Positions 1-64,000 of a stretch of 64,000 nt of DNA are shown here, one piece after another (the first letter of the stretch is position 1; each line of letters starts with the position of its first letter). The notes under the pieces were generated by a model. The model saw only the letters and a list, made by a program, of their open reading frames with translations, was not told where the DNA came from and ran no database searches. The DNA lies in contig NC_058043.1 in assembly GCF_020085105.1 (NCBI RefSeq), positions 13,339,167 through 13,403,166 on the forward strand, written 5' to 3'. The translations under genes and the position numbers were made by a program. Source of the DNA: Siniperca chuatsi. Its lineage: Eukaryota > Chordata > Actinopteri > Centrarchiformes > Sinipercidae.

Positions 1-3000
1 TGACTTCCTCCCAACATGTCACTGAACAGGATCTCATTACAACACATCAGTCAATATGAGATCATTGTGTCCCATGGGTCGACCTTTGCCTTGGCCTTTG
101 CTGCCATAATGAAAAGAAGCAGTAGGGTTTGGGGCAGCTATCAGCCTGTACTGAAGAGATACTGTAAAACTGAACAAAAAGACATTCATTCCATAAATCT
201 GCCAGCTGTATCTGAAGCTGAATGTCTGTTCCCCAACATTGTATGGTCCTGCTTTTGAAGAAATACACATAACTTCTCTGATGCTTTAGGGAAAATGTTT
301 TTTATCCTGAGCTTCCAATAAACTACGCAACTCCAAAACAAAGGTGAATCTCTACAGAATGTATGACAGACTATGACTAAGCTGATTTCTATTAGCACTT
401 AACGTTATGGGTTGTGTGATACAATCATGAGTAAGCACAGAAAAGAGTATCAAAGCAGTAATATCATTTTCACCATTGAATCCGGCGGCATAACACACAT
501 GAGCACAACACAGTATGACCACAGGCGACTGTAACCCAAACCTTCATAATATAAAGAGAAAATGAGTCATTAGCATCTAATTACAATAAGTTTGAGGCAA
601 ATTGTTTCAAGACGGTATATCAGAAGAACAGAGATGATAATGGGAGCACCTTGGAAACTAAACTCCCAAATCTGAACTGCAATAACACCATCATAAAGCT
701 TAATGGAAATGTATTATTCAGACAGGAAACATAATTGCAGTGTTGCAATCTGAATAATACATTTCTCTAACTGAAAGTGCAATAACATCCCTTTGAAATG
801 TTTTGAACTCAGTCCACAGGGCTGATGAAATCATCATCAAGTGATTTCAGTATTTCTTACACTCAGTGTTATTAATTTTGATGTCTTTTAGGGCAACAAT
901 TAAATAAATGCATACATATTGGAGTCATTATTTCCCAACCAAAATATTATTCCTGTCTGTTTTTCTTAGTCACTTTCCAAAATGTGGTCAAATTTGGTGA
1001 CTTTGAATTTCTCAGATAATCTTTAAGCAGCTATAATCAATATTTTTATAATAACAATACATCAAATGGCAATACGAAAGCAAAGTGACAATATGAAAGG
1101 GGTCGCTCGTAGTGATGAACCTACAGAGAATAATCACCTGAATCTGCAGCTCCCTTCGACTTTACGGAGCTTTATAGTGAGTTTCAGCTTTAACTGTCCT
1201 CAACTTTCCTGTTTTGGTTCACTCTCACCGCTCACAGCAGGCAGTGAAAAAGCTCTAAAAACTCCACAGTACACTACCTACTCAGCACCAAAGAGCAGAC
1301 AGACAAAGTTAGTGAATAGCTGGTGAACATAGTGGAGCATTTAGCAGCTAAAGGGCCAGATTCCCTCAGGAGAAGGCGGAGACCAAAAACAAAGCTAAAA
1401 GAGAGTGAATATTGAACTTCCATTCGCTAGGTGGCCAGAAACACGACTCCAAATTAATGATAATGCTGCTCCATAACTGCTGGATGTGTAAATAACCAGC
1501 AGTTTGCTAGTAAGTTCGCCGTATCCAATCAAAAGGCGATGATATGTCGACATTGTTCACAACTTGTTTCTGCTGCCCCCAAGTGGCCAAAAAAATCAGT
1601 TATTGCAGGTTTAAGGATTAAGTGTTCTTTTATCTTCCTACTTCTTATTAACAAGACTACTGTTATAGCTCATGAAAAGTTGATGTGTTGGGAGATAATT
1701 GGTTTTAATTGGACAAAAACCTTCATGTTTGGGGGGGCTGGGACTCATAACCTCAGAATTTCTAAAATCCTGGCTACAGCCCGTCATATAATTGCAAGTC
1801 ATATAATAATGCAGTATAGGTGTTGGGACGTGGATGAAATCATTATAAAGTCATCTGTGCATACAGTGGGTGTGATGTCACAGCATACTGGCAACAGCAT
1901 TACTGATCCCACTCTCCTCCAGTAGCTGCATCACATCAGCACATCAGGCTAGACCAGTTCACTGACTGTCCTCCTGGCACTAAGCCCACTGGTGTAACAC
2001 AGACATTTTCTCAGGAGTCTTCCCTCTGTTGCAGTTTGAAACGGGCCACAGTAGTGAGCGGTAAATACTTTGAGCTCATCGTCAGTTATTAAAATAAGTT
2101 CCAGGAATGCTGCTGGACAGTGAGCAGGTTTCTGAGGGGTGACGGGACTCTCGCTCCGACTGTCTATGTGTCTCTGAATGCTGATGTCATTCCCCTGGTC
2201 TTACCAGGCGACAGGATGACTCCAGCCCGAGTAAACTGAGGAGCCAACAGTTAAATATGGAGCTCCAAAACAGGGACCTGTAGTAAATTAATTCCCTCAT
2301 TCAGAAAGTGTTTCAATAAATTTTAAAGGACGTACATTACATCAATGTTGAATTTGGTAGAGGTTCAGGGGTGGAAAGTAATTAAGTACGGTACTTGGGT
2401 TTGAGCTACTTGTATATTACTCAAGTATTTTCTACAACTTTATACTTCTAGCCCACTACATTTAAGAGGGGAATATTGTACTTTTTACTCCACTAGTTAC
2501 TCTAGTTACTTGCAGAATAAGATATTACATAAAAACACAAGCTACTGCATGATGATTTTATAAAATATGATGCGTTGTCATAAATTAAACTAACCAAAAT
2601 TATGATGACAGGAAAAGTAGCTCCCCTACAACCAACTACACTCACAGGGGCCATTTTTCTTCACAACAAATGCTTTTGATACTTTGAGTACTTTTTGTTC
2701 ATAATATTTCTGTACTTTTACAAAAGCAGGATTTTAAATTCTGGAATTTTACTTGTAATGGAGTATTTTCACATTGTAGTGCTGCTACTTTTATTTAAGT
2801 AGCACCACTGGTTATATTCATGTATCACACATCTGTGCATTGTGTTTACGTCTTATTCCTGTTGCTCTTTTGCTGCACCGTTGAAAGGAAAAGTTTAACA
2901 CAAACTTTTGAAGTTGTAAACATATAGGAATGTTTAGGATGACAATAACTAGTGGAAAATACAGTACAGACCTCTGAGCTGATGAAAGAAAACTCTTTAA

Positions 3001-3831
3001 AATCTTATGGATATATTCAAAACTGTTCTGCTCTGGCACCTTATCAGATGAAATATTAACCACAAATCTTCAAGAGAGATAAATTAAGGCCGCCTCTTAT
3101 TTAAAGTCATGCAGTAAACATTTCCAAAGATTTACAGGCAGAACTGTTGTTATAATTTATTCATAATTCATAATTTATTTTCTGGAGGACGGGAACAGGG
3201 CTTATGAGTGTTCCAGTCAGACTGAAAGACACATCAAAAACAGCTGTTGGCAAACAGCTGATCAGAGAACAAACATGGTCACAAAGACACACATGTACAA
3301 GTCATAGACACGCAGCCCTACACACTATAGGACACCTTAGTATCTCCACTCCTCTATGTGAGAAGTCAGCATCAGACCTAAACTGCTCTGGAAAAATCGC
3401 TTAGAACCCCTTTTTTCCCTTCTTCAGAAATCACTGCCCGCCAGCTGAGTCAGCAAGCCTACTCTCATCCACTCTCCACTTACTGTAAATCATCTTCTAT
3501 TAACTCAGAGCTCAGGCTTCTCTTGCTGTACATGCCGCACATAAACATGCTAAAACACCTGCACCCAGTTCAGAGTTATGGCTGTAACAATGATTTAGCA
3601 AATCCGAGGACTGGTGCGGCATAGAAATGCTGACTGTAGTAGCCACACATCTCAAATTACAGCTTTTAACTGCCCTGAAAATGAAAATTCAAGATATAGT
3701 GAACATTTTGCACGAGGAGCAGGTGCAGATACAAAATACCAAACATTTAAACTGACTATGTAAGGTGCAACCAAATGTCAAAACCACACAGGACACATTG
3801 GGCAAGCTCAGTGCCGCATTCACCCACTCAC
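1..3831 (-). other. intron 1 of the integrin alpha gene (no exon seen)
   Basis: This stretch lies 3' of the integrin signal-peptide exon on the minus strand, so it should be its first intron. I looked on the minus strand for the expected continuation (a Gly-Ala-Pro 'VGAP' FG-GAP strand after the Trp codon) and found none. Reading frames here are short and AT-rich. The only structured content is the hAT-type MITE at 2366-2810. Confidence 0.6.
2366..2810. mobile_element. hAT-type MITE, family A (copy 1)
   Basis: It begins with a degenerate CAGGGGTGGAAAGTAA and ends with AGCACCACTG. The body is rich in 'acttttacttaagta' motifs and in the block 'tacttctagcccactaca', shared with the copies at 14689, 28488, 30930, 41657 and 53573. 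The flanks show no clean target duplication, so this is an older or end-damaged copy. It has no coding capacity. Confidence 0.7.
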
Positions 3832-4049
3832 CAGCTCTGAGGCTCTGGGGTGAGCTGTTGGTGAAGTGCTAGAGAGAAACCAAAAAAGGTGCCACGGTCT
3901 CCCAACTTATGCAGTGTGTGAGTTGTATCCAGGTTAAAGCCCCACACTTGGCTTAAAAGGGTCAACAGAGCCCAGAGGAGGGCAGTCCACGGATGAGAGG
4001 AACAAGAGGAGAGGGAGACAGTGTTCCCAAGGCTCACCAGGGTTGCCAT
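3832..4049 (-). CDS. itga7: integrin alpha (alpha-7-like), first coding exon, partial
   Basis: This 218-nt exon starts at ATG 4049 and ends at a GT donor (gtgagt, plus-strand 3826-3831) in phase 2. It encodes 72 residues plus two bases. A hydrophobic signal peptide (about residues 18-38, with TALLWALLTLLSQVWG) is followed by mature sequence starting FNLDT. The first half-blade of the FG-GAP beta-propeller follows (FFGFSLALHQQL). FNLD directly after the signal peptide marks the laminin-binding alpha-3/6/7 subgroup, and the end PEPQSW resembles alpha-7 (LHRQLQPRPQSW, recalled from memory). Such subunits pair with beta-1 at the plasma membrane as laminin receptors. All further exons lie beyond the left edge. 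The subgroup is secure; alpha-7 rather than alpha-6 or alpha-3 is an inference from one short block. Confidence 0.78.
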
Positions 4050-5500
4050 AGCAAGGTGCAGAGCAAGTTCAGTTCAAGAAGAGTGCAGAGGAGAATCCTT
4101 TTATGGCTCCCAGAGAGCTAATAGAGAAAAAAAAAGGTGTAAAAAATCCTGTGTAGTCTCCTCTCCTGTCCCCTCCACTCTGGATGCCTCCCTTGTTTCC
4201 AATCCTCTTTCTCTTCTTCCCTCGCTCCGTCGTGCTGGCTCTCAACTCCGTTTGCTGCTGTCAGTCTGAAGAGCAGGCTGTGAAAATGTGGCCGCTACTA
4301 GTATATGTGTGTGAGTGTGTTTCTCTCAATGCATGTGCGCCTCCCCCTCCTCTGTGCTCAGAGGGAGACAGAGGACAAGTGCCTTGAATAGCCCGCTCAC
4401 TCCTCCCCCCTTCCCTCAGTCCCTCGACCACCCTCCCTCCCCTCTCTCAGCTGACATCAACACTCAAGGGACTGCTGCCAAAATACCAGGCAAGGTTGTC
4501 AAGATACTTGGAGGCTATTGAATAGAGAGAGAGGGTGAAAAGACAGCAGACTGTTTTATCTGTTGGGTTCACACGGTCCAAAGTGATTCTTTCTGTGGCC
4601 ACTCGTTGGTGCAGGTGCTTGTAGATCTGAGGAACATGAAAGGGAAAAACTTGCGGTACAATCTGGAAGGCGATCTGGAATGACTCTGGTTGACAAAAGC
4701 GGCCGAAATGTGCACAGTGACCCAGGAAACCTTATTACAAACCTTTAGCTCTTCTGGAAAGGGAGAGTGGGAGAAATGGCTGTGCCACAACATAGCAATG
4801 TTCAGACATAATCAGGGAAATTGCAGGACTCCAATAAAGCATATCAAGTGTGATTTTATTTATTCACTGATATGAATTATAGGTGTTTTGCCTCAATGAT
4901 TCTCCATACATTTTCCAACAAGTAGCTCAAATAAACGACACAATGCCAGCCCACCTCAGTTATGCCCTCTCACCCACAGCTGCTGTTTTAACCAGCTGAT
5001 TTCTGTTTCTCTTGAGTCAGTCTGTGTGCAGCTGTCAGTGTGTCACCTCAACTGTTCCACACAATAAACCTCACACTCAACAGTTGCACACAACAACGAC
5101 ATGAGAAGATGAAATACTTGATTCCGAGGAAGGACTTGACCTTGCAGTTTTTACTTCACCTTCACAGTTAGGCTGGGTTGATGTGATTTTGGATTAAAAA
5201 AACAATTGTTAAGAGGGATGCGACTTTAGGTGGATATTCATATTTCCAATCAAGTGTTCGCATCACATTTTCTTGCAGCTAAAAGTGCAAGGTGAATATA
5301 GTTCTTTCTGATAGTATCCCACAGGCCTGACCTGCTTGTGCCAAGTAGATACAGGCGATATATCAAAGTGAAGATGCAAATATTTTAAATTGATTACAGA
5401 GGTTGGGACACACTGTTGGGACATTAACTCCACTGTGCACCAACACAAAAAAAGACATCTCAGAGTTTATTCTGTGGAGCTTTCCCAGTTCTTAACATAT
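4050..5500. other. 5' flank of the integrin gene; no other gene seen
   Basis: This region is upstream of the minus-strand integrin start codon. The first 450 bases are pyrimidine-rich on the plus strand (stretches such as ctccccctcctct), which would suit a 5' UTR or promoter of the integrin gene, but I see no convincing TATA box or initiator. The remainder is unremarkable AT-rich DNA with short, unassignable frames. Confidence 0.35.
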
Positions 5501-5933
5501 ACTCAGTGGCCACTTTATTAAGTACACCTGTACAATCTAATGCAGTCCAGTACAACAGCCCTTTACAAAGTTTATAATGTTCAGTTTTTGGTAACATTGT
5601 CGGAAATGTGTAAATTCAATGATATGTTTTAGCACTGAGGTCATAGCTGGTGTTGTACTGGATTACATTATGTTATTTTAACTTCACGTTAACATAAATG
5701 AGGGGGACAGAATATTAGAAACACCACAAATATAATGCAGTCCAGTACAACAACATCACTAACTATGACCTCAGTGCTAAAACATATAATTCAAATAACA
5801 CATCGACGACAGTGTCGAAAAAAACAAACTGAACATTACAGGCATCATAAAAGTATGTAGAACTTTATGGCAGAACTGTTGAATTGGATCGCATTAGACT
5901 GTACAGGTGTACCTAATAAAGTGGACACTGAGT
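5501..5933. mobile_element. fold-back MITE with very long inverted repeats, family B
   Basis: The left end ACTCAGTGGCCACTTTATTA is mirrored by the right end TAATAAAGTGGACACTGAGT. The complementarity continues inward, with breaks: 'gcactgaggtcatag' near 5633 pairs with 'ctatgacctcagtgc' near 5765, and 'aatgttcagttttt' near 5576 pairs with the right arm near 5827. Nearly the whole element is therefore one imperfect hairpin of about 190-bp arms with no coding capacity. I cannot assign a transposon superfamily with certainty. Related, less complete copies lie at 6506 and 27455. Confidence 0.75.
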
Positions 5934-6505
5934 GTATTCTGTGTATGGTTTTGAGTTGAGACAGTTTATGCTTTACATTGTAAGAGCAGTTATGAATTTT
6001 AGAACAGAAAACAAACTATTCCTCGTCACTCAAGTTATAAGCTCTAAGTTTCTTACCCATTTTTTGTCTAATAGTATCAGTGTTTGCTAGCAGCCTATTC
6101 ATAAAGTTTTTATAGAACTTGGACATACCGTTCAATACTGTAATTATTAAGTATATCCTCAATTTTAGATGGTTTGTTTTCTCCGTTTTCCTCATTTTGG
6201 TTGGTGTGATTTTACTGCCTGAAAATTCAGCTGAGAAGTTAGCTTTGAGCGTTGACAAGGTAGCAAAGTTCCTTAACAAAACTTGCACATTAAGGAGTAT
6301 TAAAATTGACCTAAGATTAGTGTCTCTGGGCACTTTCATCAATGTCCAAACACACACCAGGTTATTGGAGGGATGAGGCTGTATTCCTCTCATGTGATCT
6401 GGTTGGCATCATGAATCAGCTTCTCCTGTCCAACACACTCTGCCCCCTGCTGCCCTTATGTGGTATTAATAAAAAGATCTGATTTTTATGCTTTCCTTAT
6501 AGACT

Positions 6506-6765
6506 AAGTTGCCAGTTTATTAGGTACACCTAGCTAAAACTAATGCAGTCTAATATAACAGTACTGCCATAAATCCTACTGTCATGAAGGTTATAATGTT
6601 GAGTTTTTGTTTTAGAGAGGTGTTGATTCAATTGTATGGTAATTCTGGAGGACGTAGCTTGTGGTGCTGATGACCTGTATTGCTCTATACTAACAGGTGT
6701 TACTATTATTTTGTTCACCCCATTTATATCAGTGAGGGTAGGCTAAATAATAGAAACACCTCTCT
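6506..6765. repeat. family B MITE relative (degenerate copy)
   Basis: It shares 'tttattaggtacacct' and 'taatgcagtctaatataacag' with the fold-back element at 5501. It shares 'gttataatgttgagtttttgtt', 'gaggtgttgattc' and 'ttatatca' with the copy near 27455. The right end is not sharply defined. Confidence 0.5.
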
Positions 6766-6770
6766 GTCAT

Positions 6771-7075
6771 GGGATCACCAGAATTATTAAAATTCATCCT
6801 GAGGGGAACATGAATGACTTTACCAAGTTTCATGGAAACACATCAAATAGTTGTTGAGACATTTTACTAAAAACAAAAAAATGTGGCGCTAAAAGAAAAG
6901 TTAGAGGATCACCATTTCATCCTCTGGGGGCCATGAATATCTGTTCAACATTTAATGGCAATCCATCCAATAGTTGATGATGTTGGATGGATGGATGATA
7001 TATTTCAGTCTGGACCACAGTAGTTTGTCAACCAACCAACTGACATCCTTACAGCCATCCAGCTAGCATGGTTAA
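6771..7075. repeat. interspersed repeat of unknown class
   Basis: The text reads like a dispersed fish repeat ('aaattcatcctgaggggaacatgaatg', then 'ccatccaatagttgatg' and a short ggatggatgga run). There is no ORF and the ends are not readable. The call rests on recognising its style; no second full copy lies in this window, though 13890-14030 has similar phrases ('ggatggattgatagg', 'gcgccatcatcaggtcaaa'). Confidence 0.3.
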
Positions 7076-8224
7076 AAACAACAAACGTCAATAGATCAAT
7101 AGTTTTATATCTTACCTGGAAATGTGTTAACACTTATCTTTTGTAATGGAAAAGATGTAAAAATATCAAAATATAAATGTTGGAAAGTTTTTATCACTTA
7201 TCCTCAGTAAGGGAACAGATTTAAAAATATAGAAACATAAATAATGCTGTCAAGTCTGTTTGTGTTTCCAGGCATGTGGGAAAGTTCGGCTTGCCTGTAT
7301 CTCTTTGGAGCATCTTGGCCGGAGCGAGAGCACTCATTGGGGAGTTTGTGCTTCGGTCAGCAGTTGCTCCCACACACAGCTCACAGGCTCAGTGCAGAGT
7401 CCTGAATAATTATCTACAACTTGATCAAAATTTTGATTTCTGATATCCTATAACATAGTGTGACCCCTGTCCGTTCTCAATGTGCCAGGCAGCTCCAATT
7501 TGAGATATAAATACCAAGAAGGATTCCACAGAGCAGAAGAAAAGGAAAAGGAAGAAAGGAATGGTGTGGGATGTCGAGAAAAATCTTAATGGCAGCTCGG
7601 GCAGGAGGCCAAACAAGAATGCCTTCAGACAGAACAAAGCACAGTCAGAGGGAAGGATGGAAGAAAGGGAAAGAGAGAAGAAGAAAGGGATGGAGAGGAA
7701 GAGAACAGTAGTGATGGCTGGCTGTAATGATTATCCGTCCATGACACTGGCATCTCTATATAAGTGCTCATTAGCAGTCTGAGCCACACTTCAAGGAGAG
7801 ATTTTATTTTAGACGGCAAGCAGGGAGCAGTACATACAGGCAGGGTCATTTTTCCTGTTATAGCCCCCTGAGATAGCTGCAGTCAGCACTATTACTGTAT
7901 TGATTAATGGATAGTGTGGGATGCTATAAGCGGTGCTGGTTATTATGGGATTAAATGCAAACGCGCCCACTCCGGCTATTTAACTGCACATGATCCCACA
8001 GGAAGAGGCTAAACTGAGCACAGTGGTTTTGTCACACTGTAGGTAATAACATTTGGTTACAACATTATGGATTTCATAACAAGCACTGATAGCATTCATC
8101 AGTATTACATAAGCACATAAAAAAAGCACATACTACTGCAACAAACTCCTCACTTGAGACAGCAAAAAGATGAACAACCATGTGAACACTACCATTCACA
8201 CTCATGTCAACAGTGTATATTAGG

Positions 8225-8525
8225 TTACAGCAGTCTAAAATAAGTTTTCCTCGAAATCACCATTCTCTGGCTGTCCCGAAATCTAGGCTCAAAACCAAAG
8301 CTGACTGAGCTTTTGCATTTGTGGCTCCCACCCTCTAGAACCGTCTCCTACCAGTTATAAAAAACTAAGAAGCTGTTAAAAACTCACCTGTTCCGAGTGT
8401 AGTTTTTATTGTTTTGTTGTTCTTTGTTATTTCTTATTTTCTGTTTTTAATTCTCTATTTTTCTTGGTGTTTGCATTGTACAGCACCTTGTAGCCTAATA
8501 AAGTTTACAAATGTAGGGCCTACTA
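8225..8525 (+). repeat. probable 3' end of a LINE
   Basis: A short degenerate frame ends in a 'LLKTHLFRV'-like phrase, followed by a T-rich 3' tail region and 'cctaataaagtttacaaatg'. That order (FK/LKTHLF, then a short UTR) is typical of the C-terminal end of fish L2/Rex-like LINEs, as at 14036. The frame is broken and the ends are approximate. Confidence 0.35.
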
Positions 8526-9069
8526 ACTTGACTTGGTTTTTCTTGGACTGAAAAACCTTTAATATCTCTGGAGATGCTGTAGGTTACACAACACAACAGA
8601 GTGTTGTTAGTGTTAACAGACCTACAGTATGTGGCTTATTTTAGTGCTGTGATACCATAGAGTCACTCGGTGCAAGTACTCTAGTCATTAATTTAAGTTG
8701 TATTACAATAATTAAAGGAACAGAGTGTTTCTTTATTGTACCCATCAGGGTTATACTTCATAGGTGGACCTCTACAGAGTCTAACCACCTCTTCATTCAT
8801 CCCTAGAAATAAACAGGACAACCATAAATCCTGTACATCAAGTGGTTAAAATACAGCACCTGATTGTAATCTTTGATCTCTGCGAGAAGTAGCCTATGCT
8901 TAATCATAATGAGACAAAACAGAGCAAAAGGTTTATTGTCTTGCATGTAAAACAATATTCTCAATAACAAGACCTGGTAGCACCAGTGTGCAGCATACAG
9001 TATCCCACTGTTTCCCTTTTCTATACAAAATAAAAGCGGAGCAGAGGCGTCCTCTAGTGGCAGTTGGAG

Positions 9070-9075
9070 TTTATT
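9070..9075 (-). terminator. candidate poly(A) signal for the Shisa-5-like gene
   Basis: Plus-strand TTTATT reads AATAAA on the minus strand, about 615 nt after the stop codon at 9691-9693. A second AATAAA on the same strand lies at 8932-8937. Which one is used cannot be told from sequence. Confidence 0.35.
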
Positions 9076-9690
9076 TTAAAAAAGAAGCATTTTTAACAGT
9101 GTTGCATCTTAATTTCAACCGTTGGCACCACAGGTCTCTTATAGGAGGGAAATCCCAAAACTCCTCAGTTGTTCAAGAATAAACCAAGACTGAGCGCAAC
9201 AATTCAAGTAGTATTTGTTGAGAGAATGTGAATGTGAATTGTTAATAAATACAGAACAATTATTTGCAGAATAAACATCGCCTTTACTGTTGTCTCCATG
9301 CTTAATGTGTTTGTAGTTTTTTATCATATATATATTTTCTCTCTCTACTAACTTGAAAAGTGTGTTTGGCACTTGTATTTATCGCCTGAAATTCAGCATT
9401 TTACAACACTTACATTAAAAAGTGGTCAGAAATCAAAATTGGATACTGCTAAACAAATGGCCATAACTGATTCATAAAGGTTTACCCATAAAACGCAGCA
9501 GCAAGATATAGAAATCACTTTTCGTAGGCTAGTTCAAATGAGGGACACATTAGCATAAATGTAGATTTCCAAAGATATATTTCATTCCTACAAAGGGGGT
9601 TTCCACTGTAATCCACACATTTCCCATGAGAATAGTGGTGCAACCAGGGTTTTAAAACTTGCTGTGTTTTGGTCTAGTTAGCTATCAGGT

Positions 9691-12600
9691 TTAGGGGTTT
9701 GGGCAATAAGAGGGGTTGTAGGGCAGCTGTGCAAGTTTGTCTGGATGTGGTTGCGGTTCATAAGGCTGGTCGGGGAAGGGATACATCGGGAGCCCTGGAG
9801 TGAATGCAACTGGAGAGTAAGCTGGATCGGCTAAAAAGACAAAAACAAATATTTGGTTTGTTGTTACTGAAAAAATGTTGTTGCTTTTCTAACTAAGATG
9901 TTGGCCTGTAACAATAATCATTAAAGGATAATGCTGGTGGTATTCTTTATTTTTTGACATGACAATGACAAGACTTCCCTATCGTGTCTGTTGCTCTCAG
10001 CCCAAAGCCCATTTTTTCCTATGTCAAAAATATATAGTTCCATATAGTATAGTCTAAATAATGCCCCTCCCACTAATTAAGTGGGAGGGGCATTATTTTA
10101 AAGTGTTTCTCCTCTTTCTGTATTACCATTAAAAAAAAATTATTTAAATGTTATCCTCAATGTTACTTAACATAGAAACATGGGACTCTCCCCAATAATA
10201 TAATGAGCCTATAGGTTTATGTTTTGACCACCAGTTTAAATTATTTTCACTTTACTCTCTGAGGAATTAAGACTTGTGTCCGTCTGTTTGGCATGGCAGA
10301 CAGGTCACCATTGCCGTGGCGAAGAAGCCGATCAGAGGTGCAAATCAGAGCGGTAGTGAATTCAATACATTTCAGCGTTGCAGTTGTAAACAAAACGCAG
10401 TGCCATAGTAGCTGAATTCACCCAAAATTGACCCAGAAATGAAAAGTGATTTACGCTGCAGATCTGTTTTCTCAACACTAATCTTTAGCTCCGGCCCACC
10501 ATGCATTCTGTGTGGATGTTTCTTGCTAACATGCACCTTGGTAGTCGTAGTTAACTTCTACCACAAACTCTTTACACAGACTTGTACCTTTGACTTTTTA
10601 TTAAGGAACCAGATATTTTGTAACTCAGTTGTTCATATTTTGTACTGATGAATCTGGAGAGTTTCATACCAATCCAAGCCATTGAAGTGCTCCAACTCTG
10701 ATTCACGTAACATTGTCCATAGGAAAAATGAATGGGACTTAAACCTTCAGAACCAGGGGCACCTGAAGTAACTCCAACTTGCAACTTTATTGGTTTGTAC
10801 AACAATGGAGCTCTATGGCACAGTGGAATAAGATATATGAGGCTTTAGGCACACGGGCAATACTTGTTGACTTTGTTGACTATAAAAAACATAGAATATC
10901 ACCAGACTTCTTCTTTAAAGATGATTATTGATGTCAGTAAATGCTAACAAACAACACTGACTTGTTAATAGGAATCGGATGATAACCCTTTAAATATACT
11001 GTATAGTTAATCACAGTACAAGCTGATACATAGCACCCTCTTTTTTTGGACAGGTGGACTAGCTTGGACAACTGGGTGACATCAACCAAGCCTGCTACAC
11101 CTGTATATTCCTCTCAGGTAGAGTCAGTCTAAAACGCACCAGCCCCTGCTTAGTAGAACTGTTAATAAATTAAATTAAATAACTCACTAGCTTCCAAGTA
11201 TGAGGGTGGTGGTGCTGAAGGGACGGCCGGGCCTCCATATCCAGGCAGGACATGTACAGGCTGGTAGCCTGGGTAGGAAGGCTGATATCCGGAGGGGAAG
11301 AGTGGCTGCTGGGGTGCGTTGTCTACAGCGGTGGTGTATAGCACAGCTACAGGTAAAGTCATAGACTGAGTTTGGTTTGAAAATAAGGTACTAATACTCT
11401 GTGATTTGTTTGCTGACTGAAACAAATTATGAGCATTAAATCCACTGGTATATCTCATCAGGTTTTTTGTTTGTTGCTATTCGCTCTCTTGTCGAGAGTA
11501 GTCTGGCCCTGTCCAAATGTAACAAAATCCAACTACCAGCACCTCTAAAGCTCACTAATTAACACATTGCATCATGTGTTTTTTAATCCCTACAAAAAAC
11601 GAAGCGTAAAAACGACAATTCTTGGTCGGGTTCATTTGCCAGGTAACCAATGGAGATTCAAGAAAGTTACTGGTCCCGTTGGTTGCCTGGCAACTGGTCA
11701 TGACCAACAAATATCTGGCACATAACCGCCCGTAAACTCTTTAAAATTATTAAGCGTACGGTCTAGACCTGCTTTATAGGAAAAGTGCAATGAGATAACT
11801 TCTGTTATGAATTGACGTTATATAAATAAAATTGAATTGAAATTGAAACTAACAATTGACCATTGTACGAATTAAACAAACAAGATACAATGTGTTAATT
11901 GGTGAGCTTCAGAGGTGCAGGTACGCAGTTTTGTTTTACTTTTTTAACCTTTGTACAGAGCCAGGAGAGCTGTTTCCCCCTGTTTCCAGTCTTTGTGCTA
12001 AGCTAAGTTAGCCGGCTCCTGGTGGTAACTTCATATTTAGCTTAGCATACAGTCATGAGAGTGGTATCAGTCTTTTCATGTAACTCTCGGCAAGAAAGCA
12101 AATAAGACTGTTTTCCGAACTTTGGACTTTTCCTTTAACAGTAGCTGCAATTGCTTGCACTTACAGTACATAAACATTTTTTAGACTGTAGTTGCCTGCA
12201 CAAATTAAACTGTAACCAAAAATGTGTCCTACTTTGGTTCCTATGGTTGCGTCCTTTGCGACACTTCTTGTAGAACAAGCAGCAAGGAGCCACACAGCAG
12301 ACGATGAGACCCACACAGAGGATAATGGGGAAAATAGTCCCTAAGATGCTTCCCAGAAGCATAGCAATGTAGTGTTTTTTCTTATCGCTAGGACTGGGGG
12401 GAAAGACACAGAATTATTAAAAAGTATAATGATTAAAACAATTGCATTTCTTAAAATGCAGATATTGTTTCTTATCCTGTCTTTTTGAAACGAATGAAAC
12501 AGGTTTAAAACTGGGGGCAGACCTTCCAGCACAGCCTTCTTGTTTTAGACTGTATTTCTTTAAACTGCAGCAGTGCTTTTTTTCGCAGCTTCCACAGCAG

Positions 12601-13054
12601 AAGTCCTGAGTGACACATTGCTGAGTATCATGGTAGAAACCATCAGTGTCCCAGTAGCTGCTACAGTAATCAGCTGTAACATATAAAGCACAGGGTCATG
12701 GTGAAGAGTAGCGAGGGTGAGAGATTAAGGAGTTACAGTATAACATGAATTGATAAGATTAAAATCTAAACTTTCAGTTGTTTCTTTGATGTAAGTTAAA
12801 CAGACAGTACATGTACATATAAGGTCAAAACAAGTGTCATTGTCGGTGGTCCCACTAAGAAGTAAAATCAAAGAAACTGTGGCACCTGATTATGAACTGA
12901 TCTCACTCCACTGAATCATACTGGGTTCACTTTATGAAATGGGGAAGATCCAAAAACCTGTTGAAAAAACACCAAAATAAAACTCACCACATACAGCCGG
13001 GAGCAAGATCACACACACAACACACACAAGACTGGATAAGACACTTGAAACCAT
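9691..13054 (-). CDS. Shisa-5-like transmembrane protein (tandem paralogue)
   Basis: Five minus-strand exons join in frame: 12988-13054, 12523-12673, 12233-12393, 11188-11346 and 9691-9830. Together they are 678 nt, 225 residues plus stop, all with GT-AG borders. Order: signal peptide (1-22, [17 protein letters not shown]); Shisa cysteine-rich domain (about 23-70, with DFCCGSC and CC pairs at 48-49 and 57-58); one membrane segment (about 82-106); a CC-rich juxtamembrane stretch running into KKCRK; then a Pro/Tyr-rich cytosolic tail with PPPSYLEA. Shisa-5 family proteins sit in the ER/nuclear envelope and the mammalian member (scotin) acts in p53-linked apoptosis; a role here is inferred from family only. 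Exon sizes and phases mirror the gene at 17544-28145. The start Met is the only one that precedes a good signal peptide. Confidence 0.88.
11925..12140 (-). repeat. dispersed repeat, family C (reverse orientation)
   Basis: This sits in intron 3 of the Shisa-5-like gene. The phrases 'gctgtttccccctgtttccagtcttt', 'gctaagctaagttagc' and 'gagagtggtatcagtctt' are the reverse complement of those around 51318-51530. It is non-coding; I do not know the formal family name. Confidence 0.5.
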
Positions 13055-14035
13055 AACTACTGTGATGCAGTGTAATAAGGAAATGACTTGACTGTGCAAT
13101 GAGACAACTGTTTCAACCTGTCTGTCTGTCCCACCCTGTAGCAAGTAGCCCAACAACATTCCCCACTTAATGTGAAAGACTTGCCACTGGATCAGTGAAA
13201 GACCTTTTATGTAAGAAAGCGCTGCATTCAAACAAATGTAGTTTTCTTGTGACTCCAACTACTGATGATGCCGTGTTTTTTGTTTGCAAGGTTTACATTA
13301 ATTTCCCCCCGCAACATTATTTACTAATCATCCAGCCTGTATGGTAATAAAGGAAACGCTTGAAACTGAAACCAACTCATATAGAAACTAAGACCACAGA
13401 TGGGTCTAGCATTGATACATTTCAATTTCAACCGTTGTTGGATGTAATACAGTCAACCCCACCCAAACCCAGTATTGTTACCTGCCTCCACCCACTCTCT
13501 CTTGAACTGTCCTTGGACACTTTAGCACTTATAACATCCCCTATTTATCAATACACCCTCAATAAATGTTTATCAAAATATAATTTTTACTTAATGTAAA
13601 ATGTTTGCAAATGTAAAAATTTAGTGGTTACCTCAACACGGACCAACAGGCCTAAGAAGCCAAAGTCCAGTCCACTTCACACACTTCTGTTTCTGCTTCT
13701 GTTATGCTGCTCATTAATATTTGTGAAAAACTAAAATGATATTGGGGTGTTCTGTTCTTATTCTAGGCCAAGAGAAGTTAATTCTTAATGTCTTATACTA
13801 CATGGATCTATGGAGTAATTATATTCACCCTCTTCTCTAACTTCTCTTTCTTCAGCTTTTCTTTTTAGCCATGTTAGTCCTGACTGAAGTAGCTCAAAGA
13901 CTATTGGATGGATTGATAGGAAATTCATGAAAATTAATTGTACTGATCCCCTGACTTTTCATCATAGCGCCATCATCAGGTCAAAATTTGAACTTGTCCC
14001 AATACTTTGGTTTATGACTTAATCAAACTTCAACT
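13055..14035. other. upstream flank of the Shisa-5-like gene
   Basis: The first 200 bases should hold the 5' UTR and promoter of the minus-strand Shisa-5-like gene; no TATA box or clear CpG-rich patch is visible. From about 13860 to 14030 there is a repeat-like stretch ('catcatagcgccatcatcaggtcaaaatttgaac'). I see no gene. Confidence 0.35.
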
Positions 14036-14603
14036 TGTATAAAATGCAACAGCTAGAGTACTAAAAAAAACAACAAGAAGAGAACATATCACTCCAGTGC
14101 TCGCCTCTCTACACCGCCTGCCTATATCCTATAGGATCAATTTTAAAGTTCTTTTATTGGTTTTTAAAGATCTTAATGATATGGTCATATACATATACAT
14201 ATACTACACTCTATATCGGGCACTACGATCATCAGACTCGCACAAAAAACCCTGCTGAAGCAACCTTTAGCGCTTATGCCCAAAAACTATGGAACACATT
14301 ACTACAAAATATCCTACAATCAGATTCTTTGAGTGACTTTAAGAAACAGCTCAAAACACACTCTGGCTTTCTCTTAGATCGAGAACCTCAGACTGTTCAG
14401 ACTGTTTTACCCATCTTATTTATGTCCCTGTTCTATTTGATTCTGACTTGATTCATTGGTTGTATCCTTTTATTGTCTTGGGTCTTTCAGCTTATTCTTT
14501 TGTTGACTCTCGTAATGACTTTGCATCAAAGCACTTTGAGCCACATTTTATGTATGAAAGGTATTATATGAATAAAATGTATTATTATTATTATTATTAT
14601 TAT
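14036..14603 (+). mobile_element. 3' end of an L2-like LINE with (ATT)n tail
   Basis: Degenerate coding text runs 'NAARVL', then 'TPVLASLHRLPISYRINFKVLLL', then 'SAYAQKLWNTLLQNI' and 'SLSDFKKQLKTH'. This is the conserved C-terminal order of reverse transcriptases of the L2/Rex type. A short 3' UTR follows ('ttgagccacattttatgtatgaaaggt'), ending in an (ATT)n microsatellite at 14578-14603. The 5' part is missing and frames are broken, so this is a dead 5'-truncated copy. Confidence 0.75.
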
Positions 14604-14680
14604 ACTTTAAACTAATTACATTCCCATGAGCCTCAGTTGTGTCCAGCACTAGTTAGCAAATGTTAGCATGCTAACACACT

Positions 14681-15218
14681 AAACTAAGCAGTGGTGGAAA
14701 GTAACTAAGTGCATTTACTCGTAAGTACAACTTTGAGGTACTTTCAACTTTATGCTACTTTATGCTTCTGCTCCACTACATTTCAGAGGGAAATATTATA
14801 CTTATTACTTCACTACACATTCATCAGCTGGAGTTACTTTCAGATTAAGATTAAGTTTACAAACAAAACACATGATCAATTTATAAAATGTGATACTGTG
14901 CTATATATTCAACCATCCAACGGTATATAAAGTAGTGCAAATGTGCTCCACCTCCACCAGATGTATTAAATCAGTAATAATATTCCAAAAATATGATAGA
15001 CTGTTTAGTAACATAACTCTCTGAAAGGGAGCATTCTGTCCCAAAAGTATAGGCTATTTGTACTTTAATGCTTTAAGTGAATTTTGCTGTTAATGCTTTT
15101 GGACTTTTACTTGAGTGAAATCTTTAATGTAGGACTTTTACTTGTAACAGAGTATTTTTATATTGCTACTTTTACTTAAGTAAAAGATATGAGTACTTCT
15201 TCCACCACTGAAACTAAG
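14681..15218. mobile_element. hAT-type MITE, family A (copy 2) with perfect 8-bp target duplication
   Basis: The element itself spans 14689-15210, starting CAGTGGTGGAAAGTAACTAA and ending TTCTTCCACCACTG. It is flanked on both sides by AAACTAAG (14681-14688 and 15211-15218). Short CAGTG-type inverted ends plus an 8-bp duplication are the hAT superfamily signature. It is non-coding and 522 bp long; the perfect duplication makes it the best-preserved copy of this family here. Confidence 0.88.
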
Positions 15219-15708
15219 ATGGTGAACAAACATTACACCAGCTAAACATCAGCGTGTTAACATCAAGTCATCGTGAGCATGTTAGCATGTACATCAAAGC
15301 ACCGTTGTGCCTCAATAGAGCCTCACAGAGCTGCTAGCATGGCTGTTCACTCGTTCTAATCTGAATCAAGGGTCTAAACATAGGTCATATATTGTACAAA
15401 TTGTAAAGCCACTAAATCTGTGATTTAATGGTCCACTAGTCCACCCGACCACCACGTTCTTTAAATGTCTTGTTACCTCTGACAGTATGTGTCCTTATGC
15501 TTTTATCCTGGTTTTGACACTTTTCATTATTGATTAATGTTCTCGTAGTCTTGTTATGTATTCACTTAGAGTGCAATAGTGTTTCTTTGTTTGTGTTGGG
15601 TCAATTTTGCCTTGAGTTTTCTAGTGTAGACACAAGCGCACTTTGAGTTATCAGCTTCTATTCTGAAAATTCAATAACCAAAGTTGGGGAGAAACAGAAA
15701 ATATGTAT

Positions 15709-15714
15709 TTTATT
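15709..15714 (-). terminator. candidate poly(A) signal of shisa5
   Basis: Plus-strand TTTATT is AATAAA on the minus strand and would give a 3' UTR of about 1.8 kb from the stop at 17544. A nearer alternative AATAAA lies at 17037-17042 (about a 0.5-kb UTR). The interval contains no other gene signal. Confidence 0.4.
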
Positions 15715-17543
15715 GAACACTGCAGAAAAAGTGGTGGGTTTTTAACAAAATAAAAGTCATGTACATTCTCAAAGTAGCATTGTTGACAATAAGTCTTGGA
15801 CGAGAAACACAGACGGAACAAGAATACATCTCTGCTGGTATGTCTTTCATAAAGTATACAAATGGCTATAGTTCACATACACAAATAAAAACACTCCAAC
15901 TAAAGTAACTTTGAAGAATCAACACTGACCAAAAGGACAGAAATCACAGGCAGAACACATTTAGAAAGACAAATTTCAGACAAAAGGCAAGCCTACAATG
16001 AAGTACACAGACAAATTGCTTGCTCAATATAAGAAACGCACGTACATTCCTCACAAATCAACTGTTTTGTAAATTACAGAGATATGTGTGGACATTAGGC
16101 CCCTTTCATTAGCTGACATGTGGTTTCTCATATGTCAGCTGGTTAAATAAAATAAGCCACAGGTGTGACTGAAAATCACTCTGAATCCTATACCCGTGAT
16201 ACCTACATTTAATGTTACTATGGACTATGTTCTTTGACCACAACCAAAGTCTAAACAAAGTTGAAAAGTGAGGGATTTCAAACAGATTGGCTCAAAAGAT
16301 CTATGTTTGGCTCGTCACATGAACTGTGACTGTACTATATTCAAGTAATTGCAGAAAAACGCAAGTGACACAGCAGAGCAAGGAAGGCATATTAGTTTGG
16401 TTTTTAGATTTTAAAAAAAAAAATCTACAGACTACTTATTCAAACCTGGCTGTTGTGCTGGTACAGTCCAATAAAGGCAATGGTGATGACAATTTCCAAA
16501 AAAAAAACCAACAACTTATGATTTGACAAGGCAAATAACAATACTGAAAATGATGACCTTTAAAGATTCACTGCACAGTTTGGGTTGTAACCAAAGGAAC
16601 TAAATTACATTTACACTTTAGCTTGATAAAAGGAATAAATAATAGGCTAAGAAGGCACAGTTGTTTCTTGCATTTTGTAAGTATAACATTTGTATTTTTT
16701 GTGGACTCGACTATGTGAATGTTTGGATGATTGAAAAGAAAAAAAAAATCTCCTTTGGTTACTTGATTCAAAGTTGCCGATGCATTTCAGCTCAGTTACA
16801 CATATTGAAAGACGAGCAAATGAAAACAATTAATGAAAAACAACTGGAGCAAAAAAAGAAAACAAACCTTAATGTGAAGTTTTACATGAACACACAAAAC
16901 TTAAATGTAAAGTGCTCTTCCCCTGTGTGCGAGGCTTATTTTGTTGAAGTGACATGATGAACGTTCCCTTTTTGCTGGAGGCTTTTTTCTGAACACACAC
17001 TATTCACTGACTTTAAAAAAAAAGGTTGAAAGCACTTTTATTGGTCTGAAATAAACTGGCAGAAAGCAATGAGATTATGGCCGCAACCACTAAAACTCCT
17101 CCAAAGTTTGACCACTGAGTCTGACTGCAGTCGCCGTAGATGGTGAATTAAGACAACAGGCAGGTTCGGGGTGCACAGCATAGACAGGGACTAGTAGGGA
17201 GACTTTGAGGCATGTGTAGAAGGCTGGAAAATGTCAAAGCACTTCATCTACTCTTTAAAAATCTGACTCTGTGGTTTTATGTGTAATTTACCAAGATGAC
17301 TAAGATGGAGCCACAAGAATTTATAAAAAAAAAAAAATCTCACCACTTGTATATTGTAAGTCCATGCATTACAAGCCAAAAAGGTATCAAGGTATCATTT
17401 TTACTTGGCCAACACCAAAACACATGAATGAAGATGCTCAGAAACAATTCTCATCTGGATTCAGATTACACATTTCCAGTCCTGCCAAGTTCGAAAATGT
17501 TGCAGCACGTTTAAAGTGGCAGAGAGCGTGGCACTGTGGTCTA

Positions 17544-17988
17544 CTATCCAGTCTTGGGTGGTGCAACAAAATCCGGGTTGTATGCTGGCTGGGCTAGGTA
17601 GTCTGAGTGTGCGGGTGGAGCGTTGGGCTGCGGCTGGACAGGAGGCTGCAGAGGATACGCTGGCTGGCCAGGAGTGAATGCAGCCTGGCTGTAAGGCATC
17701 GGGGTGGGAGGGTAGTAAGGACCGGCTGGACACAGAAAGAAAACATGGCATGAGGATGAAAAGGCTGACAAATGCTTAGACAATAACCACAATTTCAGTT
17801 CTTTCAAACCATAAATGTGTCATTTCCTATTTTACAAAATCCAGACATGACCCAACTTTATACCAGCAGGTTATTTCACCTCCACTTCCGGTTGCAGCTT
17901 TTCTGAAACACCAAAATTCCATGTTTGCTTTTATGTAATGTGTCATTACCCCATGTTAAAGGGTGCTTTTCTACAGTAAGCTGGGTGT

Positions 17989-18019
<31 letters not shown>

Positions 18020-20999
18020 CCCACTATGTAATCATCAACTTTGTGTAATGATGTTAATCTTAAAAACCCCAAGAACTTCATTTCTGTCCATTCCTTGCAG
18101 ATCCATTCGAGAAATGCACTGTGTGAAGTACATGGACAGCTATTACACAAAAAACTGTGTGTGTGTTTTAATCTAGGTTGGGAAATTAAGAACTTGAGTC
18201 TATCTACGTTTTCATTTTAGGCATTTGGATGACTTTCTGAGAGTAAAGGCTGTCAGAACAAATTCAAACTATGCATGGTCTTCAAAGGTGGGTGCAGTGT
18301 TAATTTTGATTTATTTTTAGTTGTTTAGTTGCTTAAAATGTTAAAATTAGTTTTAGTCAAATTCAGTCAACAAAAACTAAAAACATTTCAGTTTAGTTTT
18401 CTCTCTCTCTCTCTCACTGTCGTTCGCGCTCACTTGGCATTATTGCACCTACCTGCACTCTCCACTGCAGAGCAGCGTGATCATTCAGAGAAGTTGTATT
18501 CACTCACTTGTTCAACACTGTTCACTGCCTCTGTATATCTTGAGGTGAGCAGTTGAAACATTAGATAACATTAACGCAGTGATATTCCTTTAGCGAACAT
18601 CAGGAGGAAAATTTAGACAGTTGACCGCCAACATTAATCCTGTACTCATTCCTACTAACAGCAGCACGAAAGATTGCCAACTGACGGTAGTGCTAACGTT
18701 ACATTCACATCCAATGCCTTTGATAATGTTCCATTAGCTTACCTCGCTATAAATTGTCTGTGTGCTAACCTGCATGGTTTTGTGGTTTGTCTCAGCTGTT
18801 TTGCTGCCAATTCTTGTCTAATTTTCTTGTAATTTTGTAGGTGAATTTAGTCGATAAATCTGTTACTTTTTTTCCTTCCAAGAGCCGATTATGTTAGATG
18901 ACATTACAGGCAGAGACACTTTGTTACTGAATGCAAATCACCCTCTGAAGAAGAGACATTTTTGCGAGGCGGAGGATACCTTTAACCAATCAGGAGTTTC
19001 AATGTGTAATTCCACAGATGAATGCAGGTTCATTTGTCCATTCGTCCATCTTTTGCATTACTGTCTAGTTTTATTCACTGACGAAAAATGTAACACATTT
19101 CGTAATTTTCAAAGGCTACTTTTTATTTAGTTTTAGTCTGGTCAACAAATATTTAGTCATTGTTTCTGTTGACGAAATTAATATTGGTAGGGTGTTTAAA
19201 AATGGAAGTTGTCCTTGATTTGATAACAGGCTGTTGTCACAATCAGACCTGTAACTCTAACTTATAAAAAAAATCCACACTCACTGGCTTCCTGATATGA
19301 TGGTGGCGGTAATGCGTTGAATGGTTGTCCGTGGTAGGATGATGTTGGCATGGGCTGAGGTCCGTAGCCCTGGGGCATGGGCTGGGCTCCATAACCCGGC
19401 TGCACTGGTACGGGCTGGTAGGGTGGATACTGGGCCCCCTGGTAGGACTGAGGTGGTCCTGGTGTTGCAGTTGGCTGCTGGGGATACTGCTGAGGAGCGG
19501 TGGTGACAACTGTGGTGTGGGTGGTGGTAGCTATCACAGCTGTAAGCAAACGCAACGCAGAAACAGATGAGAAATACGGCTAATGTAAGCTAGGTAGGGG
19601 GTTCAATCAAAGATTCAGTTGAAGTGGGGGAGCACAGCAATTGGTGGAGTTGCTGAACAGTGAAAAAATAAAGGACTAAACTAAAACTAGCTTTGACCAA
19701 CAAAAGTCTAGTCCGTTCTGAGCTAATTGTTTGGGGAACCATGAAAACATAATCTTATGCTAGTTAAAGTGGTAAGTGAGATCACTGAAGCTGACAACCA
19801 ACTAACCGCAGCATAAAAAAATTTCCAAATACACGCTAAGCATTTCCACACGTTAACCACCACGCAGAGATTAAGAATTATACTTACACAACAGGAGGTG
19901 CAAAGCATTACAACATTAAAACAAAAGAGAAGTTCAGATTTCATGCAAAGATGTCATTTGTTCCACAAATATGCAGAAGACTGAACTCAGACCAGCCCAT
20001 CACTTATGCATTTATCAAACCTGGCAGTGACAGTACGAAAACTGAGCTGAAAAAAATCCTGTTAAGTCATCAAGCTTCTACAAATTGTCCTATCTTCATT
20101 GTATTACACTGGAGGTGGATACAGGGACTCAAGGGTGTAATTTCCACTTTCCACTTTACTTACAGTTTCTGTTTCATTTAATAAAAATCATTATCTATAC
20201 ATTCATATGAGTCAACTTCAGTTATTACCTCGTCACACAAATTAAGCTTTATAAGCAGCAGCGTGTGCTTTTTGGACTTTCCCTGCCCCAGGTTTTGCCT
20301 CTCAGACTGCATACTGTCTGCCCTATCTAATTGGTGTAGGTTGTTGAGGCCTTATGCAGCTGAAAGGAAGTACACAGGACTGAAAAAAGTACAGCAACAT
20401 ACACAAAGTATGAAGCCTATTAGTCATTATTTCAAAAGACAGAGTGCGACAGATACTGGGGTTTCGGAAGTATCGTCTGAAACAGTCGATGGTGAGGAGG
20501 AGATTGACGAGGAAGTAACGTTAGCTGAAGCCCCCGGCTGCTTACAAAAGCTGCTGGACCAGTGATATCCTTTGTGTCTAAACGGACTGAGCAGACTTTT
20601 TTCGGCATTTATTACAGACGTGTTCATACCGTTTATACAGATTAAAGTATAAATAACTACATCATTATTAAATAAATACAGTTTGAAGCAGAAATAATTA
20701 AAAACCTAGTTTACTTTTTGTATGCAAATAAATGTAATCATTTTGCTTGTAAATGTCTCCTTGTATCCCTTTATTAAGGAAAAACACATCACTTGATACA
20801 TTGCGCCCCTAAAGTTCTTTATGCGCTACTAAATTTTTCAACTTAGGAACAAGGATGTTTTCCTTGGGGAAAAAGTTAGTGTCAAGCCCTGTTCATCATG
20901 ATTTGTTACTTGCTAGATTGACATAAATATATATAAATACTCAATGTTTCCACTTTAAGTGTAAACAGCATTGTTTTAAAAAAAACTGAGAGAAGAAAG

Positions 21000-21087
<88 letters not shown>

Positions 21088-24000
21088 CAGTCACTCCCCC
21101 CAGCATGTGATATATTTGATATATTTTCTAACAGAGTGGGAGTTATCCTGACCACTTCCTGTAAATGACGTGGGATGGTCTTGAGTTTTCCCCCCACTGT
21201 GGTTGTCGTGGAAACAATGAGTCACATGAGGTGGAGCTCTGACATTCCTGGATGTGATCCCGACATGCAACAGCCCAAGTCAGGAAATCCACATTCTTGC
21301 TTTTGTTTTAGCCTACTGATCTCTGCCAGAGCTGAGTCGCTGCATGGCAAAACCTGAACAAGCTGGCTAACTGACAGGAAGTGCAAGAGCGTGTAGTATT
21401 TACAGCGGTGTAAGTGCTCGAGTGTCAACACAAATGCACACACAACTCAGGTGCTTTTCTTCACTGATTGGACCTGAGATCATAATGCCTTAATCTGAAG
21501 ACAAATTTAATGCAAAATTATTATACTGTTCACCATATCATCATCATCATGGCTTGCCACATCACCTACTGTAGGCTATAATGTTCTCTCGTTATATCTC
21601 CATGACTGTCACATATGCCTTGGCCGCCTCTCATATTAGTCATGAACCACTTTGGTTTAAAAAGGCGTTTTTTAGCATTTAACTTCATGTCAAACAATTC
21701 CCTCTTTATGCCTGACATACCATTGAGAGCTGTTCTGTTAATATTTTATAAATTATTTCAGGGTCCTTTAACACCTCTCCTGACTCTGCTAAACTTGTTA
21801 CCTTTTTGTCCGCTTATTTCCCTACAGCAGGACGTGAAGCTCTGAGGTGTCAAATTCTTGTTTTTACTCTTTGGTAACTTTGTCACAAACTTTCCTCACA
21901 CACCGAGCATAACAGGTAGCCTTATATGGCAATTTTAGGGGCATTGTTTATGCTAATGATCAAATCTCACAAATACCTCCTCATGAACAAGTGGCATTCA
22001 TCAGTCTAAAGCAAGTGATTTATGACAAGTTTTTCCAGTTAAGAGAGTTTAGTGAATCCGACCTGGAACATTCGTACGAGCAACAGAAAAAAGTAAGAAA
22101 GGTTTAAGATACGAAAATATTCATGCAATAAGCCCATTTATCTTTGTTTGAAATTTGGTGGACAGAGGAGGCCAAGGAGCAATTCATTACATTTTGTCAT
22201 GATCTGAATCTGAGATGTAGATGAAACTATGAAAGACAGAGGTTGGAGTGTTTCCCAAGGTCATAAAACTAAGTTTACTTCCTGAAGACTTTTGAGTAGT
22301 AACACTTAATGATAGGGGGGTTTCGCACATGAAGACTGACTGAGTTTGATTCTGACATCTTGTCTCAAAAACTTTAAAGTCTTGTGGGAACACGACAACT
22401 GCTCAAAAGTGGGAGTGGTCACAGCCAAACAACAGCAGCAGTTAAACCTTAGTGTCTGCTGCTCAGAGGCATACCTGCATGTACTGTAAGACAACAAGGG
22501 TGCTGACCTTAATTCTGTGACAGGAACATGAAAATAGAGACTGTGTGTGACGTATCCATGCCAGAGACAGCAGGAAAGCGCAGCACATGTTTACACCTGT
22601 AATATTAATTCTTTACTTTGGTTTTAATGGAAATTATGTAAAGATGAGTGTTACTGTAATGTAAGTGATGTAAATAAAGTTATACGAAGTGCTTACAGAG
22701 TTAGTTTTAAATGTAAGAGACAAATTCATATAAATTATCTTATGATCTCAAGGATAAGGCTGGCAATATTCTGTATTTCTTTAAGGTCAACAAATCCCAG
22801 TTTCTCTGTGGCCCTCTGCAGCAAGCCTACTGAAATGTAAATCTTTAAAAACAGGTAACAAATAAATTGTTTCATTATCAAAAAAAGGACATTATTATAT
22901 AACAGCTAGGCACTGTAGTTTTAAGCAAACATTAGTCAACATTAGTGTAAATAGTGTATTTGTTGGGGACTATTTTCAGCCACAGGTTTGATGCACTAGT
23001 TAGTATTTATGGCAGCAATGTCGGGGCTCTGGCTACACAGAAAATACTTAATAGGATCAATTCATTGTTGGTTTTGGTTTTTGGTCTTATCATGGGATTT
23101 TGTTGACAATAACAAAGATATAGAATATCACCAGACTTAGGTACAGAAAACTTAATTTATTATATCTATGCTCCACTTCATAGCACTGAAAATAAACAGG
23201 CCTTGACTAGTAAAACGGCAATTATCACTGATGACTATACTGAGTCATCAACCTGCAGGATTCACTGCTCGCCACAGAAGATCATTAAGTGAAACCTTGC
23301 ACAGCATGCTGAATGATAACAAACACATATATTTGATGAGGAACTACACAGCTCTCGACAGAGTTTACTTCACTGAATAGTGAACTCAAAGTACCTCTTT
23401 GTAACTGCGGTCGATGTCACATGTCCTTTGCATATCATTGGGATTTTTGGAATGCTAAACCAGTTTGTGCTCCGTGTCTCAATGTCTGTCTTATTAGTAA
23501 GACTAAGCCATTGCAGTAATGAAAGTCATGTGGCGGCTGGGCCGACAGAACTCAAATGAGTCCCCTGATGTTCTGCTTTGAAAATTAGACAGACGAAAAC
23601 TCCAACACACTAGAAACTAAGAGTCTGACTTCTTCATTAAAACAAACCCCCCCCAAAAAACAATCAGACACTGCATTTTACGTAGGCTGAGAAACTGTCA
23701 ACAGCAAGTGAGCAAGTCAGAGTGTTTCTTGTTGGTTGTGTGCAGGAAATCTCCACAGCCACATGTTGCAGAAGCACCAAGATGCTGTCAATACTGTTAA
23801 TGTTATCATTTGTGTTTGCCACTGATAACTAACTCTAAAGACATCACTTTTTGAGAAAGGTTGTGGTCATACTTCATTTGCATGGTCCACTGCTGATACA
23901 AACAAAAAAAATCAACTGAGTTTCAGGTGCTTCTCACAATACCGTGTATAGTTATTTAGTGTCTTAAGTTGTTAATCTTAAGGAAAAGAGTCAGGTAAGG

Positions 24001-27000
24001 TTGAGTTTAGGTGTACAGCTGTTTTCAGGGTTAGGTTCACCTGAGTATGATGTGTGGATGGTTATAGCATTTTGTCAACTGGCTCCCCTCATGTTTGTCA
24101 GACAAGGTGCCGGCTAACTGAGAATCCATCCACAGGACAGAACCGATGTCTGTGCATCATATCACTACCAGTTTAGGAGTGGGCGCTATGGATAAAATCC
24201 TCTATTACAGTATCTGTAATTTTATAATGTGATATCATGATATAATATTTTAGACAGATATATAGATTTTCTGAAAAACCAACTGAGAGACTGTTTCTGG
24301 TTAAAATACCCAGATGGGAGCATCTGTTTTTGACTCATCTAGTGAATTAAATGCCTCACAGATCAAGGTACTTTGTGGTATTGATGTATTCACTTTCCTT
24401 TTGTAAGTTTCTGTTTATCTTAAACGCCTATTCAACCCCTTCTGTGTTAACCTGCTGTTCAGGTAGTACCAGGATGTAAGCTTATCTTATTAGGATTTGG
24501 CAGTAGAACTCATATACAATACAACCAGATATCTCAGAGGGATAGATACGGTATAAACAGCTAAATGAGTAGACAAAAGAGTTGATAACAGCTACTCTTC
24601 TTACTGTATGTAAGTCCAATAAAACCTCTGTGAGTAAAAAGCAATAGTTTATCAATACATCTGTTCAACAAGCATAAACATGTCAACATGTAGAAAGCTA
24701 TATTTTAATCTGCTCTGTCTGTAGTCTTTCAAGTTTCACACAAGCACAGCGAGCTAGCTCGGCTAATAGTGAATTGTTACAGACAAGCTAAAACAAAAGC
24801 TGTCTGTATGTAGTCTAACTGTTTATCTTAGTTTGCCACATATCTTAAAATTTGGCAAATTCTTGTAACCTTACTGCTGACAGACAAACCAGCCCCTCCT
24901 CTCTCAGCAGTAATTTACCTGCAGTGAATCGCAGCAGCAGCAGAGGGAGGAGGACAGAGGACAGGAGGAAGGCCTGACACTGACTGATGTTTAGAAAGAA
25001 TGAAGAACACAGACATCACTCACTATTTTGATGTCAGGAATATGATTTATTTTATTGACATTTTAGATTTGTTTCCAGTGAGATATTATAGAGTTTATAT
25101 ACGGACTTTGCTGTTGTAAACTTTACTGTTGCTGCTCTAGAAACAACATTTAGTTATATTTAAAATATTCTATTCTAATCCTGCTCTGAATTTATTCTTT
25201 TTTAAAATTATATATTTTTATAAAAGCAATTATTTAGTAATGAAAGAAACCCAATAAGAGCATCGATAAGAATAGTAGTATCGATAAAATCCTAATGATA
25301 CCCATCCCTAATCATGAGAAAATGGCGGCGGGTAAAAACAAAGTTTATTTAGATAATTTATCACTCACTCACTTTCAATATGTAAGAATGTTTGTTGCTT
25401 TGCATCTATGACACACTGTGTCCTGGTTCTGATTCATTTACTTTATTCATAAAGATTAAACATGACAATTAACTTTAGTTTTTGTTGTTATTTGATAACC
25501 GCTAATAAATTAAACAATTTGTATAGGGGCAAGTAAAAATTTAATTCGGGCAAGTAGATTTCCTTAACGTTGAACCCTGTAGTAGCAGCGTAGGACTGTC
25601 CACATACTGTGAGGTGGCACCAAAATGACATCTTTCTTACATCCTTCTACAGAAGAGGAAGATGAGGCTTTACCGATTTCAGAAGTCAATATATTGTAGA
25701 AAGAAAACCAATATGTTTCCTCGTAAGTGGTCATTTTAAGGAGTTTTCTGCTGAAGATGTGGCATTTAAATATGGAGACTATTGAGAGAAATTCCAAACA
25801 AAATGAAGTTTCAGTGCCTCACTGCTTCAATAAATCAAACCAGCCTGTTTTGAGCTCCTGAAACATTGGCTGTTGTAACTATGAAGGCAGTCGAACTCTT
25901 GGCCAAACAACTAGCTGACACTTCTGAATCTAAAAGCATCACCAAAAACAATAGACAGTATTACATTGTTAGTGGAGGGCTACTTACGTCTTGGCTTGCG
26001 GCACACCTTGTACAGGCAGCAGCAGGGACACACACAGCAGCAGATGGCGATGAGCAACATGACAACAGAGCCACCAATACCAATGATCATGGGCAATGGT
26101 CTGCTATGTGAGGCAAAATTAATGTCTGCACTAAAAAAGAAACAAAGAAAAAATCATGCAAAACAATATTTTGGTTGCTATTATCTTACTGGTATAGCAT
26201 AGTAGACAAGAAAAGCTGATGGATGTCAATCCTTTAGCACTTGTACCACCAATGATAGTAAATGTAATTAATACACAATATTTGTCACAACAACTATCTC
26301 TTGTGTAATAATCAATACTGGAAAACACAAATACATCAATTCTCTATCATAAATACAGAATACTACCCAGTTTGTAAAATGAAATGAACATCAGGCATGT
26401 AAGCTAAACATATTTTATGAATCTATTTTTTTAACATATTTTATGAATCTATTATGTGAAAGGAGACTCTGCTGCAAGTTACAACTAATTCACACATTAG
26501 CTTCATGCTGCTTTATGCCTGGCTGCATAATCATTTCATAATATGCTGCAACATCTCTACTGTGATTACAGAGGGACAAAGAGAGAGTCTCAAAAAGGAA
26601 ACCAACTTGAGTCTTTTTCTGTCTCACCATCTAACACAGAAATTTAAAATAACACAACAAATGTCAACTGTAGAGGCAGAGGCAATTTATGATCTATTAC
26701 AGAATAAAATAGTATACCAATTATCTTGATCATCCTCATCAAACCGCCAGAGAGTATCCTTACAGCAGTATCGTTTGGAGCAGCTACCACAGCAAAATTC
26801 ATTAAAGCACCACTGGAATGGATGGTACACATTGGATGAATCTCTGTAGGCCTGACAGCCCCTGTCCCCTGCTGTAACAGAACAGAGACAGAAAGCAGAG
26901 AGGTGCAGGAAACGTGAGCCTTGCTACCTCTGAAGACAAAGCTGTAGTGGTGATCAGAGATGGGTAAAACAGGAGTAAGTCACGAAAGGAGATTAATGAA

Positions 27001-28145
27001 ACACACTGCCTCATCCCACTAAAAACAAGCATCACTGCTAATTCAGTTTATATATTTGCTTCGGTCTAGGTCTAGAACAATCCAATAAAGCTGAAACAAC
27101 AAGGCAATTTGTTAATGGACAGAAAATGTATTGCCGACTATTTTTATATTTTAGATTTGTTTTGGTAATTTTCATATTCTCTACTTCTATCTTCACCAAC
27201 GTGAGGGTGAACTGAATATCACTGGGGTTTTGGACTGCTGGTCCGACAAAAAAAAAAAAACAAAGCAATGTGAATATGTAGCCTTGGGCCCTGTAATGGC
27301 CATTTAACACATTTTTTGACATTTTATAGAAAAAAATGATTAATTGAAAATGAGGATAATCCTCAGTTGCAGCTCTATAATTAAATCAACATTTGTAAAC
27401 ATGAAAACAGCCTCACCCTGACACCAGAACACTAATCTCTGAAACTATCAAAATATCCACTCAATTGCCAATTTACTAGCTGAAAGTAATGCAGTGTAAT
27501 ACAGCAGCCCGGCAAAAAATCCTACATTTATTAAAGTTATAATGTTTAGTTTTTGTTGAAACTGTATCGAGAGGTGTTGATTCCACGTTATGGTAATTGT
27601 ATTGCGTTATACTGAGAGGTGTTTTTAATATTTTGTCCACCTTTATTTATATCAAAGAGGATAACTTAGCTAGAGCTGTTCATCCTCACAAATAATGCAA
27701 TAGATTATGGATATATTTTATGCAAAGATTCATCAGACAACGTTATTTCTAGTCATTTAAGTGATCAGACTTTATTACACAATAGCTACAGGGTGGCAAG
27801 TGGAACTGAACGCACCGACAACGACTAGCTGAGTCAATCCCTTAACTTAACGTTAAATTTGTCGGTGCAATGTCGACCTTGGAGTTATAAAAAGCGGAAC
27901 TGGCTACGGTTGACTCCCCATTAGCTAGCTGAGACAAATTAACGCTCGCCCAGCTCTGTTTGAGCCCCGGTGGTCTGAGCTAGCTAACGTTAAACACGCA
28001 GTAACGTTGCCGTTAAACAACGCCGACAACAATGCGGCAGACATGGAAGAAACGAGTTTAAAAAAAAATCTAACTCACCAGAAACGTAAGGGGCCAGGGT
28101 CACACACAGAGCCAACACAACAACACTGGACGGGCCCGACGCCAT
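17544..28145 (-). CDS. shisa5: Shisa-5 (scotin) orthologue
   Basis: Five exons on the minus strand: 28079-28145, 26718-26871, 25988-26130, 19285-19539 and 17544-17725. They give 801 nt, 266 residues plus stop, with GT-AG introns. Signal peptide 1-22 (SSVVVLALCVTLA); Shisa cysteine-rich domain about 24-74 (WCFNEFCCGSC, then YCCKD); membrane segment about 88-107 (MIIGIGGSVVMLLIAICCCV); a cysteine cluster CPCCCLYKVCRK at 108-119; then a long Pro/Gln/Tyr-rich tail with PPPSYQEA, a WW-domain-type PPSY motif. The exon 3-4 intron is about 6.4 kb and filled with repeats. Mammalian SHISA5 is an ER/nuclear-membrane protein induced by p53 and interferon; this is family knowledge, not seen here. Exon 2 has a CAGCAG tandem acceptor, so a one-residue splice variant is possible. 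It is the larger of the two tandem copies and the better match to SHISA5. Confidence 0.9.
17993..18019. repeat. poly(A) tract
   Basis: This is an uninterrupted run of about 27 A in shisa5 intron 4. It could be a retroposon tail, but no recognisable body precedes it. Confidence 0.8.
20200..20892 (+). mobile_element. remnant of a hAT-like transposon with a short ORF
   Basis: The right end reads GTGTCAAGCCCTG (20880-20892), i.e. CAGGGCTTGACAC inverted, which resembles a hAT terminal repeat. Upstream, a frame from the Met at 20410 to the stop near 20565 opens with KPISHYFKRQ and continues into an acidic Glu/Asp run. Many hAT transposases begin with a similar 'xxSFF/YFK' (PIP-box-like) leader. 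The catalytic part and the left terminal repeat are absent, so this would be an internally deleted copy. It lies in shisa5 intron 4, antisense to the host gene. The assignment is tentative. Confidence 0.4.
21002..21088. repeat. (GT)n(GA)n microsatellite
   Basis: About 35 GT units run directly into about 8 GA units, within shisa5 intron 4. Confidence 0.97.
21100..25980. other. remainder of the exon 3-4 intron of shisa5
   Basis: I see no exon of any other gene here. There are repeat-like fragments, for example 'aatcgataagaatag...cgataaaatcctaatgatacccatcccta' near 25250-25312 and 'aggagtgggcgctatggataaaatc' near 24175. These may be the two ends of one degenerate element, because both carry 'gataaaatc' and a variable-site phrase. 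Confidence 0.4.
27455..27665. repeat. family B MITE relative in shisa5 intron 1
   Basis: The order of shared phrases ('ccaatttactagct', 'taatgcagtgtaatacagcag', 'gttataatgtttagtttttgtt', 'gagaggtgttgattcc', 'ttatatcaaagagg') is the same as in the copy at 6506. The ends are degenerate. Confidence 0.5.
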
Positions 28146-28487
28146 GGCTACTTCAAAACTCCCGGATTGAAGCAGGAAACTGGGACTCTCCTCCGACAGT
28201 TGAACCAGGTCTGCTCTGACCTGAAGAGACCGCCCTCAGCGAACCTCGTCCACACAGTCGCCTCACCCACTCGAAGTTCCGCCCATCTGTCTATACTGTT
28301 GTTGTTGGGTTTTTTTAGTTGAAACGTTATACTAAGCATGTTGTCCACAGAGTAAGTAAATGAATGTATTACTGCGCCACTGACGTTATCTTAGTGGAGT
28401 TTATCAGAATTAATAAAGCCAGGCTATGTTAGCCTGTTGGGGGGCCCAGTCTATGCTGTCAACCTCCAGGCCCTCCCACTCTCTGTG

Positions 28488-29390
28488 CAGTGTGTAGTAA
28501 CTAAGCACTCAAAGTACTGTACAATTTTGAGGTACTTGTACTTTATTTGAGTATTTATAGTTTATGTTACTTTATACTTCTACTCCACTACAACTCAGAG
28601 GAAAATATTGTACTTTTTATTCCACTACATTTATTTGATAACTTTAATCACTAGTTACTTTGCAGATTTAGATTAATAATACAAAATATAATCAACAATT
28701 ACATTATGACGTATTATTATAGGTTAAAATAAGACTTTATTAATCCCAAGGGGGGATTAAATTAAAAAACTCCATTTGAAACTCCACCTTTACCAGCAGC
28801 AACATTAAAGATGTAAACATGAATTCATCAATAATTATAATCCAGTAATATAATAGGCTACACATTATTCTGTATTTGGCCATTCTGCATAATGAGTACT
28901 TTTACTTTTGGTACTTTATGCAGATTTTGATGTCCTTTTACTTAAGTCAAAATCTGAATACAGAACTTTTACTTTCTGTATTTCTACACTACGGTATTGC
29001 TACTTTTACTTAAGTAAAAGATCTGATTACTTCTTCCATTTACTCAAGTACTGTAGGCCCACTTAAGTAGCCTTTAGTGGGTACTTGTGGGCTACTTTAC
29101 TTTAGTATTTCCATTTCATATACTTTATACTTTTACTCCACTACTTTTTACTCCACTACATTTATCTGACAACTATAGTTACTAGTTAATTTGTGGATTC
29201 GGATTTCACATACAAATCATAATCATTTTATAAAATATGATGCATTGTTTCAGCTACTCAACAGTATAGCAAGTACTTAAATAGCTTCAGCTCAACCAGC
29301 TACAACATTAAAATGCTCCTTACATGTTGATTAACCAATTATTATTATCCAATAGTATAATATATTGTATATATAGCATTTTGAAAGGTG
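28488..29390. mobile_element. two adjacent hAT-type MITE copies, family A (copy 3)
   Basis: The first copy runs from CAGTGTGTAGTAACTAAG (28488) to 'gattacttcttccat' (about 29037). A second, 3'-truncated copy follows at once ('tactcaagtactgta' to about 29390), with its own 'acttttactccactac' and 'attttataaaatatgatgcattg' blocks. No target duplication is readable. Together they occupy the shisa5/alas1 intergenic region. Confidence 0.65.
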
Positions 29391-30929
29391 CCAAGGATAT
29401 TTTATGGTTAGACCTGCATCTAAAGATTGTTTTCATTATAGATTAATCTTTTGTTTATTTAAAAAAAAAAGTTCAGTTGTTCAACTAATTGTTTAGCCTG
29501 TATGAAATATGAGAAAATTGTGAAAAATGCTCATCATAATTTATCAGAGCCTGCAACAAGGCCATATGAACCCTCTAGGGGGTCCAGGGCAAAAATGAGC
29601 TGTGGGCCCCTGTTTCTCACACTTTTTGTGCACTGTGTAAATATTAGTCAGTAATTCGCAATACGTTTGTGGTTTCTTGATTAAGTATTTACGTATTTAG
29701 GATTATGCACCATGTAAGCATAAGATAAACTGAAACAATAAAGTCGTTAAAACAATATTTTAACTCAAGGCTTCTCCACAAGATGCCTCGTGATTATGTA
29801 ACAATGCAGGTGTCACTGGGGCAGTTGCCCAGTTTTCCCAGTGGTTAATCCAGCCTTTGCCAAGGTGACATCTCTTCAAATTGCTGATTTTATCTGGCCA
29901 CCAGCTCAAAACTCAAACATACTGTATTTAACAAATTAGAACCAACTATGTTCGGCATTTGCTTGATAAATGACTTAAACAATTAATTGGTTATAAAAAA
30001 TTGTTGTCAATAAATTTTCCATCGATTGAATTATGAAGTGAAAACAAAAAGGCATTTCAGTCTTATTATGAGGCAAGCACCGTATTGCACAATGACATTT
30101 GTGGTAATGGGAAATAGTGAGAGCAAGACATCTTAGTTTTTCACCCTCTCAAGTAGACTCCATATAGACTCACCCACCTGCTTGTGAGTTGTACCCACTG
30201 ACGTGTGTGGTTGGCAATCAGCATGCAAACTACAGACAGACCAGAAGTGCGCCTGACTGGTCTTGTGTATTTGTGGAAAACACCTTCCTGATTTTAATAT
30301 AGCTTACCCTAACACTTCTATTTCAAACATAAAAATAACTGTAGTTAATTTGAATGGTGATTATTATGCTCAATCGCCCATATAGCCTATTTTCTGTTTC
30401 ACCTACTAACTTGATAAGGACAATTCAGAGACTATGACCAAGAATAAGTCCATTAAGCCATATTTCTATCACCAAGAAACAACAAGGTTTGAGTTACTGA
30501 AGTTGCATTCATTCAGCAAAAAAAGAAAATAAACTTCACTTAATCAAATGAACAAGTAACTTAGTTTAAACCCGTTGAAAAACTATATCGGCTCTTGGCG
30601 TCCTGAAGCTGCATGCACTGTGTACAGCTGGTAGGCTACTAATGACCATGACGCCATCAACGGATACAAATTTATCAGTAATTCAATAACACAGCTGGCC
30701 ACATGTGGCACATATACCAACCACACAGTCTAACAGAATACTCCTTTATAGTAAGGATTTTAACTTGTCTTTTTTAATATTTGGCTCCTACAGAAAATGT
30801 GTGGGTGAAATATTGTTTTGGCCCCAAGACATGAGAGGAAATGACAGATCACTTTGTGGGTTTCACATGCTATATGGGCTATGCCTGATTCACAGATTCT
30901 CATACTTTAAGAGCAATATCACAATGTGA

Positions 30930-31433
30930 AAATATAAGTAAAATTCCTGCATTCAAAAGGTTAATTGAGTGAAAGTATTATCAGCAAAGAATCAAAAATA
31001 AAAGTACCCATTATGGAGCACAACACCTCCTGTCATTGTTGTGTTAATTAATATTTATTATATCATTTGATTATTATTACTAATGCATTAAGGTGTAGAC
31101 AGTATTTTAATATTGTAGCTGGTCAAAGTGGAGATAATTTTGACTATTTTATATACTGTTGAGTAGTTTAACTCATGCATTATCAGTGCATCATATTTTA
31201 TAACATGATCATCAGTTTTGTATGTAAAATCTTAATCTGCAAAGTAACTAGGGGCTATAGCTGCCTGACAGACAAATATAATGGGGTAAAAACTACAATA
31301 TTTCCCTCTGAAATGTAGTGAAATGAAGTATAAAGCATCACAAAATTTGAATACTCAAGAAAAGCACAAGTAACACAAAACTGTTCTTAAGTACAGTACA
31401 TGAGTAAATGTGCATAATTACATTTCACCACTG
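30930..31433. mobile_element. hAT-type MITE, family A (copy 4), inverted
   Basis: This copy reads in the opposite direction: 'tcctgcattcaaaagg', 'aaaagtacccattatgg', 'gcatcatattttataa', 'aatatttccctctgaaatgtagtg', ending 'atttcaccactg' at 31433. The left end lacks the CAGTGGTGG terminus, so it is truncated. Confidence 0.65.
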
Positions 31434-32601
31434 CTCTGGGGCTGTAAAAACTTTATCCAAAGGCAGAGACACAAGGAGGGCACAAAGGCGAACCAGACAT
31501 GTGGTACCAGGCACTCATTCCCCTCAGGAGCAAATTAAAACGCAAACTTACACTGGACGTTATTTTCTATACATTTCTGTTCAGAGTAAATTAAAACTAG
31601 AAAAAATTGACTAGCAAGCAGGCAAACCAATAAAATAAAATAGCATAATGAATAGAAGTCTGTATTAATGTTACAAGCATAGTCTCACATTGTCTTGTAA
31701 GGCCCCTCTTTTACTCCACTCTCAAAACAAAAACTTATTGGACTTTTGCCAGACTAAATTGTAAAAACACATAGAGCAAATATATAATGTCTGGATTACT
31801 GTTACGTTGAAAACTGTTCTACAGTAGCATGCTGTACCCGGGCATAGACCCTCCATTCTGAATGTCACACATATTAACTGCTTTCAGTCCAAGTCAGCGA
31901 TTTCGGTAGATATATAACAAAGACAATAGGCCTAAAGTCCAGTCCTGCAGGCAAAACCTTACAGCAAACAGTGCCAAAGCCTAACGAGACCTGTAGAGGG
32001 CAGCAATACACCATGTCTGTCCATGCTGTGGTGCTAACATTAGAAATGGATTTCAAGATGAAAAACTTCATAGACAGATATCACAGAAATTAATTTTATT
32101 GATCAAATATGTAGCCGAAGTTATTTGGCTTTCTTATTTCAGGAGACAATTTGGAGACTTCTAATTTCTGTTTTGCAGAAGCAGTTCACGTTCAATGTCT
32201 CTTTTTCAACACCAGAGGTCACATGTGCACAGGAAATCTTTCTACTCCAACACATCAATTAATCTATTAAGTCTTGAGCTGAAGTTAGAATTCATGTAAT
32301 GTATGTCAAGAACTGTATCAATTCAAAAACACTACCTTGTATCAAAGTAATCAAAGTAAGGCAAATAACACTTGAAGGAGCAGTTTGAGATGCCACTTTT
32401 GACATAAAGTTGACAGACATGCATCAATGTCCCTGTCAGTTCGCAGTCCCTAGAAAATGTTTAATAATGTCGATAAACTTGCATTAATATATATGCAGTG
32501 TATGTAATAAAAAGCCAAAACATATCAAGAGAAAATTTCCTAGTCGAGACGAGTGTTTGATTACGTGCATGACTCACTCGAGGCTGATTGACTGAAATGA
32601 C

Positions 32602-32668
32602 TGACGTAAACGAATGAGATCTCGCGAGACTTCCATTCGGCATCAGCCATGGTGTGAGCTCTTATAAG
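32602..32668 (+). promoter_or_regulatory. alas1: alas1 core promoter elements
   Basis: In 70 bases there are a CRE/ATF-like TGACGTAA (32602-32609), the perfect palindrome TCTCGCGAGA (32620-32629), a housekeeping-promoter motif, and a TATA-like TATAAG (32663-32668). Transcription would start around 32685-32697 if the TATA-like box is used. ALAS1 in mammals responds to cAMP/CREB and PGC-1alpha; the CRE-like site fits that, but its use here is inferred. Confidence 0.6.
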
Positions 32669-32688
32669 CACTTGCGCGTATTCGTCCT

Positions 32689-32719
32689 TTTCGTTCGTCC
32701 TCAGTGCAGGATAACGAGG
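32689..32719 (+). promoter_or_regulatory. iron-responsive element (IRE) in the alas1 leader
   Basis: The loop is CAGTGC (32702-32707). The upper stem is GTCCT (32697-32701) with AGGAT (32708-32712): U-A, C-G, C-G, U-A, G.U. An unpaired C at 32696 is the diagnostic bulge. The lower stem is 32689-32695 with 32713-32719 (U-A, U-A, G-C, C-G, U-A, U.G, U.G). This meets the canonical rule C-N5-CAGUGN-N5. IREs near the cap bind IRP1/IRP2 in low iron and block translation. From memory the core matches the ALAS2 element closely. Position just downstream of the TATA-like box would make it cap-proximal; if transcription starts after about 32695 the lower stem is lost. Confidence 0.72.
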
Positions 32720-32852
32720 CAGTCACCTTCTTCACCTTCTTTAAAAAAACGAGTAATTTGAGTGTAACATTAAATTAGCGTCGCTGCTATTATCCTGCCT
32801 ACTGCACGACTGCCGAAGAGGATCGCGCCATTAAGTGTGAAGTTTTTAAGAG
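32690..32852 (+). other. alas1: alas1 non-coding exon 1 (5' UTR)
   Basis: The region begins after the TATA-like box and ends at a donor (aagag|gtaaat, intron from 32853). It joins an acceptor at 34457-34458, so exon 2 starts at 34459 and has 33 nt of leader before the ATG. There is no upstream ATG in the exon. The 5' boundary is a prediction. Confidence 0.55.
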
Positions 32853-34491
32853 GTAAATTTCTTAATTCATTATCATCCATAGTTATCATCCCCACTTCTG
32901 GTTGTAGCTTCTTAGCTAATGTTAGCAGCCTAGCTAACGTTCACCTCGGTCGACACCGGCAAGTGGTCCGGCTAACGTTAAGACTCAGCCTGTCTTACGT
33001 TAACTAGGGTTTCCCATAACGCTGTTACCGTAACCGATCCAGTATTAACGTTAGAGACAGACAAGTCGTGACTCTTGCTCTGTTAATGTTTAATAATGCT
33101 TTGCGAGTCATCACGTAACGTTAACACCGCTTCAAAGGGCTTATGATCGCTTGCAAACGCTTCAGTGTGTCTAAAATGGTCAAGCTTGTAATAACAGTAA
33201 CGTAACTGTACCTAGAGTTTTGTGACAATATCATTGTTCTTATCCTGTAAAATTATACAGTGTAAGTAAGGATACCGGAGTTTTTAATCGGGTTACACAA
33301 TCTGACGGGATAACGTACAGTTTTTACACTCACGTGCTGACTTATTAGAGAAAAAAAAACACGAAATGTGATCAAAACTATCATCAAGACAAGCTGTTTA
33401 GGTAGCTTATTGGCTGTTATTTAAGGGAAAATAGTTACCAAAAAGTGTACCCGTTTTCTACTGGCTCTTATCCCCTTTCCTGGAACTTCCAGGGGAGTGG
33501 TTACTCTTATCGAGGAATGTGTAGACCTGGTTTCAACAGGGGCACGGGTATAACACACGGATAGATGTAGGCTATGTGATTTTCGTTTTTACGCAATGAG
33601 ACTTTTTAACGTGTTTATTACAATGTCATGATCAGACACACCTGTTGCAATGACCCAAGCAGTTAATCCAGTCAAAGAAATATGTATTTGTAAAGTGATG
33701 GTTTCCTTTGAAAAGGATGCGTGACACAAACTTGTAAAACTGATATTCACAAAGATGTTTCAGGGAGGTTCTCACAAAACCTTAGTAACACAGGTGATAG
33801 CACACTGTGATAAAACAGCCACAAATAGCTTGAAGGTCCATTATTGACTTTGAAAATAGCAGTTTGATGAAAAATTCCTAACATAAGGTCCACTTGAGTT
33901 TTCAGCCACCTCTTGTGACCTTCGTCACTGAGCAAACTACATCCGCCTATGAAAATTTCCAATACATGGACCTTGTGCTAAGAATGTAAGCTATCCTTTT
34001 CAGGTAGTTTTGGTCTGGACACATTAGAGCCTAATGGCATTTGCTCTGCGCTCCAAAAATGTTTCCATAACCAACAGTAACATCTCTCCAGAGCTATGAA
34101 ATTAATTTTACGAAAAGTCCACTAACATTGTTGTGAATAGTTTGATAGGAAACAATTTTCTCTACTCTGTACTCTGTCTTCCCTGCACAGAAAGAAGAAA
34201 CTCTTTACTTAAATATGTGCATTATTATTGAGTTATTGTGTGTAAATGACACTGAAACTCTTTGGATGGATTGATTGCATTTCAGGTAAAAAAAAAAAAA
34301 AAAAGGAGAAAAACAAGGAAAATGATGTCCTTTGTGTTTTTGGGTGCACTGTGCCTTTAAGCAAATACCCTGCAAAACAGGTTTTTGCAGTACATGGAAA
34401 CAAGTATCTGAACTTTCCCCGGCACAAGTTTCAATTACGTTTCAACTGTCTCCTTTAGACCGCTGGACAATCATCATCACCACTGCTGACT

Positions 34492-35119
34492 ATGGATGTG
34501 ATAGTGCGTCGCTGTCCTTTCCTGGCTCGTGTGCCCCAGGCATTCTTCCAGCAGACCAAAAAGTCTATGGTGGGGTACGCCCAGCGATGCCCCATCATGA
34601 TGGAGCTGGCCTCTAAACCTATGGCTCCATCAATGGCACGGGCCCTCTGCTCCTCGTCCTCCTCCTCCTCCCCCCACCACCAGAAGACTGGGGACACCAT
34701 GTCTGCCAGTGAAGGTGAGGGTGACAAAGAAGGAGTAGATACATGTTTTGACCTAATTAACACTGTAGCTACATTACAACAAGTGAAGCATCCCAGTTAA
34801 TGTTATGACTATCTATATCTAAAGTCTAAAACTTCTTTTGTCCACTTGCAGGCCCCTGTCAGGAAAGGGAGTCCAAGCAGCCTGCTGGCCACCCTGTGCT
34901 GCCCTCAGGCCAGGCGGTGGCCTCCAAATGCCCTTTCCTGGCTGCTGAGATGGGCCAGAAGAACAGCAGTGTGGTCCGCCAGGTCAGTGTGGAGTTCCAA
35001 GAGGATGTTCAGGAAGTCCGCACTGTGAAGAAAGGTAAGAGTTGTTTCGAAATATATTAAGACTACCCTGCTTTGGCCCATCATTTTGTACACAATCTAA
35101 TACTAATTTATTTTTGTCG

Positions 35120-35161
<42 letters not shown>

Positions 35162-38100
35162 GTGTCCTCTGCCCAGATGAAGAAGCCATCCTTGGCCAGT
35201 GCCATTAAGGGAAGCGGAGGAGAGCAAACTAATCTAATGAAGACCCTCCTGAAACAGCAACCTAAAAGGGTCTCCCACTTGCTACAGGACAACTTGCCAG
35301 GCAGTAGTAAGTTTTATTTGGGTGCTTACTCACACGGAAAAGTATTGACACAGAACTGCCATACTAGTTTGAACAAGTTGTTAAGCTACGACATGACTGT
35401 GATCATACTACCAACAGTTTCACTTTTTTTTATTAATAGTCATTTTGAAGTCAGCATGTGTTGTTCCTTTTGAGTAAGGTGAGCTGAGACTTTCATCATG
35501 TTAGGCATTGCTTCATCCGTCACAGCGCAAGCCACATTAAGCAAGCTTTGTCTTCCTGTTCTGTTACAGTGTCCCGCTACCATTATGATGACTTTTTTGA
35601 GAAGAAGATAGTAGAGAAGAAGAGTGACCACACATACCGCGTGTTTAAGACCGTGAATCGTCTGGCCAACGAGTTCCCCATGGCCGACGACTTCACAGGC
35701 TCTTTAGAGGATAAGAGGGAGGTGTCCGTTTGGTGCAGCAACGACTACCTGGGCATGAGTCGACACCCACGGGTCGTGCAGTCCATAATGTGAGTATTGG
35801 AGGAATTGTTTTAGTGTGTGGGGGGGGGGCACACACACACTTGATTCAGTCCCTTGGGTCTAGATGTGTTTACATGTAATGAGACAAATATTTTTCTTGA
35901 CTGTCCATGTCTCCTGTTGACGCTGTTGAGTTTGGAGAGAGAAAGAAACTGAGAAAAGTTGAGACACAGCACATGAATACAACCTGACACCCATTGGTGA
36001 TTCAGTCCATTGTTTGTGTGGGTGTAGATTTTTAATTGGCCATAGTTTACACCTAAACCTCATGGACCCCAGTGAGGTGGGATGTTTTTCTTTTCCTTTC
36101 TGCTTGTTTGAGCTTGCCCAGCTCTCTCAGCAGTAACACCTTGAAGCAAGGTGCCACTCACCACTAAGCAACTATCCTTCTTAATTATTCAGATGTTTCT
36201 ATTTCTTGTATTCTTACCCTTCCTTCAGCTTGCATCTGGCATACAAGTGTGTAGTACTTCTGCTGTGCAGCTTCAAAAAACAGATGAGATAAAACTAATG
36301 TTTTGTTTGTCTTTCTTGTCCTCTGTTTCCAGGGAAACTCTACAAAAGCATGGTTCAGGGGCAGGAGGCACCAGAAATATCTCTGGCACCAGTAAATTCC
36401 ATGTGGAGCTGGAACACGAGCTGGCTGACCTTCACAAGAAGGACGCTGCACTGCTCTTCACCTCCTGCTTTGTCGCCAATGACTCCACCCTCTTCACCCT
36501 CGCCAAGATGCTGCCTGGTATAAAAAAAAATTCTATACGTTTACAATAAATCTGACATTTATGTGCATTTATAGTTGGTCATTAATTAATGTTTGACATT
36601 TATACATTAAATGAAGTCACTTTTAAACTTTGTTTAGCATCTCTTATTCTCACTTCCTCATTTTTTCTGAACTATTTTAGGTTGTGAGATCTACTCTGAT
36701 GCAGGCAACCATGCCTCGATGATCCAGGGTATCAGGAACAGTGGTGCTAGGAAATTTATTTTCCGCCACAATGACGTCGGCCATCTCCGAGAGCTTCTAC
36801 AGAAGGGAGATCCCACAAAACCGAAGATCGTGGCCTTTGAGACCGTCCATTCCATGGATGGTTAGTTGGGGATGGTCCCCCTTTTTTAAAAACATATATA
36901 AAAACTAGCTTATTACATGGTTGCTCAAATAAAGTTATTTAATTGTCTAGAAAAGGAGTTTATGGAGGTGGGGTCAGTCTAAAATGACCTATTTTTGTGC
37001 CTGTAGTTTGGCTAACGGCTAAACTTTTTGTTTCTTTCTGTAACACAGGTGCTGTATGTCCGCTGGAGGAGATGTGCGATGTGGCCCATGAGTTTGGTGC
37101 CATCACCTTCGTAGACGAGGTTCACGCTGTGGGCCTGTATGGCGCCAGAGGAGGGGGCATTGGAGACAGAGATGGCGTCATGCACAAGATGGATATCATC
37201 TCAGGGACACTAGGTCAGAATGTAATCTCTACTAAAACAAATCACTGATGATATTCTACTAGGCATTTTCACTTTGAAGCCATGCCAAAATGTTTTTGAG
37301 CCATTACGTGAACAATTTATAGTTCTCATAAATGGATCTCTTTCCATTTATAGTTTGCTGTATTTTTCATTTGTATATTTTTATGAAACTACTCCTAGCT
37401 AGTGGGATCTCCTAGCTCTCTGTTTTGTTGATATACTCAGGATGAGGCCTCACTTGTGTCACCCAATATGCCAGAGGGCATATTAAAGAAGATGGAGCAG
37501 CTCTGTTGTTGCTATGATACTGTGGGCTCTTGTTGCGCTCTTATTGAGTTACTCTCTGTGTCTGTGTGTAGCTGTCAAGCTGAGGGGACAATTATTTCTA
37601 ACTCAGAGCTCAACAGCCCCTGTACTCCTGCAGCTGCCATTTCAGAATAATCTAGTTTGTGAGATTACACTGGGAGGATTTTGCATAGACCGCTGAGCGT
37701 AATGTGGTGACTGTTTTTAAACGAATGTTTGTTTAAAGGATACAAAATGATGTCTCTGGAGGTGTAGCAACAACCTAGATTTAAGAATAACCACCTATGT
37801 GTCACGTCCTCTTCCAGGCAAGGCCTTCGGCTGTGTGGGTGGCTACATCGCAAGTACAGCTGCTCTGGTGGACACGGTGCGTTCCTACGCTGCTGGTTTC
37901 ATCTTCACCACCTCTCTGCCACCAATGCTGTTAGCCGGAGCCAGGCAGTCGATCCAGGTTCTTAAAGGGGAAGAGGGTCGCGCACTGAGACGTAAACACC
38001 AGCGCAATGTCAAGCTGCTCAGACAAATGCTGATGGACTCAGGGCTGCCCGTGGTGCACTGCCCTAGCCACATCATCCCAGTCCGGGTAATTTATTATTT

Positions 38101-39388
38101 AATTTATTGCCTAACGGCATGAAATTTGATGCACGCCAATGGTATACCCAGCCACATTACAATTGCAAACATACTAAATAGTTCTTAGTTCAGGGCTATT
38201 CAATTACAAATTCAATAGGGCCAGATTTTAAAACCAGGAAATGTAGATGGGCCAGACATTTTCAGCAGCTTATTTAAAACCTTTTTTTAGCTGTGTGTTG
38301 CCCCGGAAAATGATATTCCTTAACCACCACAACGCACAAATGAAACACATTGTTTTGGCATTTGGAGATGGCGGTAAAATAAACCAAAGTACTTGCTAGT
38401 CCAGGCAGGGTTAAACTCAGGGTTAAATTTTCCTTTTCAGGGTTGATGGAAACATACTGTAAAATTTCAATTAAAAGCCAAGCCCCAATTAAACGCTGAG
38501 TCCCTTTTACTGGCCGGGTGTGGCAACACGTTTTGACAAATAAATGCAGGTCTCAATTAGACGGCAGGTCTGGTTTTTATAGAAGCGAGATGGCTCACTT
38601 GTTAGCTACTTGCCTACCTTAGTCCCTCTCCCCAGTGCCTCCATTCTAATGGCCGTGTGTGTCTCTTTTATTATTTTTAGGTGTCAGACGCAGAGAAAAA
38701 CACAGAGGTGTGTGACCTCATGATGAGTCGCCACAACATCTATGTGCAAGCCATCAACTATCCCACCGTTGCCAGGGGAGACGAGCTTCTGCGTATTGCC
38801 CCAACACCTCACCACACCCCTGAGATGATGAAATACTTTGTTGGTAAGAAGATCTATTAGTCTTGTTAATGTGTTTCAGTTAAAATGTAAATTCACCCTG
38901 TAGGACATAAAACATTCCCTTATTTGTATTGGAGATTTTCATTTTCACAGATCATCTTAAATGTATAATTTGTTTTAATCAAATAGATCGAGATGGTTGT
39001 TAAACTTCCATCTTAATTTAAATAGTATACACAGGTGCATTTCCTCATGCTTTCACCACTTTTGAAAGGATTAAAGTCAAAATTCTATAGTGGCTCATAC
39101 AATTTGCATTCAATGAGACTTCATCAAAGCAGCTTTAGCAACTTCATGGAAACTGTAACCGACTGTAGCTTTCTTTCATTAATAAAAGTTAACTGGACCT
39201 CCACTTTTTTCTGTTTTCGCTCTACAGAGAGGCTGGTGCACACATGGAAGGAGTCGGGCCTGGAGCTGAAGCCCCACTCATCAGGAGAGTGTACCTTCTG
39301 CCAGCAACCACTGCACTTTGAGCTGATGAGCGAGCGAGAAAAGTCTTACTTCAGTGGCCTCAGCCACCCTATCTCAGCCTGCGCATAA
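34492..39388 (+). CDS. alas1: 5-aminolevulinate synthase, housekeeping (ALAS1)
   Basis: Coding exons: 34492-34714, 34852-35034, 35160-35306, 35570-35789, 36333-36517, 36681-36860, 37049-37213, 37818-38086, 38681-38843 and 39228-39388. Together they are 1896 nt, 631 residues plus stop, all GT-AG and in frame. The enzyme condenses glycine and succinyl-CoA in the mitochondrial matrix, the rate-limiting step of heme synthesis. Heme-regulatory CP motifs lie at Cys8 (RRCPFL), Cys33 (QRCPIM) and Cys101 (SKCPFL); heme binding there blocks import in mammals. The PLP fold begins near 186; [12 protein letters not shown] is the glycine loop, VDEVHAVG holds the cofactor Asp, and TLGK gives the Schiff-base Lys436. 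The N-terminus and tail [12 protein letters not shown] match ALAS1, not ALAS2. Human ALAS1 has 640 residues. Neighbour poc1a repeats the human 3p21 order. Confidence 0.97.
35122..35156 (+). repeat. alas1: poly(T) tract forming the alas1 exon 3 acceptor
   Basis: 35 consecutive T directly precede the acceptor AAG (35157-35159), so the homopolymer is the polypyrimidine tract of the following coding exon. Confidence 0.95.
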
Positions 39389-39537
39389 CACTACTCACTA
39401 CTGCTGGCTAGAGACGGCACATAAACGCTCACCACCCATTCCTCTGTCACTGTCATAGAATGTATTAATTATCTTTGATAAGTCCTCCTATACACATATT
39501 ATTAAAAATATTCTATGTTCAGATGTTATATGGTCAA

Positions 39538-39543
39538 AATAAA
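39538..39543 (+). terminator. alas1: alas1 poly(A) signal
   Basis: AATAAA lies about 150 nt after the stop codon and is followed by 'aaagaaagaaagtttgtgtttgtttc', a G/T-rich stretch that suits a downstream element. A further AATAAA within 'acataaataaaactc' near 39712 could serve as an alternative. Confidence 0.7.
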
Positions 39544-41780
39544 ATATGAGAAAAAGAAAGAAAGTTTGTGTTTGTTTCTTGAGTTTTATAAAGCAAATAC
39601 TGAATCTGCTGGTACCATTAATAAGAAGGGGAAAATAACACATAAAACCTTTGACTGACTTTTATTCAGCACACTTTGTGTGTGCATCAGTTGTCCATTA
39701 AAGGAAACATAAATAAAACTCATTTTAAAATGTGTTCAATTTGTTGTACTGGTGACATAACTACATTATCTGAAATTAGATAGCGATGCTATAACCAAGC
39801 AAATCGTAATCATTGAGTGACCTAGGTTAACTGACACCACGTTATTTTGCTGTCACAAGAAGTGACATTTCATCCTGCTTCTGAAGCTCAGAGGTAGAAT
39901 GTTTACTGAATGCTCTTGCAAGGCTACAAAAATGGGTCACAGAACACAATGGCCACAACAATTGGTCTGGATCAGTAAATGAAAAGGCAAAATCTTTGTA
40001 CTACTGGAGACTGTGAGTAACCTAATTATTTTGATCCAGTGGCCTACTTGTGCTTGTGAGAAATATAGGACATGAAAAAGATTGTTTTACTGTTTGGTGC
40101 TGATTAACACCTGGAAGAGACATTACTATAACAGCAATTTGTAACAAGTTAGCAAAGAATCCATTTGGTATTCAAGTTGCTTAAATATATTCAGGTATCA
40201 TAATGGAATTAGTTTGTTTTATTTGATCAATTGTGTGGTCCCTGTTTGAACAAATGAATATTATACACATGAAGTCCTGTTTTTACTTGCTGCTTACATG
40301 CGTCTCAGAGAGACATGTTTGGAAAATAAAATATGAATCCAGGTTAGATACAGTTTTGTGGATTTTACAAGTACGTAACACATAATAGTATAATTTAATG
40401 TAACAGATTGCACATTGTGCCATTTTATCACGTGAAATCTTGTACTTTGTGTGTCTGAGGGGGACCTACTAACCCACTGTCCTGTAAATTCAGATGGCGA
40501 TTACATAAATGTTGCTGTGAGACTTGAGGTGACTCAGATTCACAAAATAAAAGAGGTCACAACAACAACACTTTAAGATCCACATAAGCCTCAGACTCTA
40601 TCTCACCTACCACAGACGGCTCAGGTTCACTGTCCGCTGCTGACACGAAACCGCTTCAGCCTCACGCACACAGACTGGACTTGTAAAATTATTTGGATCA
40701 TCTTTTATCACTTTATATTTATTCAAAGTTACTTTAATCCATGGCTCTAATCACAATCTTGCATAGACAGTTTATACATTTTAACTGTTTCTCAAGTGTT
40801 CAGGTGTTGTAAAAGCCACTGTTGCCTCATAAGAGGCAGGGCTACTCTGACAAGGGAAGTGAGAAATATTTTTAGCTGTTACAAAGAATTGATTATGCCG
40901 CTTGTTTGTGTAAATAAAGATACTTCCACTTTTGAGTTGACTTTACACCATACATGATCCCTCAGTAACATCTCACAAACAAACGTGTTTAAGGCAATTT
41001 GAAACACTACATAAGGACAAAAACGATTACGTCTCAAATGCTCATTATGTTTAAAGATGCCAGATACTTGTGCCCTTCATCACCGTCTACCTAACAACAT
41101 CTGAAGACATACAGTGGCGTAATAAACAGTTTGGTACACTAAATTTAGAGGAGCGTTTATCTGGGACCAGGAGGAGAAAAATGGTGTTTAAAATGGCCAA
41201 TTCAGTTTGGAGTGTAGTCAGACACAAGAGCATGATTTTGAATTCAGAAGTACAAAGCGCATTCTGGTTCACTACATGGAATTTTGTGCAGCTTTACATG
41301 ATATGATTATATGATATAAATATTGCAGAAAAAAGTAATGTAGTATGTTTGAAAGAAACACTTGAAAAATGTGAAATTCCAAATTACACTTGAGAATGTG
41401 TTTATAATGATTATGTTGTTGTTTTTTACTACAATGTAAGTGTGTATTATAACAACAAGCACAGCATTGCTTTTACATTTGTCCTATTGTTAGACTCACA
41501 GTTTACCTTATATATATGTATGGACACTTGTAATCTACCAAAATGATTTATCCTGGGAAAAAATATATAAATATATTGAGATTATCCAATTGGAGCCATT
41601 CAAAAAGACAACCAACAGCACTGTCATCAAAACTGAACAAATCTCCACATTTCATAGCCAAATATTGTACTTTTTACTTCACTACATTTATTTTACAGCT
41701 ATTGTTACTTGTTACTTTTCAGATTAATATTTGACATGAAACACATATGAGAAGCTTACATAAAAAAACACATCATTAAA

Positions 41781-42034
41781 GATTAAACCAGTGTTTCCCA
41801 ACCTTTTCGGCTTGTGACCTCTCACATGAAATCAGTGTGTAGTTGTGTCTCCTTGTCATGTTTCAGATGTCTGAGTTGATTCATTTAAATGATTGTTTTC
41901 CAAATTATCCAATATTTCACAACAAAGCAAAGATTATAGAAAAGTCCAAAACATAAATACAGATTTGTGTATCAGAATTTTTTTCACGACCCCTCAGATT
42001 TATCTGGTGACCCTGGTGAACCGCTGCATTAAAC
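41781..42034. mobile_element. nested hAT-type element with 8-bp target duplication
   Basis: The element at 41789-42026 starts CAGTGTTTCCCAACCTTTTC and ends GGTGAACCGCTG. It is flanked by GATTAAAC (41781-41788) and CATTAAAC (42027-42034), an 8-bp duplication with one mismatch. The text 'cacgacccctcagatttatctggtgaccctgg' is typical of this non-autonomous type. No ORF. Confidence 0.75.
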
Positions 42035-42281
42035 AAGCTAACTGTATATAAAGTACTTAAAACTAGCTCCACCTCGAGCTGCAACTGTAAAATTCTGCTT
42101 ACACGTTGATGCATCAGTATTAACAATCTAATAATGTCAGATTCATCAGATATCAGTCACAGGAGACATTTTACTGCAGAATGCATACTTTTACTTTTGA
42201 TACTTTAACTACATCTTGCAGATGATACTTTTGTACTTTTACTTAAGTAGGATTTAAAATGCAGGACTTTTACCTGGGTAA

Positions 42282-42476
42282 CACTTTACTTGGATAGTCC
42301 GCCTACAGATAGGTTATAGAGTATTTGTAACATTTCAACTGTTTTGCTGTTGTCTGTAGATGTTTAGCAAACCTTTATTTGTGAAACAGTTGAATTGTTA
42401 AATCTCTACTAATAAGCTGGTGAAATGTTATAAATACTCTATAACCTATCTGTGGGCAGACTATCCAAGTAAAGTG
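42282..42476. mobile_element. nested fold-back MITE with about 56-bp inverted repeats
   Basis: The left arm CACTTTACTTGGATAGTCCG... (to about 42336) is mirrored by the right arm ...AGACTATCCAAGTAAAGTG (from 42421), with only about three mismatches. The central spacer is about 85 bp. No coding capacity; target duplication not clear. Confidence 0.8.
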
Positions 42477-42734
42477 CAAGTTTGGAGTATTTTTGCATTG
42501 TTTTACTGGTACTTTCACTTAAGTAATGGATCAGAATACTTCTTCCACTACTGGCAATTTGTCAATATTATAGCAGATTCAGTCATGCTAGTAAAGTAAA
42601 TTTGAATTTGAGCAGTGAGAACTGTTAGGAGCGTGTAGGGTAGAGTAGATAGCTCAGCCACATCTAACAGTATCTTTTGGCTAATTGACTTAGCTATTTT
42701 TATACCCTCAACTATGCGACTCACATAAGTACCC

Positions 42735-42735
<1 letters not shown>

Positions 42736-42775
<40 letters not shown>
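42736..42775. repeat. (CA)n microsatellite
   Basis: About 20 CA units. Confidence 0.95.
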
Positions 42776-42779
<4 letters not shown>

Positions 42780-43527
42780 TTATGCATTAACAAAAATAAA
42801 CGTGTACAAATGCCCGCATTTAAAGAATCAAAGGTTAGTTGTCACATGCTCATACAGTCTGCGCAGTAAAAAGCAGGATGATTCTCTTAAAATGAGAGTA
42901 AAAATAATAAGAAATATAAAGGATAAAGTAAAGAATATATGTTATATAAATATTAAAATGCTAAAGTTTATTGGTCTGGTGTGAAGGTGGACTGTGCAAT
43001 TTTTCAGTATTTAAAAATGTAAAATGTGTATATGCCACAGTTGCAAGAAAAACTATACCATGAAATTTTGTACAGGCTCAAATGCAAATATGTAAATGTG
43101 CTGTGACAAAAATGCAGTACGGCATTACATGCACAAAATAGAGATGTGACAGGCTGAAGAGGGAAGCCCAATCTGAGAAAAGGGAGTATCAAGGAAATAT
43201 CTGCATTCATTATGTTTCTCCACTCATTTATTCAGTTTTTTCTTTTAATTTGCGACCTATTTGAAAGAGTCCAAGCACATTCATAGAGCATCAGCTTTTC
43301 ACAGCTAAAATGCAGAATGCACATTTGTTATATTCCATACCCTCGCATTACTAAATCAAAATGTGAAATATCATAGCTAAGCCCAGGTGTGTGTGTGTGT
43401 ACGTTGCTCTTGATTGTTGGTGTTAAAGTGCAACATGCACTTTGTAGTCCTTATGTGTTTTGGTGTGATGATTAATTCTGAGGCGCAGAATAAAGTAAAC
43501 TAACTTTTAGTTTTAGTGAGAACATTG

Positions 43528-43534
<7 letters not shown>

Positions 43535-43589
<55 letters not shown>

Positions 43590-43602
43590 TGTGTGTGTGT
43601 GA
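43535..43602. repeat. (GT)n microsatellite
   Basis: About 33 GT units with one TTT interruption near 43586. Confidence 0.95.
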
Positions 43603-46600
43603 GTGAGAGAAAGAGAGAGTTGTTTGCTTTGTGTGTGATCTCCCTGATCCCACTAGCTAGCTACATGTGCTTCACCCTTATCCACCATTTCCATGACTAC
43701 TGATTCCTGCATGGCTGCCAAACTCTCAGGGTCCAGACAAAAGCAAGGAGCTACAGCAGTCTCACAGCTGAGGTTAAAAGAGTCTTACGTCTCATATTGA
43801 ATGATTCAGCTTATCTGGATGGTGACAACACTTTGGAAACCCCACAATGGAAAACCAGACAGTTATTCACCCAGTTGTCATGGTTATAGAAAATATTAAG
43901 GATCTGTTACCAAGCTAAATCAATTCAGTCAACATTTTTGTAGAGTTATCAGAGGTTTCAGTGACTCTGTTTAATTGTATTGACACCAGGGTAGGAAAAG
44001 AACGCAGCAGGAGCCGGTTGCACCAGTTGTTGCAAATGGGGTCGTGTTTCCCATGTTCACGAGAAGAGTCCATATGAATGCCCCCCTCTTGGGCTATTAA
44101 TGATGCTCAGAAGCGGAAATTTTCTGAAAGCTCAGAGTTGTGTTTTGAGTTTGCTGACGTTTTCAGAAATTAGGTTAGCCTAAGCAGATATTTCCAACTA
44201 ATCTGCATGAATACTAATGTTACTAACTCTGAAATACACATATTTCTTTATATATGGAGATATAAATAAAACAAAGTCATACCTATATTCAAATTTAAAG
44301 AATTGGCTGTTTAATATATCGTTTGACCTCCAAAAATTTTTGGAAGTTATGTTAGCTAGTGATGCTACAGTGACTACAGAATTGATTGCTTTTGATTGAA
44401 AAACACTACAAATATTTGCTAGCTACCGATTTACAGATTATTAAGGTCTTTACCCACTAAGACATTTAAGTTTTAATGGTGTGACACGCTTTAGTTAATC
44501 CCCAGTTTGAAACTGGCTAGCTACATACAAACATAACAGTGGATATATGAATAGTTTAGCCCAATTCTGGAAACTAATGTAGTTTTTCCTCTGGTTGCCA
44601 CCTGCAGCAAGATTGTTGTTCTAAATTGATGCCAATTTATATCATTCAAAAAGACAGAAATTAATAAAGCTGAACAATGGCTTAGTGTGTTTTATTCCTA
44701 CATGACAGCAAAAAAAATGAAAATACAGCTAAAAGAAATCAAGTAAAAAGCTTGTCATGCTCTGGTCATGCAAGAGACAAAAACAACATTTTAAAAGGAA
44801 GTCTGTGCTTGCCCCAGTAATTGTTTTCAGTTACAGTAGTGATCAGCCCCCTGGCTACTAAGAAATCAACCAGACAGCTCAACTGATTGAAGGCTGTTGT
44901 CTGTTAGAGCTTTATCTTTTTTCAGAAAGGTCACTTCCTCATTACGTTAGAGAGCAAGGTGCATAGAGACAAACAAATGACAAACAGCTGGAGCCTACAG
45001 TATGTTCTGCAGATATGTTTTTAACACATACACACAGGAGTGTAGGACTGGGGGGACAAAGGGGAACAAGCATGCAGGGCCCTCATGTGAGGCGGCCCAC
45101 AAAGATACTAGAATGAATAGCTGTGGATGCGGGGAGGGGCCCATAGAGATGCCTATGTACAGGGTCCAGAATTTTGTGCTATGCCCCTGCATACACACAC
45201 ATGAACACACAACTCACTGTTTTGTTCTTATGAAATCTCTATCTATAACCTTGTCATCATGTGTCTTTGTGGCTGTCTGGTATGAAACTGATTAAAACAG
45301 CATTATATTTCAAAGTTTTAAACATTCCTCAGGGAGATTCCCTTGTTGCAGCTGGGTTTTGAAAACAATACATCCCTTATTAAGACTGCAGTGTCATCTT
45401 CCAGTATTAATTTTCTTTGAAATGAAACATGATCATTTCATCCCTCTGTCCTTCTCTGGCTTTCAAAGATTTAGAATAGATAGAGGTGTTACTTTAGTGG
45501 GGTCAGTGTCCTTTGCTCAACATAGTTTAAAGATAGCTGCAGGGAGGCAGATAGTCCCAAACAATGTAAATTCAAGTGATGCACAAGCTGAGACCGAGGT
45601 ATCATTTCTGCTTTCCACGATTGAAAGAAAGACTTTGAAATGATATTGTCAAAATGGCTGTGGCTTCTGTCTTAATGTAACACTAGCTAAAGGCTTAATG
45701 AAAATAGTTATTTAAATAAGAATAGGTGTTTTATGTTTTGGTTGTCTTTCACACAGACCTCATTATCTGCCTTGCTGCTTCCATCCGGGTCCAGATAACT
45801 GCAGCATTGTTACCATGTGACTGTTTCACTGTTCCAGCTGGTCTAAAAGGTGAAGAGTGTATGTGTCTGCATGAATTGTGTGCAATCACATGTGTATAGA
45901 AAGATCCTTAAGGACTTGTGAGGTCTGTGCTATGTCATTGCTGGGACAGAGATAGTGGAGTTGTGCAGCAGTTGTTATACTATATATTGCATTAAAGTTT
46001 CTGGAGGCCCATTCAGTCAATTTACAGTAAGAACTCCATTTATACTTCAAAATACTCAGTATTGCATAATGATTAAGTGTACATAAGATCATTATAGTAA
46101 TCATTACAGTCTATGAGTTATTATGAGTAATATAATGCATTAAAGACTATGAAGGCCCATTCAGTCCCATTGTATATATAACTCACCTCCTGTATACAGT
46201 ACAAACCAGTACCAAATAATCAATAAAATAAATCAAAAATAAGAAGGCAGTAAACTCTGTAACTTTATTGAATTTATTAATGGGTGTTATTGACTCCTTT
46301 GGGTCATACAGTCAACACAGGCAGCGTCGAGTCATGCTGAAGCACTGGAGGATTCCTCCCTGTATAAATGTATTGACATTGACCACCAAGAACAAGCGGT
46401 TATTGCACTGGCTATTGCACAATTCAAACTTCTCTTGTGGTGAAAAAGATCACTAGAGACACATCTGTTCTTGTAGCACAGCAGCAGAGAATGACTAATC
46501 TAATAAACTAATCTATCCATCTATTCTCGTCTTATATTCTTTGTTTAATCTTCGTTTTGTTTGGTCACTAATCACCTATTACACAACTGATGCTGACTAC

Positions 46601-46801
46601 TCTTTTTAAGGGAATACTACTAGCTAATTGCAGTCTTCATTGGGTGCAACATACAGGGAACTACATTCACAAGCTTTGTTTATTTATTGTGAGTCTTTAT
46701 AGAAGTTTCCTCTTTGGCTTACTGGAACATGGACAGGAATGAAACTCTGGAAGCTAAGAGGCTACAAAACAGAAAGGAATGAGGGGCAATTATCTGCCTC
46801 A

Positions 46802-46804
<3 letters not shown>

Positions 46805-46840
<36 letters not shown>

Positions 46841-46881
46841 ACACACACACACACACACCACACACACACACACACACACAC
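46805..46881. repeat. (CA)n compound microsatellite
   Basis: CA repeats with single interruptions (CAGACA and ACCACA). Confidence 0.95.
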
Positions 46882-47040
46882 TCCACAGTTTACTGTGTTA
46901 GGTGATGGCTAGCATTATGTGTTCAGCTTTTTCAGAGCTCAAAGGCTGCAAACAATAACAGTTAAAATAGCTGCTCCGTTTTGAAAGCCATCTCCAGAGC
47001 CTGCAGCATGAAGCAGAATAAATAAGATATTTAATACTAT

Positions 47041-47415
47041 TTGGTAACGCTTTATTTAACAAGTCCACAATTACCTATTAATTTCCTAGGAAGTATCCTG
47101 AAAGGAACTTAACTGTAATTTGGTACTAATTATAGGGAAATTACAAATCCCCTTATAAAAAAAGCTTAATTTAAACCAAAGTAAATATTCACTCATTATG
47201 CATTTATTATTCGAAACTTAAATCTCCGTAAATGTTGAATTTTACGCTTGCATGTTGACAAATTTCACATTTTTTCCATGTTCAGACATTTGACATGATC
47301 CTTATGTGAACTAACTAAAGACTCGGGTTATAGTAGCAATTGTAATTATTTAGTTGGAAGTGCACCAGTTCAACATTGTCTCTATTTTCCCTTCCATAAA
47401 ATAAAGCATTACCAA
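47041..47415. mobile_element. MITE with 17-bp terminal inverted repeats
   Basis: The left end TTGGTAACGCTTTATTT (47041-47057) and right end AAATAAAGCATTACCAA (47399-47415) are inverse complements with one mismatch. The interior is AT-rich and non-coding. 'GGTAACGCTTTATTT' ends are common among small fish DNA transposons; I cannot name the superfamily because no target duplication is plain. Confidence 0.7.
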
Positions 47416-50400
47416 TTATTTTGACAGTTCCATGTATGTAAACCGGTGGATCTGAATACTGATTGCAGTGCATGAGGAGTTTGTTGGATCACATTGGCCT
47501 TGCTACACTCTCACGGACATAGACATGACTGGCCAGCGTCCAGGCTCACCAGCTGGATATTCCCCTCCCTTCATGGCCTTTCATGTCCCCCTGTTCTTAG
47601 TTAGAAACACCTACAAGGACATTACAGATTAGGTAACAAAACAGTGACAACCCTGAAAAGGAGAACACGTTTTAATTTCTTGTATTTGAACTGAATTTGA
47701 TCTCTATTTGTCAAAGTAACCTATTATTTATTATTTAAGTATAATAGGTCGAGGAAATACATGTTTATGTTTACCCTGACTTTCTGTCAAAGTGACCTTG
47801 GATGTTTTAGTTGATCATGGTCCTTATTATTTTTCTTATGCTAGCAGTGGTAGTAGTATTCTTGGTCAAGAATGGTCAGTATCTTCCATGTGTTGCCTGT
47901 TGCAACCTCTAAAACCGGAGTCAGATTTTGCCCACACCCACCTGGAGCCACACCAGGAATAAGTATGTGTAAAGGTAACATACTGTTAATAAATGTCACT
48001 CTCTGAGGTTGTCGTATCGGATTGCTGGTAACTTTACAGTAGTTAGTCCTTGTCAAACTTCCCTGTTCATTTCCAGTCAAATATATAGAGAGAGTATAGT
48101 AATTACCAAAACAAGTTCCAACCCTAAGAACCAAAAACAAAGTCAATGGAATTTGGAGTTTTAGGAAAAAGCCATTCAACTTTTCATTACACTCTTAACT
48201 CTTAAACTAACCTTAACTGATTTTTACAAAACGTGGGTCATTTTTAAAGTCAAGACATTTCAATCCCACAATTAAAAACACCAGTAAACCAAGAGCAGCT
48301 GGCCATCTTAGCTGTAGGTCTTTCTGTGTTTCTGTAAAGATCTATGTTTTGATAGTTTCTGTTGCACATAAGCAATAAAGTAGTATTATATTGTGCTGTG
48401 TGTTTGATTGCATGTTTTCAGTGTGTGAGAGAGAGAGCATTGTTGTGTTTACAGTGTAAATACATGTGCGTGACACCAAAGGCTGATAAAAAGACAACAG
48501 CCACAGCAGCAGTCCTCCTTTTCCTCCCTGCAGGCCAAGCAACACACCATTATTCTTTTCTTTTTTTTACAGTAAGCCTGCTGATAAAAATAAATTTGCC
48601 TGTCACGCAATACTAACACCCTAATAGCCCAGGAAAATAAGAGTGGAACATTGTCATTCATGTATGAATTTGATTTCACAATCAATAAAAAACCTTGTAG
48701 TTCTTTTTCAGAAGTCTTGTTTTAGTGCACTGTGTGCTAAATGTTTGTGGTAGGATAAACGGTGCTTTCTGAGTCCTTTGATATCATTCTGGGTGAGAAG
48801 GTATCACAAACTTCAGTAGCATTATGATTTTGCTCTTATGATTGGGTGTGCTTCTCCATGCAGGTAAAAGGGTATCAGGCAAATAAGTGAAAAAGACACT
48901 GAACCTTTACCCTGATAAACAAGGGTAAAAGTAACATTACAATGTTTTTGCGTAATGACTTCATTTGACAATTTATCCAAGTGTGAATGAATTACTGAAT
49001 TTCCTAATAGAGTGTTGTATCTGTGTGGGCAGTTATCTTGATTAGTATTGTTCAGTTCACATTGCACTGTTAGGTGTTCAGGCACAAAAACAGTTGGAAA
49101 TAGTTTTTCCTCCATTCCTTCACAGAAGTCATCACAAAGATAAGAATACATCCTTCCTGGCTGCAGCAGCAAGAGCACAGTACAGCTGCATAGTACAGCA
49201 TGTGTGCTCCAAATTAATTAAACTGCTGTCAATATCTGTCAGTACTTGTTTCATTGATCAGCTCCGGTTGTGGGAATGAGTCACTGCTGAAGCCAAAACT
49301 CATATTTTGCAAATGGATATCAAAAATCTACTTGATTATTTACTAAATTAAGAATATTGCCATTGACCTCAAATAGCTTTAATACACAGATGAAACACAT
49401 GTACATGTACCATCAAAGTCTAGAGTTACTATCATAAAGTAGAAATCAGAATCTAGTTAAAGCACATATTTGATTATTATACTTTTAGCTGAAGAAAGAC
49501 CAGTCCTGACTGTGATGTGAAATTCAGCATGATGGTTAATATCTGCAGCTAATAGGTTTTGGAGAAAAATAAATCCCAGTTTAATGGTTGTTTGGCATTG
49601 TTTTGTTGTTTCTAGCTTCTGTATGGAATTGTTACTGTTTATAGTCCTAAAACAGGATCAATCACCACTATGGGTTTCTCCTGTCAGATTTCCAATTCTT
49701 TTTATCCACAGGGTTTGATTAATGCAAAAATAAGATTTGTGTTAACAAGTCAGAGGGTTTCACACAGTATTTTGTTGTGTAATGTTAATTAGCCTTGTTA
49801 ATAATTGAACTGTGAATTCTGAGGCTGCATGTGACACTTACATTAATCACGGGTATGGTTCAAACATTGAAAAGTGCTTTGATTTTTGGATATTGTCCTT
49901 TCCTCTTTATAAGACAGTGTAAAGAAATTACTAATAACAGTTGACAGTAAGGGAGATAAGATTAGAGCCCTTTGCAGGTTTGAATAGCAGTCATAAATAA
50001 TGGTGACATTTTCATGAATTTGGAAAATATTACATTTCATGTCAACCTTATTGCCTTTGTTGCCTTTAGGAATTTTCCTCAGTACAAGTAAATTGCACAT
50101 GCAGTATACACCTAAATTAATAAATCCTTTATACACACCCTTCAGACAAATAGCTCTGTTTTAACTGCATTAGTAGTACAAAAGGTCTTCAAAGACCATG
50201 CACTGAGCAAATACTACTCTTTCTTTGTGTTGTCTACCGTGTGTCTATATGGGACATGTAGCCTATATATTTTCAAAAAGTTCCTCTTCTTTTATATTGG
50301 ACAACTGTTAAGCCATACCATGTTGTAACAGACAACAATGCAATGATGCAGATCCGCGTACGCAATCATAAACAGTTCAGTGGATCTGCAAATCACATTT

Positions 50401-51317
50401 CCTCATTCATGAGCTACATAGTTTCATTTTTGTCTAGGCTAGCATTGTCGTGATTGTAGCCTTGCCTGACAGTTACGCCTTAAAGTTAAGGAACAACGGA
50501 GCAAAAATTCCCTCTCTGAGGTTGTTTGGCTCTGAATGAGTTGACAGAGCAAAGGCGTGTCTTTAAAAACCTGAGGAAGAAGGATGTTGTGGAATGTTTC
50601 TCTCACAAAACTAATTCATTCTATAAAAATCTATTGTGAGTTACAAAAGCTATCAAACATAATGGATCTGTTGCTTTCTTCCAAAAGGAACCAAGTTGCT
50701 TTTCAAATAATAAATGTTCAGGAACGGTAAAAACCAAGAAACTGTTTGTTTGTGTGACTCAGATCTTGTTTGTGTGACTCAGATCTGTCTACTGATGACA
50801 GATTGTGCTGTCATCAGTAGCCATTCACATGACAAACATGGTTTCAGACTAATTATTTCAAAGGAAGATGAGTTGTTGTGAGATAATTTTCTATTGCCAG
50901 TCAAAAACATTAGCTCAGCCCTCACAGGGCTTTAATAATTGCAGTGTTTTGGTTGATGTCATGTTTTTTAAATCTGTAAATCCCAGGGACAGAGAGGAAC
51001 ATAAATTAAGGAAAGAATTACAGCTTTTACAAATAGCAGATTCCTTTAACTTAGTCATATAAGTTTATTATATGTAGGTAGTGATTTTAATTACTTTTGG
51101 GTCACTTTAAACTAAAATCCCACTGTATTATTTTAAAATGACAACAGCACATTTTATCTGTAACTGTATTTTAGAGCATTCTGAAACTTGGTTCCCCCTT
51201 ACAGGTCAGGTAGACCCTATACTCACCAATGCAGATAATTAACTAAATAATATATTTAATTATGTGGAACTGTACAGTTAAGATATAATTAACTAGTCTG
51301 CCAACAAGCAGCAAGAC

Positions 51318-51530
51318 TGTTAAAGGACGGCTCTGAAATTTTTGGGAAAGTGCTTATTTGCTGTCTTATGGAGAGTTAGATTAAAGATAAATATCAGTTT
51401 AATTTCTGTATGTTCAATACAGCGATACTGTCCCTCGGTGCATGACCTAGCTTAGCCTAGCTTAGCAAGAGCTAAGCCTAGCTAGACTGGAAGCACAGGG
51501 AAACAACTAGCCACAGTCAAAAAATAAATT
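51318..51530 (+). repeat. dispersed repeat, family C (forward)
   Basis: Contains 'gagagttagattaaagataaatatcag', 'agcttagcctagcttagc' and 'gactggaagcacagggaaacaac', the inverse of the copy in the Shisa-5-like gene at 11925. Non-coding. Confidence 0.5.
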
Positions 51531-51794
51531 AACTTATTAAGTACATAAATACGCAAATTTCCAAAAATGTCGGAGTATTCTTTATGCACTATGGCAAACA
51601 AAAGAACTACACAATGACACTTCTTAGCTACCAAAAATCACGTGGAGTCTGGTGAAAGTTGACAGTAAGGGAGATAAGATTAGAGCCCTTTGCAGGGTCA
51701 TAAAAGACTCAAAGAATAATAAATAAATATCTCCAACAGATAAAGCAAATAACATTAAAAACATCCTCTGTTCCTGAATGATTCATTGTTTGTT

Positions 51795-51819
51795 TGTGTG
51801 TGTGTGTGTGTGTGTGTGT
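51795..51819. repeat. (TG)n microsatellite
   Basis: About 12 TG units. Confidence 0.9.
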
Positions 51820-53564
51820 AAAACACTTAGATTTGTTAATCACAACCCTTCACTCCTTTTACAGCTAATGAATATGAATCGTTAGTTGTGGTTACAAGGA
51901 TTCCAGTTTATTCATTTGTTTCTCTTCCTCTTTCCTTCTCCTCGTATTTATCATTGACTGGAAACAAGTGCTTTTACAAGTATCAAGAAGTACGAACTGG
52001 TCCCATCACGTGATCAATACCATGTTGATAGGTTGCATTGCATGGTCTTGCTTTACACTGCTGTGCATAGAAAGTGTGTAGTGTACAGTATTGTACTATT
52101 CATAAGACAATATAAACGTATGTGTGTGTGTCATACTGAGAAAGAGTTTCCCCTTGGGGATCAACAAAGTATTTCTGATTTCTGATATGGAGTTAGCTGT
52201 CTGCTTTACTGTAATTAGTGTGAGGCTGGCAGAAGGGGAAATTTGTTTCATGTTTTGTTTCTTCCATTAAAGCAATTAAATTCAAAACGACTACCTGCTT
52301 TTATTATAGTATGTACAATATGTAGGAAATTCCTGACAACTCTCTTGGGTTGAACAGGAATTAGCACCTTCAGGGAATGCGATCCTTGACTCACACGCAA
52401 CATAGTTTTTAAAAGGAAGTAAATATCTTTAAAAAGGAGTTAAGCAGCTTAACAAAAGCCTTATCTGAACTCACATCTGTTTAGTAGGTTTTGTAAATGA
52501 CTTTGAATACTCTGCAAAAGGCCTTACAAGCAAATATTGAACTTCTTTGAGTATTTTCTTAACTTCTTTCTTTTTGCGAATACATCCTAAAACCAAAACA
52601 TGACTACATGGTGTGAAAATGATGTGAAAACAATATAATTACAGCCTGTCATACTAAGTATGGGGTAAGGAAGGGAACTTATGATAGTATTTGTGGTGTG
52701 AATTGCTGGCTATGTGACATAGCAACCTTCCAGCTGAAACGGCCACAGGGGATTTGGTTAAAGAAAGGGTTTTTGTTGACACTGAATAGGTCAGCACAAT
52801 GGGTTATTTCTTGAGTGAATTGCCCTTGAAATACCACACTTGAATACTTAAATCAGCATTTGTGTATTTAGTTTCTGTTTACTCTTTACACCTGTTTACA
52901 TTTTCGTAGCCAAGCGAACGGCATACATATTGTGTTCTGAATAAATGTTTTTTTAGACTTCTCTTATTGGCAGTATGCCAGGTGATATTGTGTAAAACAA
53001 ACAATATTTAATTTAATAAACAGTTTATTCAGTTAGGTGACCTATGTGTTTAATATGGTGACAACATACTGAACATTTGCATAGGTGATACACAAAGCTG
53101 GATTACCTACCAGAGAAGTGCCTCGAGGCCTGAAAGCTCCAGACTTAAAAGGTGTTTCAAGTGGTTTGTGCTAGTTTACTGAAAATTTGGGAATATGTAC
53201 CACTAAAACACAATATTAACTGGCATGATAAGGGCCTTAAGGTGGGTCCTGCTTTACTACCTGATCTTGAATCACTGTCTTGAGGACAGAACCTGTGCGA
53301 AAAATAGTTTTAAGATCTTCATTATTTCACTTTTTTACTTACAGTATATGTTCCATATTCCTAAATGTATGTGTTTAATGAAATTACAACACAGCACATA
53401 TGGACCTAGTAGTATTCTCCCCTAGGAAAACTACATACTGCACAGAGAGTGTGAGGAGCAGGATTTTAAAAGGGGCCCAGCAGCTCATTTTTGCCCCAGG
53501 GACCCTCAGGGAAATGCAGCCATTGTCATGCAAACTATTAGTAAAATAGTTCAGTGTAGCATGT

Positions 53565-53987
53565 GCTAAAAGCAGTGGTGGAAGAAGGAGTCAGATTATT
53601 TACTCATCATTTACATAGGACTTTAAATTATTCCACTACAAGTAAAAGACCCAATTTTAGAGTAAAAATACAGATTAGCAACATGTACTAATAGTATCAA
53701 AATAGTACACATTATGAAGCACGGAGGTCAGTGTTATATTATTATGTTATTTGATTGTTATCAATGATGCATTGACACGTAAGCTGTATCTTAATGCTGT
53801 AGCTTGGCCAGGTGGATCCAAATTATAAATGCTTTGTAAGGAATCTATAACAATGCATCATATGTTATAAACAACTAGCAACAGCTGTAGCATAAAATGG
53901 AAATACTCAAGCAAAGTACAAGTACCTCAGATTTGTACTTATAGGTCCTTGAGTAAAAATGCACTTTTTTCCACCACTGGCTGAAAG
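53565..53987. mobile_element. hAT-type MITE, family A (copy 6), inverted, with target duplication
   Basis: The element is 53573-53979, starting CAGTGGTGGAAGAAGGAGTC and ending TTTTTTCCACCACTG. Flanks are GCTAAAAG (53565-53572) and GCTGAAAG (53980-53987), an 8-bp duplication with one mismatch. At 407 bp it is shorter than the copy at 14689 through internal loss. Confidence 0.85.
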
Positions 53988-54437
53988 CAAAACCCATCAC
54001 ATATTTTCTTCTTGCTTATTCTTATGCTTATTATGAAAAATGACCCCTGTTTACAGTGAAGACTATGTTTATAGATGTAGGCTACTACAGAAAATGCCAC
54101 GTTTAAAAGCCTTCTATATTTCTCAAGGACTTAGTGCATCAGTTTGGTATAAAAATCCTTGATAAAACCACTACAGTACAGCCATAATGGCAGAGACTTT
54201 TAGCGGTGGTACACTGCTGACACCTGGCGGTAACGCTGCGTCACTACTCTTTAAAATGAAAAAATTCACTTGAATATCTAGAATATCATATCATACATTT
54301 AGTCTTGATTAATCAGCTGTGTCGCATTTTATTTTATCACACGTGTACAATAGTATTTCTGTGACATCGCGGTTTACACAGAAACGTTATTAACGGTGCA
54401 ACTTTCCCTTTAAGAAGTCTGACCAGACGCTCAGCGC

Positions 54438-54630
54438 CCAATCGCGGCGCGTAAACTGAACTTTGTTGTTGTCAGCAACTAACAGCTAGTTGTAAGCTAG
54501 TGCTAGCCGGTGAGCTAACAGCACAATATCGCTTGTCTCATTCAAGCTAATAAAGAATTGGAGTACAGTAACGGTTGTAACGGTTAAAACAGTCGCTCTC
54601 ACCGGCCGTTTGTCTCCGATATCAAGAAAG
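54438..54630 (+). promoter_or_regulatory. poc1a: poc1a promoter and 5' UTR region
   Basis: The 200 bases before the poc1a ATG are richer in CG than the surroundings ('aatcgcggcgcgtaaac'). They carry a CCAAT box (54438-54442) and a possible RFX X-box GTTGTT-GTC-AGCAAC (54465-54479). The X-box match is to the loose consensus RYYNYY-N(1-3)-RRNRAC. No TATA box is visible. Confidence 0.45.
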
Positions 54631-57600
54631 ATGACTTCTGCACTGGTGAGTGTACGTTAGCAGCTGGGTGGCACTTGAGCCTGAAGTTCGTTCCTCGTTT
54701 GTAGCTTCACTGTCGCTACCTACAAGTAAAAGTAGCTAGATAGTAGCAACACAGAATTACTTTTAAATGATATGGGAACTGTCTCAATTTACCCAAGGCT
54801 TAATCTTCGAGGCTAAATGTCGCGTAAAGTTATTTCAGGCATGTTTTTGAGTTAGAAGGGAGGATCTGTAATTGAAACAGGTGTCTATGACGGAAAGTGC
54901 CAGATTGGGACAAATTGGTAATCATGTCACAAAATGGAAGTGTATGTCAGGAAATGTCTACAGTACGTTTTAAGTCAGTACAGGCTAAGTATACAGCACA
55001 ACTAATTTCAAAGCTTATGAGCAACTAAAACCTCAGAAATAGAAATCAACCCGCTATAAAATGAATAAAAAAACTATACTTTTGTGTGTGTGTATGGGGG
55101 GTCACACAATGTCAAAGTGGATTACTATTCTGTCTGCCATGCTTTTACTGCAATCTGTCTACATTTACACTTGTGTAATAAACATAGGCGATGTAGTCAT
55201 GAAATTGATGTTGTCTGTATGTTAAATAGTTTAAAAGTAACTACATTGTCTCACTGCAGTAAATTGTGCTATTAAGAGTTTGTATTGTATAATTTCGTGT
55301 ACGCTGCTTAAGTGTCATATTTAGGTTGTAGTTAGGTTGTGTATGGAGGATGGAGTGAAATCATTGAAAACTGGCATGGTGCTGAATAAAGTAGGAGTGG
55401 GAGTTGTTATATCCTGAAAGCATAGTTGTTTTGTGTAGATGGTCTTTGTAGAACTTTTTAAATACTTTCAGCAGTTTGAATCAGTTTATCAAGCTTTGGA
55501 CCAATTAAACAACTATAGTGCAGTTTTTTTTTCTTATAGCACACTGATTCGTATCTTGCTTGTATCTCCATAGCTGGCCACAATTTACTTCATCTATTCA
55601 CATGTTTATGAGTGTTTTAGATTTGGAAAAATACTTTGGAAAAATACTCAACCTGCTGCTACACCAACTTTGTCTCATAAGCAAATATTATGAATGTCAT
55701 CCAAGTTCAGAAAAATACACAAAATACAATTCTATGTATTTAAAAAAAAAGCTAGTAAAATATGACTTATGGGCAGTGTAATGTGTTGCAGGGATCTGGG
55801 TGGGGGGCGCATATCAACATGGAACCAACTTCGTTAGGACGATAGTTTATTTACATACACTTACTAAGTGATACATACAAACACAAACGCAATTTAGAAA
55901 AAAAGTACAAAACTTTACTAAAAACAAGTCAGACCTCCGCCTGTATAATATATAATCCATCACAATATCCTAAAGTCCTTTTCATTTCACCGTGTTAACT
56001 CTCGACGCCATATTTGTCGAAGTGTCTCACGATAATGCCTAGCTCCAGCTCCACTGTTCCCATGGCTTCAGTGTGCAGTCTGTATCTGTCCGCCCCACTG
56101 TATACGAGGTCCGGGGTGCGGAGCTGGGGACCTCCGCCGACAAACATTTGCGCCAACTGCTCTTGCCAGGTGCCGAGCGGCCTCCAGGTTGCACAGCTTA
56201 TCCGGTGATGTCCGGGGCTAGAGGGGACATGGCAGTACCCGTAACCGTACAGCTGGCAGCGTCCGAAAGAGTCATGGTGCCACACTTGGAGGTGAAGCTT
56301 TGGCCAGCCTTGGAGTCCCTTAGTCGCGTAGTGCAGATCAATCGGGTGACTCCAGTACGCCATGTCTCCTGTTTGGGGGATATCCACCTGGGTCTGACCC
56401 TCCTTTAGCCCAGCCAGAAGACGCCATGCTCCTCCCGTATGAATTCCCCATTTGCAAAATAGGCTGTTTTGCGGGAAACCACTGGCCCCAACGATCTGGC
56501 CTATAATGTGCAGCTCTGCCATGTTACAAATGCCCCCTTACACAAAAACATGCGGCACCGAAAGTCCTCTCTACTCTCCCTCCGAGTTTAACGGCTAGCA
56601 GTGACTAGCACCACAGCTCGCGTCTCCTTGGTAACTCAGCCTGCCGTTCTAACGGCAGCATTGCACCCTGAAAAGAGTTTTCCAGGCAGCACTTCCGGTC
56701 ACGATGCGTACTGATCATGCATTCTTGAATAGGATTTAGAGACCAAAAGCATGACAACGGCAAAATTCGTGTTAGTTTTTACAACACAATACTTGAAAAA
56801 TAGGTAATTTGACTGGTAGAGATTGTTGGTGGTGGCACAAATTAGGAACTGCTACCTGGCAGGCTAAGCACAGGGGAATAGACCTACGGTATCGCTGCTT
56901 TTGACGTGTTACCTTGTTTGGCATCGTTTATAAGATAACATCTGTGGACTGGAGACAAAATAAGACACCACCAAATGTTAGTTTCTCATGATCAGCCAGT
57001 GACGACGACTGAATTCAGCATTACTTCTATCCTCAAAACGAGTGTTAATTGGTTGGTCTGTCTGGATTTAAACAGGCTTCAGAGTCTAGGAACAAGTACA
57101 CTGTGAAACAGCGCCACTCCATGGCAGCAGTGCTTCCAACTACTCAAACCAATATTTTTTTTGTAGTAGAAAATGCACTATGTGGTCAAAACTGGTCCAC
57201 ATTTTTTATGTACGTTTTGGTGTGTGGTTGTTTTTCATGAATTAGTTCAAAGTCTTGTGGACTGTTTTCCCAGACGAGTGGAGGCTGTTATGGTTGTACA
57301 TTAATCCCCATGGTTTAGGAAGGAGATTTTTAACAATCATATATGCATATAATAGGCCTTTTTCACAGCAGACATTTTTACTTGTCATAGTAGGGAAGGC
57401 ACAGGTGTTACTAATAACATTAATGATGGCTCTGTTCTATTCAAGTGTCCCAGTAAGCCATGACAGTGAGCCAGCATGCGCAACACCAGGACCCTGAAAC
57501 TGAAGCAGCTAAATGGAATTCAGCCATCATTAATGTTATTATTAACACCTGTGCTTTTCCTACCGTAACATGTCTTCTAGAGTGAAAAAGACCTGTGTTT

Positions 57601-60600
57601 TAGTGAACACACACCTTGTTCTGCTGTCCTAATGCTTCTGGCTACATAATGTATGTAGCTGGATTCTCAGTAGCATTTTTATGACAATTGTTGTATTTTA
57701 CAGGCAAAAAGTTTACCTTGCTTTACTTGCCTACAAGCTGTCTTGAAAACAGAATACAGGTAGCTGCACAAACGCTTTAACTCATTTCAGAGAATGTCAC
57801 CAGTTTTTAGCAAATATGACAATTATGGGGTTGTTTGCTCATGTTGCCAACTTTTCCAGCTACTTTTCTGGTCTGGTTAATTGCCCTCCTCACTTTGCTA
57901 ATCTTAATGACCAAGTAAGTTGGTTTAATGACTTGTGTACATCTGCCCTTGACTCTTCCGCTCCATTCACCTCCAGGGCTGTCCCAGTTATTAATACAAC
58001 CCCTTGGATCAATGATAACATCAGACAACAAAGAAGGGAATATAGAAAAGCTGAACGTAGATGGAAAAAATCCAAACTCGAAGTTCACCACCTCCATATG
58101 ACAGAGCTTTTGTTAACACTGAACCAGAAAAGATGCGCGAGCTGGCTACTTCTCTGACTTGATTACTAGCAACAAACACAATCCAAGATTTCTGTTTAGT
58201 ACTATTAATCAGTTTGTAAATCCTTTTCTTCCTGTCATTCCTGCCTCATCTTCTATGGACTGTGAAAACTTCTTATCATTTTTTATTGGCAAGATCTGAG
58301 GTCCAATTTTACTGTTTTACCCTCCGCACCATTCAGCTGTCCTATTTTACTGTCTGAATTTGCCCCTATCTCCCTGCAGATCCTTTTTGACACTGTAGCG
58401 CATATGCGTCCCTCCTCCAGTCCCTGTGATAAAGTTCCCACGAAATTCCTAAAATCCATCCTTCCTGTCTTAGGTCCCAGCCTGCTCGCTATCATCCACA
58501 ACTCTCTCACATCCGGGTCTGTACCTGACTATTTTAAAATTACCAGTGTCCAGCTACTTCTTAAAGAACCTTCTTTCGACCCATCCCAGTTATAAAACTA
58601 TAGACCGATTTCCAAGCTACCCTTCATATCCAAAATCAAATTTAAAAAAATCATTACAGACCAACTCCTGAAATTGATTGAAGGTCACAATCATAGTACT
58701 GAAACCGCATTACTAAGGGTGACAAATGACATTCTTATGCATGAAGACAAAAGTGAATACTCAATCCTCATTCTACTGGATTTGACTGCTGCCTTTGATA
58801 TTATCGATCATGCCATTTTACTTGATAGGTTACATCACTGGGTTGGCATTTCTGGTACAGCTCTAAACTAGTTTAATTCTTATTTGACTAATAGATATTT
58901 TAATGTTTGTATTAATAATCATGTGTCGTCCTCAGCTCCCCTGCTGTGTGGAGTCCCTCAGGGGTCGGCCCTTGGATCAATACTCTTCTCATTGTACATG
59001 CTTCCTCTGGGTCATTTGTTCAGCCGCTTTCATGTCATGTCATATCACTGTTATGCCAATGATATACAGATCAGTTTCTCTGCCAAACCCAATAACCTGA
59101 ATCAACTGTCCTCCCTCTATGATTGCTTAGCCGCCTCCACCTACTTACTTACTTACTTACTTTCTCCATACAGTGTGATCCAATTCTAGAGAGACATTTC
59201 AAGGGTCACAGGGACACTGTGACAAGTGTGGACTTCAGCTGCAACACGAAGCAGATTGGTAACTGCTACTTCTTTTTTCTCTGTGTTTGTCTGTCTGTGG
59301 CCAGATAATTTGCTGCAGCTGTTTGCTGTTGTCTTTTTATTTTATGTTCTGTGTGGTATGTTTTCTGCAGTCATACACAATGTGTTCAGTTCACTCACCT
59401 GTGCTCCCTCCTCTCCCAGCCACAGGCTCTATGGACTCCTGTGTGATGATCTGGAACATGAAACCTCAGATGCGAGCGTATCGTTTTGATGGACACAAAG
59501 ATGCTGTCATTTCTGTTCAGTTTTCTCCCTCTGGCCACCTGGTGGCCTCCGCCTCCAGAGACAAGACTGTACGTCTTTGGGTGCCCAGCATGTGAGTTTT
59601 GAAGTATTTCACCTTTGTTTTTTAGTACATCTCTTATCATCTCTCATCATTATTATTATTATTGTTATTATTATTGTATTCCACTAGAAAGCTACCACAA
59701 AGGACAATGACGCTGACTCATAAAAGCAGCAAAACAAGACAGTTCTGCCAGCACAGAAGAAGGCACGCATTTCTGAACACCCACTGGTTTTTGATTGTTT
59801 GTTTTAAACTTTAGTGTTGTCTTGGTGTTTGTGTGTGTACAGGAAGGCTGAGTCAACAGCTTTCAGGGCTCACACTGCCACCGTGCGCAGCGTTAACTTT
59901 TCTGGTGACGGACAGACTCTGGTCACAGCCTCTGACGACAAGACTATCAAAGTCTGGACTATCCACAGGCAAAAGTTTCTCTTCTCTCTCAACCAGCACA
60001 TCAACTGGGTCCGCTGTGCCAAGTACGATGCACACACACATACAGTTTTCGCAGATTTATATCATTAGCTGCTTCAGATATTTCTACTTCTATTGTTAGT
60101 TGCATTTGTGTTATTTGTGTTATTTATATTTATATATACAAAGATTCTATACTACTTCTCTTTCTGAATTGTTTTACAACTTTAATGAATACATGTCAAT
60201 AGTAAAACTGAAGCTGAAGACTCAGATTATGGCCAGTTTTTGATGTAGAATTTCATATAAATACATTTATACATTTCTTGCAGGTTTTCTCCAGACGATC
60301 GTTTGATTTTGTCGTCCAGTGATGATAAGACTATAAAGCTATGGGACAAGAATAGCAGAGAGTGTATTCATTCTTTCTATGAACATGCTGGGTGAGCACT
60401 TGAAACCAGAATTGCAGTGAGACAACAAGCAGAATCCATATTTTTTTGTCAGTGTTTCCTATGGTATTTTTGTAAATGTTGAGGATTTAGAGCATTATCT
60501 ACTGTGTGTGTCGTGTAAAAATATTCCAAGTCAAACATTTTCTCTGGTGGGTGTTTCCAAGTAATATTTTAGAACAAAGGTTTTGTGTTAGTTGTATTAA

Positions 60601-62533
60601 CCTGCGAGTAATGAATTTTAAGTACTGTAAAAGCTTGTCCAAAGACCTAATTTCATTAAATGTCATGTTTTCTTTTTCCCAAGTTATGCAAACCATGTGG
60701 ATTTCCATCCCAGTGGAACATGCATCGCTGCGGCCAGTACTGACAACTCTGTCAAGGTGTGGGACACCAGATCCCATAAGATGCTACAGCACTACCAAGG
60801 TAAAGACACCTCAAAAACAGTATAAAGGAAGTATTTATTTAACAATGAAGTCATTTGAAGAGCACGGTCAGTTGCTACAGCAAAACCACAAATTGCATTC
60901 AATCACTGCATATTCGTAGCTTTAATGCAAAGCTGTTATTTGCATGAATAAATGACAACCGCATCAACCCTAAAGACATACTTCAGCATTCATAGAAGCA
61001 TTTACTACATGCTGCAAGACTCTCAGTTTAGCCACTCATGATGCCTTATAGCTGTTACATTATTGGAAGTTTTATGCTTAAACAACACAGGTGACTTTTA
61101 CAGGCTTTTATAATATGCTGGATCCCTAACACAATAAAGGCAAGACCACAGCCCAATATTTGTGTTTGGGAGAAAAATGTTTTAGGCTTATATGGCAAAG
61201 ACTCTGCAATACAGTTAAAGTAAAGCCTCACATTTAAACACAGTGAAAAATACAGCTGAGGTTATGAGAAATTACTGAAATAACACCAAGATAAAATTAA
61301 GCTTTAAAAGCATCACGATTAAAGTGGTAATCAAGATTCATGATTTCTTGCATATTCAATAAACCAAATGTAGATGCCCCTTATCAGTCTGCCAGTGAGT
61401 CTGATTGTTCTAATCAGCTCTCTTAAATGGATTTGAGTTGTGAGATCTAATAATGGATAATCACATCTGTCTGAGGAGATGGGGCATGAAGATAAAAGCT
61501 TTTCCTCTTCTCTCGTTTCTTCTCCTTTCCACTGTGTTTCATTTACTTAATGCAGTTAATTACCAATTGTGCCAGCTAAAGTGTAAAATGGTGGTTAAAA
61601 TGTGGTGTGGTTACTGTTAGATACCCATGGGAATTATTTGTAATTGGTAGTATGTTTAGTTGTCTTTTAGTCATCTTAGCTTGCAGTTGGGTTGTTAATT
61701 CACCTGTTTTTGTGTTTATTGGATTTTTTTATCTTTCTCACTATCTGAACCTAAGTCATATCCAAAGAATACATTCCTTTTGCTCTCAGTATAGTTGGAT
61801 GCAGCTTTTCAGCATCTCTTTGCAGCTATGGTATCAATATACCTTCTATGTGTCATAGCATCTTGCAGCCAGCAGAGGGACCATGTTGCTCGTCAAATGT
61901 CTGCTGTCCTCATTTTGTTTCAGTCGAGAACCCAGTCATCACATGGTAGAATAATTCAGGTCTGTGGAAGTTTTGATTAGTAGCTATAGGCTACTATACT
62001 AATGTAAACCTGATGTTAAGCCATTCTCAAGTTACACAGCAACTGAGGCATTGTGATGTACAGCAGCAGTGCACTTCAGTGGACTCCAGGCAACCATGTT
62101 AGCAAGCATCTGGCCTGCTGAAGTGTCCTTGAGCAAGACACTGAACTTCTAACCACCGTTTATGTGCTGGTATATAACTGACCTGATCCCATGGCATCTC
62201 TGACTCATTCTGAGAGTATCAATAATGTATGGAATTTCTTAGGATTAACCAGCAATATTGTTGATTTTCTTTTTATTTGATATTTATAATGTATAGTATT
62301 TTGTCTCTGTCTCAAAAACTTGTGGCAGTATCGCCTTGATAAGAATGTCTTTAAATTGTGCCATAGTCATTGTTATTGTCATCATGATTTTCATGATCAT
62401 TCAATGTTATTTAACAGGCAGAAAAGGTGAATATGTAAAGCTGCAAAATACAAGCCTGATGAACAACCAATTGCTCAAGGATACACTTCAGTTTGAATTA
62501 GAGTAACAAAATGTCTGTTCTAGTCCTTTTATA

Positions 62534-62595
<62 letters not shown>

Positions 62596-62732
62596 CAGTC
62601 CATAGTGGTGTGGTGAACAGCTTGTCTTTCCACCCGGGTGGTAATTTCCTCATTACTGCGTCCAGCGATTCCACAATGAAGATACTGGACCTTGTAGAGG
62701 GCAAGCTACTGTATACACTGCACGGACACCAG
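54631..62732 (+). CDS. poc1a: POC1 centriolar protein A, 3' part beyond the window
   Basis: Coding exons: 54631-54645, 59174-59258, 59420-59591, 59843-60022, 60284-60391, 60684-60799 and 62599-62732. They give 810 nt, 270 in-frame residues; the last visible donor is gt at 62733. The protein starts [19 protein letters not shown] and runs through WD40 blades with repeated GH...D...W marks ([62 protein letters not shown]). The sixth blade and 'YTLHGHQ' are present; the seventh blade and the C-terminal POC1 coiled coil must lie beyond 64000. POC1A sits on centriole walls and is needed for centriole stability and cilia. [21 protein letters not shown] and the alas1 neighbour favour POC1A over POC1B. 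Intron 1 (4.5 kb) houses b9d2 and a LINE. Confidence 0.95.
55846..55851 (-). terminator. b9d2: b9d2 poly(A) signal
   Basis: Plus-strand TTTATT is AATAAA on the minus strand, about 145 nt after the b9d2 stop codon. Confidence 0.6.
55995..56522 (-). CDS. b9d2: B9 domain-containing protein 2, single exon
   Basis: One uninterrupted minus-strand frame of 175 residues, the same length as human B9D2. It begins [16 protein letters not shown] and ends FDKYGVES. Strong family blocks include [35 protein letters not shown] and VGGGPQL...[14 protein letters not shown]9D2 forms a B9 complex with B9D1 and MKS1 in the transition zone at the base of the primary cilium, controlling entry of membrane proteins. 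The gene lies within intron 1 of poc1a on the opposite strand. It has no introns in its coding region, no stop and no frameshift, so it appears functional. As recalled, mammalian B9D2 is split by introns, so a retrogene origin is possible; no poly(A) tract or flanking direct repeat was seen. Confidence 0.95.
56622..56635 (-). promoter_or_regulatory. b9d2: RFX X-box-like site upstream of b9d2
   Basis: The plus strand reads GTCTCC-TT-GGTAAC, the minus strand GTTACC-AA-GGAGAC. Both fit the X-box consensus RYYNYY-N(1-3)-RRNRAC bound by RFX factors that drive ciliary genes. It lies exactly 100 bp upstream of the b9d2 ATG, the usual distance for X-boxes. Confidence 0.65.
57784..59145 (+). mobile_element. 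L2-like LINE fragment with a dead reverse transcriptase
   Basis: In order: the linker after the endonuclease ([23 protein letters not shown]), then the reverse-transcriptase blocks '[10 protein letters not shown]', '[13 protein letters not shown]', '[13 protein letters not shown]', '[10 protein letters not shown]' and '[12 protein letters not shown]'. The catalytic YADD is YAND here, there is an in-frame stop near 58869, and several frameshifts separate the blocks. Both the 5' endonuclease and the 3' end are missing. It lies in poc1a intron 1 in the same direction as the host gene. Confidence 0.85.
59148..59164. repeat. short (ACTT)n tract before poc1a exon 2
   Basis: About four ACTT units ('cttacttacttacttac') lie between the LINE fragment and the polypyrimidine tract 'tttctccatacag' of poc1a exon 2. 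Confidence 0.8.
60900..62535. other. poc1a intron 6
   Basis: No exon is seen. A repeat-like piece sits at about 62040-62180 ('gtccttgagcaagacactgaacttctaacc'), a phrase of a common fish SINE-like repeat. The rest is unremarkable. Confidence 0.4.
62536..62590. repeat. poc1a: (GT)27 microsatellite at the poc1a exon 7 acceptor
   Basis: 55 bases of GT repeat end 8 bases before the exon, leaving only 'ttttccag' as acceptor. Confidence 0.97.
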
Positions 62733-64000
62733 GTAGATACACACGCGCACACACACACTTTTGACACACGTATACTGTTTAAATATCCTACAGGCCTAAC
62801 TGTGCAGTTTACCCAGTCATGATCATGATAGGTCATGTCTTTAATCTGCTCTGCTGTTCCTGAGTGTGAGTACCACTGTGTGTGTGGTTTGGTGTGGACA
62901 GTTATGTGTGAGTGTGTTTGACATCTCCTCTGTGCATGTTTGATTGTCTGAAGCGTGTATGTGTGTGCGTATTATTCCTTTTTTATATTTGGTGTATTTT
63001 AGTACTTGCCAGGCGAGCGGGCAGCCCACTCATGATGACTCATCTCATGGTTGTTGGAAGGAAACAGAACTGTGTTTCTGCCTCCGTTCCTCTGGATCCT
63101 CTCCTCCTCTCATCTTCTTCTCTTCCTCCTCCTCTCTGTTTCCATCCCGTCCTTTTTCTCCGAATGTAACACTCCTCTCCCGTGTGTTCTGTGGATGTTT
63201 TAGCATTGCCACCATCATTAGCATCCTCATTTTCCTCCTTGTCCTTCTCTATTTGCTCCTACCTCCTCCCTTTCTCCTCTCATGTACTCACATTTTGGCT
63301 GGCTGGACTAGTTGGCCGGACGGCTCACTGACTGTATCTGTTTGTTTGAACAGCTGATGGACTGGCTTGCTGGCTAGTTGTGGAAATTAGTGACTTGCCA
63401 GTACCACATGTGGTCCATCTGTTTATCCATCCCTCTGTCCACGTTGCCTGTCTCTCATTCGGTCTGTGTCACCTGTGCTTCTCCTCAACCGCTTGCCAAG
63501 ACTCTTCTCTTTGTCAAGATAAAAAAAGCACTTTTTCCCCTTCTCTCTTCACACCTCCAAATTTGTCATCTCCTGCACTCTGTCTCTGTTTCTGTTGTTC
63601 TTCTGTTTGGCTCAGTGGTGACTCCGCCAATCTGTTGGTGCTGGGAGCGCTCAAGGTGTTAATTGTCTCTCCAGTCGAATAGCTTGAGATGGGAGAGACC
63701 CCACCTGTTCGGTGTGGGTGTGTAGGTTTATGTGTCTGCTTACATGTGTTCTTCTGCGTATGTGTGTAGACCTATGTGCATGTACTGTATGTGAAAACAC
63801 ATGAGGGCTCTGAGGGAGTGTTTTTTTTCCTGTTGGATCTGACAAACGTGTTGTTTACCTCGCCTCAGGGGAACCTTACCTGGCTGGGTTGAATCAGCCT
63901 AATTTAGGTTCATTTGTCTTTCTGCTCCTCTGTCTGACAACTGACTTTCACAGTGTGATCCACCACTTTTTATGAAGAAAGTCTTCAACATAAGTACACT
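62733..64000 (+). other. poc1a: poc1a intron 7 (start)
   Basis: I looked for the expected next exon (seventh WD blade, beginning near Gly-Pro and containing 'FSxxGE' and 'GGxDxQVxxW') and did not find it. The intron has pyrimidine-rich stretches (63100-63290) and scattered TG repeats. Confidence 0.5.

Follow-up and report, generated by a model that had tools for sequence, protein, structure and literature searches.

The window, by which we mean the whole 64-kb stretch of Siniperca chuatsi DNA that was analysed, carries on its plus strand an alas1 gene whose coding region (34492..39388) is divided among 10 coding exons, which were assembled by eye from their GT-AG boundaries, and encodes a protein of 631 amino acids. 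Pfam identified the ALAS presequence (Preseq_ALAS, PF09029) and the aminotransferase I/II domain (PF00155) in this protein. Three N-terminal CP motifs are present, RCPFL at residue 8, RCPIM at residue 33, and KCPFL at residue 101, and the catalytic part contains two further CP pairs, at residues 383 and 516. Each of the three N-terminal motifs fits the definition that PMC3904948 gives of the classic heme-regulatory motif. In a homologue search, the first seven of the best 120 of 8000 scored sequences were teleost ALAS proteins named "nonspecific", with 90–93% identity (Toxotes 93%), and no erythroid label appeared among the names shown for these 120, the names being partial and some rows unnamed. 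The closest solved structure to the protein, 5qqq, is that of an erythroid-specific ALAS, a match that only reflects which structures have been solved. Judged by its sequence, the gene is ALAS1, the housekeeping form of the enzyme that opens heme synthesis.

On the same strand, upstream of the ATG at 34492, lies an iron-responsive element (IRE) at 32689-32719 (TTTCGTTCGTCCTCAGTGCAGGATAACGAGG), identified with a full structural descriptor and with covariance models. It falls in a putative non-coding exon 1 of alas1 (32680..32852, +), the 5′ end of which is an assumed start and which is followed by a donor GT after 32852. Exon 2 (34459..34714, +) supplies the last 33 leader bases and then the ATG. 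Counted from 32680 as the assumed start, this leader has 206 nt and no upstream ATG, and its 10th base is the first of the IRE. A TATAA box-like sequence at 32663..32667 (+), which may serve as a TATA box, starts 26 bases ahead of the IRE. An earlier note on this DNA had described just this arrangement, with a TATA-like box followed by an IRE on the sense strand of a gene for ALAS1 that keeps its heme-regulated CP motifs, and the IRE, its strand, the ALAS1 identity, and the CP motifs were borne out.

Of the window, in which 66 open frames of 90 amino acids or more exist, 30 open frames were given to Pfam, and four had a match. An open frame of 180 amino acids at 55995-56537 (minus strand) contains a B9-C2 domain, that of a ciliary basal body protein. 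Two reverse transcriptase pieces (RVT_1, of which one passed the cut-off and the other fell below it) at 58596-59592 (plus strand) adjoin a WD40 exon. The WD40 gene POC1A is the neighbour of ALAS1 in human, and the WD40 exon in the window therefore suggests that synteny may be kept.

Structure of the element

The element has the architecture of a canonical IRE, as the earlier note had proposed from its loop, two stems, and bulge. The lower stem is formed by 32689-32695 with 32713-32719, in which seven of seven positions pair and the two outermost pairs are U-G. A bulged, unpaired C follows at 32696, five bases 5′ of the loop, and the upper stem, 32697-32701 with 32708-32712, is paired at five of five positions with one G-U at its base. 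The loop, CAGTGC at 32702-32707, is of the canonical CAGUGN six-base type. When pairing was required, the full IRE descriptor matched once in the 64 kb, both strands included. Among 300 dinucleotide shuffles, searched on one strand each, a match with at least 5 lower pairs arose 0 times, and matches with at least 3 lower pairs arose at 0.003 per shuffle. The bare core, C-N5-CAGTG, is uninformative alone, because it was found 39 times in the window against a mean of 33 expected by chance. The folding energy of the isolated 51-nt stretch was also considered as a test for an IRE and was dropped, since this energy (−10.7 kcal/mol, z = −1.27) is not exceptional and only mildly more stable than that of shuffled sequences, 24 of 200 of which were equally good.

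Profile scoring and ferritin controls

At its own cut-offs, Rfam returned no IRE for the window, and shorter stretches of 401 and 71 bases likewise gave none at E-values up to 10. The Rfam family concerned, RF00037 (IRE_I), has 36 positions and a curated cut-off of 34 bits, which the alas1 element does not reach, so that it is not filed under that family. When the genome was scanned with RF00037 (82 of 390,970 first-look candidates scored), two places exceeded the cut-off, with 53.3 and 47.7 bits. Since both lie at ferritin genes, the family model seems to be fitted to ferritin-type IREs, and this is probably the cause of the Rfam miss at alas1. The two ferritin-type IREs, L002 (G000:C1:14296379-14296414) and L003 (G000:C21:19350683-19350718), each upstream of a ferritin gene, were used as controls. 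These genes were assigned to ferritin from translations read by eye and from Pfam PF00210: of the two L003 pieces, one exceeded the PF00210 cut-off and the other had no match, and the short L002 piece scored below the cut-off. The C bulge, the upper stem, the CAGTG loop, and the position upstream of a coding region are common to these ferritin 5′ IREs and the alas1 element, whereas only the ferritin IREs reach RF00037.

Because Rfam gave no IRE at alas1, we built covariance models of our own from human IRE cores as printed in PMC12845348. Model R1 comprises four cores cut to 23 bases (eALAS, ferroportin, mitochondrial aconitase, and ferritin), and model R2 comprises the three that are not from ALAS. 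For R1, the IREs of TfR1 and DMT1 were set aside, because one of them, as printed, misfits the 23-base frame and the other carries an additional bulge. With E-values that are rough for both models, the alas1 element was the top match in the window with R1 (27.7 bits, E = 0.00015; next match 15.5 bits, E = 0.25) and again with R2, from which the eALAS core is absent (21.5 bits, E = 0.0034; next match 15.0 bits, E = 0.25). At the two ferritin genes of the S. chuatsi genome, R1 scored 29.0 and 24.0 bits, with the alas1 element between them, in a comparison for which the training cores include human ferritin and eALAS. That the window holds a genuine canonical IRE at 32689-32719 on the plus strand is confirmed.

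Relation to the human ALAS2 IRE

The likeness to the ALAS2 IRE, which the earlier note had pointed out, is close. Comparison of the 23-nt core with the published human eALAS (ALAS2) IRE, as it appears in PMC12845348, showed 21 of 23 bases to be identical, with the same loop and bulge. Both of the differences keep the pairing (U-G to U-A and G-C to G-U). Pairing is standard in 40 of 40 cells across five IREs, and each of the 8 pairs varies on both sides. The human element belongs to the erythroid paralogue and the alas1 element to the housekeeping ALAS, and the near identity of the two does not by itself tell descent from old conversion. One copy of the element was found in the 719-Mb genome, and a pattern search for the 26-nt core that tolerated up to 3 mismatches gave no other, a result that does not show alas2 to be without an IRE.

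Transcription start and folding of the leader

The usual spacing between a TATA box and the transcription start is about 30 bases. Applied to the TATAA at 32663-32667, this spacing predicts a start at about 32691-32696, which is within the element, and transcription may thus begin in the lower stem of the IRE. When only the first 70 bases were folded, the predicted structure contained the IRE for assumed starts at 32670, 32680, 32684, 32689, and 32692, while no IRE formed from 32694 or 32698 and only the upper stem formed from 32696.

Folding was also predicted for RNAs of increasing length. For RNA ending at 32725, the IRE had a probability of 0.71 to 0.81 from eight starts between 32640 and 32691, and when the RNA was extended to about 32800, the IRE was displaced, with a probability of 0.012 or less for all eight. 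In folds of the whole leader, the probability was 0.32 from 32689 and 0.24 from 32691, and it did not exceed 0.004 for any of the six other starts; from the assumed start at 32680, it was about 1e-5. The sequence TTATCCTGC at 32790..32798 (+) is an exact 9-base complement of the 3′ arm of the IRE at 32706-32714 (GCAGGATAA), and in the predicted leader fold from 32680, these two segments are paired. When the downstream leader was shuffled (start 32680), 7 of 1000 shuffles masked the IRE at least as strongly, and 39 of 1000 reached a probability below 0.001.

The fold of the full leader was considered as evidence against function and was judged not decisive, because the ferritin IRE of L003 likewise drops to a probability of 0.003 when its leader is folded in this way, a weaker loss (single ferritin leader, four assumed starts). 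A speculative reading of the predicted folds, to which we give little credence, is that the alas1 leader is a two-state RNA, in which exon 1 from about 32790 could sequester the IRE and the choice of start site or a bound factor would decide whether iron control operates.

Discussion

The locus thus combines a gene that is ALAS1 by its sequence with a canonical IRE upstream of its coding region. A survey of ALAS IREs that included teleosts was published in PLoS One in 2014, reportedly with Tzou as first author. In this survey (PMC3904948), which applied the SIREs program to the 5′UTRs of four teleost ALAS1 genes, IREs are given for 3 of 4 teleost ALAS1 5′UTRs, and for 0 of 5 in mammals and 0 of 5 in birds, reptiles, and amphibians. 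These teleost IREs correspond to the one described here in type, in gene, and in animal group. A teleost alas1 IRE is, therefore, already known in kind, having been published as a prediction in 2014. For ALAS2, PMC3904948 lists IREs in 9 of 9 vertebrate 5′UTRs in Table 4, where its text says nine of thirteen, and in 3 of 3 from teleosts. The contrast "alas1, not alas2" drawn in the earlier note is incomplete on this count, and the note's reading as a whole is supported in part. Outside the vertebrates, ALAS IREs are given in PMC3904948 for 1 of 2 chordates and for the single echinoderm surveyed; those of tunicate and sea urchin are of high quality, and IREs of medium quality are given for sea anemone and honey bee. 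The proposal made in PMC3904948 is that the ancestral ALAS had both an IRE and heme motifs and that teleosts retained the IRE in ALAS1; none of its classic heme motifs were found in teleost ALAS2. Our literature search, conducted mostly below full-text level, found no other report on teleost ALAS1 IREs, and the portions consulted of PMC3904948, PMC12845348, PMC8466369, PMC8146209, and PMC7992352 contain no experimental test of an alas1 IRE in fish.

Taken together, we consider it likely that the element is a genuine 5′ IRE in non-coding exon 1 of teleost alas1, inherited from the ALAS gene that preceded the split into two and placing the mRNA under iron control through IRP. The alternative that bears most directly on its activity is that an old ALAS IRE is present in the DNA but that the main transcription start falls inside the hairpin, leaving most mRNAs without the lower stem and iron control weak or dependent on the start used. 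The distance of 26 bases from the first base of the TATAA to the IRE, and the loss of the IRE from the first-70-base folds once the start reaches 32694, are in keeping with such a start. Both arms are intact, however, down to the outermost pairs, and the 5′UTR IREs in three of the four teleost ALAS1 genes of PMC3904948 imply IRE-containing transcripts in other teleosts; we hold this alternative to be unlikely. Less probable still is that teleost alas1 acquired the IRE anew, either through gene conversion from alas2 or through convergence, instead of retaining an ancestral one. The ALAS1 5′UTRs without an IRE in five mammals and five birds, reptiles, and amphibians would fit a regain, but the presence of IREs in tunicate and sea urchin ALAS, likewise from PMC3904948, makes loss in tetrapods the simpler history, and the lack of a second copy of the 26-nt core within 3 mismatches makes a recent conversion, from an alas2 carrying a similar IRE, less likely.

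That the hairpin has arisen by chance and has no function is hardly credible. The abundance of the bare core and the ordinary folding energy of the 51-nt stretch would be expected of a chance hairpin, yet the full descriptor with at least 5 lower pairs was absent from all 300 shuffles, the E-values obtained with R1 and R2 are low even if rough, and a match to an ALAS IRE at 21 of 23 bases, found upstream of an ALAS gene, makes chance very unlikely. It is just as implausible that the gene is a misnamed alas2, in which an IRE would be expected. The resemblance to the human ALAS2 IRE could be read in this way, as could the erythroid-specific ALAS among solved structures, but the latter only reflects what has been solved, the nearest named relatives among the best 120 of 8000 are "nonspecific" with no erythroid name among those shown, some of which are truncated or missing, and the three N-terminal CP motifs are of the classic type that PMC3904948 did not find in teleost ALAS2.

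The alas1 IRE is real and well placed, and it is very probably functional, with binding by IRP and repression of translation as the expected activities. In the established IRE/IRP system, mRNAs with a 5′ IRE are kept from translation when iron is low, because IRP sits on the element, and in mammals such an IRE is known from the red-cell ALAS gene. PMC3904948 also summarises this translational block in low iron. Under the preferred explanation, that of an ancestral and functional IRE, the whole hairpin would lie within the alas1 mRNA and would share common descent with the ALAS2 IRE, having been present in the ancestral ALAS gene before the ALAS1/ALAS2 split and retained in teleosts by alas1. 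When iron is scarce, IRP1 or IRP2 would occupy the cap-proximal hairpin and keep ribosomes from loading; with enough iron, the mRNA would be translated, so that ALAS1 would be made only with iron at hand. The three CP motifs of the ALAS1 protein would add feedback by heme to this iron control.

The points of interest in this element are the predicted dual control, the position of the start site, and the odd fold of the leader. Mammalian ALAS1, as generally described, is without such control of translation by iron supply. If the element is functional, the housekeeping ALAS of teleosts would be tied to iron at the level of translation and to heme at the level of the protein, which bears on how the two vertebrate ALAS genes divided the controls of their common ancestor.
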